From: an uncultured Anaerovibrio sp.
Lineage (GTDB): Bacteria; Bacillota; Negativicutes; Selenomonadales; Selenomonadaceae
DNA length: 64,000 nucleotides
Direction of reading: 5' to 3'
Assembly: GCA_902786545.1 (NCBI GenBank)
Contig: CADACU010000002.1
Coordinates: forward strand, 25,865 to 89,864
Position numbers and translations under genes: made by a program. This document shows, piece by piece, positions 1 through 64,000 of the stretch. The notes below the pieces were generated by a model. It saw only the letters and a list, made by a program, of their open reading frames with translations. It had not been told where the DNA came from and ran no database searches. Every line of letters starts with the position of its first letter. Positions within the stretch are counted from its first letter, which is position 1.

Positions 1-149
1 AAACTAATCCGGCTGATGCTGATGAGGGAACTATCCGCAAACTGTATGCAGCCAGCGGTAGCCGCAATGCGGTACATGCGTCTGACTCACCGGAGAGTGC
101 GGCACGGGAAATTTCCCTGTATTTCAGCGCGACGGAGATTTTTGACTGA
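1..149 (+). CDS. ndk: Nucleoside diphosphate kinase, C-terminal end (partial)
   Basis: This is the last 48 codons of an open frame entering from the left edge (reading frame starts at base 3) and ending with TGA at 147-149. The translation begins [16 protein letters not shown] and contains [17 protein letters not shown], the C-terminal signature of Ndk, in which the region around the active-site His is followed by GSDSPE. Ndk transfers the gamma phosphate between nucleoside triphosphates and diphosphates in the cytoplasm. The catalytic His region (RNAVHASDS) is visible here. Only 23 bases separate it from the next gene, so the two are probably cotranscribed. Confidence 0.9.
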
Positions 150-172
150 TAACAGGATTGAGAGGCTTAGTT

Positions 173-670
173 ATGAGTGTGTACACAAAAACGGGGGATA
201 AAGGCACTACCGGCTTGTACACCGGTCAGCGAGTACCGAAAAATTCCCATCGGGTAAAGGCTTATGGTACAGTGGATGAGATTTCATCTGCTTTGGGGAT
301 GGCCAGGGCATTTTGCCAAAATGATGAAGTAAAAGATATTATTTTTGAGCTTCAAAAAAATAATAACCTGCTTATGGCGGATTTGGCCAGTCTGGATACC
401 GAACCAATGATCAGTGATGACCATGTGGCCCGACTGGAACATATTATTGATGAGGTGGAAGCCAAGCTGCCGCCTTTGAATTGTTTTATTATTCCTGGGG
501 AAAGCCAGGGAGGTGCCTGCCTTGATATGGCCCGGACTGTTACCCGGCGGGCCGAGCGGTGTGTACTGGATTTGGCGGAAAATGAGCTGGTATATGACAG
601 TGATCGGCTGTATTTAAACCGGTTGTCTGATTTGTGTTTTGTGCTTATGCGCTTAGAAGAAAATCGTTGA
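173..670 (+). CDS. ATP:cob(I)alamin adenosyltransferase, PduO type
   Basis: This 165-residue protein transfers the adenosyl group of ATP to cob(I)alamin to make adenosylcobalamin. The start MSVYTKTGDKGTTGLYTG is the ATP-binding N-terminal motif of the PduO family (Pfam Cob_adeno_trans), and RRAERCVLDLAE and NRLSDLCFVLMR match its conserved C-terminal helices. I chose the ATG at 173, with AGAGG at 161-165 as its ribosome binding site. The upstream TTG at 158 would add five residues that the family lacks. The length is typical. No cobalamin synthesis gene is nearby, so the enzyme probably serves B12 salvage for a dependent enzyme elsewhere. A strong terminator follows. Confidence 0.93.
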   Translation: MSVYTKTGDKGTTGLYTGQRVPKNSHRVKAYGTVDEISSALGMARAFCQNDEVKDIIFELQKNNNLLMADLASLDTEPMISDDHVARLEHIIDEVEAKLPPLNCFIIPGESQGGACLDMARTVTRRAERCVLDLAENELVYDSDRLYLNRLSDLCFVLMRLEENR

Positions 671-672
671 TG

Positions 673-712
673 TAAATGCTGTATCAGGAGACTGGTACAG
701 CATTTTTATTTA
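673..712 (+). terminator. Rho-independent terminator after the adenosyltransferase gene
   Basis: The arms AAATGCTGTA (674-683) and TACAGCATTT (696-705) form a stem with a 12-base loop, followed by a T-rich tract. Confidence 0.85.
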
Positions 713-750
713 TGGAGGATTTGTGATAAAATTAGATAAAACTGATTAAC

Positions 751-874
751 CCTGTGCTAACGGGTGCTAAAACTCCCACCTCTTAGGTGGAAGTAAAGCA
801 CCCATAAAGCATAGGATTTATTCGACTACATTCAGTTGGAGTTAAAAGCTCCAACTGAATAAGTCTCATTTTAC
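751..874 (+). repeat. 124-bp three-hairpin repeat element, copy 1
   Basis: This is the first of two head-to-tail copies. Each copy can fold into three hairpins: ACCC..GGGT using one flanking base, CTCCCACCT with AGGTGGAAG, and a long stem TTCAGTTGGAG with CTCCAACTGAA. Each ends in AAGTCTCATTTTAC. The left flank is TTAAC here and TTTAC at the other two copies. There is no open reading frame. Fixed length, subterminal hairpins and TTAC-like flanks recall the non-autonomous IS200/IS605-derived elements that insert 3' of short tetra- or pentamers. That origin is an inference. Confidence 0.8.
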
Positions 875-998
875 CCTGTGCTAACGGGTGCTAAGTCTCC
901 CACCTCTTAGGTGGAAGCAAAGCTCCCATAAAGCTCAGGATTTATTCGACTACATCCAGTTGGAGTTAAAAGCTCCAACTGAATAAGTCTCATTTTAC
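875..998 (+). repeat. 124-bp three-hairpin repeat element, copy 2 (tandem)
   Basis: This copy starts at the base after copy 1 and has the same length. It differs at a handful of positions, mostly in loops and single-stranded joints. It ends 30 bases before the recJ start, so recJ mRNA may carry the last hairpin at its 5' end. A third copy lies at 55210-55333, again just ahead of a start codon. Confidence 0.8.
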
Positions 999-1028
999 TG
1001 AGAGGGGCCGTCAGTGGACGGTGGAACA

Positions 1029-3020
1029 ATGATGAGTAATTTAAAAAAATGGAAAGTGAAGCAAGACTATGGTGCAAAGACCGATGAATTGGCCAAGGAG
1101 CTGGGGGTATCACGCCTGCTGGCCAGGGTGCTGATGAATCGAGGCATAGACACTAAGGAAAAGGGGGAGCTGTTCCTGCATCCGGAGAAGTTCCGGTACT
1201 TTGACCCGTATCTGCTGCCGGATATGGACAAGGCGGCGGCGCGGATTATCAGGGCGGTTACGGCCAAGGAAAAAATTGTTGTGTACGGGGATTATGATGC
1301 GGATGGTATAACAGCTACCTCATTGCTGCTGACTACATTGCAGGAGCTGGGAGCTGATGTGGACTACTATATCCCGGACCGGTTTACCGAGGGGTATGGT
1401 CTGAATTTAAGTGCCTTGGAAATGCTGGCCGATAAGGGGACCGATTTGGTCATCACTGTGGACTGTGGTGTAAAGTCTGTGGATGATATAAAGGCCATGC
1501 AAGGCCGAATGGACTTTGTGGTGACAGACCATCATCTGCCGGGGGATGAGCTGCCGGAAGCAGTGGCTGTAGTAGATGCCCATCGGAGCGATTCCCAATA
1601 TCCTTGTCCTGAGCTGGCGGGAGTGGGCATTGCCTTTAAGTTGTGTCAGGTTTTGTGGCAGGGACTGAAAAATGAACCTCTGGGCGATCGGGGGCTTGAA
1701 CTGGTGGCTTTGGGTACGGTGGCCGATGCGGTACCTCTGACCGGTGAAAATCGGCGGATTGTCAGTCAGGGTATGAAGGCTATGGAGCATACCAATATAG
1801 TTGGGCTGAAGGCCCTCAGTGATGTGGCTGGATGTACCGGTAAAACCATTGATACCACCAGTGTGGGGTTTTATCTGGCACCAAGAATAAATGCAGCCGG
1901 TCGTTTGAAGAGTGCTACTTTGGGGGTGGAGCTGCTGACATGTCAGGATGAGGCCAAGGCGGCTATGTTGGCCGCTGAGCTGAATTCTATAAACGACGAA
2001 CGGCGGAAATTGAAGATGGATATGCAGCTGGAGGCGGAAGAACAGCTGAAGAAAGTGGATATAGATAATACCAGGGTGCTGGTTGTGGTAGGAGAAAACT
2101 GGCATCAGGGGGTTTTGGGATTGGTGGCATCCAGTATTGAAACCACCTATTATCGTCCAGCTATCGTAATAGGAGTAAGCGATGGGATGGGCAAGGGCTC
2201 CTGTCGTAGTATTCCAGGCTTCAACCTGTATGAGGCTTTGGAGAACTGTCAGGAGGTTTTGGAACAGTTTGGTGGACACGAGATGGCGGCTGGCCTTACC
2301 ATCAGACCGGAAAATGTTCCAAAATTTAAAGAACTGCTGGAAATAGAAGCTAAACGCCAGATGGAACCGGAACAGTTTATTCCGTTTTATGAGCTGGATG
2401 CAGAGGTATCTCCGCTGGATATTACTATGGAAATGGCGGAAGAGTTGGCACTGGTACAGCCATGCGGTATGAAAAATGAATCTCCGTTGTTTGGGTTTCG
2501 CAATGCGCGGGGGGCCTACGCAACCTTGAAGGGAACTGAAAACAATCACCTGCAGTTTAGTGTGGTGGATGAAAACAGACGAGCAGTCACGGCCATGGCC
2601 TTTCACATGGGGGACCAGTTTAAGCGGATAGATTCTGAGCGGCTGGATTTGGTTTATGAGGCCAAAATCAATGAGTGGAATGATTTGAGACAGCTGCAAT
2701 GTATTGTGAAAAGCTTGGATACGCCTCTGTCAGATGAGGTGCCGGTCCAGGTGGAACGGGATTTTTTAAAGGGCCTGTACCTTTTTTTGCGAGAATGCAA
2801 TGACGCTGATAAAAATGTTTATGATGATGCCGCCTGGCTGTCCGTCCGTATGCGTTTGGCCGGGAAACCGGCCACTGCTGAAGCAGTGGAGCAGGGGTTG
2901 AGGATTTTCAGTGAATTGGGTCTGGTTACCATTGGCGAAGATGGCCTTTGTTCTTTGGTAGTCGGTACCGGCAAAATGAATTTGGAGGATTCACCGACCT
3001 ATAGAAAATTGAATAAATAG
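1029..3020 (+). CDS. recJ: Single-stranded-DNA-specific exonuclease RecJ
   Basis: RecJ is a 5'-3' single-strand exonuclease used in recombination and mismatch repair. The DHH-family motifs appear in order: VVYGDYDADGITAT (motif I), DLVITVDCGVKS (II), FVVTDHHLPG (III) and VALGTVADAVPLTGENR (IV). The DHHA1 part follows with GSCRSIPGFNLYEAL and FGGHEMAAGL, then an OB-like region and the usual C-terminal tail ending EDSPTYRKL. It has about 663 residues, at the short end for Bacillota RecJ. The start is uncertain: ATG at 1029 or 1032 has GGTGGA upstream, while GTG at 1014 has AGAGGGG at 1001-1007. A convergent terminator follows immediately. Confidence 0.95.
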   Translation: MMSNLKKWKVKQDYGAKTDELAKELGVSRLLARVLMNRGIDTKEKGELFLHPEKFRYFDPYLLPDMDKAAARIIRAVTAKEKIVVYGDYDADGITATSLLLTTLQELGADVDYYIPDRFTEGYGLNLSALEMLADKGTDLVITVDCGVKSVDDIKAMQGRMDFVVTDHHLPGDELPEAVAVVDAHRSDSQYPCPELAGVGIAFKLCQVLWQGLKNEPLGDRGLELVALGTVADAVPLTGENRRIVSQGMKAMEHTNIVGLKALSDVAGCTGKTIDTTSVGFYLAPRINAAGRLKSATLGVELLTCQDEAKAAMLAAELNSINDERRKLKMDMQLEAEEQLKKVDIDNTRVLVVVGENWHQGVLGLVASSIETTYYRPAIVIGVSDGMGKGSCRSIPGFNLYEALENCQEVLEQFGGHEMAAGLTIRPENVPKFKELLEIEAKRQMEPEQFIPFYELDAEVSPLDITMEMAEELALVQPCGMKNESPLFGFRNARGAYATLKGTENNHLQFSVVDENRRAVTAMAFHMGDQFKRIDSERLDLVYEAKINEWNDLRQLQCIVKSLDTPLSDEVPVQVERDFLKGLYLFLRECNDADKNVYDDAAWLSVRMRLAGKPATAEAVEQGLRIFSELGLVTIGEDGLCSLVVGTGKMNLEDSPTYRKLNK

Positions 3021-3027
3021 AAAAAAG

Positions 3028-3060
3028 ATTGCCGGGCAAATGGCCCGGCAATATTTTTTA
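3028..3060. terminator. Terminator shared by recJ and the convergent small gene
   Basis: ATTGCCGGGC pairs with GCCCGGCAAT across a five-base loop, followed by ATTTTTTA on the plus strand. The minus side has an A/T-rich run as well (AAAAAAG on plus), so it can act in both directions. Confidence 0.85.
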
Positions 3061-3318
3061 ATAAATATGATATGTTTTCCATGGTATACGCTCCAAGGGA
3101 ACGGTTTTTAAAAATTCTACAATGTCCTTTCGCCCGTAATAGTGAGGGGTGCCATTTTTGTCCTGGGAAAGAAGAATAATCGGCATATTGGGAAAGAAGG
3201 GGGCAATGGCCTGACGAAATCTGGTCATACGGACTGTGTATTGGGTGACAGTCTGTTTCACCGATATGATGGCGAAGGTTACGCCTTGCTCAATGATAAC
3301 AGCGCCATGAACTACCAT
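3058..3318 (-). CDS. Small protein of unknown function, 86 aa
   Basis: I do not recognise this gene. It looks real because AAGGAGG (plus-strand complement at 3323-3330) sits five to six bases ahead of the ATG, a plausible promoter lies upstream, and it ends on the terminator shared with recJ. The protein has a hydrophobic beta-like N-terminus (VVHGAVIIEQGVTFAIISVK), a middle with PFFPNMPIILLSQ, and a C-terminal part with a possible alpha segment ending IPWKTYHIY. There is no signal peptide, Cys motif or membrane helix. The VIIEQGVTFAII and MPIILLSQ strands could belong to a small alpha/beta fold. Confidence 0.65.
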   Translation of the reverse strand: MVVHGAVIIEQGVTFAIISVKQTVTQYTVRMTRFRQAIAPFFPNMPIILLSQDKNGTPHYYGRKDIVEFLKTVPLERIPWKTYHIY

Positions 3319-3357
3319 AATAACCTCCTTTGTAATCGCTTTTTTTATGATAGGAAT

Positions 3358-3386
3358 ACTGTATCAAAAAGGAAAAATAAAATCAA
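3358..3386 (-). promoter_or_regulatory. Candidate sigma-A promoter of the 86-aa gene
   Basis: On the minus strand TTGATT and TACAGT are separated by 17 bases. They lie about 40 bases upstream of the ATG at 3318. Confidence 0.45.
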
Positions 3387-3418
3387 CCATTAAAAACGAA
3401 AATTTGTTTGCATTTTTA

Positions 3419-3447
3419 TTGACAGAACATAAATTCTATGTTAGTAT
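3419..3447 (+). promoter_or_regulatory. Sigma-A promoter with an operator-like dyad (LysM gene)
   Basis: TTGACA (3419-3424) and TAGTAT (3442-3447) have an exact 17-base spacer. The spacer holds an inverted repeat, AACATA-N5-TATGTT at 3427-3443, that reaches into the -10. Position and symmetry suggest a repressor site. It resembles, but does not match, the Gram-positive LexA box (GAAC-N4-GTTC). Confidence 0.65.
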
Positions 3448-3501
3448 AAACAAAACAAAGGTTTGAAGAACTTATTTTCTTTTTAAGGGGGACTTGTTAT
3501 T

Positions 3502-3795
3502 ATGAAGAATATTATTATTGCTATTATTATCGGCTTGGCAGTTGTTTCACCATTAAATCTTAACAATTCCTACCTGAGATGTTCGGATTTTGATACTGTA
3601 GTAGTAAAATATGGCGAAGATGTAGAAACTATAGCCAGCCGCTATACGGAAAATCCGGAGCAGGCCAAGGAACTGGTGGAGGCCATTATTGAAATAAATG
3701 ATATTAAAAGCGAGCGGGATATGAAGGCAGGCAAACGGCTGCAGGTGCCGGTACAGGCGAAGGATAGCAATAAAATACAGGTGGCCAGCCGCTAA
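3502..3795 (+). CDS. Membrane-anchored LysM-domain protein, 97 aa
   Basis: An N-terminal hydrophobic helix (IIIAIIIGLAVVSPL, residues 4-18) acts as a signal anchor, so the rest should face outward. Residues about 31-86 form one LysM-like module: VVVKYGEDVETIASRYT, then a helix ending VEAIIEINDIK, then MKAGKRLQVPV, which matches the GxxLxIP end of LysM. Such modules bind peptidoglycan. The layout of one TM plus one LysM is that of YneA-type SOS cell-division inhibitors, but I see no homology beyond architecture. The gene is alone between its own promoter and the thrS leader. GGGGGA at 3487-3492 lies nine bases before the ATG. Confidence 0.75.
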   Translation: MKNIIIAIIIGLAVVSPLNLNNSYLRCSDFDTVVVKYGEDVETIASRYTENPEQAKELVEAIIEINDIKSERDMKAGKRLQVPVQAKDSNKIQVASR

Positions 3796-3803
3796 ACTTT
3801 TCC

Positions 3804-3833
3804 TTGACAGGAAGTGCATAATATTAGTACAAT
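3804..3833 (+). promoter_or_regulatory. Promoter of the thrS T-box leader
   Basis: TTGACA (3804-3809) and TACAAT (3828-3833) are 18 bases apart, directly after the LysM gene and ahead of the T-box RNA. Confidence 0.7.
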
Positions 3834-3839
3834 ATGGGA

Positions 3840-4097
3840 GCAATTTGATATTGTACAGGTTATGAAGAAGACATGACAGAGAAGTTCGCTATTATAGAGA
3901 GGGGCAGTTGCTGAAAAGCCCTATAGTTGAGTCTGCTGCCACCACTTTGGAGCTGTGGCATGAATACAAATGTCACCGGATTGAGTCCGTTAACATCGTT
4001 TGAGTTGGCTGCATATTGATTGCAAGTGCGGCAAACAGGGTGGAACCGCGAAGTATATACCTCGTCCCTATGTGGGATAGAGGTATTTTTTGTTTTG
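3840..4097 (+). ncRNA. T-box leader (threonine) with terminator
   Basis: The T-box core AGGGTGGAACCGCG is at 4037-4050. It is followed by the terminator stem ATACCTC..GAGGTAT (4057-4086) and a T run. Stem I contains AGAGAGGGG..CTGAAAAGCCC (3898-3921), the usual distal loop. About 20 bases further on, GCC-ACC-A has ACC at 3941-3943, a threonine codon followed by A as in specifier loops. Uncharged tRNA-Thr would pair with the specifier and the T-box core and let transcription reach thrS. The family is certain; the specifier is a reading by eye supported by the downstream gene. Confidence 0.93.
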
Positions 4098-4123
4098 TAT
4101 TATGTGTTAGGGAGGCCTAAATT

Positions 4124-6043
4124 ATGATTAAATTGACTATGCCTGATGGGGCAATTCGTGAGGTTGAGGCTGGAATCAGTGCCCTTGACCTGGTTAAATC
4201 CATTAGCAACAGTTTGGCAAAAAAGGTATTGGCCATCAGCATTGATGGGGAAACCAAGGATATTACCACTATTCTGGATAAGGATGCCAGCATTAAGTTT
4301 TTGACCTTTGAGGACGAAGAAGGCCGTTGGGCCCTGCGTCATACCGGGTCCCATATTCTGGCTCAGGCCATCAAACGCCTGTATAAGTCGGAAAATGTTC
4401 AGTTGGCCATTGGACCGGCTATTGAAAACGGCTTTTACTATGATATCGATATGGAAAAGCGCCTTACTGATGAGGATTTGAAGGACATCGAAAAAGAGAT
4501 GAACAAGATTGTCAAGGAGAATCTGAAGCTGGAGCGCAAGGAAGTAAGCCGGCAGGAGGCCCTGGATATGTTCAAGGCAGCCGGGGAGAGCTACAAGGTA
4601 GAGCTTATCAATGATTTGCCGGAGGATGCTACTATTTCCCTGTATACTCAGGGGGAATTCACTGATTTGTGTGCCGGTCCTCATGTGATTTCCACCGGCA
4701 AGGTAAAGGCCATCAAGCTGCAGAGTGTAGCTGGTGCTTACTGGCGTGGCAATGTGGAAAACAAGATGCTGCAGCGGGTATATGGCACGGCTTTTGAGAA
4801 GAAGGATGAGCTGGATGCATATCTGCATATGCTGGAAGAGGCAGCCAAGCGTGACCATCGTAAGCTGGGCAAGGAATTGGATTTGTTCAGTATTCATGAG
4901 GAGGGTCCCGGCTTCCCGTTCTTCCATCCAAATGGTATGGTTATTCGCAATGAGCTGATTAACTACTGGCGGGAAGTACATCGCCGGTATGGTTATCAGG
5001 AAATAAAAACGCCAATGATTTTGAACCGCCAGCTGTGGGAGCGGTCTGGTCACTGGGCTCATTATAAAGAGAATATGTACTTCACCGAGATTGATGGTGA
5101 GGATTATGCTGTAAAGCCAATGAACTGCCCAGGTGGCATGATTGTTTACAAGACCCAGCAGCACAGCTATCGTGATTTGCCACTGAGAGCCGGTGAACTG
5201 GGGCTGGTACATCGTCATGAGCTGTCCGGTGCCCTTCATGGTTTGTTCCGGGTGCGTAACTTCACTCAGGATGATGCTCATATCTTTATGACTCCTGAGC
5301 AGATCGAAGGGGAAATTCAGAAGGTTATTGACCTCTTTGATGAGGTATACAGTACCTTTGGCCTGACTTATCATGCTGAGCTGTCCACCCGTCCGGAGGA
5401 CTCCATGGGTTCAGATGAAATGTGGGAGCTGGCTACCAATGGCCTAAAGAACGCCCTTGATCACCGCGGGCTGGACTATATTGTCAACGAGGGTGATGGT
5501 GCGTTCTATGGTCCAAAAATCGACTTCCATCTGAAGGATTCCATTGGTCGGACCTGGCAGTGTGGAACCATTCAGCTGGATATGCAGCTGCCGGAGAAGT
5601 TTGATTTGACCTATGTGGGAGAAGATGGCCAGAAGCATCGTCCGGTTATGATTCACCGGGTAGTATACGGTTCTATCGAGCGGTTTATCGGTATTCTTAT
5701 TGAGAATTATGCCGGAGCATTCCCAACCTGGTTGGCGCCAGTGCAGGTCAAGATTTTGCCGATTACGGACAGTCATATGGATTATGCCTTTGAGCTGAAG
5801 AAGAAGATGTTTGATTTGGGCTATCGGGTAGAGGTAGATGACCGGAATGAGAAGGTTGGCTACAAGATGCGCGAGGGTCAGGTGAAGAAAATTCCTTATC
5901 TGCTGGTTGTTGGTGATCAGGAGGTGGCTGATGGTACGGTTAATGTTCGTTGCCATGGCCAGAAGGAAACCCGTACTATGTCGGTGGATGAGTTCATCGC
6001 TATGCTTCAGGAGAAGATTGAGAGCAAATCAGCTGAATATTGA
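4124..6043 (+). CDS. thrS: Threonyl-tRNA synthetase
   Basis: This 639-residue class II synthetase charges tRNA-Thr. The TGS domain covers residues 1-60. The editing domain has HTGSH at 73-77, the HxxxH zinc-like motif that clears Ser-tRNA. The catalytic core carries the class II motifs, including MNCPGGMIVYKTQQHSYRDL, RHELSGALHGLFRVRNFTQDD and the motif 3 region VVYGSIERFIGILIE. An anticodon-binding domain closes the protein. The length is standard. GGGAGG at 4110-4115 precedes the ATG at 4124. The gene is controlled by its T-box leader and stands apart from infC, which has its own promoter. Confidence 0.98.
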   Translation: MIKLTMPDGAIREVEAGISALDLVKSISNSLAKKVLAISIDGETKDITTILDKDASIKFLTFEDEEGRWALRHTGSHILAQAIKRLYKSENVQLAIGPAIENGFYYDIDMEKRLTDEDLKDIEKEMNKIVKENLKLERKEVSRQEALDMFKAAGESYKVELINDLPEDATISLYTQGEFTDLCAGPHVISTGKVKAIKLQSVAGAYWRGNVENKMLQRVYGTAFEKKDELDAYLHMLEEAAKRDHRKLGKELDLFSIHEEGPGFPFFHPNGMVIRNELINYWREVHRRYGYQEIKTPMILNRQLWERSGHWAHYKENMYFTEIDGEDYAVKPMNCPGGMIVYKTQQHSYRDLPLRAGELGLVHRHELSGALHGLFRVRNFTQDDAHIFMTPEQIEGEIQKVIDLFDEVYSTFGLTYHAELSTRPEDSMGSDEMWELATNGLKNALDHRGLDYIVNEGDGAFYGPKIDFHLKDSIGRTWQCGTIQLDMQLPEKFDLTYVGEDGQKHRPVMIHRVVYGSIERFIGILIENYAGAFPTWLAPVQVKILPITDSHMDYAFELKKKMFDLGYRVEVDDRNEKVGYKMREGQVKKIPYLLVVGDQEVADGTVNVRCHGQKETRTMSVDEFIAMLQEKIESKSAEY

Positions 6044-6060
6044 TTTTTTAAAATAAATTG

Positions 6061-6089
6061 TTGACAGGTGGCTTTGGGTGTGGTAATAT
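6061..6089 (+). promoter_or_regulatory. Promoter of infC-rpmI-rplT
   Basis: TTGACA (6061-6066) and TAATAT (6084-6089) are separated by 17 bases and start a leader of about 135 bases. Confidence 0.8.
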
Positions 6090-6094
6090 ACCTT

Positions 6095-6200
6095 TTGTGA
6101 ATAAAGCAGAAGCCACCGCTTCTCACCTGCTGATTAGGTCAGATGGGTTTGATACAGTTATTTTTGTAAAGGGTGGCATTGTGTCGCCCTTTATTTTTGT
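6095..6200 (+). promoter_or_regulatory. infC leader with intrinsic terminator (attenuator)
   Basis: The 5' leader ends in a stem AAAGGGTG (6168-6175) with CGCCCTTT (6185-6192) followed by ATTTTTGTT, a complete terminator ahead of infC. The upstream part (AGCCACCGCTTCTCACCTGC..AGGTCAGATGGG) offers competing pairings such as CACCTG with CAGATGGG. In Bacillus subtilis this operon is attenuated by ribosomal protein L20, which is encoded by rplT, the third gene. By analogy this leader may be L20-responsive; the binding site itself is not proven by what I see. Confidence 0.7.
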
Positions 6201-6230
6201 TATCAAAATAAAGCGCAGGAGGTGTTTTTT

Positions 6231-6770
6231 ATTAGTAAGGAAACTGAGAGAATCAACGAAGAAATCCGGGTTCGTGGCGGAGAAATCCGCGTGACTGATG
6301 CTGAAGGCCAGTCATTGGGTGTAATGCAGGTTAAAGACGCTCTGGAAATGGCTATGGAGCAGCATCTTGATTTAGTCGAGATTGCACCAAAGGCCAAACC
6401 ACCTGTGTGCCGTATCATGGATTACGGTAAGTATAGATATGAAAAGCAGAAGCGGGAAAAAGAAGCCCGCAAGAAGCAGAAGGTTATTTCCATCAAGGAA
6501 GTAAAGCTTCGTCCAAACATTGAACAGCATGATTTTGATGTCAAGCTGAAGAATGCAACGCGCTTCTTGGCTGATGGTGACAAGGTCAAGGTTACTATTA
6601 TGTTCCGTGGTCGTGAAATGTCCCATCCGGAGATTGGTAAGGAAATCCTTGCCAAATTTGCTGATGCGCTGAAGGATTCAGTAACCGTTGAACGGGATGC
6701 TAAGCTTGAAGGTAGAAATATGATTATGATTTTAGCCCCTAAGGCTCAAACTAAAGGAGGAAAACAGTAA
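6231..6770 (+). CDS. infC: Translation initiation factor IF-3 (ATT start)
   Basis: IF-3 binds the 30S subunit, blocks premature 50S joining and proofreads initiator tRNA and start codon. The protein begins (M)[20 protein letters not shown], the standard Bacillota N-terminus, and has both domains joined by the Lys/Arg linker [18 protein letters not shown]. It has 179 residues. The start is ATT at 6231-6233, eight bases after AGGAGG (6217-6222). The GTG at 6222 overlaps that ribosome binding site and cannot be the start. Non-AUG starts in infC let IF-3 repress its own translation. rpmI follows with a TAATG overlap. Confidence 0.95.
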
Positions 6771-6967
6771 TGCAGAAAATGAAAACTCGTAGAGCAGCTG
6801 CAAAGCGCTTTACTGTAACTGGTAGTGGCAAGATTAAGAGAAATAAGGCTTATAAGAGCCATATCCTGGAGAAGAAGTCTCCAAAGCGTAAGCGTAATCT
6901 CCGTAAGGCAACCATGATGCTGGCTGCTGACAAGAAGCGCGCTATCAAGTGCTTACCATATGCTTAA
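6770..6967 (+). CDS. rpmI: Ribosomal protein L35 (bL35)
   Basis: This 65-residue basic protein ([24 protein letters not shown], then [16 protein letters not shown]) is L35 of the large subunit. The ATG shares its A with the infC stop codon (TAATG), and AAAGGAGG lies just upstream inside infC, so the two are translationally coupled. The order infC-rpmI-rplT is the universal one. Confidence 0.97.
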
Positions 6968-7003
6968 TTGAGAATTTATAATAGATTTTAGGAGGAAAAT
7001 AAC

Positions 7004-7357
7004 ATGCCAAGAGTTAAAAGCGGCGTGACAGCACATAAGCGTCATAATAAAATTTTGAAGTTAGCAAAAGGCTATAAGGGTTCCAAGAGCAAGCAGTTTA
7101 AGAAGGCAAATGAGACTGTTATGAAGGCTCTCTACTATGCTCGTCGTGACCGTCGTGCGAAGAAGGGCGTTTTCCGTCGTTTGTGGATTGCCCGTATCAA
7201 TGCAGCAGCACGGGTTAATGGTATTTCCTATAGCCGTCTGATTGCCGGTCTTACCAAGGCTGGTGTTGAGGTAAACCGCAAGATGCTGGCTGATCTGGCT
7301 GTAAACGATGCAAATGCATTTGCAAAGATGGTTGAGGTTGCCAAGGAGAACCTGTAA
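7004..7357 (+). CDS. rplT: Ribosomal protein L20 (bL20)
   Basis: L20 is a 117-residue 23S rRNA-binding protein needed early in 50S assembly. The start [23 protein letters not shown] and the middle [28 protein letters not shown] are family signatures. AGGAGG lies eight bases before the ATG. In other Bacillota L20 also represses its own operon through the infC leader, which fits the attenuator seen at 6168-6200. A strong terminator follows. Confidence 0.97.
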
Positions 7358-7369
7358 TATCAGATTTTT

Positions 7370-7416
7370 AAAGGATGTTGTGAAGCGATTTCGTTTCACG
7401 GCATCCTTTTTTTGTT
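7370..7416 (+). terminator. Terminator after rplT
   Basis: AAAGGATGTTGTGAA pairs with TTTCACGGCATCCTTT through one G-T pair and one mismatch and runs into TTTTTTT. Confidence 0.9.
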
Positions 7417-7418
7417 TA

Positions 7419-7470
7419 CGGCAGAGTGTTGGACAGATGGTGGAAGAGGTGATAGTATTGCAGCCTGAGT
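7419..7470 (+). repeat. Partial duplicate of the ribD 5' end
   Basis: CGGCAGAGTGTTGGACAGAT and the following bases up to TATTGCAG closely match 7949-7992, the sequence that runs from the FMN terminator into ribD. The copy has GAGGTGATAGTATTG where ribD has GAAGTGATATTATTG, and differs by a one-base indel plus several substitutions. It breaks off after about 50 bases. It codes for nothing. It looks like a scar of a duplication or of an insertion that moved the riboswitch between two copies. Confidence 0.6.
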
Positions 7471-7554
7471 CTTATACAAGATGAATCAATGCGATATAAC
7501 TGGGATAAATATATTTATTCTGCAACTATGAAACGGCAGTAAAAGAAAACTTAT

Positions 7555-7637
7555 AACGAGGTGAAGATGTCCCCCTCCTCTTTAGGTGGGGGTGAAAACA
7601 AACTTCAACAGGTGGTGAGCATATCTCCCACCTCGTT
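7555..7637 (+). repeat. Nested inverted repeat in the rplT-rib spacer
   Basis: AACGAGGTG (7555-7563) pairs with CACCTCGTT (7629-7637). Inside is a second hairpin built on CCCCC..GGGGG around CTTTAGG. The inner hairpin resembles the middle hairpin of the 124-bp elements (CCCACCT-N-AGGTGG), but the rest does not match them. No gene is present. Confidence 0.55.
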
Positions 7638-7696
7638 GAAACGCTAATTGGAAGATTTTTCTTCTAAAGAAGAAAAATTTGAACAATGGCGTTATA
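7635..7696 (+). repeat. Small palindromic repeat (GCGTTATA family), copy A
   Basis: The element starts GTTGAAACGC, has a central hairpin ATTTTTCTTC-TAAA-GAAGAAAAAT, and ends TTGAACAATGGCGTTATA. The ends pair as AACGC..GCGTT. It shares both ends, but not the central hairpin, with four units at 14646-14968 and a half-unit near 33971. Confidence 0.7.
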
Positions 7697-7719
7697 AACA
7701 CTGATGGTATACCTATAGG

Positions 7720-7748
7720 TTGCGGGAATGTCGTCTATATGGTAAAAT
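7720..7748 (+). promoter_or_regulatory. Promoter of the riboflavin operon
   Basis: TTGCGG (7720-7725) and TAAAAT (7743-7748) are 17 bases apart, 20 bases ahead of the FMN riboswitch. Confidence 0.65.
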
Positions 7749-7767
7749 ACTCGGTGGAAATACAGAT

Positions 7768-7943
7768 ACAGTCTTTGGGGCAGGGTGCAATTCCTTACCG
7801 GCGGTATAGCCCGCGAGCCTTACGGGGCATGACCTGGTGCGACTCCAGGGCCGACAGTATAGTCTGGATGAGAAAAGACTTGTGTGTACAGTTATTTTGT
7901 GTGCATTTTGGGCTGTTGAGGAGTTTCTTCAACGCCCTTTTTT
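7768..7943 (+). ncRNA. FMN riboswitch (RFN element) with terminator
   Basis: The aptamer at about 7768-7881 shows the conserved RFN blocks: CTTTGGGGCAGGGTGCAATT, CCTTACCGGCGGTATAGCCC, GCATGACCTGGTGCGACTCC, AGGGCCGACAGTATAGTCTG and GATGAGAAAAGA. A terminator stem, GGGCTGTTGA..TTCAACGCCC (7910-7937), then six Ts, lies before ribD. FMN binding should favour termination and so switch off riboflavin synthesis. Confidence 0.96.
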
Positions 7944-7988
7944 ATTTCCGGCAGAGTGTTGGATAGATGTTGGGAAGAAGTGATATTA

Positions 7989-9077
7989 TTGCAGGATGAG
8001 TATTTTATGGGGGAAGCCCTGCGGGTAGCCCGTAATGCGGTCGGCCGGACCTCACCAAATCCATTGGTAGGGGCTGTTATTGTAAAAAACGGCCGCATTG
8101 TGGCAGAAGGCTGGCACCGGAAGGCCGGGACCCCTCACGCGGAAATTCATGCTCTTAATATGGCAGGAGATTTGGCTAAAGGGGCCACAGTATATGTGAC
8201 ACTGGAGCCGTGCTCCCATTACGGTCGGACTGGTCCGTGTGCTAAGGCCTTGGTGGAGGCGGGTGTAGCCCGGGTGGTTGTGGCTATGCTGGATCCGAAT
8301 CCACAAGTGGCCGGACGGGGAATAAAGCTATTGCAGGATGCCGGTATTGAGGTTGAAACCGGAGTCTGTGAAAATGAAGCCAAACGGCTCAATGAGGTTT
8401 TTTTGAAATGGATTACGGAGGGGATGCCGTTTGTGGCCTTGAAGACGGCTATGTCCCTTGATGGCAAAATTGCTACCGCTACCGGTCAATCCCAGTGGAT
8501 TACCAACGAAGAGTCCCGGCTGTGGACTCACTATCTTCGGGATTGCCACGATGGAATAATGGTGGGGATAAATACTGCCCTAAAGGATAATCCAAGTCTG
8601 ACCACCCGGTTGCCGGAGGGGAATGGCAAAAATCCGGTGCGGATAGTGGTGGACAGTCAGGGGCGCCTGCCACTGGATGCCAAGCTGGTCACTGATAATG
8701 AAGCGGAGACTGTTGTGGCGGTGTCCCAACGGGCCAGTGATAAAACGGTGCAGGCCCTGGAAAAAGCCGGCGTAAAGGTTATTGTGGCTGGGGAAAACAA
8801 GGTTGATTTACGACTTTTGCTGCAAAAGCTGGGTGAGCTGAATATTTGCTCAGTGTTGGTAGAAGGCGGCGGTCAGTTGAATTTTTCCTTGTTAAAGGAT
8901 GATTTGGTGGATAAGGTGTATGCCTTTGTCGCACCAAAGCTGATCGGTGGGGCGGATGCCCTGACTCCAGTGGAGGGGGCCGGCTTTGCCGAGCTGTCCC
9001 AGGCCGTGCAGCTGACGGATGTGACAACTGAGCTGATAAACGGTGATGTGCTGATTACGGCCCGGGTGGCCAGATAA
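7989..9077 (+). CDS. ribD: Bifunctional pyrimidine deaminase/reductase RibD
   Basis: RibD deaminates the GTP-derived pyrimidine and then reduces its ribose side chain. The deaminase half has the zinc motifs HAEIHAL and PCSHYGRTGPC. The reductase half starts near KTAMSLDGKIATATG and includes ILVEGGG-like VLVEGGGQLNFSLL. The length of 362 residues is normal. I place the start at TTG 7989, giving MQDEYFMGEALRVA, the family N-terminus. GAAGAAGTGAT lies just upstream, and the duplicated scar near 7440 has a better version (GAGGTGAT) at the same distance. A start at 7956 would lie in the terminator region. Confidence 0.93.
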   Translation: MQDEYFMGEALRVARNAVGRTSPNPLVGAVIVKNGRIVAEGWHRKAGTPHAEIHALNMAGDLAKGATVYVTLEPCSHYGRTGPCAKALVEAGVARVVVAMLDPNPQVAGRGIKLLQDAGIEVETGVCENEAKRLNEVFLKWITEGMPFVALKTAMSLDGKIATATGQSQWITNEESRLWTHYLRDCHDGIMVGINTALKDNPSLTTRLPEGNGKNPVRIVVDSQGRLPLDAKLVTDNEAETVVAVSQRASDKTVQALEKAGVKVIVAGENKVDLRLLLQKLGELNICSVLVEGGGQLNFSLLKDDLVDKVYAFVAPKLIGGADALTPVEGAGFAELSQAVQLTDVTTELINGDVLITARVAR

Positions 9078-9086
9078 GGTGATAGG

Positions 9087-9725
9087 ATGTTTACTGGAAT
9101 AATTGAAGAGGTTGGTTCCGTACAGAGCGTGGGAGGTGGCTGTCTTGCCATAAAGGCCCGGAAAGTTCTGCAGGATGTCCAGCTGGGGGACAGTATTGCT
9201 GTTAATGGGGTATGCCTGACGGTGACCAGCTTTGACGGCAACAGCTTTCAGGCGGATGTTATGCCGGAAACCATTCGGCGTACCTCGTTGTCTGAACTGA
9301 AAACGGGCAGCCCGGTGAATTTGGAACGGGCCCTCACATTAAATACCCGGTTGGGTGGTCATATAGTCAGTGGCCATATTGACGGAGTAGGGAAGATCGT
9401 TTCTCTTCGGGAAGAAAAAAATGCGGTACTCATGAAAATTTCAGCTGATGGTGATATATTGAGATATATTGTGGAAAAAGGCTCTGTTGCACTGGATGGC
9501 ATTAGCCTGACCGTGGCTGAGGTGACTGAGGGGGATTTTACCGTTTCGTTGATTCCCCATACCAGACAGGTGACGAATTTGTCCCATAAAAGGGCTGGTT
9601 CCCTAATAAATATTGAAAATGATATTATCGGAAAATATGTGGAAAAGCTGTTGGCCCCCCGGGAGGTCCAAGCTACGGCTGCCAGCCGTATAACCATGGA
9701 TTTTCTGAAAAACAATGGATTTTAA
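9087..9725 (+). CDS. ribE: Riboflavin synthase alpha chain
   Basis: This enzyme dismutates two molecules of 6,7-dimethyl-8-ribityllumazine into riboflavin and the pyrimidine substrate of RibH. The N-terminus MFTGIIEEVGSV and the two internal lumazine-binding repeats are clear: GDSIAVNGVCLTVT with LGGHIVSGHIDGVG, then KGSVALDGISLTVAEV. The length of 212 residues is standard. It starts nine bases after ribD with GATAGG close by. It is the second gene of the FMN-controlled operon. Confidence 0.96.
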   Translation: MFTGIIEEVGSVQSVGGGCLAIKARKVLQDVQLGDSIAVNGVCLTVTSFDGNSFQADVMPETIRRTSLSELKTGSPVNLERALTLNTRLGGHIVSGHIDGVGKIVSLREEKNAVLMKISADGDILRYIVEKGSVALDGISLTVAEVTEGDFTVSLIPHTRQVTNLSHKRAGSLINIENDIIGKYVEKLLAPREVQATAASRITMDFLKNNGF

Positions 9726-9779
9726 GATAATGTCAACGAAGTTGGCAGTTGAAGAAACTTTATTTAAGGAGCGAAAATA

Positions 9780-10979
9780 ATGGCAGATTTTGCAACAGTT
9801 GAAGAAGCGATTGAAGAAATACGCAAGGGCAATATGGTAGTCGTGGTAGATGATGAGGACCGGGAAAATGAAGGCGATCTGATTGTGGCTGCCGAAAAGC
9901 TGACGCCAGAGCATGTTAATTTTATGGCTACCTATGCCAAGGGACTTATTTGTACCCCGATGGAAGCCGAGGATTTGGACCGGCTGGAAATTTTCCAGAT
10001 GGTTTCCAACAATACTGATAATCACGAAACTGCCTTTACTGTTTCTGTGGATGCGGTAACCACTACCACAGGTATTTCTGCCTATGAGCGGTGTGAGACT
10101 GTTAAGCGGCTTATTGATCCTGAGTCCAAGCCGGAGACCTTCCGTCGGCCAGGTCATGTTTTCCCGCTGAGAAGTGTGCCGGGTGGCGTGCTTCGTCGGG
10201 CTGGTCATACGGAAACCACCACTGATCTGGCTAAATTGGCCGGATTGGCTCCAGCCGGACTTTGCTGCGAGATTATGGATGATGACGGTCATATGATGCG
10301 CACCCCACGGCTCATAGAGTTCTCCAAGGAACACAATTTAAAGCTGATTACAGTCAAAGCTCTTATTGAATACAGAAAGCGTACGGAGTGCTTTGTTGAA
10401 AAAATTGCTGAGGCTGATTTGCCAAGCAAATATGGACATTTCCGTATCCATGCATATGAAAGCAAGCTGGATGGCAAGTGTCATCTGGCCATTGTCAAGG
10501 GGGATATAAAGGGGAAAAAGGATGTACTGGTGCGGGTACATTCCGAGTGTCTGACCGGTGATGCACTGGGCTCCTTGCGGTGTGACTGCGGTGAACAGCT
10601 GGCAGTAGCCTTGAAGCGCATTGAGGCTGAGGGAGAGGGCATGGTTCTCTATATGCGGCAGGAGGGCCGTGGTATTGGTCTTGGCAATAAAATGCGGGCT
10701 TATGAGCTGCAGGATGGCGGCAAGGACACAGTAGAGGCCAATGTTTTGCTGGGCTTTGCTCCGGATGAGCGGGATTATGGCATCGGGGCACAGATTTTGG
10801 CGGATATGGGCCTTACCACTATACGCTTGATGACCAATAATCCAGCCAAACGGGCCGGTCTGGAGGGCTATGGCCTGAAAATTGTGTCCCGGGTACCGTT
10901 GGAGGTGCCAAGCAACGAGTACAACAAGCAGTATATGAAGGTCAAGAAAACCAAGATGGGTCACATTTTGGCCGAATAA
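9780..10979 (+). CDS. ribBA: DHBP synthase / GTP cyclohydrolase II fusion
   Basis: The 399-residue fusion carries out the two entry reactions of riboflavin synthesis. The N-terminal half, RibB (to about residue 200), has [12 protein letters not shown] and [14 protein letters not shown], for making 3,4-dihydroxybutanone phosphate. The C-terminal half, RibA, has [19 protein letters not shown] with the three zinc Cys and RQEGRGIGL at the active site. AAGGAGCG precedes the ATG. The 96 bases between this gene and ribH contain nothing I can identify. Confidence 0.97.
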
Positions 10980-11075
10980 GGAAAATCGCATGCGAGTTTC
11001 CATCAAGGAAATCTGGCGTACAGGTTTCCCTGTAGGAATACAAAATGGTATTAGCATAATATGGAGGTAAGCAAA

Positions 11076-11546
11076 ATGAAAGAAATAAAGGTTATTGAGG
11101 GAATGTTAAATGCCCAGGGCATGAAGTTCGGTATTGTAGTGTCCCGTTTTAACGAGTTTATGACATCCAAGCTGTTGGGCGGCGCACTGGATACACTGCA
11201 TCGTCATGGGGCATCTGAGGATGATATTACCGTGGCCTGGGTACCGGGGGCTTATGAGCTGCCATTGGTGTCCAAGAAGATGGCTGAAAGCGGTAAATAT
11301 GATGCTATTATTGCTTTGGGCGTGGTTATCCGTGGTTCCACCAGTCATTATGACTATGTGTGCAACGAGGCAGCCAAGGGGATTGCTCAGGCCAGCATGG
11401 CTACCGGTGTACCGGTAACCTTCAGCGTGGTTACTACTGAAAATATTGAGCAGGCGATTGAACGGGCTGGTACCAAAGCTGGCAACAAGGGTTCCGATGG
11501 GGCTATGACCGCCATTGAGATGGCCAATCTCTTGAAGCAGCTCTAA
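11076..11546 (+). CDS. ribH: 6,7-Dimethyl-8-ribityllumazine synthase
   Basis: RibH joins the RibD and RibB products into the lumazine that RibE uses. The protein has [17 protein letters not shown] at the N-terminus, VPGAYELPL, and [19 protein letters not shown], the phosphate- and substrate-binding loop. With the ATG at 11076 it has 156 residues and GGAGGT seven bases upstream. An ATG at 11061 overlaps that ribosome binding site. It completes the riboflavin pathway genes of the operon. Confidence 0.97.
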
Positions 11547-11625
11547 GAATAACGCGAAATAAATGATAGGACTTGTTGGATAATAACCGGCAGGATCTGA
11601 TTATTAAAATTTGAGGGGATATAAA

Positions 11626-12465
11626 ATGATTTTTAGTAATAATAATTTGAAGAAGTCCGTGGCTATGGCCACCTGTGCTCTTGCCTTGGCCTGGGGGGCT
11701 CTAGGTACTGCCTATGCCGATAGTGTCACAGACCAGGCGGAACAGCCACAGGGAAAAATTGGTATTGGAGCTAATGCCACCAATTTGCAGAATGCCTATG
11801 ATTATTGGGAACGGGGCTGTTTCAAGAAGCTGAAAGAGGATTATGAAGGAGCTATTGCCGATTTTACGGTTGCTATTGATAAGCAACCGGATTATGTGGA
11901 AGCCTACAATAATCGGGGGCTGTGCTATACGGCTCAGGGCAATTTTGCCTTGGCGCTGAAGGATTTTGACAAGGCGATTGAATTGGCACCGGATTATGCT
12001 GATGTGTATTTTAATAAGGCAGAGCTTTATGCTTTAAGTGAACAACCACAGGAGGCTATTGAAGTATATGGTCAGTGCTTGAAGGTGAATCCAAAGCATA
12101 TTGAAGCCTATTACAACCGGGGAAACAGCTATGCCGGATTGGGGCAATATCAGGCCGCTATAGGTGATTATACGGCTATTATTGATATTGACAGTGAGTA
12201 TTTGGATGCTTACTATGTCCGGGGGAATGCTTATGGCCGGCTGAAGCAGTATGAAAAGGCTTTGGCAGACTACGAGTTTGTTCTGTCCAAGTTCAAGAGC
12301 TTCTATGCAGCCCGGTTTATGAAGGGCCTGGTACTGGAGCGGTTGGGCCGCAAGGAGGAAGCTCGGGAAACCTTTGAGGAATTCCTGAAGAATGTGCCGG
12401 ATATTGATGTCTATGCTGATCGGATTGCTACCGCCAAGGAATTGGTAGAGGAATTAAAGAAATAA
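11626..12465 (+). CDS. Secreted tetratricopeptide-repeat protein, 279 aa
   Basis: A signal peptide is clear: basic start NNLKKSV, hydrophobic MATCALALAWGALG, then TAYADS as the likely cleavage region. From about residue 50 the protein is a run of TPR units: AIADFTVAIDKQPDYVEAYNN, ALKDFDKAIELAPDYADVYF, AIEVYGQCLKVNPKHIEAYY, AIGDYTAIIDIDSEYLDAYY, ALADYEFVLSKFKSFYAARF, and a last partial one. TPR scaffolds bind other proteins, here on the outer face of the membrane. Partners are unknown. The ATG at 11626 has GAGGGG seven bases upstream. hslO follows after eight bases. Confidence 0.85.
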   Translation: MIFSNNNLKKSVAMATCALALAWGALGTAYADSVTDQAEQPQGKIGIGANATNLQNAYDYWERGCFKKLKEDYEGAIADFTVAIDKQPDYVEAYNNRGLCYTAQGNFALALKDFDKAIELAPDYADVYFNKAELYALSEQPQEAIEVYGQCLKVNPKHIEAYYNRGNSYAGLGQYQAAIGDYTAIIDIDSEYLDAYYVRGNAYGRLKQYEKALADYEFVLSKFKSFYAARFMKGLVLERLGRKEEARETFEEFLKNVPDIDVYADRIATAKELVEELKK

Positions 12466-12473
12466 GGATAAAG

Positions 12474-13349
12474 ATGAGTGATATTTTAGTAAAAGCAATT
12501 ACAAAGGGAATAAGGGTATATGCAGCGGTGACTACTGAGCTGGTCAACGAAGCCATAAAACGCCATGACTGTTCGCCTACAGCGGCAGCTGCTTTGGGCC
12601 GGACCATGACGGGAGCCCTGCTGTTGGCGGCCAACTTGAAAAATCAGGAGGCAATTACCGTCAGCTTTCAGGGAAACGGCCCTTTGGGCTATATTACCGC
12701 CGATGCTACTCCGGATGGCTATGTTAGAGGCTATGTGGGCAATCCGCATGTGGATCTGCCGTTAAAGGCTGATGGCAAGCTGGATGTAGGCGGGGCTGTT
12801 GGTGAGGGAATGGTGCAGGTGACCAGATTTACCGGATTGGGGGAACCAATGCGGGGGAGTTGCGAAATCGTTTCCGGAGAAATAGCCGAGGATTTGACCA
12901 ATTACCTGTTCACCTCAGAACAGACGGCATCCAGTGTGGGCCTGGGGGTATTGGTTGGCACTGATTTCAAGGCTATAGCCGCTGGCGGCTTTATGCTTCA
13001 GCTGATGCCGGATGCCGATGAGGAAATTATTTCCCGGGTGGAGGAAGCCCTGAAAAAGGTGCGGCCAGTGTCCAGTATGATTGCGGATGGGGTCAGTGCC
13101 AAGGGGATTATTGCCGAGCTGATGGCTGGATTTGAAATGGATTATTTGAGCAGCACGGAGCTGGCATTCAGGTGCAAATGCAACCGGGAACGCATTGAAG
13201 ATGTGCTGTTGAGCCTGTCTCACGCTGATATGCAGGCCCTGGTGGATGATGGTCAGGCTGAGGTGTGCTGTCAGTTCTGCGGGGAGAAGTATCATTTTGA
13301 AAAGGATGAGCTGGTTCATCTGATGAAGCTGGCGGATGGGGTTCGATAA
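12474..13349 (+). CDS. hslO: Redox-regulated chaperone Hsp33
   Basis: Hsp33 is a cytoplasmic holdase activated by disulfide formation under oxidative stress. The 291-residue protein begins MSDILVKAITKGIRVYAA and has GPLGYITADATPDGYVRGYV and MRGSCEIVSGEIAEDLTNY from the substrate-binding domain. The redox switch is intact: FRCKCNRER (CxC) and CCQFCGEKYHF (CxxC) can hold zinc. It follows the TPR gene by eight bases, so the two are probably one transcript. Confidence 0.95.
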   Translation: MSDILVKAITKGIRVYAAVTTELVNEAIKRHDCSPTAAAALGRTMTGALLLAANLKNQEAITVSFQGNGPLGYITADATPDGYVRGYVGNPHVDLPLKADGKLDVGGAVGEGMVQVTRFTGLGEPMRGSCEIVSGEIAEDLTNYLFTSEQTASSVGLGVLVGTDFKAIAAGGFMLQLMPDADEEIISRVEEALKKVRPVSSMIADGVSAKGIIAELMAGFEMDYLSSTELAFRCKCNRERIEDVLLSLSHADMQALVDDGQAEVCCQFCGEKYHFEKDELVHLMKLADGVR

Positions 13350-13460
13350 TCTTCTTGCAATTGAGTTTGAAAAATGATAGTATAGTTTGGCAATGGATTA
13401 TATTGTCATGTGTGGTATTTCTTGGCGTTATGGACAGCAAAAATATTTGCTGCCAAGGGG

Positions 13461-13490
13461 TTGCATTTGACAGACCTGTTATGATATAAT
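13461..13490 (+). promoter_or_regulatory. Promoter of rpmB
   Basis: TTGCAT (13461-13466) and TATAAT (13485-13490) are 18 bases apart. A better -35, TTGACA at 13467, leaves only a 12-base spacer. Upstream at 13435-13453 a dyad CAGCAAA-N4-TTTGCTG lacks a T run, so it is a weak terminator at best. Confidence 0.6.
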
Positions 13491-13578
13491 CTCTTTGTTG
13501 TGTGTATAGGACTATGTACATTTAGGGATTTACATATATGCAACTATGCGCCGATGAAATGTTAAGGAGGTGTGCTAC

Positions 13579-13770
13579 ATGGCAAATTTATGTGAAGTAT
13601 GCGGTAAGGGTGAATTGTCCGGTAACAATGTGAGCCATTCCCATTTGAAGACCAGACGCTCTTGGAAGCCAAATATTCAGCGCGTTCGTGCTCTTGTTGA
13701 GGGCGAGGTTAAGCGTGTAAATGTTTGCACTCGTTGCCTGCGTTCCGGTAAGGTTGAGAGAGCCATCTAA
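13579..13770 (+). CDS. rpmB: Ribosomal protein L28 (bL28), zinc-binding form
   Basis: The 63-residue protein starts MANLCEVCGKGELSGNNVSHS and ends with CTRCLRSGKVERAI. It is L28 of the large subunit with two CxxC pairs, the zinc-binding (C+) form. TTAAGGAGGTG lies nine bases before the ATG at 13579. The ATG at 13570 sits on that ribosome binding site and is rejected. Confidence 0.96.
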   Translation: MANLCEVCGKGELSGNNVSHSHLKTRRSWKPNIQRVRALVEGEVKRVNVCTRCLRSGKVERAI

Positions 13771-13798
13771 TTTTGCAAAATATCAACTGATATATCAT

Positions 13799-13836
13799 AA
13801 GAAAAGCCGATTAACTGTTGTTAGTCGGCTTTTCTT
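13799..13836. terminator. Strong terminator after rpmB
   Basis: AAGAAAAGCCGATTAAC pairs with GTTAGTCGGCTTTTCTT, with one G-T pair and a short loop. Confidence 0.92.
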
Positions 13837-14570
13837 ATTGGGCGGAGACCGTTGCTCCACAGGGCAATATGCCAGCAGCAGGTCTAACGGGGCACGCTCT
13901 CGCTCGAGACAGATTGCCTAGTGGTACTAAGTTCACTCGGCGCGGTGCTTGTGCTCGCTAAGTGCCAAGGCAATCTGATGTCCCCTTACAGACACACCAG
14001 CTGTCCTGTTTAAGCCTTCCCCTATGGGGAAGCACCTACAGGCACTAGGAGCAAAGCTCCGTCGGGGGGGCGCGAAGACGGTGGATGAGGTTTATCCCGA
14101 AGGGCATTTGCGGCAATTCGCGGGTCCTGCCATGGGATGTTCCATTCCTGCGCTTCGCACAGTGTCACATCAATTTGGCAGTTGGCTTCGGCGAAGGAAC
14201 GACGGTGAAAGTGCCTCCGTCAGAAACCTCACGGCGGCGCAAATGGATTTTGTGCTGATGTGGCATGTGACTACGCTTATCCATGGAATCATCCACATGT
14301 CACCCGCTGGGTTTTCCAGTAGCTAACTTAAATGGACCGGAGGGAAACTTTTCGCCTGCAAGCAGCGGAGTCCGGCCGCCGGCAGGCTCATCATGGGCAC
14401 GATATATATTTCCGCCTAGTGGAGGAGCGGCTCCGCCGCCTACGAAGAAACCGAAGCCTCCTTGCATGATGATTTGGACGCAGCAATGAAGCCGAAAATG
14501 TTTTCCGCAGGGCTTGGCTGGATGATGGGTGACAGGCAACATCCCCCACCAGATTTAGCTGCTACCCCCT
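13837..14570. other. Gene-free GC-rich spacer
   Basis: This stretch is richer in G and C than its flanks and stays open in several frames on both strands, but no frame has a ribosome binding site or a recognisable protein. It contains a long-range dyad, CAGATTGCCT (13910-13919) with AGGCAATCTG (13968-13977), whose loop is itself repetitive (TAGTGGTACTAAG, CTAAGTGCC). A short hairpin CTTCCCCTATGGGGAAG lies near 14017. TTTATCCCGAAGGGCAT near 14091 recurs as TCCATCCCGAAGGGCAT near 31360. I read it as layered intergenic repeats, not a degraded gene. Confidence 0.6.
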
Positions 14571-14638
14571 CAGTCATCTAAAGAAGCCAGCTCCCCCAAG
14601 GGAGCCAAGGAGAAAATCCTAATTCATAATTACCAATT
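14571..14638 (-). repeat. Dispersed intergenic element, copy 1 (minus orientation)
   Basis: The block runs from GCTACCCCCTCAGTCATCT to the GAATTAGGA-like tail and contains the hairpin GCTCCCTTGGGGGAGC. Its reverse complement matches 23700-23795 nearly base for base in the core. Elements of this kind are common between genes in gut Bacillota. Confidence 0.75.
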
Positions 14639-14645
14639 TAACCTT

Positions 14646-14968
14646 CGACGAAACGCTTAATAGGTATATTTTTCCATTGAGTTGGAAAAATTTGAACAAC
14701 TGCGTTATACCGAGATATTTTTTAATCCATCGGTGAAACGCCAGTAATGAATAATTTCCCATATAAATATGGGAAATTTTGAACAATTGCGTTATGTCGA
14801 GTTATACCTAAACTTCGACGAAACGCTCAATAGGTATATTTTTCCATTGAGTTGGAAAAATTTGAACAACTGCGTTATACCGAGAAATTTTTTAAACCAT
14901 CGGTGAAACGCCAGTAAGGAATAATTTCCCATATAAATATGGGAAATTTTGAACAATTGCGTTATAAT
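14646..14968 (+). repeat. Array of four small palindromic repeats (GCGTTATA family)
   Basis: Four units lie in a row: 14646-14709, 14731-14797, 14816-14879 and 14901-14968. Each starts GAAACGC, has a central hairpin and ends TTGAACAA-Y-TGCGTTATA. Units 1 and 3 share the hairpin TTTTTCCA-N6-TGGAAAAA. Units 2 and 4 share AATTTCCCATAT-AA-ATATGGGAAATT. The whole pair is duplicated with a period of 170 bases and only a few differences. The last unit ends GCGTTATAAT, a perfect -10 hexamer ahead of aroE. Confidence 0.8.
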
Positions 14969-15011
14969 TTAGAATGTATGATTGTTTAAAGATGGTTTGA
15001 GGTGTTGGCGG

Positions 15012-15869
15012 ATGATTACGGGCAAGACGAAGGTGCTGGCGGTTATTGGCAATCCTATAGCTCATTCCCTGTCACCGGTGTTTCAGAATGCCGGGATAAA
15101 GGCAGCGGGACTGGATTATGTTTATACCGCCCTGCCGGTGAATAATGATGATTTGGCAGCGGCTATAGCTGGAATGAAGGCCATGGGCTTTTGTGGGATG
15201 AATGTAACCATTCCCCACAAGGAACGGGTGATGGATTATCTTGACGCCATTGATGAGGATGCCAAGGTGCTGGGGGCAGTGAATACCATTGTGAACCGGG
15301 ACGGCGTTCTTACCGGCTACAACACAGATGTGAAAGGCTTTATAAATGGTATGAAGCAGCAGGGCTTTTCCCCGATGGGGAAGCAGGCGGTGCTGCTGGG
15401 AGCCGGTGGAGCGGCCCGGGCCATTATCTGGGGCCTTATACAGGAAAAGGTTGCCAGTTTGACTATCGGTGTCCGAAATGTAGCCAAGGTTCAGCCATTG
15501 GTGGATTATTTTGCCCAATATATGCCAATTACCTTGCTGGACTGGCAGACAGGGGCCTTTGAGCAGGCCCTGTCACAGGCTGAGCTTTTGATAAATGCCA
15601 CGCCATTGGGAATGTACCCAAAGGTGGATGCGGCTCCGCCGGTGAATTGGACCAAGGTTAAAAAAGGCATTTTCGTTTATGACATTATTTATACTCCAGC
15701 AGAAACCCTGTTTTTACGGCAGGCCAAGGAAAATGGCTGTCAGGTGTTAAATGGGGAGGCTATGCTGGTGGGGCAGGGTGCTGAGTCGTTTCGCCTATGG
15801 ACCGGGGTAGAGCCGGATACCAAGGTGATGACTGAAGCCCTACGGCAAGCGTTGACGCAAGGAAAGTAA
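15012..15869 (+). CDS. aroE: Shikimate dehydrogenase (NADP+)
   Basis: AroE reduces 3-dehydroshikimate to shikimate in chorismate synthesis. The 285-residue protein has GNPIAHSLSPVFQNAG (shikimate-binding), MNVTIPHKERVMDYLD with the catalytic Lys, NTDVKGF and the NADP loop LLGAGGAARAI. The start at ATG 15012 gives MITGKTKVLAVIG, with GAGGTG at 14999-15004. An in-frame start at 14982 adds an unlikely tail. No other aro gene is close. Its promoter probably uses the TATAAT at the end of the repeat array. ruvA follows after 18 bases. Confidence 0.95.
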   Translation: MITGKTKVLAVIGNPIAHSLSPVFQNAGIKAAGLDYVYTALPVNNDDLAAAIAGMKAMGFCGMNVTIPHKERVMDYLDAIDEDAKVLGAVNTIVNRDGVLTGYNTDVKGFINGMKQQGFSPMGKQAVLLGAGGAARAIIWGLIQEKVASLTIGVRNVAKVQPLVDYFAQYMPITLLDWQTGAFEQALSQAELLINATPLGMYPKVDAAPPVNWTKVKKGIFVYDIIYTPAETLFLRQAKENGCQVLNGEAMLVGQGAESFRLWTGVEPDTKVMTEALRQALTQGK

Positions 15870-15887
15870 CGGATTTGGAGTTTTGTG

Positions 15888-16499
15888 ATGATTGGCTTTT
15901 TAAAGGGAAAAGTTGAATATATATCCATGGATTATTGCCTGTTGGATGTGGCTGGAGTGGGCTATCGGGTGTTTGTATCGGCCAATACCCGGGCGCAGCT
16001 AAAAACCGGTCAGGAAACCAAGTTGTTTACCTATTTGAGTGTCCGGGAGGACGCCATGCTGCTGTATGGCTTTTTGACCCAGGATGAGTATGAGCTGTTT
16101 CAGCTGCTGATCACGGTCAGTGGTATCGGGCCTAAGGTGGCTATGGGAATTATTGGGGCTATTACCCCGGAGGCCTTGAGTCAGGCTGTACAGAACAAGA
16201 ATATCAAGACATTGACTGCTTTGCCGGGGATAGGGAAAAAATCGGCGGAGCGGTTGATTTTGGAGTTAAAGGATAAGCTGCATTTTTGCGGTGAGGGTGA
16301 AGTGCCGGAGATAAGCACCGCTTTTGGAACGCCAGCGATAGGTGACGATGTGTTCAGCGAGGCCTCGGCGGCCCTTCTGGCGTTGGGCTACAGTCAGAGC
16401 GAGGTGGCGGCTGTATTCCAGGGCATGGGCAATATTGACCAGACCAGTGATGTGCAGACAGTAATAAAGATGGCATTAAAGGAATTGTCCAGGAGGTGA
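15888..16499 (+). CDS. ruvA: Holliday junction DNA helicase subunit RuvA
   Basis: RuvA binds four-way junctions as a tetramer and loads RuvB. The protein has 203 residues: an OB-fold N-terminus (MIGFLKGKVEYISMDYCLLD), two helix-hairpin-helix motifs (VSGIGPKVAMGIIG and LPGIGKKSAERLILELKD), and the flexible C-terminal domain III that contacts RuvB. I use ATG 15888, which matches the family start MIGxLKG. GTG at 15885 is the alternative. No ruvC is adjacent. Confidence 0.97.
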   Translation: MIGFLKGKVEYISMDYCLLDVAGVGYRVFVSANTRAQLKTGQETKLFTYLSVREDAMLLYGFLTQDEYELFQLLITVSGIGPKVAMGIIGAITPEALSQAVQNKNIKTLTALPGIGKKSAERLILELKDKLHFCGEGEVPEISTAFGTPAIGDDVFSEASAALLALGYSQSEVAAVFQGMGNIDQTSDVQTVIKMALKELSRR

Positions 16500-16505
16500 T
16501 GAGGG

Positions 16506-17522
16506 GTGGAGGAAATCGTGTTTGGTGATGAACGGATTGTTACTACCAGTGAGCAGTCCGGTGATGACTGGCAGTATAGCCTGAGGCCCCGTCGCCTGCG
16601 GGAGTACATTGGTCAGGACAAGGCCAAGGAAAATTTAAATATCTTTATCCAGGCGGCCATGAAGCGCAGTGAGGCCTTGGACCATGTGCTGTTATATGGC
16701 CCGCCGGGCTTGGGAAAAACCACCTTGGCCGGGATAATTGCCAACGAGCTGGGGGTGAATTTTCGGGTTACCTCCGGTCCGGCGATAAATCATTCCGGTG
16801 ATTTGGCGGCACTGCTGACCAACCTAAATGAGCGGGATGTGCTGTTTATAGACGAGATCCATCGGTTGTCCCGCAATGTGGAGGAAGTATTGTATTCCGC
16901 CATGGAGGACTATGCACTGGATATTGTTATTGGCAAGGGACCAAGTGCCCGATCCATCCGACTGGATATTGCCCCATTTACCCTTATTGGGGCCACCACC
17001 AGGGCGGGGGCTTTGGCAGCTCCTTTGCGGGACCGGTTCGGGGTAATTTCCCGACTGGAATATTACAAGCCGGAGGAACTGGTGCTGGTTATTAAGCGGG
17101 CGGCGGAAATTCTTGACATTCAAATCGAGGATAAAGGGGCTATGGAAATTGCCCGTCGCTCCCGGGGAACCCCACGAATTGCCAACCGCTTGCTGAAACG
17201 GGTCCGGGACTTTGCCCAGGTGTCCGGTGACGGTATAATCACTGACAGCATTGCTGATGATGCTTTGCTGCGGCTGGAAGTGGATAAGATGGGGCTGGAT
17301 CGGACAGACCGGTCTATGCTGGAAACCATGATAAAGAAGTTTGGTGGCGGCCCGGTGGGGATTGATACCCTGGCGGCGGCTATCAGTGAGGAAAATGATA
17401 CGATTGAGGATGTCTATGAGCCGTATCTGTTGCAGTTGGGTTTTATAAACCGTACCCCTCGGGGACGGATGGTGACCCGGGCCGGCTACGAGCATATGGG
17501 AATTCCTTATCCGGAGATATAA
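16506..17522 (+). CDS. ruvB: Holliday junction branch migration ATPase RuvB
   Basis: RuvB is the hexameric AAA+ motor that drives branch migration with RuvA. The protein has 338 residues with [13 protein letters not shown], Walker [10 protein letters not shown] (65-73), Walker [11 protein letters not shown], sensor [18 protein letters not shown] and a winged-helix C-terminus with [10 protein letters not shown]. The start is GTG at 16506. It lies six bases after ruvA and uses AGGAGGTGATG at the end of ruvA. Confidence 0.98.
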
Positions 17523-17526
17523 TGAT

Positions 17527-18129
17527 ATGAATTTATTGCTGCATATGTGCTGTGGGCCTTGCTCCTGCTATCCGGTGAAGAAGCTGCGGGCTGATGGCAT
17601 TGAGCCTACGGGATATTTTTTCAATCCCAATATTCATCCCTACAAGGAATGGGATAACCGCCTGAAGGCAGCTAAAGAGTTTGCCCAAAAGGTGGATATG
17701 AAAATCATAACCGATGAAAACTATATGCTGCGGGATTTTCTGAAAAAAGCTTTAGCAGCGGAGCAGGTGGAAAACGGCCGATGTCGTATGTGCTACACCT
17801 GGCGGCTGGAGCAGGCGGCCCGCTTTGCGGCGGAAAATGGGTTTGATGCCTTTACTTCAACCCTTTTCTACAGCATTTATCAGCAGCACGACCTGATGAA
17901 GGAAACGGCGCAGCATTTTGCCGATTTGTATGGGATAAAATTTTATTATGAGGATTTCCGCAGTGGCTGGCAGGAGGGGATTGATATCAGCCTGGAGCTG
18001 GAGCTGTATCGACAGCCGTATTGCGGCTGTATTTTCAGTGAGGAAGAGCGGTACAGCAAGGCTATACGCAAGCAGCGGAAAAAGGCGGCAAAGGAACGGA
18101 AAAAATCTTTAATTGAGGTGGGCGTATGA
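17527..18129 (+). CDS. queH: Epoxyqueuosine reductase QueH
   Basis: QueH carries out the last step of queuosine tRNA modification, turning epoxyqueuosine into queuosine, and replaces the unrelated QueG. The 200-residue protein is DUF208-like: LHMCCGPCSCYPV at the N-terminus (Cys 8, 9, 12, 14), GRCRMCYTWRLEQAA (Cys 86, 89), STLFYSIYQQHD, and YCGCIFSEEER (Cys 166, 168). These Cys hold an iron-sulfur cluster and a second metal in characterised QueH. queA lies two genes downstream, supporting the assignment. The tail is very basic (KQRKKAAKERKKS). The spoIID-like gene overlaps by four bases. Confidence 0.93.
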   Translation: MNLLLHMCCGPCSCYPVKKLRADGIEPTGYFFNPNIHPYKEWDNRLKAAKEFAQKVDMKIITDENYMLRDFLKKALAAEQVENGRCRMCYTWRLEQAARFAAENGFDAFTSTLFYSIYQQHDLMKETAQHFADLYGIKFYYEDFRSGWQEGIDISLELELYRQPYCGCIFSEEERYSKAIRKQRKKAAKERKKSLIEVGV

Positions 18130-19529
18130 TAAAATCTAAGCTGATAAAGAAAATAGCAGTAGCAGCATTGGCAGCCTTTATGGGAGCTTGTGTGTTGGGA
18201 ATGGGTAATTCTGAAGCAGGGACTATAGTGCCGGGAATGGGGAAAAAACCGCCTACTGCCTGGAAAAATCCCACTCCGCCAACCACAAGACCGTCAACGG
18301 CTGGTAACCAGGAAGAAACCAAGAAAGACAATCGGGCCACCTGGAAGAAAACCAATGAGTCGGAAAATATCATTAAGGTTGGTATTGCCAGTGGTGTGGT
18401 AAAGGCCAGCATCAGCTCGGTGAATGGAATGCACATATTTGGCGTTAATGATAATCGGGATTATGGTGATTTTAGAAGTAATATTGTGGCCAATTTGTCA
18501 GTTCAGGGGAAGGCCATAGCGGTAAATGGGAAAAGCAGCGGGGCATCAGCCCTGGTTTTCACCCCGGTAACTAACTCAGCCGGTGGGCGGATAAAATACA
18601 ATAGTAATGAATATAGGGGCAAGCTACTGGCCAGTGTGGTAGATGGCCAGCTGTTAATTGTCAATTTGATTTCATTGGAGGATTATGTCAAGGGCGTATT
18701 GCCGTCGGAGATGTCCCCCAGCTGGAATATGGAGGCATTGAAGGCTCAGGCGGTGGCCGCTCGAACCTATGCCCTTTATACGAAAAATCAGAAAACCCAT
18801 TTAGGGGAAGGCTTTGATTTGTGTGATTCAACCCATTGTCAGGCTTACGAAGGGATAGCCAATGAGGCAACATCGGCTTCAGCCGCAGTGGACGCTACCA
18901 AGGGACTGGTAATGACCTATCAGGGTAGACCGATTTATGCCCCGTATCACGCTTCATCCGGTGGCGTTACAGAAAACTCCGAGGATGTTTGGGGGAATAA
19001 TTTGCCGTATTTGCGTTCGGTCAAGGATAATGATGCCCAATCCCCGTATCATAATTGGTCGGTAAGCTATACTGCAGCCCAGGTACAGAAGCTGCTTGGT
19101 GCTGCCGGGAAAAATATTGGTCAGCTCCAGAGTATCTCCGTTACCTCGGCCAACGGCCGGGCGGCCAAGGTTCAGTTTGTGGGCTCCGGTCAGACTATTG
19201 AAGTGACTGGTCAGCAGGCCAGACAGATTTTTGGTCTGAAGAGCACTTATTTCACCATCCGTACCAAGCGTAAACCGGATGCTGTATTGACCCAAAAGCC
19301 AAATAAAAAAGGCCAGAACGAAGTGATCGATGTTGCTCCGACAGCCATGAACGGGGGCAAGCTGTTGGTGAAAAATGACAAAGTGGAAGTGATATTTGAC
19401 GGTCACGGCTTCGGACACGGGCTGGGAATGTCCCAATATGGGGCCAAGGCTATGGCCGATGCTGGCAAGAACTACGAAGACATATTGCATCACTACTATA
19501 CGGATATTGAAATCATCAAATGGTATTGA
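18126..19529 (+). CDS. SpoIID/LytB-domain cell-wall protein
   Basis: The 467-residue protein has a signal sequence (KKIAVAALAAFMGACVLG) and then a Pro/Thr-rich stretch. A SpoIID/LytB domain follows from about residue 95 to the end. Landmarks are LEDYVKGVLPSEMSPSWNMEALKAQAVAARTYAL, given here in two parts as VLPSEMSPSWNMEALKAQ and AVAARTYAL, then YHASSGGVTENSEDVW and FDGHGFGHGLGMSQYGAKAMA. SpoIID of sporulating Bacillota is a peptidoglycan lytic transglycosylase. Homologues also occur in non-sporulating species, where the role is unclear. No sporulation gene is in the window. It is embedded between queH and queA. Confidence 0.9.
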   Translation: MIKSKLIKKIAVAALAAFMGACVLGMGNSEAGTIVPGMGKKPPTAWKNPTPPTTRPSTAGNQEETKKDNRATWKKTNESENIIKVGIASGVVKASISSVNGMHIFGVNDNRDYGDFRSNIVANLSVQGKAIAVNGKSSGASALVFTPVTNSAGGRIKYNSNEYRGKLLASVVDGQLLIVNLISLEDYVKGVLPSEMSPSWNMEALKAQAVAARTYALYTKNQKTHLGEGFDLCDSTHCQAYEGIANEATSASAAVDATKGLVMTYQGRPIYAPYHASSGGVTENSEDVWGNNLPYLRSVKDNDAQSPYHNWSVSYTAAQVQKLLGAAGKNIGQLQSISVTSANGRAAKVQFVGSGQTIEVTGQQARQIFGLKSTYFTIRTKRKPDAVLTQKPNKKGQNEVIDVAPTAMNGGKLLVKNDKVEVIFDGHGFGHGLGMSQYGAKAMADAGKNYEDILHHYYTDIEIIKWY

Positions 19530-19547
19530 TAAATTTTGGGAGATAAG

Positions 19548-20579
19548 ATGAAATTAACAGATTTTGATTATGATTTGCCGGAGGAGCTCATTGCTCAGAC
19601 ACCAGTGGAGCCGCGGAATTCGTCTCGGCTGATGGTCCTTGATCCAGTGGAGAAAAGCATTGAACATCGACATTTCTATGATTTGAAGGAATATTTGGAA
19701 CCGGGGGATACCCTGATTTTCAATGATACCCGGGTAATGCCGGCCCGCCTGTTGGGCTGGCGGGAAGGCACCGGTGGTAAGGTGGAGGTCTTTTTACTGC
19801 GCCGTATCGATGGTGATACCTGGGAGACCTTGGTAAAACCGGGGCGAAAGGCCAGAGAAGGTCAAGTGGTACGCTTCAGTGATGAATTAACCTGCACGGT
19901 GCAGGAAACCACCGATTTTGGCGGCCGTATTGTGAAGTTTTCCTACGAGGGAATTTTTGAGGAAATATTGGATCGGTTGGGAGAAACTCCGTTGCCACCG
20001 TATATTCATGAAAAGCTGGCGGACCGGGAACGGTATCAGACAGTGTATTCCCGGGAACAGGGCTCAGCAGCGGCCCCAACAGCGGGACTGCATTTCACCA
20101 AGGAGCAGATGGCTGAACTGAAGGAAATGGGAGTAAACCTCGGCTTTGTCACTCTTCATGTAGGTCTGGGGACTTTCCGTCCGGTCAGCGTGGAAACGGT
20201 GGAAGAGCATGTAATGCACAAGGAATATTACAGCATTTCTCAGGAAACAGCTGATTTGATAAAGGCCACTAAAGCCGCTGGTAAGCGGGTGATTGCGGTG
20301 GGGACGACCTCTATTCGTACGCTGGAGTCAGCTGCTACTGCTGTAGGAGAGATTGCCGGCCGCACGGATTGGACCAATATTTTCATTTATCCTGGCTATG
20401 AATTCAAGATTGTTGATGGCATAGTTACCAACTTCCATCTGCCAAAGTCCACGCTTATTATGCTGATAAGTGCCTTTGCCGGACGGGAATTTGTCCTAAA
20501 GGCCTATGAGCAGGCGGTAAAGGAGCGGTATCGGTTCTTTTCCTTTGGGGATGCCATGATGATAAAACGAAGGGGATAA
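19548..20579 (+). CDS. queA: tRNA preQ1(34) ribosyltransferase-isomerase QueA
   Basis: QueA moves the ribosyl part of S-adenosylmethionine onto preQ1 in tRNA to form epoxyqueuosine, the substrate of QueH upstream. The protein has 343 residues with [51 protein letters not shown] and [18 protein letters not shown]. The ATG at 19548 has GGGAGAT six bases upstream. An earlier in-frame TTG at 19536 overlaps it. The next gene, folE, makes dihydroneopterin triphosphate, which is also the precursor of the queuosine base. Confidence 0.97.
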
Positions 20580-20582
20580 AAT

Positions 20583-21149
20583 ATGAACCAGAAGGCAATA
20601 AAGGCAATGCAGGAGTTTTTGGAGGCCATAGGCATCGATTTACAGGCCTGCGGAATGGAGAAAACCCCGGAACGGGTTGCCGGTATGTATGAATATCTGT
20701 TTAACGGGATGGGCCGGAACACGGATGAGGTGTGGGGTGAGCGGTTTACTGCCGACAATGATGGTATTGTGGCGGTAAAGGACATACCTTTTTACTCAAT
20801 GTGTGAGCATCATCTGGTGCCGTTTTTTGGCCGGGTGTCCATCGCCTACAAACCCCATCAGGGGATTATTGCCGGATTTAGCAAATTCTCCCAAATGATT
20901 GAGATTATTTCCCATCGTCCACAGCTGCAGGAGCGGATGACAGAGGAAATCGCCCAGGCGGTGGAGCAGGGGTTGAGTGCTGAAGGAGTTTTGGTTATTG
21001 TGGAGGCCCAGCAGCTTTGTATGACCATGCGGGGCGATATGGCCCACGGTACCCGAACGATAACCTCCTCCTGCCGGGGAACATTGAAGAAGGACAGCCA
21101 GAGCTATCAGCAGGCCTGGAATATTTTGGGATGGAGCAATAATGAGTAA
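20583..21149 (+). CDS. folE: GTP cyclohydrolase I
   Basis: FolE opens the GTP ring to 7,8-dihydroneopterin triphosphate, the first step of folate and queuosine synthesis. The protein has 188 residues with KTPERVAGMYEYL, the zinc and active-site region FYSMCEHHLVPFFGRV, SKFSQMIEIISHRPQLQERM and QQLCMTMRG. It starts three bases after queA and begins the folE-P-B-K block, in which coding regions overlap or nearly touch. Confidence 0.97.
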   Translation: MNQKAIKAMQEFLEAIGIDLQACGMEKTPERVAGMYEYLFNGMGRNTDEVWGERFTADNDGIVAVKDIPFYSMCEHHLVPFFGRVSIAYKPHQGIIAGFSKFSQMIEIISHRPQLQERMTEEIAQAVEQGLSAEGVLVIVEAQQLCMTMRGDMAHGTRTITSSCRGTLKKDSQSYQQAWNILGWSNNE

Positions 21150-21993
21150 AAGAGTTTATAAGTGGAAGGATGGCAAAAGCCTGGAGATTGGTCGCAAGAC
21201 GCTGATAATGGGCATACTGAATGTGACGCCGGATTCGTTTTCTGATGGGGGAAAATGGAACACAGTAGAGACGGCCATAATGCATATGAAGGAAATGGTA
21301 GCGGCCGGGGCGGATATAATTGATGTGGGAGCGGAATCCAGCCGTCCCGGTTTTGAGACCATGTCGGCCGGAGCGGAAATAGACCGGCTCAGTGAATTTT
21401 TGGATCCGATTTTACAGGCTTGCCCGGTACCGGTGTCCATTGATACCTTCAAGGCAGAAACGGCGGAATATGCTGCGGCCAAGGGGGTGCATATTTTAAA
21501 TGACATCTGGGGGCTGCAATATAGGGACGAACCAGGCGAAATGGCTAAGGTAGCGGCCAAATACCAGCTGCCGGTGGTGGTAATGCATAACCGGGAGTCC
21601 AAGGAGTATGATGGGGACATCATCGACAGTATGCGGGATTTTTTCACTACTAGCATAGATATCGCCCGAAAAGCCGGACTCAGGGAGGATAACATTATTC
21701 TTGATCCGGGGATTGGCTTTGGCAAAACGGTGGAGGGCAATCTGTATGTGATGCAGCAGCTGGAGAGGCTGAAGGTAATTAACGGAAAGGATTATCCGGT
21801 CCTATTGGGAACCAGTCGGAAGAGCTTTATTGGCAATACCCTTGATTTGCCGGTGGAAGAGCGGATGGAAGCCACTGGTGCGACCTGTGTGATGGGCATT
21901 ATGAAGGGCTGTGAAATTATGCGGGTGCACGATGTGTTGCCTATTTCCCGTATGTGCCGGATAACTGATGCTATTTTGGAGGCGAAGCAATGA
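21142..21993 (+). CDS. folP: Dihydropteroate synthase
   Basis: FolP condenses hydroxymethyldihydropterin diphosphate with 4-aminobenzoate and is the sulfonamide target. The protein has 283 residues with the signature LIMGILNVTPDSFSDGG, the DVGAESSRPG motif, PVSIDTFKAETA, HILNDIWGLQ, IILDPGIGFGKT and LLGTSRKSFIG. It overlaps folE by eight bases and folB by four, so translation is coupled. Confidence 0.97.
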   Translation: MSKRVYKWKDGKSLEIGRKTLIMGILNVTPDSFSDGGKWNTVETAIMHMKEMVAAGADIIDVGAESSRPGFETMSAGAEIDRLSEFLDPILQACPVPVSIDTFKAETAEYAAAKGVHILNDIWGLQYRDEPGEMAKVAAKYQLPVVVMHNRESKEYDGDIIDSMRDFFTTSIDIARKAGLREDNIILDPGIGFGKTVEGNLYVMQQLERLKVINGKDYPVLLGTSRKSFIGNTLDLPVEERMEATGATCVMGIMKGCEIMRVHDVLPISRMCRITDAILEAKQ

Positions 21994-22370
21994 AGGATTG
22001 TATCGTTCTGGAAGGAATGGAATTTTTTGGCCGTCATGGAGTGATGGCGGAGGAAAATGTGCTAGGTCAGCGGTTTATTATTGATTTGAGTATGTATTTG
22101 GATTTGCGGGCCGCCGGAGCCTCGGATGACTTGAATGACACTGTAAACTATGGGAAGGTGTACAGTACAGTTCAGCGAATTGTGCAGGGGGAGCCGGTGA
22201 AGCTGCTGGAACATCTGGCTGACAGAATTTTTACGGCAGTTTTTGCGGAGTATCCGATGATAGAGGATTTAAGGGTAGTCGTACATAAGCCGGGAGCACC
22301 GATTGACGGCGTTTTTAACGATGTTAAAATAAAAATGAAGCGGCAGCGCAGTGAGTATATCAAGGAATAG
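21990..22370 (+). CDS. folB: Dihydroneopterin aldolase
   Basis: FolB cleaves dihydroneopterin to 6-hydroxymethyl-dihydropterin and glycolaldehyde. The 126-residue protein has IVLEGMEFFGRHGVMAEENVLGQRF, given as IVLEGMEFFGRHGV with EENVLGQRF, plus NDTVNYGKVY, LLEHLADRI and VVVHKPGAPIDGVF. These are the family's substrate-binding Glu, Tyr and Lys contexts. It is coupled to folP through ATGA and followed three bases later by folK. Confidence 0.95.
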   Translation: MKDCIVLEGMEFFGRHGVMAEENVLGQRFIIDLSMYLDLRAAGASDDLNDTVNYGKVYSTVQRIVQGEPVKLLEHLADRIFTAVFAEYPMIEDLRVVVHKPGAPIDGVFNDVKIKMKRQRSEYIKE

Positions 22371-22373
22371 ACA

Positions 22374-22859
22374 ATGAAGGAATACGAGTGCTACCTAAGT
22401 GTCGGATCCAATTTAGGGGATAGGGCGGAATATATCCGACAGGCAATTGAATATGTGGGGGCTTCAGATAAAATTCAGCTAAAAAGTGTATCATCACTAT
22501 ATGAGACCCCACCCTGGGGAAATATTAACCAGCCTTCCTTTTTGAATGGTGCATTTTCCCTCGTTTCAACCATATCTCCCCAGGAGTTGTTGGGGCTCTG
22601 CCAGTCGGTGGAACAAAGCTTGGGCCGGGTGCGGCACGAACACTGGGGGCCTAGAACCATTGATATTGATTTGCTGTATATTGACGGTATGAGGCTGAAT
22701 ACACCGGAGCTGGTGCTTCCGCATCCTTATATGCTGGAGCGGGCCTTTGTGCTGGTGCCTTTAGTGGAAATTGCCCCTGATTTGCTGATTGATGGGCTTT
22801 CGGTCAAGGAGCATCTGAATAAATTATCGGATGGGGATACGGTAGTGCTGTGGAGGTGA
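22374..22859 (+). CDS. folK: HPPK: 6-hydroxymethyl-dihydropterin pyrophosphokinase
   Basis: FolK transfers pyrophosphate from ATP to hydroxymethyldihydropterin, producing the FolP substrate. The 161-residue protein has YLSVGSNLGDRAEYI, SSLYETPPWG, FLNGAFSLVST, RVRHEHWGPRTIDIDLLY (the catalytic RWGPRxIDxDxL region) and LPHPYMLERAFVLVPL. The pathway genes folE, P, B and K are complete here. No folC or pab gene is visible. Confidence 0.96.
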   Translation: MKEYECYLSVGSNLGDRAEYIRQAIEYVGASDKIQLKSVSSLYETPPWGNINQPSFLNGAFSLVSTISPQELLGLCQSVEQSLGRVRHEHWGPRTIDIDLLYIDGMRLNTPELVLPHPYMLERAFVLVPLVEIAPDLLIDGLSVKEHLNKLSDGDTVVLWR

Positions 22860-22865
22860 AGAAGA

Positions 22866-23246
22866 ATGATTTGTCCAAAGTGTGGTGCCCAATTGGATGC
22901 CGATGGTCTTTGTCCCAACTGTTTGCCGGGAAATCTGCGGGAAATGCGCAAGGAAGAAATATCCGGCTATGACGGAGTGACCATTGATGAAAATGATAAT
23001 GGACAAAAGTCTTCATCAGAAGGATATGATTTCTGGGGCAGAACCAATAATGGAATGGCACAGGACCGGATGCGCAATCCTGGAAGAATACGGATTGTCA
23101 CCGGCGGCGGTATAATGAACAAGATACTGATTGCAGCCTTGATTACGATGCTGTTGGCGGCCTTTGTATTTATCGCCCTGCCGTTGGTAGTTATTGTGGC
23201 GGTGGTTGCTTTGGCTATGTATTTTATTTACAGTTTTTTGAGTTAA
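22866..23246 (+). CDS. Zinc-ribbon membrane protein of unknown function, 126 aa
   Basis: The N-terminus is a short zinc ribbon, CPKCGAQLDADGLCPNCLPG (Cys 3, 6, 16, 19). A polar linker of about 65 residues follows, then two hydrophobic stretches that form one or two membrane helices (IAALITMLLAAFVFIALPL and VVIVAVVALAMYFIYSFL). The ribbon would face the cytoplasm if the basic linker is inside. It follows folK by six bases with GAGGTGAAGAAG upstream, so it is probably expressed with the folate genes, but nothing shows a folate role. The function is unknown. Confidence 0.75.
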   Translation: MICPKCGAQLDADGLCPNCLPGNLREMRKEEISGYDGVTIDENDNGQKSSSEGYDFWGRTNNGMAQDRMRNPGRIRIVTGGGIMNKILIAALITMLLAAFVFIALPLVVIVAVVALAMYFIYSFLS

Positions 23247-23280
23247 AAACGATTTTTGCCAATAAGTTTACAAAAAAGTG

Positions 23281-23309
23281 TTGACAGCAAATAATAAATG
23301 TATTATTAT
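23281..23309 (+). promoter_or_regulatory. Promoter of the trp operon
   Basis: TTGACA (23281-23286) and TATTAT (23304-23309) are 17 bases apart, immediately upstream of the T-box leader. Confidence 0.75.
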
Positions 23310-23314
23310 GAGTG

Positions 23315-23688
23315 CGTTGATAATTGAATATATCAAATCATTGACTGGGAAATAGTAGCTGATCCAACTTTTGTCAGCGAGCAGGTGCCGGGTTTTGGTT
23401 AATCCGGAGGTGAGATGACCTGTGAAAAGTGATAAGTGAATGGTCCCAGGAGAGTCCACCGAAAGGGATGTTGGGTTCTGATTAGGCTGGAACGGTAGCC
23501 ACCGTTACATGGCTGCGATATCGGATTTGGTCCTGTATCTAAGAGGGTAGTATTACGAGTGGCAGACATTTTATTCTGGTAAGGGATAAAGTGTTTTTTT
23601 ATTAGGCGGTATACTACTGAATTTGGGTGGCACAGCGGATTTTCGCCCCATGTACAACAGATGATGTTGTATGTGGGGCGTTTTTTAA
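23315..23688 (+). ncRNA. T-box leader (tryptophan) with terminator
   Basis: The T-box core is GGGTGGCACAGCGG at 23625-23638, followed by the terminator CGCCCCATGTACAAC..GTTGTATGTGGGGCG (23644-23680) and six Ts. The AGTA motif of stem I is in AAATAGTAGC near 23354, and GAGAGTCCACCGAAAGG (23451-23467) looks like the distal stem I loop. TGG-A at 23488-23491, in GGCTGGAACGG, is a plausible Trp specifier. The stem I region is long, so other placements are possible. Uncharged tRNA-Trp should allow readthrough into trpF. Confidence 0.9.
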
Positions 23689-23699
23689 TGAGGAATTGG

Positions 23700-23800
23700 G
23701 GATGAGGAATTAGGAATTAGGAATTTCTCCTCGGCTCCCTTGGGGGAGCTGGCATCTTCGGATGACTGAGGGGGTAGTAATAGAATTGGGAATGATGAAT
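23700..23800 (+). repeat. Dispersed intergenic element, copy 2 (plus orientation)
   Basis: The core TCCTCGGCTCCCTTGGGGGAG with its tail GCATCTTCGGATGACTGAGG is the reverse complement of the block at 14571-14638. Three short direct repeats of GAGGAATTAGGAATT sit on its left side. It lies between the T-box terminator and trpF, inside the trp transcript. Confidence 0.75.
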
Positions 23801-23835
23801 TTGGAAACTGACTTTCAGGTGGAGGGGGTGGACTC

Positions 23836-24444
23836 ATGACAAAAATAAAGGTTTGCGGTATTCGGGATATAGAGGCGGCCAGGGCAGCCAGCCAAGCTGA
23901 TTTTATCGGCTTTATAATGAATGACCGGTACAGAAGGTTTTGTCCGGCTGATGTGGTCAGGGAGATATGCCGGACCATAGCCGGGCCTCAAAAGGTGGGG
24001 GTATTTGTGGACCAGGACCTAAAGCAGGTAAATGAACTGGCTGAATATTGCGGTCTGGATTATGTACAGCTCCACGGCAATGAGGATGAGTCATACGCCA
24101 GTCACATAAAAAGGCCTGTAATAAAAGCTTTTCGCTACGGTGATGATTTTGAACTGAACCGGGCAATGGCGTATCCGGCGGATATTATTCTAATCGACAG
24201 CTACAGCAGAAATACAGTGGGGGGCAGTGGTGTCAGCTTTGCCTGGCAGGAAGCGGCAACGACCATCTGCCGGCTGAACAAGCCCTATATGATTGCTGGT
24301 GGCATATCGGCCCATACTGTACAGAAGGCCATAAAAATATTTAGTCCCTTTGGTATCGATGCCTCCGGGGCTATGGAAATAGATGGAGAAAAATCACCCA
24401 AGCTTATCAGTAAGTTTTTGGTGGCGGCAAGAAAAGAAAGGTAA
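23836..24444 (+). CDS. trpF: Phosphoribosylanthranilate isomerase
   Basis: TrpF isomerises phosphoribosylanthranilate to CdRP. The 202-residue TIM barrel has TKIKVCGIRDIEAA (catalytic Cys in KxCG), FIGFIMNDRYRRF, VGVFVDQDL, LDYVQLHGNEDE, the catalytic Asp region IILIDSY, and IAGGISAHTV with GIDASGAMEI. GGTGGAGGGGGTGG precedes the ATG. It opens the operon, which is unusual, because trpE is normally first. Confidence 0.95.
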   Translation: MTKIKVCGIRDIEAARAASQADFIGFIMNDRYRRFCPADVVREICRTIAGPQKVGVFVDQDLKQVNELAEYCGLDYVQLHGNEDESYASHIKRPVIKAFRYGDDFELNRAMAYPADIILIDSYSRNTVGGSGVSFAWQEAATTICRLNKPYMIAGGISAHTVQKAIKIFSPFGIDASGAMEIDGEKSPKLISKFLVAARKER

Positions 24445-24450
24445 GGCAAT

Positions 24451-25221
24451 ATGAGGGATTATTTAGCGGAAATTGTGGAGAAAAAGCGGGATATTGTGGA
24501 GGCCGCCAGACAGCAGCTTCCCTTGGCGGAGCTAAAGAAACAGGTAAAAATGGGCAGCTTCGCCATGAGCATGAAATTTCAGGAAAAGCCTTGGAATTTA
24601 ATTGCAGAGTGCAAACTGCAATCCCCTGCCAAGGGGCGGTTTAAACATAATTACACGGTAGCACAGCTGGCCAGGCTGTATGAGGAGAACGGGGCCAGCA
24701 TGCTGTCTGTCCACACGGATCCCCATTTTTTAGGAAAGAATGAGGATTTGGTGGAGGTAAGGGAATTGGTGGATATACCGATTCTCCGAAAGGACTTTAT
24801 CATTGATGAATATCAGATTTATGAGGCCAGAATGTTGGGGGCAGATGCAGTTTTGCTGATAGCCCGTATTTTGGAGCCGGACCAGCTGAAGCAATATTTG
24901 TATACAGCCTGGAAGCTGGGGATGGATGCCCTGATAGAGGTACACGATCAACGGGATATGGAAATAGCCCTCAGTACCCCGGCCCGGTTTATTGGCATAA
25001 ATAACCGTAATTTACAGCTGTTTAAAACTACTATTGATAACACGCTGGCGCTGTTGCCTTACGCGGATCGAAAGCGTACTTTGATTAGCGAAAGTGGCAT
25101 ACATACCATGGAGGAAGTAAGGCTTTTGCATGATGCCGGCTTGGATGGAATTTTGGTAGGAGAAGGGCTTTCCACCGCCGAGGATGTGGAAAGACAGACC
25201 AGGGAATTTGCTTTAATGTAA
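24451..25221 (+). CDS. trpC: Indole-3-glycerol-phosphate synthase
   Basis: TrpC closes the indole ring. The 256-residue barrel starts MRDYLAEIVEKKRDIVEAAR. The usual IAEIKRASPSKG motif appears as LIAECKLQSPAKGRF, keeping the catalytic Lys and the SPxKG core. Other landmarks are SVHTDPHFLG, ILRKDFIIDEYQIYEARMLGAD (shown in two parts, ILRKDFIIDEYQ and YEARMLGAD), INNRNLQLF and LISESGIHT. It lies six bases after trpF. Confidence 0.94.
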   Translation: MRDYLAEIVEKKRDIVEAARQQLPLAELKKQVKMGSFAMSMKFQEKPWNLIAECKLQSPAKGRFKHNYTVAQLARLYEENGASMLSVHTDPHFLGKNEDLVEVRELVDIPILRKDFIIDEYQIYEARMLGADAVLLIARILEPDQLKQYLYTAWKLGMDALIEVHDQRDMEIALSTPARFIGINNRNLQLFKTTIDNTLALLPYADRKRTLISESGIHTMEEVRLLHDAGLDGILVGEGLSTAEDVERQTREFALM

Positions 25222-25244
25222 GATGGAATAGGGAGGAATAAAAT

Positions 25245-26429
25245 ATGTCAAAGGGAAGATTTGGAAAATATGGTGGACAGTATGTGCCGGAAATCGTTAT
25301 GCCGGTTTTGACTGAGTTGGAGGCGGCTTATGAGAAATACCGGGATGACCCGGAATTCTTGGCGGAGCTGCGCAAGTATTATGTGGAATACGCTGGCCGG
25401 CCAACCCTGTTATATTACGCAGAAAATCTTACCAAGCATTACGGCGGGGCCAAGATATATCTGAAACGGGAGGATTTGCTGCACACCGGTGCCCACAAGA
25501 TTAACAATGCTTTGGGACAGGTGCTGCTGGCCAAGCGGATGGGTAAAAAGCGGATTATTGCCGAAACCGGGGCTGGTCAGCATGGTGTGGCTACAGCCAC
25601 GGTGGCCGCACTCTTTGGGATGGAGTGCAAGGTGTTTATGGGAGCTGTGGACATTGAACGGCAGAAGCTGAATGTATTTAAGATGAAGCTGCTGGGGACC
25701 GAGGTGGTGCCGGTAACTACCGGGACTTCCACCTTAAAGGATGCCACCAGTGAGGCTATCCGATATTGGGCGGCCCATATCGAGGACACCCATTACATCA
25801 TCGGTTCAGCCGTGGGTCCACATCCGTATCCAACTATGGTACGGGATTTCCAGTCGGTTATTGGCAAGGAAATCCGGGAGCAGATCAAAGAAGAAACCGG
25901 TGGTCGCCTGGACTATCTCATTGCCTGTGTTGGCGGTGGCTCCAATGCCATTGGCACCTTCCATGAGTTTGCCAATGACAGCGATGTTAAAAAGTTTGGT
26001 GTAGAAGCAGCGGGCCGTGGCCCGGCTGTGGGGGACAATGCCCAGACCTTGTCCAATCCAGCCAGTCGTCCCGGGGTACTCCACGGAGCATACAGCTATT
26101 TGGCCCAGGATGATGATGGTCAGGTTATTGAAGTATATTCCATTTCCGCCGGACTGGATTATCCGGGGGTTGGACCGGAACACGCTATGTTCCATGAACA
26201 GGGGATTGTTAAATATGTTGGTATAAATGATATGGAGGCTTTGGAGGCTTTCCAGCTATTGTCCCGGGAGGAGGGCATAATTCCGGCAGTGGAGAGCTCC
26301 CATGCTCTGGCATATCTGGAAAAGCTTATGCCGAATACCAAGCCGGATGAGGTGGTTGTAGTAACCCTGTCGGGCCGTGGGGATAAGGATGTTCAGCAGG
26401 TGGCAAAGGCATTAGGAGAGGAGCTTTGA
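25245..26429 (+). CDS. trpB: Tryptophan synthase beta chain
   Basis: TrpB makes tryptophan from indole and serine using PLP. The 394-residue protein has [17 protein letters not shown], the PLP Lys in [26 protein letters not shown], the phosphate-binding [12 protein letters not shown] and [19 protein letters not shown] at 25231-25236 lies eight bases before the ATG. It belongs to the main TrpB1 family that works with the TrpA encoded next. Confidence 0.97.
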
Positions 26430-26431
26430 TT

Positions 26432-27223
26432 ATGAGTCGTTTACAGGATAAATTTAACGAGCTGAAGGCTGCAAATAAAAAGGGCCTGGTAATATATCTT
26501 ACCGCCGGAATTCCGGATATGGAGGGAACTCTGGCTGCGGTAAAAATGGCTGAACAGGCCGGTGCGGACATTATTGAGCTGGGAATCCCGTTTTCTGACC
26601 CTATGGCAGATGGTCCCATCATTCAGTCCGCGTCCTATCAGGCCATAAAAAAGGGAATGACTCTACCAAAGGTATTGGAGCTGGTCAAGGAAATCCGTAA
26701 ATTTTCCCAAATTCCAATTCTGGGAATGGGGTATATCAACAATATGCTGAATTATGGCTTTGACAAGCTGACCGTTGATGCCAAGGCCGCCGGAATGGAT
26801 GGCTTTATTATTCCTGATGTGCCCCATGAGGAGTCCGGCGATATGAAGCAGGCCTGCAAGGCGCAGGGACTGCATCTGGTGGAATTTGTCACCCCGGGCA
26901 CTACTGATGCCCGGATTGGGGAAACCTGCACCACCGCCGACGGATTCATATACTGTGTATCGGTAAATGGAGTAACCGGTGTGCGGAAGATCGACTACGG
27001 TCCTATCAACAATGTCATAGAGCATGTGAAGAAGCAGACCAATACACCGTGTGCCGTGGGCTTTGGTATTGGTTCCCCGGAAGCAGCCGTGGAGGCTGCG
27101 GCCAAGGCAGATGCCGTTATTGTGGGATCGGCCGTGGTAAAGTTGATTTTGGAGGATAAACAAGCTGAGGCGGCTGAGCTGATTGGCCGTATCCGTCAGG
27201 CATTGGATAAGAAGGTGAGCTAA
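26432..27223 (+). CDS. trpA: Tryptophan synthase alpha chain
   Basis: TrpA releases indole from indole-3-glycerol phosphate and channels it to TrpB. The protein has 263 residues with LVIYLTAGIPD, IIELGIPFSDPMADGPIIQ (catalytic Glu), GMDGFIIPDVPHEE (catalytic Asp) and GFGIGSPEAA. I use ATG 26432, with AGGAG at 26417-26421. The TTG at 26426 overlaps the trpB stop and is less likely. Confidence 0.96.
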   Translation: MSRLQDKFNELKAANKKGLVIYLTAGIPDMEGTLAAVKMAEQAGADIIELGIPFSDPMADGPIIQSASYQAIKKGMTLPKVLELVKEIRKFSQIPILGMGYINNMLNYGFDKLTVDAKAAGMDGFIIPDVPHEESGDMKQACKAQGLHLVEFVTPGTTDARIGETCTTADGFIYCVSVNGVTGVRKIDYGPINNVIEHVKKQTNTPCAVGFGIGSPEAAVEAAAKADAVIVGSAVVKLILEDKQAEAAELIGRIRQALDKKVS

Positions 27224-28720
27224 ATGAATCTGACACCATCGTTGGAAGAGTTTAAGGAATTAAGCAAAAAGGCCAATCTGGTAGCACTTAGTATGCCGGT
27301 TTCCACTGACCTTGATACCCCGGTATCTATCTTTTACAAGCTGGTGGGCAATGAAAAGGGCTTTTTGTTGGAGTCGGCGGATGCTCATCAGAATTTTGGC
27401 CGGTTTTCCTTTATTGGAGCGGAGCCGTTTATCACTCTGCAGGTTTATCCAAAACGGCTGATGATTCAGGAAGAGGACAAAATGAAGGCGGTGGATGGCG
27501 ATCCAGTGACGGCCATCAACAAGTATATGCAAGGCCTGAAAAGTGCCATTGGCAATCAGGAGCTTCCCTTGGCCAATGGTGGTGCGGTGGGGTATTTTAA
27601 CTATGAGATTTCCGCCGTATTTGACCGGGTCCGGAATGCACCGGTGGATGACGAGGATATGCTGGGCCAGTTTATGATATGCCGGGTCCTGATGGCCTTT
27701 GACCAGCAGAAAAATGTTTCCCAGCTGATATATTTGGCCAGTGTCAAGGAGGACCAATCGGCGGAGGAAGTCTACGAAAATGCAGTAAACAAAATGCAGG
27801 AACTGGCGGAAAAGCTCTATCAGCCGATAAAGACCAGCGAAGGCAAGACTACTGCCCGAAAGGAAAAGGTGGATTTTCTGAAAAAATACGGCAAGATGCC
27901 GGAGTCCTTTGCCAAAATCATTGAAAAGTGCAAGGAGTACATTATTGCCGGAGATATTTTTCAGGTGGTGCCATCCTGCCAGTTTAGGGAAAAGCTCACA
28001 AAACCAGCTTTTCATTTCTATCGGCGGCTAAGGCAGGTAAATCCGTCCCCATATATGTTTTATCTGAATTTCGGCAAAAAGAAATTTGTGGCCGCTTCTC
28101 CGGAAATGCTGGTCAAGGTGGCCGGCCAATATGTTTATACCTATCCGATTGCCGGTACCCGCCGGCGGGGCGCCACGGAGGCTGAGGACAAGGAGCTGGC
28201 GGTGGAATTGAAAGCGGATATAAAGGAGTGCGCCGAACATTCCATGCTGGTGGATTTGGCCCGTAACGATATTGGCCGTATCAGTGAACCGGGCTCAGTG
28301 GTGGTGACCAAGCTGCGGGAGGTGGAACGGTTTTCCCATGTGATGCATATGGTATCTGAGGTAATGGGCACATTAAAAACGGGAATTACTCCTATGGAGG
28401 TCTTGAAGGGCTGTTTTCCAGCCGGAACGGTAAGTGGGGCTCCCAAGCTTCGGGCCATGGAAATCATCCGGGAGCTGGAGCCGGTGCAACGGGGCGCTTA
28501 TTCCGGTACTGTTGGTTATATGGATTTTTGCGGCAATATGGATATGTGTATTACACTGAGGACTATGATAATAGACGGTGACAATGCCTTTATCCAGTCC
28601 GGAGCCGGCATCGTGTATGATTCCAAGGCGGACTTTGAGTACAATGAAATCCTGCAGAAATCCAAGGCGATGTTCAAGGTGGTAGAGGAGGTGGAGAACG
28701 ATGTTGTTACTTTTAGATAA
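27224..28720 (+). CDS. trpE: Anthranilate synthase component I
   Basis: TrpE makes anthranilate from chorismate with ammonia from TrpG. The protein has 498 residues. The N-terminal half carries LLESADAHQNFGRFSFIG, a feedback-type LLESxx motif that binds tryptophan. The chorismate half has GDIFQVVPSCQF, SPYMFYLNFG, YTYPIAGTRRRG, LVDLARNDIGRI and FPAGTVSGAPKLRAMEII. It starts directly after the trpA stop and overlaps trpG by 20 bases. Its place at the end of the operon is unusual. Confidence 0.96.
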   Translation: MNLTPSLEEFKELSKKANLVALSMPVSTDLDTPVSIFYKLVGNEKGFLLESADAHQNFGRFSFIGAEPFITLQVYPKRLMIQEEDKMKAVDGDPVTAINKYMQGLKSAIGNQELPLANGGAVGYFNYEISAVFDRVRNAPVDDEDMLGQFMICRVLMAFDQQKNVSQLIYLASVKEDQSAEEVYENAVNKMQELAEKLYQPIKTSEGKTTARKEKVDFLKKYGKMPESFAKIIEKCKEYIIAGDIFQVVPSCQFREKLTKPAFHFYRRLRQVNPSPYMFYLNFGKKKFVAASPEMLVKVAGQYVYTYPIAGTRRRGATEAEDKELAVELKADIKECAEHSMLVDLARNDIGRISEPGSVVVTKLREVERFSHVMHMVSEVMGTLKTGITPMEVLKGCFPAGTVSGAPKLRAMEIIRELEPVQRGAYSGTVGYMDFCGNMDMCITLRTMIIDGDNAFIQSGAGIVYDSKADFEYNEILQKSKAMFKVVEEVENDVVTFR

Positions 28721-29270
28721 TTATGACTCCTTTACTTACAATGTGTATCAGCTGCTGTGTGAATTAGGGGCCGAGGTGGAGGTAATCCGCAATGACCAGA
28801 TAACCGTGGCGGAAGTGGAAGCCAAAGGCTATGAAGGCATCGTGATTTCCCCCGGCCCGGGGGTGCCGGCTGATGCCGGTATTGCTGAGGAGCTTATCCG
28901 TTCATTGAAGGGCAAGGTACCCATTCTGGGCATTTGTCTGGGACATCAGGCCATTGGTGAAGTGTTTGGCGGTCAGGTGGTTGGCGCCGGTGAAATAGTT
29001 CATGGCAAAACCTCACCCATGAGTCATAATGGTAAGGGAATATATGAAGGCTTACCGCACACCGTAGAGGTGGGGCGGTACCATTCCCTGATTGTAGATC
29101 GGGACACCCTGCCGGATTGTTTGGAGGTTACCGCCCAACTGGCGGATGGGATGATTATGGGGCTGCAACACAAGGAATATCCTATTGCCGGTATGCAGTT
29201 CCACCCAGAATCCATTCTCACCCCGCTGGGGAAGGAAATGGTGAAAAATTTTCTCCAAAAATACATTTGA
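28701..29270 (+). CDS. trpG: Anthranilate synthase component II (glutamine amidotransferase)
   Basis: TrpG supplies ammonia from glutamine to TrpE. The protein has 189 residues with LLLDNYDSFTYNVYQLL, ISPGPGVPADAGI, the catalytic Cys in LGICLGHQAIGEVF, and the His-Glu pair in GMQFHPESILTPLG. It is the amidotransferase alone; the TrpD fusion found in some bacteria is absent. The same subunit may also serve PabB, as in Bacillus. The operon ends here with a terminator. Confidence 0.95.
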   Translation: MLLLLDNYDSFTYNVYQLLCELGAEVEVIRNDQITVAEVEAKGYEGIVISPGPGVPADAGIAEELIRSLKGKVPILGICLGHQAIGEVFGGQVVGAGEIVHGKTSPMSHNGKGIYEGLPHTVEVGRYHSLIVDRDTLPDCLEVTAQLADGMIMGLQHKEYPIAGMQFHPESILTPLGKEMVKNFLQKYI

Positions 29271-29301
29271 AAATTATCAGAATAAAATATTCCCTACGAA
29301 A

Positions 29302-29337
29302 AAATGACCGTTGTTATCTCCCTCAACGGTCATTTAT
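29302..29337 (+). terminator. Terminator of the trp operon
   Basis: AAATGACCGTTG pairs perfectly with CAACGGTCATTT. The following T tract is weak (ATTATGCTT). The next 140 bases are AT-rich and hold no gene. Confidence 0.75.
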
Positions 29338-29479
29338 TATGCTTAAATAAAAATACTAATAATATAAAGGATAAAGCGGAATAATATAGAATAAATTAAG
29401 TAAAATGGATAATGATGCTGTAAAGTTTTACATTGATATAAAATACATAATTTGATAATAAATAATTTAATAATATGTA

Positions 29480-29508
29480 TTGGAATAATATTTATTTTTT
29501 GATATAGT
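29480..29508 (+). promoter_or_regulatory. Promoter of hicAB
   Basis: TTGGAA (29480-29485) and TATAGT (29503-29508) are 17 bases apart, 19 bases before the hicA start, giving a very short leader. Confidence 0.65.
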
Positions 29509-29527
29509 GTTAGAAGGATAGAATGAT

Positions 29528-29716
29528 ATGACGCCTAAAGAAATGGAGAGAAAATTAAAGCAGGATGGCTGGTATCTGGATAGTGTGGCAGGATCACACC
29601 ACCATTATAAGCATCCAACGAAGCAAGGCAAAGTAACGATACCGTTTCATTCAAAGCCCAAAGATTTAAATTCAAGGCTGGTAAAAGCTATTCTTAAGCA
29701 AGCAGGTTTAATGTAA
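29528..29716 (+). CDS. hicA: HicA-family mRNA interferase toxin
   Basis: This 62-residue basic protein has the HicA double-stranded-RNA-binding-like fold: MTPKEMERKLKQDGWYLDSV, the catalytic His context GSHHHYKHP, and GKVTIPFHSKPKDLNSRLVKAILKQAG. HicA cleaves mRNA when free of antitoxin. It overlaps the following frame by one base (TAATG) and is followed by hicB, the usual order. The locus has its own promoter and terminator. Confidence 0.93.
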   Translation: MTPKEMERKLKQDGWYLDSVAGSHHHYKHPTKQGKVTIPFHSKPKDLNSRLVKAILKQAGLM

Positions 29717-29733
29717 TGAGAGGAAGATATAGT

Positions 29734-30162
29734 ATGCTTAGTGTTTATCCTGCAATTTTTTATAAAGAACCGTCTGGTGGATATTCTGTTGTATTTCCGG
29801 ATCTTAATCATTTAGCGACCTGTGGGGACGATATGCAGGAAGCGATGGAGATGGCAGTAGATTGTTTGGCGGGGTATTTGTTTATTGAAAAGATTGATGG
29901 CAACGAATTTCCAACGGCTACTCCTATAAGCCAGGTTGATCCATATTGTGAAGATGATACAGAAGAAGAAAGGCAGGTAGAGCGTTTTGTTAATCTGATA
30001 TCTGTGGATGTGGAAGTTTATGCTAAAAAACATTTTTATAAATCAGTAAAAAGAACTGTTTCAATTCCCCAGTGGCTTAATAATCGTGCTATGGCGAAAA
30101 AAATCAATTTTTCAAAGGTTATGAAAAATGCACTACTGAGGGAATTGGAAATAGCCCAATAA
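29734..30162 (+). CDS. hicB: HicB-family antitoxin
   Basis: HicB neutralises HicA and represses the operon. The N-terminal part, LSVYPAIFYKEPSGGYSVVFPDL, given as YPAIFYKEPSGGYSVVFPDL, with HLATCGDDMQEAMEMA, is the partial RNase H fold. The C-terminal SIPQWLNNRAMAKKINFSKV and the following MKNAL look like a DNA-binding ribbon-helix-helix. I use ATG 29734, with AGAGGAAG at 29719-29726, for 142 residues. ATG 29716 adds six residues and overlaps the hicA stop. Confidence 0.9.
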   Translation: MLSVYPAIFYKEPSGGYSVVFPDLNHLATCGDDMQEAMEMAVDCLAGYLFIEKIDGNEFPTATPISQVDPYCEDDTEEERQVERFVNLISVDVEVYAKKHFYKSVKRTVSIPQWLNNRAMAKKINFSKVMKNALLRELEIAQ

Positions 30163-30196
30163 AATATTTGTTGATAAAAAGTAACGATATTATAAA

Positions 30197-30226
30197 AAAC
30201 GCGACTGCAATGCAGTCGCGTTTTGT
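30197..30226. terminator. Bidirectional terminator between hicB and the AI-2E permease gene
   Basis: AAAACGCGACTGCA and TGCAGTCGCGTTTT form a perfect 28-base palindrome, with A and T runs on both sides. The two genes converge here. Confidence 0.9.
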
Positions 30227-31257
30227 TATTCAGCAATTTCCGGCTTATCGGTTTGTTCCTTTAATGCCTGTTCACTGTGGTAGATATCCTCAATTAGGTG
30301 TTTTACCACTACAATGCAGGGAACGGCTAAAAACATCCCTGCCGGGCCCAGCACCTCGCCACCGAATACCACGCCTAAAATAACCGTGAGGGGATGCAGA
30401 TGGAGAGATTTGCCGACAATGCCCGGATAAACCACATTGTGGTTTATCTGGGTCATAATCAGGTAGAAGCAGGCGGTCTGGATGATTAAAAATGGTGCAT
30501 CAGTGGCTGTCAGCATAATACCGAATATAGAGGCGATGGTTGGTCCCAGTACCGGAACAAATTCGCATATTCCCGATACTACCGCAAAAACGGAGGCATA
30601 TTTTATGCCCATAATGGAAAAATAGGCATAAACAACAATACCGGTTACACAGCACATCAGCAGCTGACTGCGGACATAAATTTGTAGAGAATTGAGTATG
30701 GAATTGAACAAGGTGAATATCCGGATTTTATCCTTCCGGGGAAACAGGGACGCCAAAAAATTCTTTACCGTCAGGCCGTCCTTTAACAGATAAAAGGTTA
30801 CAAAAATGATGATAACAAAGTCAATGATTTTGTTAAAGGTGGATACAATGATGGATATGGATTTCCTTAAAATATTGGAGCCAATGGAGGCAATTTCTCC
30901 CCAGACATCATCCAGTCCCTGGTTAATGGAGGGGAAATCCTGAATAATATGCATCTGCTGCAGATTTGTGGCCAAGGCTGGCAGCTCCCGAATAAAGCTG
31001 GAGACGGTTGGTACGAAGGAAACTGAAACTATGGATGCAACACCCAAAAGAAGCAGCAGGAATATGCCCAGTACCAGTCCGGCGGCCAGTCCCCGGGGGA
31101 GCTTTTTGGCCAGCTTGTCTACAATGGAGCACAAAAGCAGCTGGATGAGCAGGGAAATGAAAAAGATAAAGGCAAATGCCGGAAAAAACCAAAAGGCCGA
31201 TAATAGGACAATAAAGGTAACAGCCAATATAATTGAAGTTTGTCGCTGGGCAAACAT
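30226..31257 (-). CDS. AI-2E family permease
   Basis: This 343-residue integral membrane protein belongs to the AI-2E/YhhQ-like permease family (Pfam AI-2E_transport). It has two N-terminal helices (IILAVTFIVLLSAFWFF and FAFIFFISLLIQLLL), then LAAGLVLGIFLLLLLGVASI, a soluble segment, and a C-terminal bundle with FVPVLGPTIASIFGIML and the family hallmark LHLHPLTVILGVVFGGEVLGP, seen here in part as LHLHPLTVILGVVFGGEVLG. Members export AI-2, sodium, indole-like or other compounds; the substrate cannot be read from the sequence. AGGAGG lies six bases before the ATG on the minus strand. Confidence 0.9.
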   Translation of the reverse strand: MFAQRQTSIILAVTFIVLLSAFWFFPAFAFIFFISLLIQLLLCSIVDKLAKKLPRGLAAGLVLGIFLLLLLGVASIVSVSFVPTVSSFIRELPALATNLQQMHIIQDFPSINQGLDDVWGEIASIGSNILRKSISIIVSTFNKIIDFVIIIFVTFYLLKDGLTVKNFLASLFPRKDKIRIFTLFNSILNSLQIYVRSQLLMCCVTGIVVYAYFSIMGIKYASVFAVVSGICEFVPVLGPTIASIFGIMLTATDAPFLIIQTACFYLIMTQINHNVVYPGIVGKSLHLHPLTVILGVVFGGEVLGPAGMFLAVPCIVVVKHLIEDIYHSEQALKEQTDKPEIAE

Positions 31258-31406
31258 TGAATACCTCCTAAATAGTGTGAAACGGTTAAATCGCTAATAC
31301 AACTAATTGTAACATTATTTATCACTCATAGCCATACATTCAGCCATAAAATGAAATAAGGTCCATCCCGAAGGGCATTACTTATTGGTCAGGGAACGGT
31401 TGCCTG

Positions 31407-31435
31407 TTGCCGGGTTTAGTTATATCATATATATT
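31407..31435 (+). promoter_or_regulatory. Promoter of the M29 aminopeptidase gene
   Basis: TTGCCG (31407-31412) and TATATT (31430-31435) have a 17-base spacer. The 130 bases before it hold a copy of CATCCCGAAGGGCAT that also occurs near 14091. Confidence 0.5.
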
Positions 31436-31471
31436 GTTTAGCAAAATAATAACATAATGAAGGAGAATAGT

Positions 31472-32707
31472 ATGGAACAGCTTTTAAATAAATATGCAAA
31501 ACTGGTGGTTTATACAGGTGTAAATATTCAGCCGGGACAGCTGCTGGTGATAAATGCCCCAATAGAGTGTGCTGACTTTGCCCGTCGGGTAGCCAAGTTT
31601 GGCTTTGAAGCCGGCTGCAAGGATGTAAAAATCAATTGGAGCGATGAAAAGTTTGCCAAAATTCGCTATGATGGGGCGGCGGCAGAGATTTTTGATGAGT
31701 TTCCCCAGTGGCGCTACGATATGTTTATGGATTTTATGGATAAAGGAGCAGCCATCGTTTCTATTCACGCTTCGGATCCGTCCATTTTCAAGGATGTGGA
31801 GAAGGAGAAGCTGCAGCGGGCACAGATGGCCGCAGGTCAAGCATTGCTGGAATATCGCAAGGCCATTATGAATAATGTGCTGCGTTGGTGTGTGGTGTCC
31901 GTGCCAACACCGGCCTGGGCCACCAAGGTTTTTAGCGAGGCCGGGGATGAACAGGTGGCCGTGGACAAGCTGTGGCAGGCGATTTTTTCGGCAGTGCGGA
32001 TTGACAAGGATAATAATCCGGTGAAGGATTGGGAACAGCATATTGCTTTTATGAAGAAGGCTACGGATTTCCTCAATGGAGAACAGCTGGTGTCCTTGCA
32101 TTATACCAATCGTTTGGGTACCGATTTGACCATAAAATTGCCCAAGGGTCATATTTGGGCCGGGGGAGCGGAAATTGCTGCCGATAAGGTGACCTTCGTA
32201 GCCAATATGCCAACGGAAGAGGTTTATACCCTGCCGGAGCGCAGTGGTGTGGATGGGGTAGTGTATGCCTCCAAACCCCTTATATATCAGGGCAATGTGA
32301 TTGACGGAATACGGCTGGTATTTAAGGAAGGCAAGGTGGTGGAATACAGTGCCTCCAAGGGGGAAGCTGTTTTGAAGCAGCTTTTGGATACCGACGAGGG
32401 GGCCAAGTATTTGGGGGAAGTGGCGCTGGTGCCGTATGATTCACCAATTTCCAACAGCAATATCCTGTTCTATAATACCCTGTTTGATGAAAATGCTGCC
32501 TGTCATCTGGCCTTTGGCAAGGCTTATCCGACTTGTATAGAAGGGGGCGAGGAGATGGACAGCGTGGAGCTGGTAAAAAATGGTGTAAATGACTCGTTGA
32601 TTCATGAGGATTTTATGATTGGCACTGAGGATTTGCAGATTACCGGTACCCGGGCTGATGGCAGTACAATACAGATATTTGAGAATGGCAACTTTGTCGA
32701 GTTCTGA
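31472..32707 (+). CDS. Aminopeptidase, M29 (thermophilic metalloprotease) family
   Basis: The 411-residue protein starts MEQLLNKYAKLVVYTGVNIQPGQ and has the M29 order of motifs: QLLVINAPIECADFAR, MDFMDKGAAIVSIHASDP, GTDLTIKLPKGHIWAGG, ANMPTEEVYTLPERSGVDG and GEVALVPYDSPISNSNILF. It ends with NDSLIHEDFMIGTEDLQITG, which supplies His and Asp metal ligands. M29 enzymes such as AmpS and PepS remove N-terminal residues from peptides in the cytoplasm. ATG 31472 has AAGGAG at 31460-31465. ATG 31457 overlaps that site. Confidence 0.93.
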   Translation: MEQLLNKYAKLVVYTGVNIQPGQLLVINAPIECADFARRVAKFGFEAGCKDVKINWSDEKFAKIRYDGAAAEIFDEFPQWRYDMFMDFMDKGAAIVSIHASDPSIFKDVEKEKLQRAQMAAGQALLEYRKAIMNNVLRWCVVSVPTPAWATKVFSEAGDEQVAVDKLWQAIFSAVRIDKDNNPVKDWEQHIAFMKKATDFLNGEQLVSLHYTNRLGTDLTIKLPKGHIWAGGAEIAADKVTFVANMPTEEVYTLPERSGVDGVVYASKPLIYQGNVIDGIRLVFKEGKVVEYSASKGEAVLKQLLDTDEGAKYLGEVALVPYDSPISNSNILFYNTLFDENAACHLAFGKAYPTCIEGGEEMDSVELVKNGVNDSLIHEDFMIGTEDLQITGTRADGSTIQIFENGNFVEF

Positions 32708-32734
32708 TAAGTAATGAATTTTTTCAATGGGAAG

Positions 32735-32776
32735 AAGAGAATGGTACAGTAATGTGCTATTCTCTTTATTTTTTTA
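32735..32776 (+). terminator. Terminator of the aminopeptidase gene
   Basis: AAGAGAATGG (32735-32744) pairs with CTATTCTCTT (32757-32766), with one G-T pair, followed by a T-rich tract. Confidence 0.85.
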
Positions 32777-32812
32777 TTACAATGAGGATAAATTTGTAAT
32801 TTTTTTTGGATA

Positions 32813-32840
32813 ATTGAATATTATGGTATAAATATTCAAT
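32813..32840 (+). promoter_or_regulatory. Perfect operator-like dyad upstream of azlCD
   Basis: ATTGAATATT and AATATTCAAT are exact 10-base arms around eight bases. TTGGAT (32806-32811) and TATAAA (32827-32832) overlap it with a short 15-base spacer, and TAAAAT lies at 32850. There is no T run, so it is more likely a repressor site than a terminator. Confidence 0.55.
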
Positions 32841-32905
32841 TAAATGTGCTAAAATGTATGCAATTCGATGTTTTATGCTAAAAATTTGCTGGGGGTATGC
32901 AGCTG

Positions 32906-33601
32906 ATGAGTCAGTATTTTAATAAACAGGTTTTTAAAGCCGCCTGGCCGATATGCTTTGGTTATATACCTTTGGGAGTGGCTTGCGGTATATTGGGGCA
33001 GAAGGTAGGTCTGGATGCCTTTTTGATGGCCATGATGTCCATTTTTCTATTTGCCGGCAGTGGTCAGTTTATTGCTTTGGCCATGATCGGGGCGAATACG
33101 GCTATTATTCCTATTATAGTGACTGTTGGTATAGTGAACCTTCGCCATATGTTGTATGGCTTAATTTTAAATCAGTATATTTCCAAAGAAAGCTTTCTTT
33201 ATCGGCTTATTTATGCCCAGGAAATAGTGGATGAAACCTTTGCGGTAAACAGTGTGGAATTTCAAAAAAGTAATTCCCAATGGACGCCGAAAAACGCCTT
33301 CGGTCTGAATTTTGTAGCCCATATGGGCTGGGTACTGGCCACTGTGGCTGGCGTGCTGTTAGGCAGTGCCATTTATATTGATACCGGACTGGTGAGCTAT
33401 GCCCTGATTGCCATGTTTATCGGCCTGTGGTCCTTTCATTTCAAGACCTTCAAGCTGGTGGCTGTAGGGGTATTGGGGGGGATTTTGGCATTGGTGCTTT
33501 CCCTGTGGTTGGATAATATGTTGAATGTGGTGGTGGCTACTATTGTGGCGGCTATCGTTGGTGCAATGGTGGATAACGGGGATGAGGTGGACAAGAAATG
33601 A
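32906..33601 (+). CDS. azlC: AzlC-family branched-chain amino acid exporter, large subunit
   Basis: The protein of about 231 residues is hydrophobic throughout. It has AzlC hallmarks: AAWPICFGYIPLGVACGILG, LFAGSGQFIALAMIG, VNLRHMLYGLILNQYI, and DETFAVNSVEFQ. AzlC and AzlD form a two-component exporter for branched-chain amino acids, which in Bacillus confers azaleucine resistance. ATG 32906 has GGGGGT ten bases upstream; ATG 32897 is nearly on top of that site. azlD overlaps the end by four bases. Confidence 0.9.
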   Translation: MSQYFNKQVFKAAWPICFGYIPLGVACGILGQKVGLDAFLMAMMSIFLFAGSGQFIALAMIGANTAIIPIIVTVGIVNLRHMLYGLILNQYISKESFLYRLIYAQEIVDETFAVNSVEFQKSNSQWTPKNAFGLNFVAHMGWVLATVAGVLLGSAIYIDTGLVSYALIAMFIGLWSFHFKTFKLVAVGVLGGILALVLSLWLDNMLNVVVATIVAAIVGAMVDNGDEVDKK

Positions 33602-33927
33602 GCTATAGTGACATTCTCCTGTGCATTTTTGGACTGTTTTGCACATCTTATATATCGAGAATATTGCCATTGGCGGTATTGGGGCGCCGTCCTTTGCCTA
33701 CAGTATTGGCTTTGTGGTTAAAATATGTGCCTACCTCGGTTTTTGGCGCTTTGATTTTTGTATCGATTTTTGGGGACGCTTCCAGCGGATTTCGGTTTAG
33801 TTGGAGCAATATAGAATTTTTGGCGGCATTGTGCGTTATTCCGGTGGCTGCCAAAACCCACAGTTTAGCTTATAGCATTATTGTGGGCCTCACCGCCTAT
33901 TGGTTATTACAGACTTATATGGGGTAA
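33598..33927 (+). CDS. azlD: AzlD-family exporter, small subunit
   Basis: This 109-residue protein with four hydrophobic segments is the AzlD partner: LLCIFGLFCTSYISRILPL, then WLKYVPTSVFGALIFVSIF, LAALCVIPVAAKTHSLAYSI and a final VGLTAYWLLQ. The KYVP motif and the pairing with azlC are typical. ATGA overlap with azlC implies translational coupling. Confidence 0.9.
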   Translation: MSYSDILLCIFGLFCTSYISRILPLAVLGRRPLPTVLALWLKYVPTSVFGALIFVSIFGDASSGFRFSWSNIEFLAALCVIPVAAKTHSLAYSIIVGLTAYWLLQTYMG

Positions 33928-33970
33928 TTACATCCGGTGGATATACAGGGTATTTTTTCTATGTTATACA

Positions 33971-34002
33971 TAATATGGAAAAATTTTAGCGATTGCGTTA
34001 TA
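33971..34002 (+). repeat. Half copy of the GCGTTATA palindrome upstream of miaB
   Basis: AATATGGAAAAATTTTAGCG and then ATTGCGTTATAAT match the right half of units 2 and 4 at 14.7-15.0 kb with a few changes. The left half is missing. The last bases form TATAAT at 33999-34004, a good -10 for miaB. Confidence 0.55.
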
Positions 34003-34037
34003 ATATCTTGTATGTTTTTTTGAGAGGATGTAATGAT

Positions 34038-35363
34038 TTGAGTTCAGATAAAAAGTACTTGAAGATGCTGACATATGGCTGTCAGATGAATTTCAGCGAT
34101 GCCGAGCGGATGGAGGGGGAGCTGGCCAAAATTGGCTATACTTCCACTGAGGATATGGCCCAGGCGGACCTGATTATGATAAACACCTGCTGTGTGCGGG
34201 AAACAGCAGAGGACAAGGTTTACGGAAAAATAGGTGAAATAAAGAGCCTGAAGCGGAACAACCCGGACCTTATTTTGGGTATTACCGGCTGTATGGCGCA
34301 AAAAGAAGGGGAGAGGCTGATAAAGCGGGCTCCTCATATTGACTTTGTGCTGGGAACCAATAAAATTCACGAGGTTGTGGCCACAGTTCAAAAGCTGGAG
34401 CAGTCTCAAATTAAGCATATTGTAGATACGGAAATTAACGAGTCGGAGATGCCGGAAAATATTTCCATTCACCGTAAAACTCCGTTGTCGGCCTGGGTGC
34501 CGATTATGTACGGGTGCAATAATTTCTGTACCTATTGCATTGTTCCGTATGTCCGGGGACGGGAACGCAGCCGTCTGCCGGAGGAAATTGTTGCTGAGGT
34601 GAAAGAAGCTGTTAAACAGGGCTACAAAGAGGTTACCCTGCTGGGACAGAATGTTAATTCCTATGGCAAGGACCACCAAAAGGCTACCTTTGCCCAGCTG
34701 CTGGCCATGGTGGACAAGGTGGAAGGTATTGAACGGGTGCGGTATATGACCTCTCATCCAAAGGATTTAAGTGATGAGGTTATTGAAGTAATAAAAAATA
34801 GCCAGCATATCTGCAATCATTTCCATTTACCGGTGCAGTACGGCTCCAACAAAATTTTGAAGGCAATGAACCGGGTATATACGGTGGAGGCCTACAAAGA
34901 GCTTATCCACAAAATTAGGGCAGCAATGCCGGATGCCAGCATCACTACTGATTTGATTGTGGGTTTTCCGGGGGAAACTGAGGAAGATTTCCGGCAGCTG
35001 TTGGATTTTCTGACGGAAATTCGTTATGATCAGGCCTACACCTTCATTTATTCCAAGCGGTCCGGTACACCAGCGGCAGAAATGGATGAGCAGGTGGATG
35101 ATGAATTAAAGCATGATCGGTTGAACCGGCTGATGGAATTGCAGAACAAGATCAGCCTGGAGAAAAATCAGGCTTTACAGGACAAGGTGCTGGAGGTAAT
35201 GGTGGAAGGCCCTAGTGCCAATGATGACAAGGTGTGGTCCGGCCGCACTACTACCAACAAGCTGGTGCTTTGGCCATATCAGGGCCGGGAGCAGCCGGGG
35301 GATTTTGTAAATGTAAGGATTTGTCAGCCACAGACCTGGGTCCTGAAGGGCGAGCTGGAATAG
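34038..35363 (+). CDS. miaB: tRNA-2-methylthio-N6-dimethylallyladenosine synthase
   Basis: MiaB is a radical-SAM methylthiotransferase acting on A37 of tRNAs reading UNN codons. The N-terminal domain holds three cluster Cys (YGCQMNFSDAERM, INTCCVRETAE, ITGCMAQKEG). The radical-SAM motif is YGCNNFCTYCIVPYVRGRE, and a TRAM domain closes the protein. I use TTG 34038, with AGAGGATG at 34023-34030, giving about 441 residues and MSSDKKYLKMLTYGCQMN. A TTG at 33993 lies inside the putative -10 and is rejected. mutS follows nine bases later. Confidence 0.94.
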   Translation: MSSDKKYLKMLTYGCQMNFSDAERMEGELAKIGYTSTEDMAQADLIMINTCCVRETAEDKVYGKIGEIKSLKRNNPDLILGITGCMAQKEGERLIKRAPHIDFVLGTNKIHEVVATVQKLEQSQIKHIVDTEINESEMPENISIHRKTPLSAWVPIMYGCNNFCTYCIVPYVRGRERSRLPEEIVAEVKEAVKQGYKEVTLLGQNVNSYGKDHQKATFAQLLAMVDKVEGIERVRYMTSHPKDLSDEVIEVIKNSQHICNHFHLPVQYGSNKILKAMNRVYTVEAYKELIHKIRAAMPDASITTDLIVGFPGETEEDFRQLLDFLTEIRYDQAYTFIYSKRSGTPAAEMDEQVDDELKHDRLNRLMELQNKISLEKNQALQDKVLEVMVEGPSANDDKVWSGRTTTNKLVLWPYQGREQPGDFVNVRICQPQTWVLKGELE

Positions 35364-35372
35364 GAGTCAATC

Positions 35373-37955
35373 ATGGAATTAACGCCAATGATGCAGCAAT
35401 ATATTGATGTGAAACAGCAGCACCCAGATGAAATACTCTTTTTCCGTCTGGGTGATTTCTATGAGATGTTTTTTGAGGATGCTGTGACTGCTTCCAGGGA
35501 ATTGGGGCTTACTTTGACCAGCCGTAGCGGGGACACAGAGAAAAATCCTATGTGTGGTATTCCGTATCACGCAGCGGAAAGCTATATCACCAAAATGGTG
35601 AACAAGGGGTATAAAATTGCCATTGCGGAGCAAATCGGCGACCCGAAGGCCAAGGGGCTTACCAAACGGGAGGTTATCAAGGTAATTACTCCCGGCACAA
35701 TCTTGGAAGAAAGTGCCCTGCAGTCGGCCAACAACAACTACATTGCGCTGGTGTATGAGCTGAATGAGGAGGTAGTGCTGGCCGGGGCGGATATTTCTAC
35801 CGGTGAGTGCTTTTACGGTGTTTATACCGGTGATGAACGGTGTCAGGCCCTGTACGATGAACTGTACCGCATTATGATGCCGGAGCTGATTATCCTGGGT
35901 GAGTTGTCCTTTCAGGCGGAGCTGAAGGAATTTATTGACCTTAGGATGGCGGCTTGTGCCTTTACGGTTATTGCGGAACCGGTACAAAATCGGGATGACA
36001 TTATTATTCAGCATTTTGATATAAATAATCGTCCGGTGGGAGAGGCAGCAGCCAATGCCGTGGCGACTTTGCTGGGGTATCTCCACGATACGGTGCGGAC
36101 GGACTTATCCCACATTTCCCAGCTGACCAAGCTGGATTTTGCCAATAATCTGGTAATCGATACTTACACTCTGCGCAATTTGGAAATCACCCGCAATCTG
36201 CGGGACGGCAGCAAAAAGGATACACTGCTGGATGTATTGGATTTTACTGACACGGCAATGGGAACCCGGCTGTTGAAGAAGTGGCTGGAGTATCCCCTGT
36301 TAAATATTGGCAAGATAAATCAGCGGCTGGATGCGGTGGAGGAGCTGGTAAAGGACTTTATTCTCCGGGGTGAGCTGAAGGAAGCGGCTAAAAGCATATA
36401 TGATTTTGAACGGTTATTGACCCGTATTGAGGTGGGAACAGCCAATGCCAGGGATATGGTGGCGTTGCGCACCTCCTTTAGTGTGCTGCCGAATATCAAG
36501 ATGCAGCTGGCCAAGGCCAAGGCACCGCTTTTGCAGAAATGCGAAGCGGAAATTCACACCTATGATGAGTTTGTGGATTTGCTGAACCGGGCCATTGTGG
36601 ACGATCCGGGACTAACCATTCGGGACGGAGGCATTATCAAGGAAGGCTATAATGCGGAGCTGGATGAATATCGAAAGATTTCCCGGGACAGCAAGGAAAT
36701 GCTTCAGGCCATGGAGGAAAAGGAAAAGGAAGCCACCGGTATCCGGGCCCTGAAAATTGGCTACAACAAGGTATTTGGCTATTATATTGAAGTTCGCCAC
36801 AGTGGGGCGGAGCTGGTGCCGGATCATTATGTCAGAAAGCAGACCCTGGCTAATGCGGAACGGTATATTACTCAGGAGCTGAAGGAATTTGAAACCAAAA
36901 TTCTTGGCGCCGAGGAAAAAATCGTAAATATTGAATACAATCTTTTTTCGGAAATTCGGGAAACCATCAAGGCCAAGCTGGCGGACATTCAAGGTACAGC
37001 CAAGTACATTGCCTTGCTGGATGTGTTGTGTGGACTGGCGCAGGCGGCCAACAGCTACAATTATGTGCGGCCGCAGCTGATAAACAACGGTCAGATTGAC
37101 ATTAAGGATGGCCGGCATCCATTGGTGGAGCGGATTTTAAATCGGGAGCTGTTCGTGCCGAATGATACCAGAATAAATCACACTGATTGCGAGATTATGC
37201 TGATTACCGGGCCTAATATGGCGGGTAAGTCCACCTACATGCGGCAGACTGCCTTGTTGACCTTGATGGCGCAGGTAGGCAGCTTTGTTCCAGCCAGAGA
37301 GGCATCTATTTCACCGGTGGATCGGATATTTACCCGTATCGGGGCCAGTGATGACCTGGTAAGTGGACAGAGCACCTTTATGGTGGAGATGAACGAGGTG
37401 GCCCAGATTTTAAAATATGCCACCCGGGACAGTCTGGTTATTTTGGACGAAATCGGTCGGGGGACCAGTACCTTTGATGGTATGAGTATTGCCAGGGCAG
37501 TTATTGAGCATATAAGGGAGAAAATCCACGCCAAGACTTTGTTTGCTACCCATTATCACGAGCTGACTGACCTGGAGGATGATGTTATAAAGAATTATTG
37601 CATTGCCGTAAAGGAAAAGGGAAAGGATATCCAGTTTTTACGCCGGATTATTCCGGGGGCAGCGGATAAATCATATGGTATCCATGTAGCGAGATTGGCC
37701 GGGCTGCCAAAGGTGGTAACCAACCGGGCGGAGAAAATCCTCAATGAGCTGGAGGCAGCTGAACCGGAGCCTCGGGCCAAGGTGGCGACGGAGCAGGAAG
37801 CCGCCCCAGTGGATGATTTGATGGGGTCGCTTTTTGGCAATACCCTGCGGGATGAGTTGCTTTCTATGGATGTTATGACCATGACCCCTATCGAAGCGAT
37901 GAATACCCTGTATCGTTTGCAACGACAGGCCAAGGAGGAGGCTGGTAAGGGATGA
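35373..37955 (+). CDS. mutS: DNA mismatch repair protein MutS
   Basis: MutS recognises mismatches and small loops. The 860-residue protein has the mismatch-reading Phe-X-Glu in LGDFYEMFFEDA near residue 30, connector and core domains, then the ABC ATPase: Walker A TGPNMAGKSTYMRQ near residue 611, DEIGRGTSTFDGM near 690 and FATHYHELTDLE. The C-terminus keeps the helix-turn-helix MTPIEAMNTLYRLQ. It overlaps mutL by four bases. Confidence 0.98.
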   Translation: MELTPMMQQYIDVKQQHPDEILFFRLGDFYEMFFEDAVTASRELGLTLTSRSGDTEKNPMCGIPYHAAESYITKMVNKGYKIAIAEQIGDPKAKGLTKREVIKVITPGTILEESALQSANNNYIALVYELNEEVVLAGADISTGECFYGVYTGDERCQALYDELYRIMMPELIILGELSFQAELKEFIDLRMAACAFTVIAEPVQNRDDIIIQHFDINNRPVGEAAANAVATLLGYLHDTVRTDLSHISQLTKLDFANNLVIDTYTLRNLEITRNLRDGSKKDTLLDVLDFTDTAMGTRLLKKWLEYPLLNIGKINQRLDAVEELVKDFILRGELKEAAKSIYDFERLLTRIEVGTANARDMVALRTSFSVLPNIKMQLAKAKAPLLQKCEAEIHTYDEFVDLLNRAIVDDPGLTIRDGGIIKEGYNAELDEYRKISRDSKEMLQAMEEKEKEATGIRALKIGYNKVFGYYIEVRHSGAELVPDHYVRKQTLANAERYITQELKEFETKILGAEEKIVNIEYNLFSEIRETIKAKLADIQGTAKYIALLDVLCGLAQAANSYNYVRPQLINNGQIDIKDGRHPLVERILNRELFVPNDTRINHTDCEIMLITGPNMAGKSTYMRQTALLTLMAQVGSFVPAREASISPVDRIFTRIGASDDLVSGQSTFMVEMNEVAQILKYATRDSLVILDEIGRGTSTFDGMSIARAVIEHIREKIHAKTLFATHYHELTDLEDDVIKNYCIAVKEKGKDIQFLRRIIPGAADKSYGIHVARLAGLPKVVTNRAEKILNELEAAEPEPRAKVATEQEAAPVDDLMGSLFGNTLRDELLSMDVMTMTPIEAMNTLYRLQRQAKEEAGKG

Positions 37956-39871
37956 GTTTTATCCATGTCCTTGATGACAGTACCATCAACAAAATTGCCG
38001 CAGGTGAAGTGGTGGAGCGACCAGCTTCCGTAATCAAGGAACTGGTGGAAAATGCCATGGATGCCAAGGCGGACCGCATCGAAGTGGAAATAATGGCTGG
38101 TGGTACCAGTTATATGCGGGTCACTGACAATGGCATTGGAATGAGCCTGGAGGATGCCAAGCTGGCTATTCAGCGGCATGCTACCAGTAAAATATACAAG
38201 GTGGAGGATTTGCTGTCCATCGATACCCTTGGTTTTCGGGGGGAGGCCCTGCCGAGTATTTCGTCGGTTTCCCGCTTTACACTGCAAACCCGTCAGGCGG
38301 GGACGGAACTGGGAACTGAAATAAAGATAAGCGGTGGCAGAGAACCGGAAATCGGTGAAGCCGGCTGCAGCCTGGGTACTACCATCAAGGTGGAGGACTT
38401 GTTTTTCAACACCCCGGCCCGGAAAAAATTTTTAAAGACCACCAATACTGAAGGCAGCAAGATAAATGATTATATAATAAAGCTGGCCATTTCTCGGCCG
38501 GATATTGCCTTTAAGTTTATCAATAACAATAAAACGGCGGTGGTTACGCCTGGTAACGGCAATCTGCATGATACACTGCGTAGTATCTACGGAAATTCCC
38601 TCGGTGATGCCCTGTTGGGGGTGGATTTTTCCGACGGGGAAACCACGGTGAAGGGATATATTTCCAAGCCGTCTACTATTCGCAGCAATCGGAATTGGCA
38701 AACCTTTATTGTCAATGGGCGGATTATTTCCAATCGGGCCATTTCCAAGGCAGTGGACAATGCCTATACGGCCCTTATTCCCAAAGCAGGGTTTCCTATG
38801 GTGGCCCTGTTTATGGATGTACAGCCTAATACGGTAGATGTAAATGTTCATCCGCAAAAAAGTGAGATTAAATTTGAAGATGAAGGGTATATCTTCAAAT
38901 TGGTTTATAAATCAGTGCTGGACGCCGTAAGACCCCATGGCAAGGAGCTAGGTACTCTGGCGGCCAATGTGGAACGACCGGAACGGCATTTTACGGCCCC
39001 GGCCACGACGGTCAATAAGCCGGTGATGGAACCACTTATTGATGATATGCATTTTGTACCGGCCACCAAGCCATCCATTGGAACCGGCTATACAAATCCG
39101 GCACCTTCCGGGTTGCCCAGCTCGGCCTATCAATATCGGGTGGAGCAGCAGGCCAGGACCTTCCATGAAGCCCAGACAGAAATGGAAAGCTTGAAGGAAC
39201 AGGAAAAGGAAGCCGTATTGGTTGATAATAAAGTTCTGGTGGATATGGAAACCGGTGAGGTGAAGGAAGCGGCGGCAACGGTTACTTCCACAGGACAATC
39301 ACCGATGGTGCCTATCGGTCAGGTGGATGATACCTATATTATCGCTCAGGATGCCGACAGTCTGTACATTGTGGACCAGCATGCCGCCCATGAGCGGATT
39401 TTGTATGACCGGTTTGCGGCTATGACGGATAAGATTCCTTCCCAGCAGCTGCTGGTGCATCTGTTCCTCGATGTCAGTGAGCGGGAGGCCCAGCTTATTG
39501 AGCGTAATTCGGAGTTATTTGATAGCTTGGGCTTTAGTATGGAGCAAAGTGGTCCGGCTCAATATCGGCTTATGGAAATACCGGCGGATATTCCCCTGGG
39601 GGAGGCCGAAAATATCATTCGGGAGATTTTGGTTTCGTTGGAGGATATGCACAAGCTGTCAGCCGCAGAAATCCGGCACGCCTGTCTGGCCATGACTGCC
39701 TGCAAGGCGGCTATTAAGGCGGGGTTTAAGCTGAATTTTAAGCAGATGGAAATAATTTTGGCAGAGCTGAATCAAACGGCTATGCCATATACTTGCCCCC
39801 ATGGGCGACCGACTATTTTGAAATTTTCCTGTGGGGAGCTGGCCAAGATGTTTAAACGGACCGGCTTTTGA
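37952..39871 (+). CDS. mutL: DNA mismatch repair protein MutL
   Basis: MutL links MutS to strand nicking. The 639-residue protein has the GHKL ATPase motifs VENAMDAKADRIEVEI, RVTDNGIGM and TLGFRGEALPSI, a variable linker (about 340-450), and a C-terminal endonuclease domain with DQHAAHERILYD and TCPHGRPTILKF. The metal motif DQHA-X2-E-X4-E has Asp in place of its last Glu. Presence of this motif fits bacteria without MutH. ATGA couples it to mutS. Confidence 0.97.
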   Translation: MSFIHVLDDSTINKIAAGEVVERPASVIKELVENAMDAKADRIEVEIMAGGTSYMRVTDNGIGMSLEDAKLAIQRHATSKIYKVEDLLSIDTLGFRGEALPSISSVSRFTLQTRQAGTELGTEIKISGGREPEIGEAGCSLGTTIKVEDLFFNTPARKKFLKTTNTEGSKINDYIIKLAISRPDIAFKFINNNKTAVVTPGNGNLHDTLRSIYGNSLGDALLGVDFSDGETTVKGYISKPSTIRSNRNWQTFIVNGRIISNRAISKAVDNAYTALIPKAGFPMVALFMDVQPNTVDVNVHPQKSEIKFEDEGYIFKLVYKSVLDAVRPHGKELGTLAANVERPERHFTAPATTVNKPVMEPLIDDMHFVPATKPSIGTGYTNPAPSGLPSSAYQYRVEQQARTFHEAQTEMESLKEQEKEAVLVDNKVLVDMETGEVKEAAATVTSTGQSPMVPIGQVDDTYIIAQDADSLYIVDQHAAHERILYDRFAAMTDKIPSQQLLVHLFLDVSEREAQLIERNSELFDSLGFSMEQSGPAQYRLMEIPADIPLGEAENIIREILVSLEDMHKLSAAEIRHACLAMTACKAAIKAGFKLNFKQMEIILAELNQTAMPYTCPHGRPTILKFSCGELAKMFKRTGF

Positions 39872-39902
39872 CCCTGCGTTAACTTTACTGTTAAGGAGAT
39901 AT

Positions 39903-40685
39903 ATGATAAATACCATTGTCACAACAGACCGGAAAAACCACAGCGACAGTCAGAAGCTGGCCCAAATGGCCGCAGAACGGCTGGGAATAAAGCTGGTCAA
40001 ACGGAATAGGGAGCCTATGGAAAAATTACGGGAAATGTACGGTGTGGACAATGTACTGGTGGCTAAGCGGGGCTCCTTTACTTTGGATACCCCGGAGGGG
40101 GAGCTGTTTTTTCATCCCAATATGTCCCAGCTGCGAATAAAAAATATTCGTATGGGTGAGGGTGACCATATGGCCAATGCTCTGGATTTGCAGGAAGGAA
40201 TGACGGTGCTGGACTGTACTTTGGGCTTTGGGGCTGACTCTATTGTGGCAAGCTTTGTGGTAGGGGAAGGTGGCCAGGTGATTGGTTTGGAGGCCAGTCC
40301 CTTGATTGCCTTTATTACCAGCGAAGGAATGAAGAAGTTTCTGGCGACAAATTATGAGCTGCATAGTGCCATTAAGCGGGTTCAGGTGATAAATGCGGAT
40401 TACAATGAGTATTTGCAGACATTGCCGGATAATTCCGTGGATGTGGTATACTTTGACCCAATGTTCCGTCATCCTTTGCGGGACAGCCACAATATCAATC
40501 CGTTGCGGAGTGTGGCGGACCATCGCCCCTTGGAGCTGCCGGCGGTGAATGAGGCCAAACGGGTGGCCCGTCATCGGGTAGTCATGAAGGAAAACAGCCG
40601 AAGCCTGGAGTTTGCCCGATTAGGTTTTAATGAAATTGCCGGTGGCAAACATTCCAAGGTGCATTATGGGGTAATCCGGTTATAG
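39903..40685 (+). CDS. RsmJ-like SAM-dependent methyltransferase
   Basis: The 260-residue protein starts at ATG 39903, with AAGGAGAT at 39893-39900. An upstream in-frame start would overlap mutL by 40 bases and is not needed. Motif I is VLDCTLGFGADSIVAS, the acidic loop is VIGLEAS, and motif IV is VDVVYFDPMFRHPLRDS. The DPMF-H pattern is that of RsmJ (DUF548), which methylates G1516 of 16S rRNA in proteobacteria. Overall similarity to E. coli RsmJ is only in motifs, so the rRNA target is an inference. The N-terminal 60 residues look like a separate small domain. Confidence 0.8.
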   Translation: MINTIVTTDRKNHSDSQKLAQMAAERLGIKLVKRNREPMEKLREMYGVDNVLVAKRGSFTLDTPEGELFFHPNMSQLRIKNIRMGEGDHMANALDLQEGMTVLDCTLGFGADSIVASFVVGEGGQVIGLEASPLIAFITSEGMKKFLATNYELHSAIKRVQVINADYNEYLQTLPDNSVDVVYFDPMFRHPLRDSHNINPLRSVADHRPLELPAVNEAKRVARHRVVMKENSRSLEFARLGFNEIAGGKHSKVHYGVIRL

Positions 40686-40699
40686 CGAACATAATTTCA

Positions 40700-40729
40700 T
40701 TGTATCAGTGTTGTGTAATATGCTATAAT
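40700..40729 (+). promoter_or_regulatory. Promoter of alaS
   Basis: TTGTAT (40700-40705) and TATAAT (40724-40729) are 18 bases apart. The leader of about 50 bases has no T-box. Confidence 0.65.
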
Positions 40730-40783
40730 CAATAAGTTAGCGTGAACTATTTTTTTATTAACATATTCTGGAGGTAGAGTGTT

Positions 40784-43408
40784 TTGAAGAAAATGACAGG
40801 TAACGAGCTGAGAGAGGCTTATCTTACTTTCTTTGCTGAGAAAAAAGGCCACTTGAGATTACCAAGTGCGTCCCTTATTCCTGAAAATGACCCGACTTTG
40901 TTAATGATTGGTGCTGGTATGGCACCGTTTAAAGCATATTTTACCGGCAAGGTTAAGCCACCACGCAACCGGATTACCACCAGCCAGCGTTGTGTCCGGA
41001 CTGGTGATATTGAGAATGTAGGCCGCACCGCCCGTCATCAGACTTATTTTGAGATGCTGGGCAACTTTTCCTTTGGCGATTATTTCAAGAAGGAAGCTAT
41101 TCCATGGGCATGGGAGTTCCTCACTGAGGTCTTGGAAATGCCAAAGGACAGGCTTTGGGCTACCATTTATCCAAAAGACGATGAGGCTCGGCGGATTTGG
41201 GAGGAACAGCCTGGCTTTGATCCATCCCATATTGTGCCGTTAGAGGATAATTTCTGGGAAATCGGACCTGGTCCATGCGGTCCGGATACGGAGATTTATT
41301 TTGATTTGGGTGAAGAACGGGGCTGTGGCAGCCCGGATTGTGCCGTAGGCTGTGACTGCGACCGTTATCTGGAAATCTGGAACAATGTATTCACCCAGTT
41401 TGACCGTACTGAGGATGGTCAGTACAATGATTTGGAAAACAAGAATATTGATACTGGTATGGGGCTGGAGCGTATTGCCTCGGTAATTCAGGGTGTACCA
41501 AGCAACTTCGAGACTGATTTGCTGTTCCCAATTATCGAGTACGCATCCAAGGTATCCGGCGTGAAGTATGGTGAGGATGCTGACAAGGATGTATCCTTGA
41601 AGGTTATTGCTGACCATGCCCGTTCCATGAGCATTATGATTATGGATGGTATCCTGCCGTCCAACGAGGGCCGGGGGTATGTGCTGCGCCGTATTCTGCG
41701 GCGGGCTATTCGTCATGGCCGGATGCTGGGCATAAAGGACAAGTTCCTTGAGGGAGCTGTGGACGCTGTATGCAAGATTTACGAGGGTGCCAGTGATTTT
41801 GAGGCATTGGCCCAGAAGCAGGATTATATCAAGAAGGTTATTTCCTTGGAAGAAGACCGGTTCTCTGCTACATTGGAGCAGGGGCTGGAGCTGCTGGATG
41901 GCTATATGGCTGAGACCAAGGCCGCCGGCAAGAAGGTACTGGATGGGGCGTTGAGCTTCAAGCTTTATGATACCTTTGGTTTCCCTTGGGAGCTGACCGA
42001 GGAGATTTTGCAGGAAAATGGTATAGAGTTTGATAAGGAAGCCTTTGACAAGGAAATGCAGGAGCAGCGTGATCGTGCCAGAGCGGCTCGGGCTGAAAAC
42101 CAGCGGTTCGCTGTACCGGATTTAAAGAATATTGATACTGCCGCCTTAAAGCACGATGAAGCAGCTACTGAGGCTGAAGTGGTGGCTATCTGGAAGGATG
42201 GCGTTCTGGTTGATTCCCTTCAGGACGGCGAAGAGGCAGGGATTATCCTGTCAGTTACGCCGTTCTATGCCGAGGGTGGCGGTCAGGTTGGTGACACTGG
42301 CCTGTTCATCAGTGAGCTGGGCCGTATAAAGGCTACCAATGCCAAGAAGCTGCCAGACGGTACAATTTATCATGAGTCCTATGTTGAAGAGGGTCAGCTG
42401 AAGGTGGGCGATAAGGTTCAGATTAAGCTGGACAAGGTTGAAAAATTGTCCTCAGCCCGTAACCATACAGCAACCCACTTGCTGCAGGCCGCGTTGAAGA
42501 CCGTAGTAGGTGAGCAGATCAATCAGGCCGGCTCCTCCGTAAATGGTGACCGCCTGCGGTTTGACTTTACCAACTTTGAGCCAGTAAGTGCTCAGCAGCT
42601 GGCTGATGTTGAGGAACTGGTGAACAACGAAATCCTTAAGGGCACGGATGTGGTTATTGAGGAAATGGCCAAGGATGCGGCGGTGGAAAAGGGTGCCATG
42701 GCTCTCTTTGGCGAGAAGTACGGTGATGTGGTCCGCGTGGTAAGTGTTCCGGGCTTCTCCATGGAGCTGTGCGGTGGTTCCCATGTTGCCAATGTTGGTC
42801 AGATTGGTCTCTTTAAAATTGTATCGGAAACCGGTGTGGCAGCTGGTGTACGCCGTATTGAGGCCATCACTGGCCGGGCAGCTTTGGAATATGCCAACAA
42901 TAAGGCCAAGATGGTAGCTGATGCGGCAACAGCCCTGAAGTGCCGTGAAGATGAGCTGGTAGCTCATGTTGAGAGCCTGGCAGCTCAGGCCAAGGAGCTG
43001 CAGAAGCAGCTGGATGCTATCAATGCAGAAAAGGCCAAGGCCGATGCCGCAGCCCTCACTGATCAGGTGAAAACTGTAGGTGAGGTTAGCGTAATTGCTG
43101 CTGCAGTACAGGCGGCTGATATGGATGATCTCAGAAGTATTGCTGATATGACTTGTGAGAAGATTAGCAATGGTGTGGTGGTACTTGGTACCGTTAATGG
43201 TGACAAGGTTAATCTGGTAGTCAAAGCCTCCAAGGAGGCAGTGGCCAAAGGGGCTCATTCCGGGAAAATCATCAAGGAAGCTGCGGCTGTGGTTGGCGGT
43301 GGCGGCGGTGGTCGTCCGGATATGGCTCAGGCCGGTGGCAAACAGCCTGACCATCTGGAAGCAGCCTTGGCGAAGGCCGTTGAGGTTATTACTGCCCAGG
43401 TAGGTTAA
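40784..43408 (+). CDS. alaS: Alanyl-tRNA synthetase
   Basis: AlaRS charges tRNA-Ala by recognising its G3-U70 pair. The 874-residue protein has MIGAGMAPFKAYFTG and RITTSQRCVRTGDIENVGRT (class II core), the editing domain with HTATHLLQAALK and the CGGSHVANVG zinc motif, and a C-terminal C-Ala domain with GGGGGGRPDMAQAGG. The start is TTG 40784, eight bases after GGAGGT. The next ATG, at 40793, is 17 bases from it. Unlike thrS and trp it has no T-box leader. Confidence 0.97.
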   Translation: MKKMTGNELREAYLTFFAEKKGHLRLPSASLIPENDPTLLMIGAGMAPFKAYFTGKVKPPRNRITTSQRCVRTGDIENVGRTARHQTYFEMLGNFSFGDYFKKEAIPWAWEFLTEVLEMPKDRLWATIYPKDDEARRIWEEQPGFDPSHIVPLEDNFWEIGPGPCGPDTEIYFDLGEERGCGSPDCAVGCDCDRYLEIWNNVFTQFDRTEDGQYNDLENKNIDTGMGLERIASVIQGVPSNFETDLLFPIIEYASKVSGVKYGEDADKDVSLKVIADHARSMSIMIMDGILPSNEGRGYVLRRILRRAIRHGRMLGIKDKFLEGAVDAVCKIYEGASDFEALAQKQDYIKKVISLEEDRFSATLEQGLELLDGYMAETKAAGKKVLDGALSFKLYDTFGFPWELTEEILQENGIEFDKEAFDKEMQEQRDRARAARAENQRFAVPDLKNIDTAALKHDEAATEAEVVAIWKDGVLVDSLQDGEEAGIILSVTPFYAEGGGQVGDTGLFISELGRIKATNAKKLPDGTIYHESYVEEGQLKVGDKVQIKLDKVEKLSSARNHTATHLLQAALKTVVGEQINQAGSSVNGDRLRFDFTNFEPVSAQQLADVEELVNNEILKGTDVVIEEMAKDAAVEKGAMALFGEKYGDVVRVVSVPGFSMELCGGSHVANVGQIGLFKIVSETGVAAGVRRIEAITGRAALEYANNKAKMVADAATALKCREDELVAHVESLAAQAKELQKQLDAINAEKAKADAAALTDQVKTVGEVSVIAAAVQAADMDDLRSIADMTCEKISNGVVVLGTVNGDKVNLVVKASKEAVAKGAHSGKIIKEAAAVVGGGGGGRPDMAQAGGKQPDHLEAALAKAVEVITAQVG

Positions 43409-43423
43409 AATACAACTTTTATT

Positions 43424-43455
43424 CGGGGCCGCAGGAGCGGCCCCGTTTATTTAGT
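43424..43455 (+). terminator. Terminator of alaS
   Basis: CGGGGCCGC (43424-43432) and GCGGCCCCG (43437-43445) form a nine-pair GC-rich stem with an AGGA loop, followed by TTTATTTA. Confidence 0.9.
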
Positions 43456-43601
43456 TTAAATATTAAAAGTAAAAAAGGAGTTTTCTGTTTATTTATAGAA
43501 TGAATAAAAAATAGGAGAAAATTGTTAGAAATGATTAGCCAAGTTAAGTAATCATGATCAGTAAGATTAAGAGTTACATTGGAAAAGGAAGGTGTAGGTC
43601 T

Positions 43602-45560
43602 ATGAATTTAAAGCAAAAGTTTGCCCTGTTGGCAGCCTGTTGCGGATTGCTGATGGCGATTATCTCGGTAATTGGTTTGTTTTCGGCCAATAACACGCTG
43701 GAAGAAAGCGTTGAAGCCGAGCTTATGGCATCTGTGCAGGCGGAGAATGGTAAAATCAGCAAGTGGGTAGAGGAAAAGGCCGCCATGGCCAGAGCTGCTG
43801 CTGATGTTATTACTGACGCCGGCAGTAACGCGGCAGCCATTACCAATAAGAGCAATCTGGCCATGGGTAAAAATGACTCGGATATTTTGGCAGTAGCTGC
43901 GGCCAGCAAGGAAGGCCTGTTCTTTGATTACAAGGATGGCGATATTTCCAAGGATATTGATCCGAGGACCCGGGATTGGTTTATTGATGCCTCGAAAAAT
44001 AAAAAGCCGTTTGTAACAGAGGCTTACGAGGATGCAGTGACCCACAAGCTGGTTGTTTCCTGTATAGCTCCTTTTAACGGGACTGATGGCCAGTTCTATG
44101 GTGCCATCTGTGAAGATGTGGAAATCAGCAAGATTGAAGAGATGATTGCTGATTTTAAATATCGGGGCAGTGGGGCTGGTTATGTTGTTCAGCCGACTGG
44201 TGAGATTATTGGTTCCAATGATGGGACTACCCCATTGGAAAAAGTTGAGACTAAGCCTTGGGGCAGCCATTTCCAGGAAATGGTAAAGAATGGCAAGGGC
44301 TTTTTCGTTGATGAGGGGAATGTAATTGCTTATTCAACCCTGGCGGACACCGGCTGGTTGGCTGCAGTGGTAGTTAGTCAGGATGTAGTATTTGCCCCGG
44401 TGCATAATTTGAGAAATACCTTTATCGCAGTGTGTGTTGTAGGTATTTTGCTGATTATCGGTGCTTGCCTGATTTTTGGTCGTCAGTTGCAGGGAGTAGC
44501 AGTTTCCTTAAAGGATGCTGCTGAAGAAATGGCTGGTGGAAATTTGTCAGCTCCGGCAATTGAAATCACTACAGCAGATGAATTGGGGGATATGGCACAG
44601 TCCTTTAATAAGATGCATGAACACCTGCGGAATGTTATCAAGCGGATGGCCAATACGGCCAGTCAGGTGGCTGCCGCCTCTGAGGAGCTTACTGCCAATG
44701 CATCCCAGTCAGCTGATGTGTCAGTAAGCGTGGCTGAAACAGTGGGTGATATGGCCAATGGCATGGATTCCCAGCTGGCAGATATCGATGTGGCCAAACA
44801 GAATGTTGATATGGTTTATGGTGATATTACCATTATGGCTGATAAGGCCAAAAGTGTTGCTGAAGCTACTGCTATGGCTACAGCGGCCGCTTCCAAGGGA
44901 CAGAGCCTGATGGAGGATGCCATCAGCAAGATGAACAACATTGAGCGCAGTGTTACCCAGTCTTCGGAGGTAGTGGCCAGCTTGGGTGAAAATTCCCAGC
45001 AGATTGGTCAGATTGTTGATGCTATATCGGCTATTTCCGAGCAGACCAATCTTTTGGCTTTAAATGCAGCTATTGAGGCGGCCCGGGCCGGTGAGCATGG
45101 CCGTGGCTTTGCCGTTGTAGCGGAGGAGGTGCGCAAGCTTGCCTCTGAGTCCCAGTCTTCTGCCGAGGAAATCCGTCAGCGTATCAGCAATATTCAGAGT
45201 GAGACAGTAAAGGCTGTTAAGACCATGGAGACAGGTACTACTGATGTTAAGGAAGGTATTGAGTCCATCCGTAATGTCGGCGAGCAGTTCAAGGAGATTA
45301 TGACTAAGGTCAGCGGTATTGGTGACCAGATGAAGGAAATAAACGGCTCAGTGGAAACGGTTTCTCAGGGAGCCAACAGCATTGTTGAGGCAGTGGATTC
45401 TATTGATAAGGTAAGCCGGGCCTCAGCGGACCAGACCCAGATGATTTCTTCTTCTACGGAGGAACAGTCTGCCTCCAATGAAGAGATTGCTGCCGCAGCG
45501 CATTCTTTGGCCAAGCTGGCAGAAGAGATGAATGACGAGGTAAGTAAATTCAGGTATTGA
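43602..45560 (+). CDS. Methyl-accepting chemotaxis protein with Cache sensor
   Basis: The 652-residue receptor has TM1 ([21 protein letters not shown]), an extracellular double-Cache domain of about 240 residues (including [19 protein letters not shown] and [15 protein letters not shown]), TM2 ([20 protein letters not shown]), a HAMP domain and a long signalling coiled coil. The CheA/CheW-contact tip reads [20 protein letters not shown]. The Cache pocket with DxRxRxWF suggests an amino-acid or carboxylate ligand. ATG 43602 has AAGGAAGGTG upstream; ATG 43554 has no ribosome binding site. No che or fla gene is in the window. Confidence 0.93.
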
Positions 45561-45575
45561 TATAGTATTTGCCGG

Positions 45576-45609
45576 AGGAGTCCTGCTCGTGTAGTGGGAC
45601 TCCTTTTTA
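45576..45609 (+). terminator. Terminator after the chemoreceptor gene
   Basis: AGGAGTCC (45576-45583) pairs with GGACTCCT (45597-45604) ahead of TTTTT. Confidence 0.85.
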
Positions 45610-45643
45610 GTTGATTGTAACAGATAAATGTAGCCCCTTTTCA

Positions 45644-45673
45644 TTGACAGTATTTTGTAGTTTCTGTTATAGT
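45644..45673 (+). promoter_or_regulatory. Promoter of the purine operon
   Basis: TTGACA (45644-45649) and TATAGT (45668-45673) are 18 bases apart. The 50-base leader has no purine riboswitch and no evident PurR box. Confidence 0.7.
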
Positions 45674-45725
45674 GTATGGGTAAGGTTAGACTATGAAGTA
45701 TTTTTACGGAGGAGTTGATTGACTG

Positions 45726-46217
45726 ATGAAGGCGGCTATTATAATGGGTAGCGATTCTGATTGGCCAATTTTGAAGCCGGCACATGAGCTTTTGAAGCAA
45801 TTCGGCATAGAGTCGGAAGTGTTTGTGGCCTCGGCTCATCGTACACCGACAAAAGTAAAAGAAATTGTTTCCACCGCCCCTGAACGAGGTGTGGGAGCGT
45901 TTATATCAGCAGCTGGTGCTGCAGCCCATCTTGGTGGTGTTATTGCGAGTTATACTACCCTGCCGGTTATAGGAGTTCCTATAAATGCGACTTCTTTGAA
46001 CGGTATGGATGCACTGCTTAGTACAGTACAGATGCCTTCGGGTATTCCTGTAGCTACTATGGCAATTAACGGAGCAAAAAACGCCGCCATTTTTGTTGCA
46101 GAAATTTTTGCTCTTTCTGATGATGAAATCAAGGAAAAACTCATCAAATACCGGGAAAAAATGGTAGAGGATGTGGAGGTAAAGGCTAATCGGGTTGCCC
46201 AGCAGCTGAATAAGTGA
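45726..46217 (+). CDS. purE: N5-carboxyaminoimidazole ribonucleotide mutase
   Basis: PurE (class I) moves the carboxyl of N5-CAIR to C4. The 163-residue protein has [31 protein letters not shown] (the catalytic AHR), [16 protein letters not shown], and [20 protein letters not shown] with MPSGIPVAT. PurK, which would make N5-CAIR, is not in the window. GGAGGAG lies upstream and an ATG at 45726 is used. First gene of the pur operon. Confidence 0.96.
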
Positions 46218-46270
46218 TAGGTCTTTACTTTAACATAAATTGTTTTATTTAATGGAGGTATTTTTTCACG

Positions 46271-46987
46271 ATGGAAAAGAAGAACGCAATCTATGAAGGC
46301 AAGGCTAAGATTTTGTATGCAACTGAGAATCCTGATGAGCTTATCTGCTACTACAAGGATGATGCTACCGCTGGTAATGGTGCCAAAAAAGGGACCATTC
46401 TTGAAAAGGGTATCATGAACAACAAAATCACCATGTTCTTCTTTGATTTGTTGGCAAAGTCCGGCATTGAGAACCATGTTATCAAGGTTATTGATGATAG
46501 AAATGTCCTCATCAAAAAGTTGGAGATTGTTCCATTGGAGGTTATCATCCGTAATGTGGCAGCCGGCAGTCTGGCAAAGCGTTTGGGCCTTGAGGAGGGT
46601 ACTCCTATGTCCATTCCGGTTATTGAGTTCTGCTATAAGAACGATGACTTGGGGGACCCAATGGTCAACAATTATCATATTTTGGCCTGCAATCTGGCTA
46701 CCAAGGAAGAATTGGCTGAGATTGAGGCACAGAGCCTGAAGATTAACTCCATTATGGTAGATTATCTTAAGACCAAGAACATTGACCTTATTGATTTCAA
46801 GCTGGAGTTTGGCCGGGACAAGGATGGCAAGATTATTCTGGCAGATGAGATTTCGCCGGATAACTGTCGTTTCTGGGATTCCGTTACAAAGGAAAAGCTG
46901 GACAAGGACCGTTTCCGTCGGGATCTGGGTAATGTAGAGGATGCTTACAAGGAAATTTTGAAGCGTCTTACCGGCGAAGTTCGCTAA
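46271..46987 (+). CDS. purC: SAICAR synthase
   Basis: PurC joins aspartate to CAIR using ATP. The 238-residue protein has the N-terminus [29 protein letters not shown]-like [34 protein letters not shown] and [20 protein letters not shown] with [18 protein letters not shown] lies about 14 bases before the ATG, a little far. The length is standard for the short bacterial form. Confidence 0.97.
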
Positions 46988-47103
46988 ATTATAATCTGAT
47001 GCAGGCCTGGCGGGGCGTCTTCCTCATGGGAGATGTTTTCCCGTACAGACCTTCATCTGATTTGCACAGAAACTTTTCTTGTAAGGGATGGAATGTAAGT
47101 AAG

Positions 47104-48540
47104 ATGATAGATTACGAAGCAGATAAGCTGAAGGAAGAATGCGGAGTTTTTGGTGTATACTCCCATGACCTGAATGTATCTGAGCTGACTTATTATGGCC
47201 TGTTTGCCCTACAGCATCGTGGACAGGAAAGTACTGGTATTGCAGTAACTGACGGTGCCTGGATGGATGTAACCAGGGGCATGGGGTTGGTGCGGGAGGT
47301 TTTCCGGCATCAGGTGCCACAGATGGAGAATCAGTATATTGCCATTGGCCATGTACGATATTCCACTACAGGATCCAGTTTGCTGGCCAACACCCAGCCG
47401 TTAATGGTTAATTATTCTGGTGGTAAAATCGCTCTGGCTCATAACGGAAATCTGACCAATGCGGGGGAAATCCGCAAGGAGTTAGAAGAAAGCGGTACTA
47501 TTTTTCAGACTACCATAGATTCTGAAGTGGTTGTTAATCTTATCGCCCGGTCACGGAAGGTGACGGTAGAGGAAAAAATCATTGATAGCCTGAAGAAAAT
47601 CAAAGGGGCGTACTGTCTCACTATTATGACTGAGGACAAGCTTATTGGTGCGCGGGACCCACAGGGCTTCAGACCACTTTGCCTTGGCAGGCTGGAGGAC
47701 GGCGGCTATGTCCTTAGCTCGGAGAGTTGTGGCTTGGATGTGGTAGGTGCTGAATTTATTCGGGATATTGAACCAGGTGAGATGGTGGTAATCGATGAAA
47801 ATGGGGTTGAGTTCCATAGATTTGCCGATGCCAAGCCATCTATGTGTGTCTTTGAATTTATATACTTTGCCCGTCCGGATTCGGTAATCGATGGTCAAAG
47901 TGTGCATGAGGCCCGGTTTGAAATGGGCCGAATTTTGGCGCAGGAGGCTCATTGCAAGGCTGATATTGTTATTTCAGTGCCGGATTCCGGCAATACGGCA
48001 GCGGAGGGGTATGCCTTTGAGGCAGGCCTGCCATATGTCAGCGGCTTAGTAAAGAACCGCTACATTGGCCGTACCTTTATTCAGCCAAGTCAGAAGCAGC
48101 GGGATACCGCAGTGAAACTAAAGCTTAATGCTATCAAATCCGTGGTTGAGGGGAAATCAGTAATTATGGTGGATGATTCCATTGTACGGGGAACCACCAG
48201 CGGAAAAATAGTAAAAATGCTGCGAAATGCCGGAGCCAAAGAGGTACATATGGTGATAAGCTCACCGCCGATTGGTTATCCATGCTTTTACGGTATTGAT
48301 ACCTCGGCCCGGAAGGAGCTTATTGCGGCTACCAAGAGCGTGGAGGAAATCCGGGAGTATATTGATGCAGATTCACTGCATTTTCTTTCTCTGGATGGCC
48401 TCAAGAAATGTATGCTGAAGCTGAATCCGGAGCATATGTGTTATGCCTGCTTTAATGGCGGATATCCGATTGAACAGAAATCCCAGTCACCAGCTGAGGT
48501 GGATAAATACATTTTTGAAACGCGGAAAAAGAAGAAATAA
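47104..48540 (+). CDS. purF: Amidophosphoribosyltransferase
   Basis: PurF makes phosphoribosylamine from PRPP and glutamine and commits carbon to purines. The protein has 478 residues from ATG 47104. The catalytic Cys is residue 13 in EECGVFGVY, preceded by a short propeptide as in the Bacillus-type enzyme. Four cluster Cys contexts are present, among them PSMCVFEFIYFARP and MCYACFNGG. The PRPP loop is VIMVDDSIVRGTTS. A frame open from 46999 would add 35 residues without homology. Ribosome binding is weak (GGGATGGA), and a four-codon frame MECK sits just upstream. Confidence 0.95.
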   Translation: MIDYEADKLKEECGVFGVYSHDLNVSELTYYGLFALQHRGQESTGIAVTDGAWMDVTRGMGLVREVFRHQVPQMENQYIAIGHVRYSTTGSSLLANTQPLMVNYSGGKIALAHNGNLTNAGEIRKELEESGTIFQTTIDSEVVVNLIARSRKVTVEEKIIDSLKKIKGAYCLTIMTEDKLIGARDPQGFRPLCLGRLEDGGYVLSSESCGLDVVGAEFIRDIEPGEMVVIDENGVEFHRFADAKPSMCVFEFIYFARPDSVIDGQSVHEARFEMGRILAQEAHCKADIVISVPDSGNTAAEGYAFEAGLPYVSGLVKNRYIGRTFIQPSQKQRDTAVKLKLNAIKSVVEGKSVIMVDDSIVRGTTSGKIVKMLRNAGAKEVHMVISSPPIGYPCFYGIDTSARKELIAATKSVEEIREYIDADSLHFLSLDGLKKCMLKLNPEHMCYACFNGGYPIEQKSQSPAEVDKYIFETRKKKK

Positions 48541-48604
48541 TATCCTCGCAGTCATTAAAAGTGACAGAAGGGGTAATTTAGACATATATCTATGGAGGAA
48601 ATAA

Positions 48605-49657
48605 ATGGAAGAAAAGCTGACTTATCGTGATGCCGGTGTAGACATCGACGCCGGCAATTACTCTGTAAAGCTTATAAAGGATAGTGTGAAAGCCACCTAT
48701 CGCCCGGAGGTGCTGGGTGATTTGGGCGGCTTTGGCGGCCTGTTTGCCTTAAATACCGGCAAGTACAAGGAACCTGTGCTGGTTTCGGGTACGGACGGAG
48801 TTGGGACCAAGCTAAGACTGGCCTTTATGCTGGATAAGCATGATACCATTGGTCAGGATGCAGTGGCCATGTGTGTAAATGATATTCTGGTTCAGGGAGC
48901 TGAACCACTGTATTTCCTGGATTATCTGGCAGTAGGCAAATTGGATCCGGAGCAGGTAGCCGCTGTTGTAAAAGGGGTGGCCAACGCCTGCAAGGAATCC
49001 GGCTGTGCTCTTATTGGCGGTGAGACTGCTGAAATGAGCGGCTTTTATCCAGTGGGCGAGTACGATATTGCCGGCTTTGCCGTTGGAGTTGTGGATAAAT
49101 CAAAAATCATTACCGCAGAAAAGGTGCAATCAGATGATGTACTGTTGGCTCTGCCGTCTTCGGGGGTTCATTCCAATGGTTATTCCCTGGTACGGAAAAT
49201 CTGCTTTGACAAGATGGGCTTTAAGGGCGATGAATATATTGATGAGCTGGGAAAGACCATTGGTGAGGAGCTTTTGACACCGACCAGGCTTTATCCAAAA
49301 TCCTGTCTGCCATTGATTGAAAAGTATGATATTCACGGTATGGTACATATCACGGGTGGTGGCTTCTATGAAAATATTCCAAGAGCCCTCCCGGAATCCC
49401 TAGGGGCGGAAATTGATGCCAATAGCTGGCAGGTTCCACCTATCTTTACGCTCCTGCAAAAATGGGGCAATGTGGATTGGAAGGAAATGTACCGCACCTT
49501 TAATATGGGAATTGGTATGGTGCTTATTGTGTCAGCTGCTGACGCGGAAGCCATCAAGCAAGATTTGGCGGCAAAAAATGAAGCGGTATTTGAAATCGGT
49601 CGGGTGACTACCGGCAATCACGAGGTTGTAATAAAAGGCGGCGTGTTTGATGAGTAA
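48605..49657 (+). CDS. purM: AIR synthetase
   Basis: PurM cyclises FGAM to aminoimidazole ribonucleotide using ATP. The 350-residue protein has [86 protein letters not shown] and [24 protein letters not shown] lies upstream of the ATG. It overlaps purN by eight bases. Confidence 0.97.
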
Positions 49658-50264
49658 GCATATTTTGGGTATTCTCTGTTCAGGCCGTGGCTCCAATATG
49701 CAGTCTATTTTGGCGGCCATTGACCGGGGCCAGATAAAGGCTGAGGTGGGAATTGTGCTCACTGACAAGCCTCAGGCCAGAGCTTTGGAGTATGCCAAAA
49801 GCGTAGGAATAAAAAGTGTGTGTGTAAATCGCAAGGAATGTCAGACTCAGCAGGAATTCGAAGAAAAGCTGATAGCTGAACTGAAAGCAGCTGGAGTCAC
49901 TTTGGTTATTTTGGCTGGCTTTATGCGGATTTTGAGTCCATATTTTGTGGGGGAATATCGGCATCGGATTCTAAACATTCATCCATCCTTGTTGCCATCC
50001 TTTGGCGGAGCTCATGCTCATCGAGATGTGCTGGCGTATGGTACAAAGGTGTCTGGCTGCACCATTCATTTTGTGGATGAGTGCATGGACCATGGACCAA
50101 TTATTTTGCAGGACACGGTACCGGTGCTGGATGATGATACGGAGGAAACATTGGCGGCCAGAGTGCTGGAAAAGGAGCATATTTTATATCCACGGGCCAT
50201 TGAATTGTTCGTAGATGACAAGCTGGAACTGCTGGATGACCGCCATGTGCGCATAAAACAATAA
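49650..50264 (+). CDS. purN: GAR transformylase (formyl-THF dependent)
   Basis: PurN formylates glycinamide ribonucleotide with 10-formyl-THF. The 204-residue protein starts [21 protein letters not shown] and has [37 protein letters not shown] (catalytic Asn-His), [19 protein letters not shown], with the catalytic Asp. It has no link to PurT. ATG 49650 lies inside the purM end, and an in-frame TTG precedes it. Confidence 0.96.
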
Positions 50265-50283
50265 ATATAAAGGAGACTTTACT

Positions 50284-50877
50284 ATGAAAATCAAACGGGC
50301 ATTGATTAGCGTATCTGATAAGACTGGTGTGGTTGAGTTGGCCAAACGGCTGCATGCAGCAGGGGTGGAAATCGTTTCCACCGGTGGTACTATGAAGGCC
50401 ATCAAAGAGGCAGGTATTCCGGTTATTTATGTCAGCGATGTTACAGGCTTTCCGGAGATTATGGACGGCCGGGTAAAGACCTTAAATCCACTTATTCACG
50501 GTGGTATTTTAGCAGTCCGGGATAATCCAACCCATGTGCAGGCTATGAAAGAGCACAAGATTACTGGCATCGATATGGTGGTAGTAAATCTGTATCCATT
50601 TAAAGAGACTATTTCCAAGCCGGATGTTACTTTGGCTGAAGCCATCGAAAATATTGATATCGGTGGACCGGCAATGATTCGGGCTGCAGCCAAGAATTTT
50701 AAATATGTAACTGTAGTGACTAATCCAGCCCGCTATTCCGAGGTGGCTGAACAGGTTGAAAAGAATGGCTGTGTTTCCGGGATGCTTCGCATGGAGCTGG
50801 CCCAGGAGGCTTTCAAGCATACCTCTGAATATGATGATTGCATTCAGAAGTATCTTTTAGAGCAGGTGAATAAATAA
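50284..50877 (+). CDS. purH: Stand-alone IMP cyclohydrolase (PurH N-terminal domain only)
   Basis: The 197 residues are the MGS-like IMP cyclohydrolase domain of Pur[66 protein letters not shown] and [18 protein letters not shown]. Full-length PurH has about 510 residues, with an AICAR transformylase domain after this one. Here the frame stops at YLLEQVNK and purD begins in the same TAATG, so there is no room for or remnant of the second domain. The transformylase must be encoded elsewhere. AAAGGAGAC precedes the ATG. Confidence 0.94.
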
Positions 50878-52157
50878 TGAATATTTTAGTTATAGGCAGC
50901 GGTGCCAGAGAGCATACGCTGGTGTGGAAGTTGAGTCAGAGCAAGTATGCTGACAAGATTTTTGCTATCCCTGGCAACCCTGGTATGGCTTCCCTGGCGG
51001 AATGCATCAATGATGTGTCCATTACTGACAATGAGACAATGGTAAAGGTTGCCAAGGAAAAGGGCGTGGGGCTGGTGGTCGTAGGACCAGAGGTGCCACT
51101 GACCAATGGAGCGGTAGATGCCTTCAATAAGGCTGGGATAAAGGCCTTTGGCCCAGTGCAGGCCGCAGCAGAAATCGAAGGCTCCAAGGCTTTTTCCAAG
51201 AATTTAATGAAGAAATACAATATTCCTACGGCCAAGTATGAGGTGTTTACTGACGCCATAGCAGCCAAGGAATACATTAAGGCAGAAGGTGCCCCAATCG
51301 TTATTAAGGCCGATGGTCTGGCCGCCGGCAAGGGCGTTATTGTGGCCATGACCTTGGCTGAGGCATTGGGTGCCATTGACGAAATTATGGGGGATGGAGC
51401 CTTTGGCAGTGCCGGAAGCCGGGTTGTAGTAGAAGAATTTATGGCTGGTGAAGAAGTTTCGGTACTGTGCTTCACAGACGGCAAGACCATTATTCCAATG
51501 GTGCCATCCCAGGACCACAAACGGGTCAACGATAACGATGAAGGGCCAAATACCGGTGGTATGGGGGCGTATGCTCCTGCACCGGTAGGTACGCCGGAGC
51601 TTTTGGCCAGAACCCAGAAGGAAATTCTTGATCCGGTTATCAAGGCCATGGAGCAGGAAGGCCGCCTGTATAAGGGGTGTTTGTATGCCGGACTTATGGT
51701 GACTGACCAGGGCCCACGGGTAGTGGAATTCAATGCCCGGTTTGGTGACCCGGAAACTCAGGTGGTTTTGCCACTGTTGGAGAGCGATTTGGTGGAGGTT
51801 ATGTTGGCCTGCATTGATGGCAAGCTGGCCGATACCGAAGTGAAATGGAGCAAGGGCGCAGCGGTTTGTATCGTTATGGCTGCTGGCGGTTATCCAAAGA
51901 GCTATAACAAGGGGGATGAAATCACTGGCTTGAAAGAGGCCGAAGCTGGTGGCAATATCGTGTTCCATGCCGGTACCAGTGAAAAGGACGGCCATATATA
52001 TACCAATGGTGGCCGAGTGCTGGGGGTTGTTGCCAAAGCTGATGGCATTAAAGCGGCGGTGGATTCAGCCTATGCTTCTGTGGACAAAATCCATTTCAAG
52101 GATGCTCATTTCCGTCACGATATTGCGCATTGGGCGTTGGAACGCTTGAAGAAGTAA
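50877..52157 (+). CDS. purD: GAR synthetase
   Basis: PurD ligates glycine to phosphoribosylamine in an ATP-grasp reaction. The 426-residue protein starts [19 protein letters not shown] and has VVGPEVPLTNGAVDAF, FGPVQAAAEIEGSKAF, IVIKADGLAAGKGV, NTGGMGAYAPAP and VEFNARFGDPETQVVLPLL. The start codon shares a base with the stop of the short purH gene, a coupled arrangement. It is the last pur gene here; purL, purQ, purS, purK and purB are not in the window. Confidence 0.97.
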   Translation: MNILVIGSGAREHTLVWKLSQSKYADKIFAIPGNPGMASLAECINDVSITDNETMVKVAKEKGVGLVVVGPEVPLTNGAVDAFNKAGIKAFGPVQAAAEIEGSKAFSKNLMKKYNIPTAKYEVFTDAIAAKEYIKAEGAPIVIKADGLAAGKGVIVAMTLAEALGAIDEIMGDGAFGSAGSRVVVEEFMAGEEVSVLCFTDGKTIIPMVPSQDHKRVNDNDEGPNTGGMGAYAPAPVGTPELLARTQKEILDPVIKAMEQEGRLYKGCLYAGLMVTDQGPRVVEFNARFGDPETQVVLPLLESDLVEVMLACIDGKLADTEVKWSKGAAVCIVMAAGGYPKSYNKGDEITGLKEAEAGGNIVFHAGTSEKDGHIYTNGGRVLGVVAKADGIKAAVDSAYASVDKIHFKDAHFRHDIAHWALERLKK

Positions 52158-52174
52158 TTCATCTGCGGTATACT
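52146..52174 (+). promoter_or_regulatory. Candidate promoter of the 76-aa gene
   Basis: TTGAAG (52146-52151, inside purD) and TATACT (52169-52174) are 17 bases apart. Confidence 0.5.
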
Positions 52175-52207
52175 TTAATCATAATCAAGGAAACGGAGTG
52201 AGTTTGT

Positions 52208-52438
52208 ATGGAGGCAAAAGAAAAGATATCAATGTCATATACCAGTGATGCCAAGGAAAAGGCCCGTAGCATGGCGGAAATTACTGCCCGCTATCATCTT
52301 GCCTGCAAGAAATACAAGGAGCTTCGGGTATGCAAGCAGGAATTTCGTGAGCAGAAGGTTATGCTGTATGCCGAGTTAAAGGCGTTGGGCTGGGTGCTGG
52401 GCAAATCTGACCAGACCATTACCCGGGATGCAAATTAA
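52208..52438 (+). CDS. Small helical protein of unknown function, 76 aa
   Basis: The protein is mostly charged helix (AKEKARSMAEITARYHLACK, YKELRVCKQEFREQKVMLYA) and ends GWVLGKSDQTITRDAN. There is no membrane segment or signal. GGAGTGAG lies eight to nine bases before the ATG at 52208, a plausible promoter sits upstream and a good terminator follows, so it appears to be a real gene. It contains a second in-frame ATG at 52232 without a ribosome binding site. I do not recognise the family. Confidence 0.65.
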   Translation: MEAKEKISMSYTSDAKEKARSMAEITARYHLACKKYKELRVCKQEFREQKVMLYAELKALGWVLGKSDQTITRDAN

Positions 52439-52462
52439 ATACTTTTAGAATCAAATATTAAG

Positions 52463-52502
52463 ATGGCAGCAAATATTTTGTAATGTTTGCTGCCTTTTTT
52501 GT
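52463..52502 (+). terminator. Terminator after the 76-aa gene
   Basis: GGCAGCAAA (52465-52473) and TTTGCTGCC (52486-52494) pair perfectly ahead of a T run. Confidence 0.92.
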
Positions 52503-52547
52503 CAAACATTGTATAGGACTTTATACTCATTTTTACTATAAATCAAA

Positions 52548-52577
52548 ATCACTTTTGGCTTTTTTTCATCACTTTTT
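52548..52577 (+). promoter_or_regulatory. Direct repeat upstream of the LytTR regulator gene
   Basis: ATCACTTTT occurs at 52548-52556 and again at 52568-52576, 20 bases apart. LytTR proteins bind two direct repeats of about nine bases spaced roughly two helical turns, so this may be an autoregulatory site. The sequence is T-rich, which lowers confidence. Confidence 0.4.
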
Positions 52578-52658
52578 TGTCAGGGGTGGTATTTTACAGC
52601 AAATTGTGGTATGAAATGAAGTAGAAAAACGACATATAAACAGGATAGGAGGTGGACT

Positions 52659-53387
52659 ATGAATATTGCGATTGCGGACGACCATCCTGATGATAGGAAG
52701 ATGGCTGAAGAGCAGCTGCGGCGGTATTTAACTCAAGCACATCCTGAGATTATGAAGGACCTGGTGTTGGAGACTTATTCCTCTGCCGAGGACTTGCTGG
52801 CTTCCTTCAGTCCCGGTCAATATGATTTGCTTTTGTTGGATATTTATATGGAGGATATGACCGGTATGGAGGCTGCCGAAGCCATTCGCCTACGGGATGA
52901 ACGGGTACCAATTATGTTTTTGACCAGCAGCAAGGAGCATATGTTGGATGGCTATCGGGTGTTTGCGGCTGGTTATCTGTTAAAGCCTCTGATCGCGCAT
53001 TTAAATGAGTTTGCCAAGGCTATGGACCATGTGTTTCCGGAGATAATGGCTAGCCAACGGACTGTGCTTATACCGTTTAATGGTAAGGATGTTGATGTAC
53101 CGGTGCGGAATATTATGTATGTTGACATTAACGCCCAACATAAGTTGAGTATTCATTTGCCTGATATGGTGGCCGATACGATACTTTCCTATAATCAGTG
53201 TCAGGAAATGTTGACAAAGGATAATAGATTTATTGAATGCCATCACCGGATAATACTGAATATGGATTATATTTGGCGAATGGGACAGGACGACTTTATA
53301 CTGAAGGACGGCAGCAAGGTGCCGATTAGTCAGCGCCGAAAAAAGGAAGTCAAGGCGACCTATATGCACTATATGGCCCATCGATAA
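52659..53387 (+). CDS. LytTR-family response regulator, 242 aa
   Basis: Residues 1-125 form a receiver domain with the acidic pair Asp7-Asp8 (IAIADDHPDD), phosphoacceptor Asp61 (LLLLDIYMEDMTG), MFLTSSKEH and the Lys in GYLLKPL. Residues about 140-242 form a LytTR DNA-binding domain with VRNIMYVDINAQHKLSIHL, FIECHHRIILNMDYIWRM and KVPISQRRKKEVKATY. GGAGGTGG lies upstream. The gene converges on the kinase pair at 53.4-55 kb, with only a shared terminator between them, so these are probable partners. Such regulators often control exported proteins or quorum-type systems. Confidence 0.92.
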   Translation: MNIAIADDHPDDRKMAEEQLRRYLTQAHPEIMKDLVLETYSSAEDLLASFSPGQYDLLLLDIYMEDMTGMEAAEAIRLRDERVPIMFLTSSKEHMLDGYRVFAAGYLLKPLIAHLNEFAKAMDHVFPEIMASQRTVLIPFNGKDVDVPVRNIMYVDINAQHKLSIHLPDMVADTILSYNQCQEMLTKDNRFIECHHRIILNMDYIWRMGQDDFILKDGSKVPISQRRKKEVKATYMHYMAHR

Positions 53388-53419
53388 AAAAATGCACCTT
53401 TTAATTAAGGTGCATTTTT
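53386..53419. terminator. Bidirectional terminator between regulator and kinase genes
   Basis: AAAAATGCACCTT pairs with AAGGTGCATTTTT around TTAATT, with A and T runs on the two sides. Confidence 0.92.
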
Positions 53420-53422
53420 GTG

Positions 53423-53728
53423 TTATCCTTTGTGCATAGACTGGATTACTTCTTCCTGATTTTTGATGTGCTCCAGAGCGGCAGCTGTATCACCGTCTTT
53501 TAGCAAGGCGTAGAGCAGTCGGTAATGATGCCGCAAATCATGACGCAGTACTCTGGTAGCAGTTATGCTTTCCTGAATAAGGCTGGTTTCCTGCTTTAGG
53601 GAATTAAGACGCAGCTTCAGCAAATTATTGGCATGTTCCTGCCGGGTATTGGCCTTGACTTCCCAATCGAATATCAGATAAGCAATTATCATTTGACTTA
53701 GTGTCAGAACAATGGCGAAAATCAGCAT
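53423..53728 (-). CDS. Membrane-anchored H-box (DHp) protein without kinase domain, 101 aa
   Basis: The protein has one N-terminal membrane helix (MLIFAIVLTLSQMIIAYLIF), a coiled-coil segment (residues 25-55), then TRVLRHDLRHHYRLLYALLK (His63, 67, 68) and DGDTAAALEHI, which is the dimerisation and phosphoacceptor helix of GHKL/LytS-type kinases. It stops right after, with no ATPase domain. It starts inside the end of the upstream kinase gene (ATGCTGA, seven-base overlap), with GGGAGG ten bases upstream. It could receive phosphate from that kinase and pass it to the LytTR regulator, like Spo0B. That role is inferred. It could instead be a kinase fragment. Confidence 0.8.
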   Translation of the reverse strand: MLIFAIVLTLSQMIIAYLIFDWEVKANTRQEHANNLLKLRLNSLKQETSLIQESITATRVLRHDLRHHYRLLYALLKDGDTAAALEHIKNQEEVIQSMHKG

Positions 53729-55050
53729 GGCGGTTTATCCTCCCAATACATACTTAGCCGAACCCAGCCAGTTTCCTGACTAAAGTCGGCATATCCGTCG
53801 TATTTTTCCAAAAAGTTTTTTAATGATAACATTCCCAGTCCATGACCGCTGCGGCTGGTTTTTGGCAATCCATCATCCGCAAGCTGCAGGGTGGTGTGGC
53901 AAGTATTGGCCATTTCCAATACACATTGTGATCCATTATGCTGAAGTATTAGTGTAATTTGCTTTACACCTGTTTCTTTGGCGCTGGCCAGCAGGGCGTT
54001 TTCCAACAGGTTGGCCAGCAGTACGGCCAAATCATTTTCATCGGTACCCATGTTGCGGGGAAGGTTGGTCTTATGGATAATGGTTATGCCCAAGGCAACA
54101 GCCCGGTGCAGATAAATGGAAATAGCTGCATTGATAATGGCATAATCGGTGTAGGAATCGATAGCTGCTGCTGACAGGACCTGTTCCTGTTGAGTGATAT
54201 AGGCTTGGGCTCCGGCTATATCACCCTGCTGCAGTAAAATTTTTAGTTCGGCATAAGTTTTCAGCAGATTTTCCTGCTGTTTTTTTATTTTCTCCCGGTT
54301 ATCGGCGGCCAGTAAGCGGCTTTCCTCCAAATAGGTGATTTCCTGCTTCATAATATCCGCATTGTGCTGAAGCTGTTCCTGCTCATAAATACGGTTGGAG
54401 GCATTGAGGATATAATGATAGGCCAGAAAGAAACCGATAGGCAGGAGCAAGCGGGCAATTCGTTCTTCCCAGGTATGCCAAAGCTGATCATCGTTAATCA
54501 GCACCAAATATCCGGTCACCATTACAATAGGAAGAAACGAGGTATATATTTGAACGGCAGGCCTGGTGAAATGACTATAAGCCGGTAGCAGAGAAGTAAA
54601 GCAATGACGGGCCAATGGCAGGAATAACAGGTACCATACAATGAACATTCCACTATAAAACAGCAGTACCGTAGCTTCTTCGGCGCCGACCATAAAAAGT
54701 GCAGTGGTGATGGTATTTATGCTGTGAATGGTAAAGGTCCACAGCACCGACATACCAAAGATAAAAATGTGATGCAGGATACGATTGGGCAGAGAAAGCA
54801 TAAATACTGCCTGAAAGGGTATCCAGCCCCAGAAAAGGGTGCTCTTGTAGGTAGTTACTACAATGCCGGTGCGGGAAAAAATCCAAGTATATAAAGGTAT
54901 AAATAGCAGAGCCAATATTATGAGAAACTGCCACAAACGGCGGGTGTCTGCCGCCGGCAAATCATCTCTGAAGGCGAGATAACGCAGATAAATACCGGAT
55001 AAATGCACCAATGAAAGGGATAATGCCACAAGTACAAATTCAAGTATCAT
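53722..55050 (-). CDS. GHKL histidine kinase lacking the H-box histidine, 442 aa
   Basis: The first 220 residues hold six or seven membrane helices. A coiled coil and a DHp-like helix follow (about 225-295), then a GHKL ATPase with the N-box LLANLLENALLAS (345-357) and G-box SGHGLGMLSLKNF (401-413). In relatives the helix reads RHDxRHH. Here the aligned stretch is QENLLKTYAELKILLQQGD, with Glu260 where the phosphorylated His should be, and no His between residues 230 and 314. The sequence LLQQGDIAGAQAYI aligns with LLKDGDTAAALEHI of the next gene, which has the His. GGAGGTGAG precedes the ATG on the minus strand. Confidence 0.88.
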   Translation of the reverse strand: MILEFVLVALSLSLVHLSGIYLRYLAFRDDLPAADTRRLWQFLIILALLFIPLYTWIFSRTGIVVTTYKSTLFWGWIPFQAVFMLSLPNRILHHIFIFGMSVLWTFTIHSINTITTALFMVGAEEATVLLFYSGMFIVWYLLFLPLARHCFTSLLPAYSHFTRPAVQIYTSFLPIVMVTGYLVLINDDQLWHTWEERIARLLLPIGFFLAYHYILNASNRIYEQEQLQHNADIMKQEITYLEESRLLAADNREKIKKQQENLLKTYAELKILLQQGDIAGAQAYITQQEQVLSAAAIDSYTDYAIINAAISIYLHRAVALGITIIHKTNLPRNMGTDENDLAVLLANLLENALLASAKETGVKQITLILQHNGSQCVLEMANTCHTTLQLADDGLPKTSRSGHGLGMLSLKNFLEKYDGYADFSQETGWVRLSMYWEDKPPC

Positions 55051-55209
55051 AATCTCACCTCCAAAAAATATTCTTAAAAATCATTATACTCCAGTTGAAA
55101 AAATTTTTCTTATATGTAATGAAAAAATATATATTAGGCATTTTATCCTGTTTTTATTTATTGGCAGGAATCATTTGTTTTTTGACGAATGAAGTCAAAT
55201 ATGATTTAC

Positions 55210-55333
55210 CCGGCGCTAACGGGTGCTAAGGCTCCCACCTATTAGGTGGGAGTAAAGCAACCATAAAGCTAAGGATTTATTCGACTACATTCAGATGGAG
55301 GTTAAAGCTCCATCTGAATAAGTCTCATTTTAT
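55210..55333 (+). repeat. 124-bp three-hairpin repeat element, copy 3
   Basis: This copy has the same length and hairpins as those at 751-998. The first hairpin is better paired here (ACCCG..CGGGT), the second is perfect (CTCCCACCT with AGGTGGGAG), and the third reads TTCAGATGGAG with CTCCATCTGAA, a T-A pair changed to A-T relative to copies 1 and 2. It is flanked on the left by TTTAC and ends in CATTTTAT. It lies 23 bases before the next start codon. Confidence 0.8.
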
Positions 55334-55356
55334 AGAATGAAGGGAGCCATATCAGC

Positions 55357-56952
55357 GTGGATAATAATCATCCGTTGGCGGTGTACTGCAAGAGCTGTGG
55401 CGCACCAGCAAATTATGACATCATTCGGCAACAATATTTGTGCCAGTATTGCGGTGGGGTGACCGATATAAAGGACCCAATCATGCGCTTGGAGCAGTGG
55501 CGGGACGCCCGGCGGAAAAGCATTTTACAGGGCCAAAACGCAGCCGAGGAGGTACATTCCTGCCAGAACTGCGGGGCGCAGGTTATTATCCCGAAGGGAG
55601 AAGCTATGGGAAAATGTGGCTTCTGTGGTGGTAAATTTGCCCGTCGGGCGTTTGGTAAGTCGGATGAACTGCCGGAGGTGCTTATTCCCTTTGTGCTAAC
55701 CGAGGATGAGGCCAGAGGAAAGCTGGCAGAATGGGTGAAGAAGAATTCCGGAAAAGAGGAAGCTCAGACCGTTTTAGCCAATATTCAGGCGCTCAGGGGT
55801 TATTATTTGCCTTACGAGCTTATCCGCGGCCCGGTGACGGCCCAGGTGCAACGGATGGAGACATATTCTGACCGAAAATACAATATGGGAGGCTTTTTGA
55901 ACGGTATTGCCGTAAATACCTCCAAACAACTGGATAATTTGGTGTTGGATGCTATGGAGCCTTTTGAGTGGACAGCTGCACGCCCTTTTGAATTTGCCTT
56001 TATTGCCGGTCAACGGGTGAAGCTCTCTGATGTGGACGGTATGACGCTGGAGAATCGGGTACTGGAGGAAGTGGAGGACAGCTTTAGACCGGAGGCGGAA
56101 CAGGCTTTGCAGACTACCGGCGTGGTGCTTAAGATGGAGGCGGGACATCTGTTGCGCTTGCCAGCCTTGCTGCCGGTGTATGTTTTGAGCATTGGTCCTG
56201 TACTGGCAGTGGTGAATGGTCAGACTGGTCGGGTAGCCGTCACCAAGACCCAGCTCATTAAGAATTATTCCTGGCTTATTGAACCTACGATACTGACCGT
56301 GCTGACCACTGGGGCTATGTGCTTGTTTGATGTCTTGATAGGTCTTATATGGGGAGCTATTTTTGGGATTATTTTCTTCGTGGCCTTTGCTGATGGCCGA
56401 GGTGATGAATGGCGCCGCAAGGTCTTTAAGATGGATTCTCCACGACCGAAGCGAATGCAGGCTCAGCTTACTGTGAATCAGGGGCAGGAACCAGTGGCGG
56501 ATACCACTGTAAAGGCGTTGTTCTTTGAACCGGTAAATGGCCATATGGCACCAGTAAAGGTAGCTTTTTACACGCCCCTTAGAATGCTTAAAATATTTTT
56601 CGGGGTGCTGGTGTTCAATACTTTGCCAGCTATACTGGCCTTTTTGCTGGATTTTGAGGGGACAGCCAATTACAAATATCTGGGGGCATGGTTGGTGCTG
56701 ACCGTACCTATTACTTTGATTTTGTGGGTAGCCGTTGGCCGTATAAGAATTTATAATTTCCCATTGTTTAGGCTGATTTTGCCAGATGGCAGCACCCGCC
56801 AGATAAAGTCCGACAACGACAATAATATTTCCTATGGAGAAGTGCTGAATTTTATCAAGGAAATAGCAGGTTACAAGGAAGGCTTAATATTCATCGGTTT
56901 CATTATATTTATGTTATTGGGCACAGTGGGAGCAATACTGATGCCGGATTGA
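55357..56952 (+). CDS. Zinc-ribbon membrane protein, 531 aa
   Basis: Two zinc ribbons open the protein: YCKSCGAPANY with LCQYCGG (Cys 11, 14, 29, 32) and SCQNCGAQ with KCGFCGG (Cys 69, 72, 87, 90). A soluble region follows that starts VLIPFVLTEDEARGKLAEWV, a phrase seen in TFIIB-type zinc-ribbon proteins such as Bacillus YdjG. Hydrophobic segments lie near 330-345, 405-425, 440-460 and 505-528 (FIGFIIFMLLGTVGAILM). The function is unknown; YdjG relatives are linked to envelope stress loci. The start is GTG 55357, with AAGGGAG upstream. A repeat element sits directly before it. Confidence 0.8.
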   Translation: MDNNHPLAVYCKSCGAPANYDIIRQQYLCQYCGGVTDIKDPIMRLEQWRDARRKSILQGQNAAEEVHSCQNCGAQVIIPKGEAMGKCGFCGGKFARRAFGKSDELPEVLIPFVLTEDEARGKLAEWVKKNSGKEEAQTVLANIQALRGYYLPYELIRGPVTAQVQRMETYSDRKYNMGGFLNGIAVNTSKQLDNLVLDAMEPFEWTAARPFEFAFIAGQRVKLSDVDGMTLENRVLEEVEDSFRPEAEQALQTTGVVLKMEAGHLLRLPALLPVYVLSIGPVLAVVNGQTGRVAVTKTQLIKNYSWLIEPTILTVLTTGAMCLFDVLIGLIWGAIFGIIFFVAFADGRGDEWRRKVFKMDSPRPKRMQAQLTVNQGQEPVADTTVKALFFEPVNGHMAPVKVAFYTPLRMLKIFFGVLVFNTLPAILAFLLDFEGTANYKYLGAWLVLTVPITLILWVAVGRIRIYNFPLFRLILPDGSTRQIKSDNDNNISYGEVLNFIKEIAGYKEGLIFIGFIIFMLLGTVGAILMPD

Positions 56953-56960
56953 GAAATTAC

Positions 56961-56996
56961 AGGCTGACTGCCGGGACAGGTAGTCAGCTTTTTATT
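56961..56996 (+). terminator. Terminator after the zinc-ribbon gene
   Basis: GCTGACT and AGTCAGC pair around a 12-base loop and are followed by TTTTTATT. Confidence 0.85.
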
Positions 56997-57129
56997 GTCC
57001 AACATTAAAACCACATTAAAAAATTAAACTTCAGTTAGAATTGGGCCCTATGTCTAAACAAGTGAGCTGTTTTAGGGTAAAATATAAATGCAAAGGGTGT
57101 TGAAAATTTTCAGTCATAGGAGGTGCCAT

Positions 57130-57480
57130 ATGGATAAGTTCAAACATAAACGCGAACAGGAGCTGAAAACTGTGACTGATATGATAAGCATATATTGCCG
57201 AGATGTGCATAAAACGGATGGTGGTACACTCTGTCCGGAGTGCGAAGAGTTGTTGGATTATGTGGAAAAACGGGTCAATAATTGTCCGCGGATAGGAGAG
57301 CAAACATTATGCAGTGAATGCAGTACCCATTGTTTTGCGCCAAACCGGCGGCAAAAGATGCAACAAATTATGCGCTACAGCGGACCGAAAATGATGCTTC
57401 GTTCTCCAGTGATGGCCCTTAGACACAAGCTGATACAGTGGTTCAACACAATCCAGAATAAGGCATGTAATATTTTTTAA
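57130..57480 (+). CDS. YgbA-like nitrosative-stress protein
   Basis: The 116-residue protein matches the 'nitrous oxide-stimulated promoter' family that includes E. coli YgbA: KREQELKTVTDMISIYCRD, TLCPECEELLDYVEKRVNNC, EQTLCSECSTHCF and MQQIMRYSGPKMMLRSP. Five or more Cys in CxxC pairs suggest an iron or zinc site. YgbA is induced by nitric oxide through NsrR and helps recovery from nitrosative stress in enterics. AGGAGG at 57118-57123 fits ATG 57130. The frame open from 57088 lacks a ribosome binding site. No NsrR site was recognised upstream. Confidence 0.88.
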   Translation: MDKFKHKREQELKTVTDMISIYCRDVHKTDGGTLCPECEELLDYVEKRVNNCPRIGEQTLCSECSTHCFAPNRRQKMQQIMRYSGPKMMLRSPVMALRHKLIQWFNTIQNKACNIF

Positions 57481-57507
57481 ATTATTGATGATATTGTAAA
57501 ATATCTG

Positions 57508-57536
57508 TTTACAAAAGCTATTTACCGTGATATACT
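57508..57536 (+). promoter_or_regulatory. Promoter of the rimP-nusA-infB operon
   Basis: TTTACA (57508-57513) and TATACT (57531-57536) are 17 bases apart. Confidence 0.65.
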
Positions 57537-57563
57537 TTATTAGAAATATGATGAAATTTTGTG

Positions 57564-57595
57564 AAGAGTGGGTGCAAACCCGCTCTTTTGTCTTA
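57564..57595 (+). promoter_or_regulatory. Leader hairpin upstream of rimP
   Basis: AAGAGTGGGT (57564-57573) pairs with ACCCGCTCTT (57578-57587) around GCAA, a GNRA tetraloop, followed by TTGTCTTATTTT. A GAGTGGG..CCCGCTC hairpin at this place is common upstream of rimP in Bacillota. It could be an attenuator for NusA or another operon product. No regulator is visible in the sequence. Confidence 0.6.
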
Positions 57596-57654
57596 TTTTA
57601 TGAATTGATGATGTAACTTTTGCTTGTGGTCTGATAAGGTTAGGAGGCGAATAT

Positions 57655-58098
57655 ATGAGTAAAGTTATTGAGGAAGCTGTAGAGGAAATAGTGGAAAATT
57701 TGCTAACCGACACTGACCTTGAGTTGGTTGCCGTGGATTATGTCCGGGAAAAGGACTGGTATCTCCGGGTGTTCATTGATAAGGAAGGCGGCATCGAAAT
57801 TGATGATTGCCAGGCACTAAGCGGACGCTTGGAAGAAATCCTTGATGAAAGGGATATTATCAAGGGCAGCTATATTTTGGAAGTATCATCGCCGGGATTG
57901 GACCGGGAGCTGAAAAAACCAAAGGATTTTCAGCGGGAGAAAGGCAAAACTGTTGATGTGAGCCTGTTTGCCCCGGTGGATGGCAACAAATTGATTGTGG
58001 GTGTTTTAAAGGACTATGATGGTGAGAATATAACCATTGATGAGCAGACAATATCCATGGCGGATGTAGCTCAGGTTCGTTTGCATATAGATTTTTAG
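57655..58098 (+). CDS. rimP: Ribosome maturation factor RimP
   Basis: RimP helps assemble the 30S subunit. The 147-residue protein has LELVAVDYVREKDWYLRVFI, given with GGIEIDDCQALSGRLEEIL and the family signature YILEVSSPGLDREL, then an SH3-like C-terminal domain. TAGGAGG precedes the ATG. It opens the conserved rimP-nusA-rnpM-ylxQ-infB-rbfA cluster. Confidence 0.96.
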   Translation: MSKVIEEAVEEIVENLLTDTDLELVAVDYVREKDWYLRVFIDKEGGIEIDDCQALSGRLEEILDERDIIKGSYILEVSSPGLDRELKKPKDFQREKGKTVDVSLFAPVDGNKLIVGVLKDYDGENITIDEQTISMADVAQVRLHIDF

Positions 58099-58110
58099 GA
58101 GGTTAATTTA

Positions 58111-59265
58111 GTGGCTACCAGAGTAAAGAAGAAGTCTGCTGCTGTGGCAGAAAGCAGTTTTATGGAGGCAATCGAGGTATTAGGCAAGGAAAAGGGTATT
58201 GCTTCTGAGGTATTATTTGATGCGATTGACAAGGCATTGGGAGCGGCTTACAAGCGTAATTATAACAACGAGGCCAATTGCCGGGTGAGTCTTGACCGTC
58301 AAACCGGTGAATATCATGTATATTCCATCAAGGAAGTGGTGGATGAAGTGACCAATCCGGTTACCCAGATTTCCTTGGCAATGGCCCAAAAGATTTCCAA
58401 GGATTACGCCTTGGGTGATACCTTGGAGGAGGAGGTTACTCCAGCTAATTTTGGCCGTATTGCGGCACAGAATGCCAAGCAGGTGGTGGTACAGGCCATC
58501 CGTGAGGCGGAGCGGGGCATTATCTTTAACGAGTATGTAAATCGGGCCAACGATATTATTACCGGCGTGGTTCAGCGGGTAGAGAACAAGAATGTATATG
58601 TAAATCTTGGCAAAACCGAGGCTATCCTTGGTCCAAGTGAGCAGATTGCCCATGAGACCTATGCACCAAACGACCGTATCAAGGCGTTGATTGTTGAGGT
58701 AAAGAATACCAACAAGGGACCGCAGGTAATGGTTTCCCGCACTCATCCAGGTCTGTTAAAGCGCCTGTTTGAGCTGGAAGTACCGGAAATCCAAAGCGGT
58801 GATGTGGAGATAAAGTCAGTAGCCAGAGAGCCGGGAATGCGGTCCAAGATTGCGGTTTACGCTGAGGATGAAAATATTGATGCAGTAGGCTCCTGTGTAG
58901 GGCCACGGGGCGCTCGGGTACAGAATATTGTAGATGAGCTTAGAAATGAAAAAATTGATATTGTAAAATGGAGCGCTGACCCAGTGCAGTTTATTGCTAA
59001 TGCCCTTAGCCCAGCCAGAGTTGTTTCGGTAGCAATCAATGAGTCCGAGAAGCTCTCCCGGGTGGTTGTGCCGGATTATCAGCTGTCGCTGGCAATAGGC
59101 AAGGAAGGGCAGAATGCCCGCTTGGCGGCCAAATTGACCGGATGGAAGATTGACATTAAGAGCGAATCTCAGGCCGAGGAATTCGGTTTCGATGATGAGA
59201 CGGAGGAGCCCATCGATTTGGACGAGTTTGCCTCTGATGAATTTTACAGCGACAGCGAAGAATAA
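58111..59265 (+). CDS. nusA: Transcription termination/antitermination factor NusA
   Basis: NusA binds RNA polymerase and modulates pausing and termination. The 384-residue protein has an N-terminal polymerase-binding domain ([20 protein letters not shown]), an S1 domain near 135-200 ([20 protein letters not shown]), and two KH domains ([18 protein letters not shown] and [20 protein letters not shown]). It ends in an acidic tail. The start is GTG 58111, nine bases after AGGAGG, giving a 15-residue basic leader before the usual N-terminus. Confidence 0.97.
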
Positions 59266-59283
59266 GAAACTGGGTGATTTGGT

Positions 59284-59550
59284 ATGGCAACAGTAAAGAA
59301 AATTCCAACCAGACTTTGTATTGGCTGTCAGGAGCAGCACCTGAAAAAGGAGCTTATCCGGATTGTGAAGAGCCCTGAGGGTGAGTTTTTTGTAGATCTG
59401 ACAGGGAAAAAATCCGGCCGGGGGGCATATATTTGCCGGAACCGGGAATGCTTTGACAAGGCAGTGAAGGAGCATCGATTTGCCAAATCCTTTAAATGCC
59501 CTATTGATAAAACCATTTTTGATGAGCTGGAAAAGCAGCTTTTTGAATAA
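59284..59550 (+). CDS. rnpM: RnpM (YlxR) RNase P modulator
   Basis: The 88-residue protein has PTRLCIGCQEQHLKKELIRI, GRGAYICRNRECFDKA and a short C-terminal helix, the YlxR fold with Cys in CxxC positions. In Bacillus subtilis YlxR binds RNase P RNA and was renamed RnpM. Its place between nusA and the L7Ae-like gene is the conserved one. Confidence 0.93.
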   Translation: MATVKKIPTRLCIGCQEQHLKKELIRIVKSPEGEFFVDLTGKKSGRGAYICRNRECFDKAVKEHRFAKSFKCPIDKTIFDELEKQLFE

Positions 59551-59552
59551 AT

Positions 59553-59861
59553 ATGAACGAAAATAAAATTTATAATCTGCTGAGTATGGCACAGCGTGCC
59601 AATAAAGTGGTTTCCGGTGATTTTGCCGTCGAGAAGGCAGTGCAGGGACGAAAGGCCAGACTGATTTTGGTAGCCGGTGATGCTGCGGAGGAAACGAAAA
59701 AGAAATATCAGCACCTGGCTGAAGAAACAACAATTAAACTATATTATCTATTTGACAGAGAGGAATTAGGTCACTGTATCGGCAAGGAATATCGGGCAGT
59801 GGCTGCCGTACTGGACAAGGGATTTGCGGATGCCTTGGTCAAACTCTTTGAAGACAGATAG
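59553..59861 (+). CDS. ylxQ: YlxQ, L7Ae-family RNA-binding protein
   Basis: The 102-residue protein has LLSMAQRANKVVSGDFAVEK, ARLILVAGDAAEETKKKY and the kink-turn binding end GKEYRAVAAVLDKGFADAL. It is the L7Ae/L30e fold that binds kink-turn RNA. It starts two bases after the rnpM stop codon and runs into infB 18 bases later. A specific RNA target is not known. Confidence 0.92.
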   Translation: MNENKIYNLLSMAQRANKVVSGDFAVEKAVQGRKARLILVAGDAAEETKKKYQHLAEETTIKLYYLFDREELGHCIGKEYRAVAAVLDKGFADALVKLFEDR

Positions 59862-59879
59862 TCATTCGGGGGTGGATTG

Positions 59880-62564
59880 ATGAGAATAAATGAATTTGCA
59901 AAAGAAATAAATACAGAAAACAAGAAGATTATTGAGATATTAGAAAAGAACAATATTACCGGAAAGAAGCATTCCAGTTCCATCAGTGACAGTGAAAAGG
60001 AATTGGTGCGCAAGGCACTGGCGGGCAGTAAGGCTCCAGCCAAGACGGAGAAGGTACCGGAAAAGGTTTCGACCAAACCTGTGACAAAGGATGAAAAGAG
60101 CGTTAAGCCGGCCAAGCCGGTTGAACAGCCAAAGACCGAGCCAAAACCAGCGGCCAAACCAGTAGACCACAAGGCGCCTGAAGTAAAGCAGGCACCAGTG
60201 AACAAGGCTCCGGAAAATGTTCATCGGAATGACCGTCCAGCCAATGGCAACCGCCCGGCTGATCAGACCAAGAAGTCCAACAGTGGGTTTAGTACGCCAC
60301 GGCTGGTAAATAACAATGGCAGTCATAACAGCAATCGGAATTTTGACCGTAACCGCAATAATCAGACTGGTTTTAACAACCAGCGCAGTAACGAACGGGG
60401 TAACGATCAACGAAACAATCAGCCGAATAACGGTAGAAATGCTAATTTTGCCAATCGTCCGATGCAAAATCAAAATGGCAATAAGCCAAGAAATGTTGGC
60501 GGCAATCGTATGGGCAGTCAGCCAGCAGCGAACACTGGCGGCTTCAAGGGCCGTGACAGAAATGATCGTAACGAAAGAAGTAATCGGGAGCGTAATGACC
60601 GCATGGAGCGTAACGAACGCATGGAGCGTAATGAACGCATGGAGCGTGGGGACCGGAACCGCAATGGCGGTAAGGACCGTAACAAGAATAATCGGAATAA
60701 TTTCAATGGCGGCTTTAACAACAAGAACAACCGTAACAATAAGAACAACCGGAACAACAAAAATCAGCAGCCGGCTCCTAAAATGGAAATTGCCCGTCCT
60801 AAGCTGATTAAGGTGGGTGAAACCATCGTTGTAAAGGATTTGGCCAGCAAAATCAGCTGCACTGCAGCTGACATCATCAAGAAGCTGATGCTGATGGGTG
60901 TTATGGCTACCATAAATCAGGACATTGATTTTGATACAGCGGCTCTGGTTGCCGGTGAGTTCGGTGTAAATGTTGAAGAATTACCACCAGAGGTTGACCT
61001 AACTGAAATTCCGGAGATAGAGGACGATCCAAAGACATTGGTGCTCCGTCCACCGGTTGTTACAGTAATGGGCCATGTTGACCATGGTAAAACTTCCCTG
61101 TTGGATTGTATCCGCAGCTCGGCCGTTACTACGACTGAGGCCGGCGGTATTACCCAGCACATCGGTGCATATCAGGTAATGTGCCAAGGCAAGAAGATTG
61201 TTTTCCTGGATACCCCTGGTCATGAGGCCTTTACGGCTATGCGGGCCCGTGGTGCACAGGTAACTGATATTGCCATTCTGGTAGTTGCGGCTGATGATGG
61301 CGTTATGCCACAGACTATTGAAGCAATTAACCATGCCAAGTCTGCTGAAGTGCCAATTATCGTGGCTATCAACAAGATTGATAAGCCAGGGGCTGACCCT
61401 ATGCGGGTTAAGAACGAGCTTATGGAGCATGGTCTTGTATCGGAGGACTACGGTGGAGACACCATTATGGTAGAGGTTTCTGCCAAGAAGCGCATGAATA
61501 TCGATGAGCTTTTGGAAATGGTTCTTTTGGTAGCTGAAGTACAGGAGCTGAAGGCTAATCCGAAGCGGGATGCCCGTGGTATCATTATCGAGGCCCAGCT
61601 GGACAAGGGCCGTGGTCCGGTGGCAACTGTATTGGTTCAGAACGGTACCTTGCACATCGGTGATTCTATTATTGCCGGTACCTGCTATGGTAAGGTTCGG
61701 GCTATGATTAACGATCGTGGTGAAAATGTTAAGAAAGCAGGCCCAGCCGTTCCGGTTGAGGTGCTTGGCCTTAACGATGTTCCGTCGGCCGGTGATGAGC
61801 TGGCTGTTTTGGAAGAGAAGCTTTGCCGTACTATTGCGGAAAAGCGTATCGAAAAGCAGCGTAACGAGCTTATCCGTTCCAAGAAGGTTTCCTTGGACGA
61901 TCTGTTCCATCAGATACAGGAAGGCCAGCTGAAGGATCTCAATATTTTGGTAAAGGCGGATGTTCAGGGCTCCGTTGAGGCATTGAACAGTTCCTTGCTG
62001 AGTCTCAACAAGAACGATGAGGTTCGGGTAAATATTATCCATTCCGGCGTAGGTGCTGTTAACGAGTCTGATGTTATGCTGGCTACTGCTTCCAACGCAC
62101 TGATTATTGCCTTCAATGTCCGTCCGGATGCCAATGCCCGTCGCATTGCGGAGACTGAGGACATTGATATTCGCACTTATCGGGTTATTTATGATGCCAT
62201 CAATGATGTTAAGGACGCTATGTCCGGTATGTTGGCGCCTAAATACAAGGAAGTTATTCAGGGCCGGGTAGAAATCCGCCAGGTAATGATTTTCAACAAG
62301 ACCTTGATGGTAGCCGGTTCCTATGTACTTGAGGGCAAGATTACCAACAAGTCCAAGATTCGCATTGTTCGAGATAATATTGAAGTATTTGATGGTGAGC
62401 TGGAAGATTTGCGCCGGTTCAAGGATGCCGTTAAGGAAGTTGCGGCCGGTTACGAGTGCGGTATTACCATTAAGGATTATCGTGACTTCAAGGAAGGCGA
62501 TATCATCGAAGCCTATACCATGGAAGAAATCCAGACTGATATCAATGATGTAAACAAGGATTGA
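59880..62564 (+). CDS. infB: Translation initiation factor IF-2
   Basis: IF-2 is the GTPase that places initiator tRNA on the 30S subunit. The 894-residue protein starts [20 protein letters not shown] (IF2_N), then has a long disordered region from about residue 50 to 300 rich in Asn, Arg and Gly, including a threefold repeat of RMERNE. The G domain has GHVDHGKTS near 397, DTPGHEAF near 443 and NKID near 497. The C-terminal domains end NDVNKD. ATG 59880 has GGGGGTGG upstream; a TTG three bases earlier is less likely. Confidence 0.97.
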
Positions 62565-62584
62565 TTGAGGAGGGCTAGTGTAAG

Positions 62585-62944
62585 ATGAGCCAGCTTCGTA
62601 TTGAAAAAATTCAGGAGCTTATGAAGCAGGAGATCAGCCAGATTATTCTGCAGGAGCTGAAGGACCCGCGTATTGGGTTTGTTACCGTAACCCAGGTGGA
62701 AGTTACCAGAGATTTGAGTTTGGCCAAGGTGTTTGTCAGCATTATGGGGAATGATAAGCAGATTGAGGACACCTGGAAGGGGTTAAACAGTTCTCTGGGC
62801 TTTATCCGCCGTGAAGTGGGGCACCGGATAAGGCTGCGGGTTACGCCTGAATTGAGATTTGTTTTGGATAAGTCATTGGATTATAGTGACCATATCCAGA
62901 AATTGCTGTTGCAGATTGAAAGAGAGCAGGAGCAGGGGGAATAA
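62585..62944 (+). CDS. rbfA: Ribosome-binding factor A
   Basis: RbfA is a KH-fold factor for late 30S maturation and cold growth. The 119-residue protein has RIEKIQELMKQEISQIILQE, DPRIGFVTVTQVEVTRDLS and LRVTPELRFVLDKSLDYS. It follows infB by 20 bases with GGAGGG upstream, and its stop overlaps the nrnA start (TAATG). Confidence 0.96.
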   Translation: MSQLRIEKIQELMKQEISQIILQELKDPRIGFVTVTQVEVTRDLSLAKVFVSIMGNDKQIEDTWKGLNSSLGFIRREVGHRIRLRVTPELRFVLDKSLDYSDHIQKLLLQIEREQEQGE

Positions 62945-63885
62945 TGATTATTTCACTTAGAGAAACAGCAGACAGACTTATGGCGGCCAATAGCCTGATA
63001 TTGACTGCTCATGTCAATCCGGATGGGGATGCCATAGGTTCCTGCTTGGGGCTGAAATATATTTTGGAAACTTTGGGAAAGAAGGTACAGGTCATTATTG
63101 ATGATGACCTGCCGAAATTTCTCAGCATTATGCCGGGAATTGACCAGATACAAAAACCGGAGGCTGATAACTACGAGGCGGACTATCTGGTTATTCTTGA
63201 TGCTTGTTTGGATAGGGTGGGAACCTTGCCATTAAAGTGTAAGGCACCGATACTAAATATTGACCACCATGGTACCAACGACAATTTGGCCAATTACCTG
63301 TACCTTGATGCGGACAGTGCGGCTACGGCAGAAATCATTTATCGATTGGCCAAGGCTATCGGTGTGAAGTTTGATCGTGATTCAGCTACCGCGGTTTATA
63401 TTGGTTTGGCTACTGATTCCGGGTATTTTAAGTATTCCAATACCACGCCACAAACTATGCGAGCGGCGGCAGAGCTGTTGGAAACCGGCATAAAGCCGGA
63501 AACTATCTCTGAAGCAATTGAAACCAAGGATTATACTGTTGTCAAGGGAATGGGTACAGCATTGCAGACGCTGGAATTGTTTGCTGACGGTAAAATTGCC
63601 GGTATTTTCCTGGATTATGAATTGACCAGCACTCTGGAGACTACTGAGGGCTTTATCGATTTGATACGGGTTATTGATGGTGTTGATGTGTCTGTAGTAC
63701 TTAAAGTGGTAGAACCGGAGGTTTGCCGGGTAAGTATGCGTTCGAAGCAAACGGATGTCAGCAAATTGGCTCTGCGATTGGGCGGTGGTGGCCATAAGCG
63801 GGCGGCCGGCTGTACCATCAAAAAGCCATTTGCAGAAGCAAAGCAGTATTTGATTGATGAAATTATAAAATCCCTTGGGGTGTGA
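62944..63885 (+). CDS. nrnA: DHH phosphoesterase NrnA (oligoribonuclease / pAp phosphatase)
   Basis: NrnA degrades nanoRNA and dephosphorylates pAp. The 313-residue protein has the DHH motifs [42 protein letters not shown] and [14 protein letters not shown], then a DHHA1 domain with [20 protein letters not shown] and HKRAAGCTI. It belongs to this operon in many Bacillota. Coupled to rbfA by TAATG. Confidence 0.95.
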
Positions 63886-63893
63886 GTCGCAAT

Positions 63894-64000
63894 ATGGAAG
63901 GTTTTATCAATTTTCTCAAACCGCCGGGGATGACCTCCCACGATGCAGTGGGGTTGGTCCGCCGGGTGTTGCAGGAAAAACATGTGGGCCATGCCGGAAC
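63894..64000 (+). CDS. truB: tRNA pseudouridine-55 synthase, N-terminal end (partial)
   Basis: The first 35 codons run off the right edge: [20 protein letters not shown] and then [14 protein letters not shown]. The phrases [12 protein letters not shown] and VGHAGT lead into the TruB active-site motif. TruB makes pseudouridine 55 in the T loop of tRNA. It starts eight bases after nrnA and continues the canonical cluster. Confidence 0.94.

Follow-up and report, generated by a model that had tools for sequence, protein, structure and literature searches.

Two overlapping genes in the 64,000-nucleotide stretch of Anaerovibrio DNA analyzed here (the window) encode a 442-aa and a 101-aa protein that most likely form an obligate two-gene heterodimeric membrane histidine kinase. 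Judged by their motifs, the two proteins carry the two catalytic halves of a kinase on two overlapping genes, and the pair is kept under purifying selection.

The two subunits and their neighborhood

As read from its sequence, the large protein is a membrane GHKL kinase whose ATPase motifs are intact and whose phospho-acceptor histidine is replaced by Glu260; we take it to be of the HPK10 type. Its features are as follows.

53722..55050, minus strand: large subunit gene, 442 aa, with a multi-helix membrane sensor, a His-less DHp hairpin, and a GHKL ATPase domain
54166..54471, minus strand: DHp helices of the large subunit, residues 194-295 (model helices 194-274 and 278-295)
54271-54273, minus strand: Glu260 codon, occupying the position of the phospho-accepting His (alignment column)
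53740..54141, minus strand: ATPase (CA) domain of the large subunit, residues 304-437 (HATPase_c_5, 44 bits)
53995-54012, minus strand: N-box of the large subunit, residues 347-352
53833-53847, minus strand: G2-box of the large subunit, residues 402-406

The Pfam domain HATPase_c_5 matches residues 339-434 at 44 bits, with a cut-off of 22, and both the N-box (NLLENA, 347-352) and the G-box (GHGLG, 402-406) are intact, with N347, E350, N351, G402, H403, and G406 invariant across 15 aligned large proteins. When 152 kinase ORFs, taken from the window and 100 fetched stretches, were aligned, Glu260 fell in the same column as His63 of the small protein, and the translation contains no histidine between residues 230 and 314. 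The domain match, the alignment, and the translation therefore bear out what an earlier note on this DNA had described, namely a sensor protein with N and G boxes, Glu260 at the H-box position, and no His from 230 to 314. The AlphaFold model (mean pLDDT 80) comprises a membrane helix bundle, two DHp helices, and an ATPase fold; the DHp helices (194-274 and 278-295) are its least confident region (pLDDT ~53-80), and its best PDB match is the AgrC cytoplasmic kinase (6e52, 6e95). The protein has the sensor and the HATPase_c_5 domain of a GHKL sensor kinase but does not combine histidine and ATPase in one polypeptide.

The small gene begins within the end of the large one.

53423..53728, minus strand: small subunit gene, 101 aa, with a membrane helix, a coiled coil, and a complete DHp hairpin, without an ATPase domain
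53739..53744, minus strand: Shine-Dalgarno sequence GGGAGG of the small gene, inside the Trp-Glu-Asp codons at the end of the large gene
53522..53545, minus strand: H-box RHDLRHHY, residues 62-69, the same in 13/13 small-type loci
53540-53542, minus strand: His63 codon of the small subunit

The two ORFs, both on the minus strand, overlap by 7 nt (53722-53728), and the small-gene start codon (53726-53728) overlaps the reading that ends at the large-gene stop codon (53722-53724). The embedded GGGAGG is found in 12 of the 13 small-type loci, the window among them, and reads GGGAAGG in L083. In the model of the small protein (pLDDT 90), one helix (2-77) contains the membrane segment, the coiled coil, and DHp helix 1, and a second (81-100) forms DHp helix 2, which together make a complete DHp hairpin; the N-terminal hydrophobic helix is seen in both sequence and model. 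ORF coordinates and model uphold the earlier claim of a 7-nt overlap with a 101-aa membrane protein bearing the His63 H-box; the claim that this protein holds a single helix gives way to the two-helix hairpin.

The small protein had no Pfam or NCBIfam match above cut-off, and annotation can therefore miss half of such systems. Structure comparison of its model with the PDB returned no match, and neither the large nor the small protein matched the Pfam domains of CheA HPt (P1) or regulatory type at E values up to 1. Its best domain match is SPOB_a (Pfam) at residues 45-96, with 18.6 bits, under the cut-off of 28.1. This match speaks for a Spo0B-like relay, in which His63 would belong to a phosphotransferase passing phosphate between regulators, an idea we regard as very improbable. 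Related proteins have kept a sensor and sometimes also a decayed ATPase domain; beside the pair, no receiver protein other than the LytTR regulator was found; and far better SPOB_a matches occur elsewhere in the class, adjoining obg. The earlier proposal of a Spo0B-like relay reduced to one helix is likewise at odds with the full hairpin, the membrane anchor, and the relatives with a sensor. Because of these same features, that sensor being the same in the relatives, and because some related loci still carry the decayed domain, the small protein looks like a stripped kinase and not like a phosphotransferase fed by a regulator. Spo0B, which is soluble, also uses a DHp hairpin as its phosphotransfer module and is fed by Spo0F, whereas the small protein is predicted to be membrane-bound and adjoins its kinase half.

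In six other genomes of the class, we observed a 73-79 aa protein with the motif QRHDFINH encoded immediately upstream of a gene recognized by eye as obg-like.

L025, 1414-1653, minus strand: Spo0B-like ORF
L026, 1414-1650, minus strand: Spo0B-like ORF
L028, 1426-1647, minus strand: Spo0B-like ORF
L031, 1411-1650, minus strand: Spo0B-like ORF
L032, 1417-1638, minus strand: Spo0B-like ORF
L035, 1477-1707, plus strand: Spo0B-like ORF

All three of the proteins tested matched SPOB_a (4e-19 to 7.5e-18), and the six resemble a Spo0B pared down to its DHp hairpin. The spo0B gene is listed as present in bacilli and absent from clostridia in PMC3533761.

The neighboring LytTR regulator is the probable phosphate acceptor of the pair.

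52659..53387, plus strand: LytTR response regulator, 242 aa (Response_reg 6e-15, LytTR 2e-10)
52839-52841, plus strand: Asp61 of the LytTR regulator, predicted phosphate acceptor

A LytTR regulator gene was found in 13/13 small-type loci. The convergent orientation recorded in the earlier note is correct for the window, but the gene is divergent from the pair in the 12 other loci; its presence in all 13 despite the differing orientation supports a functional linkage.

Between the convergent regulator and small genes of the window (53388-53425) lies an inverted repeat with A/T runs (TGCACCTT...AAGGTGCA), spotted by eye and not reported by the scan, that looks like a shared two-way terminator. 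Upstream of a 531-aa gene, at 55205-55335, is a structured repeat of ~128 bp with two strong hairpins (z -7.0); it has 41 matches in this genome, itself included, some of them head to tail, and is a short mobile or REP-like element.

Conservation and complementarity in relatives

The small protein was recovered near full length in 8 of 60 relatives searched, its own genome counted. A scan of named genomes yielded 51 loci, 11 of which consist of the small protein and an upstream His-less kinase; these lie in Anaerovibrio lipolyticus DSM 3074, Anaerovibrio sp. JC8, Schwartzia succinivorans DSM 10502, Selenomonas ruminantium S137 and HD4, and six MAGs, partly the same genomes as the 8 relatives. 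At the other 40, a single kinase protein has both the His and an ATPase match; 2 of these come from Selenomonadaceae, and the records of the remaining 38 are titled Clostridia or other Firmicutes.

The earlier note had suggested checking whether His63 is invariant while the large protein always lacks the histidine, and 13/13 small-type loci agreed on both counts. RHDLRHHY is the same in all 13, and by the alignment the H-box is the best-conserved part of the small protein. In the 13 partner large proteins, the H column held Glu (6), Ser (3), Asp (3), or Asn (1); the N-box was present in 13 and the G2-box in 12 (altered in L082), and the large gene of L090 is short (266 aa). Values of dN/dS were 0.08-0.27 for both partners in eight ortholog comparisons and in those small/large comparisons that were computable, with 5 of 12 not computable and three more resting on dS near or above 1.8. 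By this measure both partners are under purifying selection, and the recurrence together with these values means that the pair did not arise by chance.

The genome of the window holds a second pair on contig C7 (G000:C7:17790-19972, L065), with genes for 446-aa and 292-aa proteins that again overlap by 7 nt. The 446-aa protein is a His-less GHKL protein 40% identical to the large protein of the window; the 292-aa protein combines the same membrane sensor with an intact H-box and ends before the ATPase domain. This pair has its own convergent LytTR gene. Since two split systems coexist in one genome, cross-pairing must be avoided or tolerated.

The orthologs and this second pair lead us to reject, and to give next to no credence to, the idea that a single kinase gene was recently broken or frameshifted or that the assembly is at fault. 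Intact single-gene relatives, the circumstance that would favor a break and that the earlier note had named as a refutation, do exist, and 48/48 of them have the histidine. They do not imply a recent break, because the large protein itself includes a complete DHp hairpin followed by a C-terminal ATPase domain, the small gene adds a second DHp, and the division is both old and conserved. Also against a break are the purifying selection and the orthologs, which occur in 8 of the 60 relatives and, type strains included, on 11 named contigs.

To place the pair among its relatives we examined loci inside and outside the family. A search of 189 family genomes gave 106 with a match at 1e-8, and 100 stretches were fetched from among the matches listed; many listed matches were omitted, including many single-gene loci of genus g17, and the family counts are therefore not a random sample. 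With the window, these make 101 loci, of which 50 are tandem and 48 single; the remaining 3 were set aside (L139, truncated at a contig end, and L103 and L104, on separate contigs). A class-wide search of 300 genomes gave 102 with a match; the 20 loci fetched from it outside the family, the weaker matches there being left out, comprised 8 tandem and 12 single loci. Regular-expression motifs missed diverged H-boxes, and the aligned H column was used instead; three partners missed by phmmer were recovered by a profile search.

Strict complementarity, with His in one gene and ATPase motifs in the other, was observed in 48/58 tandem loci: 40/50 within the family (13 small-type and 27 others) and 8/8 outside it, where three of the 8 have broken reading frames. 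Among the strict loci, the contigs of L138 and L147 end within the ATPase gene, ahead of the G-box, and the reading frame of L077 is broken. Single-gene loci had His in the H column in 48/48 cases within the family and in 12/12 outside it, and 47/48 of the family loci had an in-frame N-box, the reading frame of the remaining one (L098) being broken. In L094, L106, and L115, His is present in one gene only, and the His partner keeps the N-box with an altered or partial G-box. The regulator gene accompanies 36/50 tandem and 39/48 single family loci; in the other 14/50 tandem loci it was not found in the fetched stretch, several of these being truncated by contig ends.

Seven of the 58 tandem loci are exceptions. 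In L148, both genes have His and N-box, and the G-box of the first is altered; L085 (G210) has an intact first gene and an ATPase-dead second; the ATPase gene of L069 retains His in an altered context; in L102, His and ATPase are in the same gene and the partner is dead in both; and in L117, both genes have His and both ATPases are odd. The last two, L080 (G017:C25) and L135 (G116:C1), have no His in the H column of either gene (Q/Q and E/L), and one gene of each pair also lacks ATPase motifs. A complete-kinase partner, as expected for a pseudokinase modulator, is absent from the pair in the window, whose large protein lacks His, and is found only in exceptions such as L085 and L102.

A further observation concerns genus g19, where the first genes of L102, L103, and L104 lack His and N-box, and the second genes of L102 and L104 keep both with an altered H-box, SHEL. 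The first gene appears to encode a conserved pseudokinase partner: the doubly dead copy in L102/L103 has a dN/dS of 0.14, from which it follows that a conserved partner need not be a phospho-acceptor.

The small protein might instead be a regulator of the large one (a phosphatase, inhibitor, or anchor), with phospho-His chemistry dropped or placed on another residue. The doubly dead L102/L103 copy lends this some support, as do L080 and L135, which keep both genes without His in the H columns and whose persistence shows that such pairs can survive without a canonical phospho-acceptor. Against it stand an H-box identical over 8 residues in 13/13 small proteins and the complementary loss in 48/58 loci, and we judge it improbable.

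Origin of the split

In related pairs, alignment and motif content show that the two proteins derive from a single GHKL kinase by tandem duplication, one of them being His-less and the other lacking a working ATPase. Stages of this loss persist in living genomes. L085 is intermediate, with a whole first gene beside an ATPase-dead second, and a decayed ATPase domain is still attached in L069, L085, L120, L242, L244, and L250 and partly in L094, L106, and L115. These sequences can be arranged in a putative series from a whole first copy, through a dead-but-attached ATPase, to the 101-aa phospho-acceptor subunit.

A quick tree of 138 rows set the first genes and second genes of Group I apart. A careful tree was then built from 58 chosen rows over 283 columns that span the sensor and DHp region without the H-box columns. 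One branch of it (98/97) set off the 26 first genes together with 5 single-gene kinases, and another (96/97) set off the 22 second genes. A single clade of all ATPase-type proteins, a group that includes the intact first gene of L085, was rejected with p-AU 1e-5 and one of all His-type proteins with 6e-6; because the rows of this tree and of the 49-row tree below were picked after seeing the 138-row tree, these p-values are not those of pre-named groups. Function, as read from the motifs, does not track the first-gene and second-gene clades. The first gene encodes the ATPase subunit in Anaerovibrio, Schwartzia, Selenomonas ruminantium, and part of the rumen genus g13, and the His subunit in the remaining g13 pairs and in g50/g45 (L094 and L120, with L117 irregular). 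By this assignment the roles of first and second gene are exchanged within Selenomonadaceae.

In a tree of the ATPase domain (148 columns), a branch with 95/91 support united all 25 g13 domains and 3 others, and a constraint grouping all 16 second-gene domains was weakly rejected (p-AU 0.042). On this tree, a swap of C-terminal halves between tandem copies is at least as likely an origin of the role exchange as mirror-image loss. Simple independent mirror-image loss in Selenomonadaceae is not established and receives no support from the ATPase-domain tree.

Group II (genus g11 and families f15 and f4), to which the 8 tandem loci outside the family belong, shows a split of its own, in which the His gene comes first and a Tyr (Phe in L252) adjoins the vacated His position. 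The 49-row tree separated Groups I and II (100/99) and placed intact one-gene kinases on both sides, the simplest account being that the split arose at least twice; a single clade of the Group II pairs was not shown (62/43). One common origin of the split was rejected by the trees.

The sequences suggest tandem duplication with reciprocal loss, at least twice. We consider it probable that homodimer kinases repeatedly became obligate heterodimers by reciprocal loss in tandem duplicates, in at least two deep Negativicutes lineages, with the roles exchanged in one.

For the 101-aa protein itself, gene order groups it with the second genes. In a DHp-only tree, whose alignment included the H-box columns, the small proteins could be joined to the second-gene His proteins (p-AU 0.29) or the first-gene His proteins (p-AU 0.35), and joining them to all second genes (0.007) or all first genes (0.013) was rejected; this tree gives no placement as to which duplicate, first or second, was the source. 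The second pair suggests that the 101-aa protein is a sister kinase that lost its ATPase domain and, in the lineage of the window, also shed its sensor.

Proposed mechanism and relation to known kinases

We propose that the 442-aa and 101-aa proteins would form a mixed four-helix DHp bundle, in which the membrane sensor of the large subunit would control its single ATPase domain. That domain would phosphorylate His63 of the small subunit in trans, and His63 would hand the phosphate to Asp61 of the LytTR regulator; on this model, neither homodimer could signal by itself. The earlier note had the large protein phosphorylating the small one, which then serves the LytTR regulator, and this still appears the best reading, with the two proteins as parts of one kinase on two genes. 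For AgrC and EnvZ, mutants whose defects complement each other can function as heterodimers. Since such chain complementation works only with trans phosphorylation, the pair predicts the trans mode for this kinase group. The handedness of the loop sets cis or trans phosphorylation (PMC5956149, citing Ashenberg et al. 2013).

Kinases of this family are homodimers. The ATPase and His proteins could also form separate homodimers that meet only transiently, as CheA3 and CheA4 do, which we hold to be unlikely. The His-less large protein keeps its DHp hairpin and could dimerize alone, and CheA4 and CheA3 interact dynamically (PMC3591291). Separate homodimers fit poorly with related pairs that are duplicates of one kinase and mostly keep the same membrane sensor, and the gene overlap and embedded ribosome-binding site favor a fixed 1:1 complex.

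CheA3/CheA4 of Rhodobacter sphaeroides is a split kinase of which neither protein is active alone (PMC3591291). As in that system, ATP binding and the phosphorylatable His are, here by sequence, on separate proteins. CheA3 and CheA4 are of the CheA type, with P1/P3/P4/P5 domains and a chemotaxis cluster, whereas the pair described here is a membrane GHKL (AgrC-like) kinase with DHp helices, has overlapping genes, and has relatives in which tandem duplication with reciprocal loss can be seen. Hik36/Hik43 (PilL-N/PilL-C) of Synechocystis, another split CheA (PMC7656254), likewise spreads one kinase function over two proteins; as described there, it is a CheA homolog with an HPt in place of a DHp, and its two genes are far apart, unlike the overlapping genes of the window. 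HisKA proteins without HATPase, 3.66% in SMART, have been predicted as candidate split kinases, in a passage of PMC3591291 that gives counts without a pair, partner gene, or evolution.

Defective or modulatory kinases that act on another kinase are described for the ChrS frameshift and HrrS (PMC9491836) and for RetS/GacS (PMC12189002), with DivL/CckA a further defective-kinase pair named in PMC9491836, and such partners sometimes act as a heterodimer (PMC9491836, PMC12189002). In these three systems one partner stays a complete kinase, whereas in the window neither is complete. The AgrC/HPK10 GHKL-LytTR systems share the membrane sensor, the GHKL ATPase, and the LytTR regulator, and provide the best fold match. 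AgrC has His and ATPase in one protein, unlike the pair.

A search of the open-licence literature by title and abstract found no duplicated membrane kinase divided this way, which is weak evidence. Split CheA kinases and predictions from SMART domain counts are already known (PMC3591291); what appears new is a duplicated-and-divided membrane sensor kinase. The division of a kinase into ATPase and phospho-acceptor subunits can be traced stepwise in living relatives, named strains included, so that subfunctionalization of a homodimer becomes directly testable, and the 101-aa protein offers a natural minimal phospho-acceptor subunit. If the proposal is true, these pairs would be a natural experiment on how duplicated homodimers lock together and an evolutionary test of trans phosphorylation in this kinase family.
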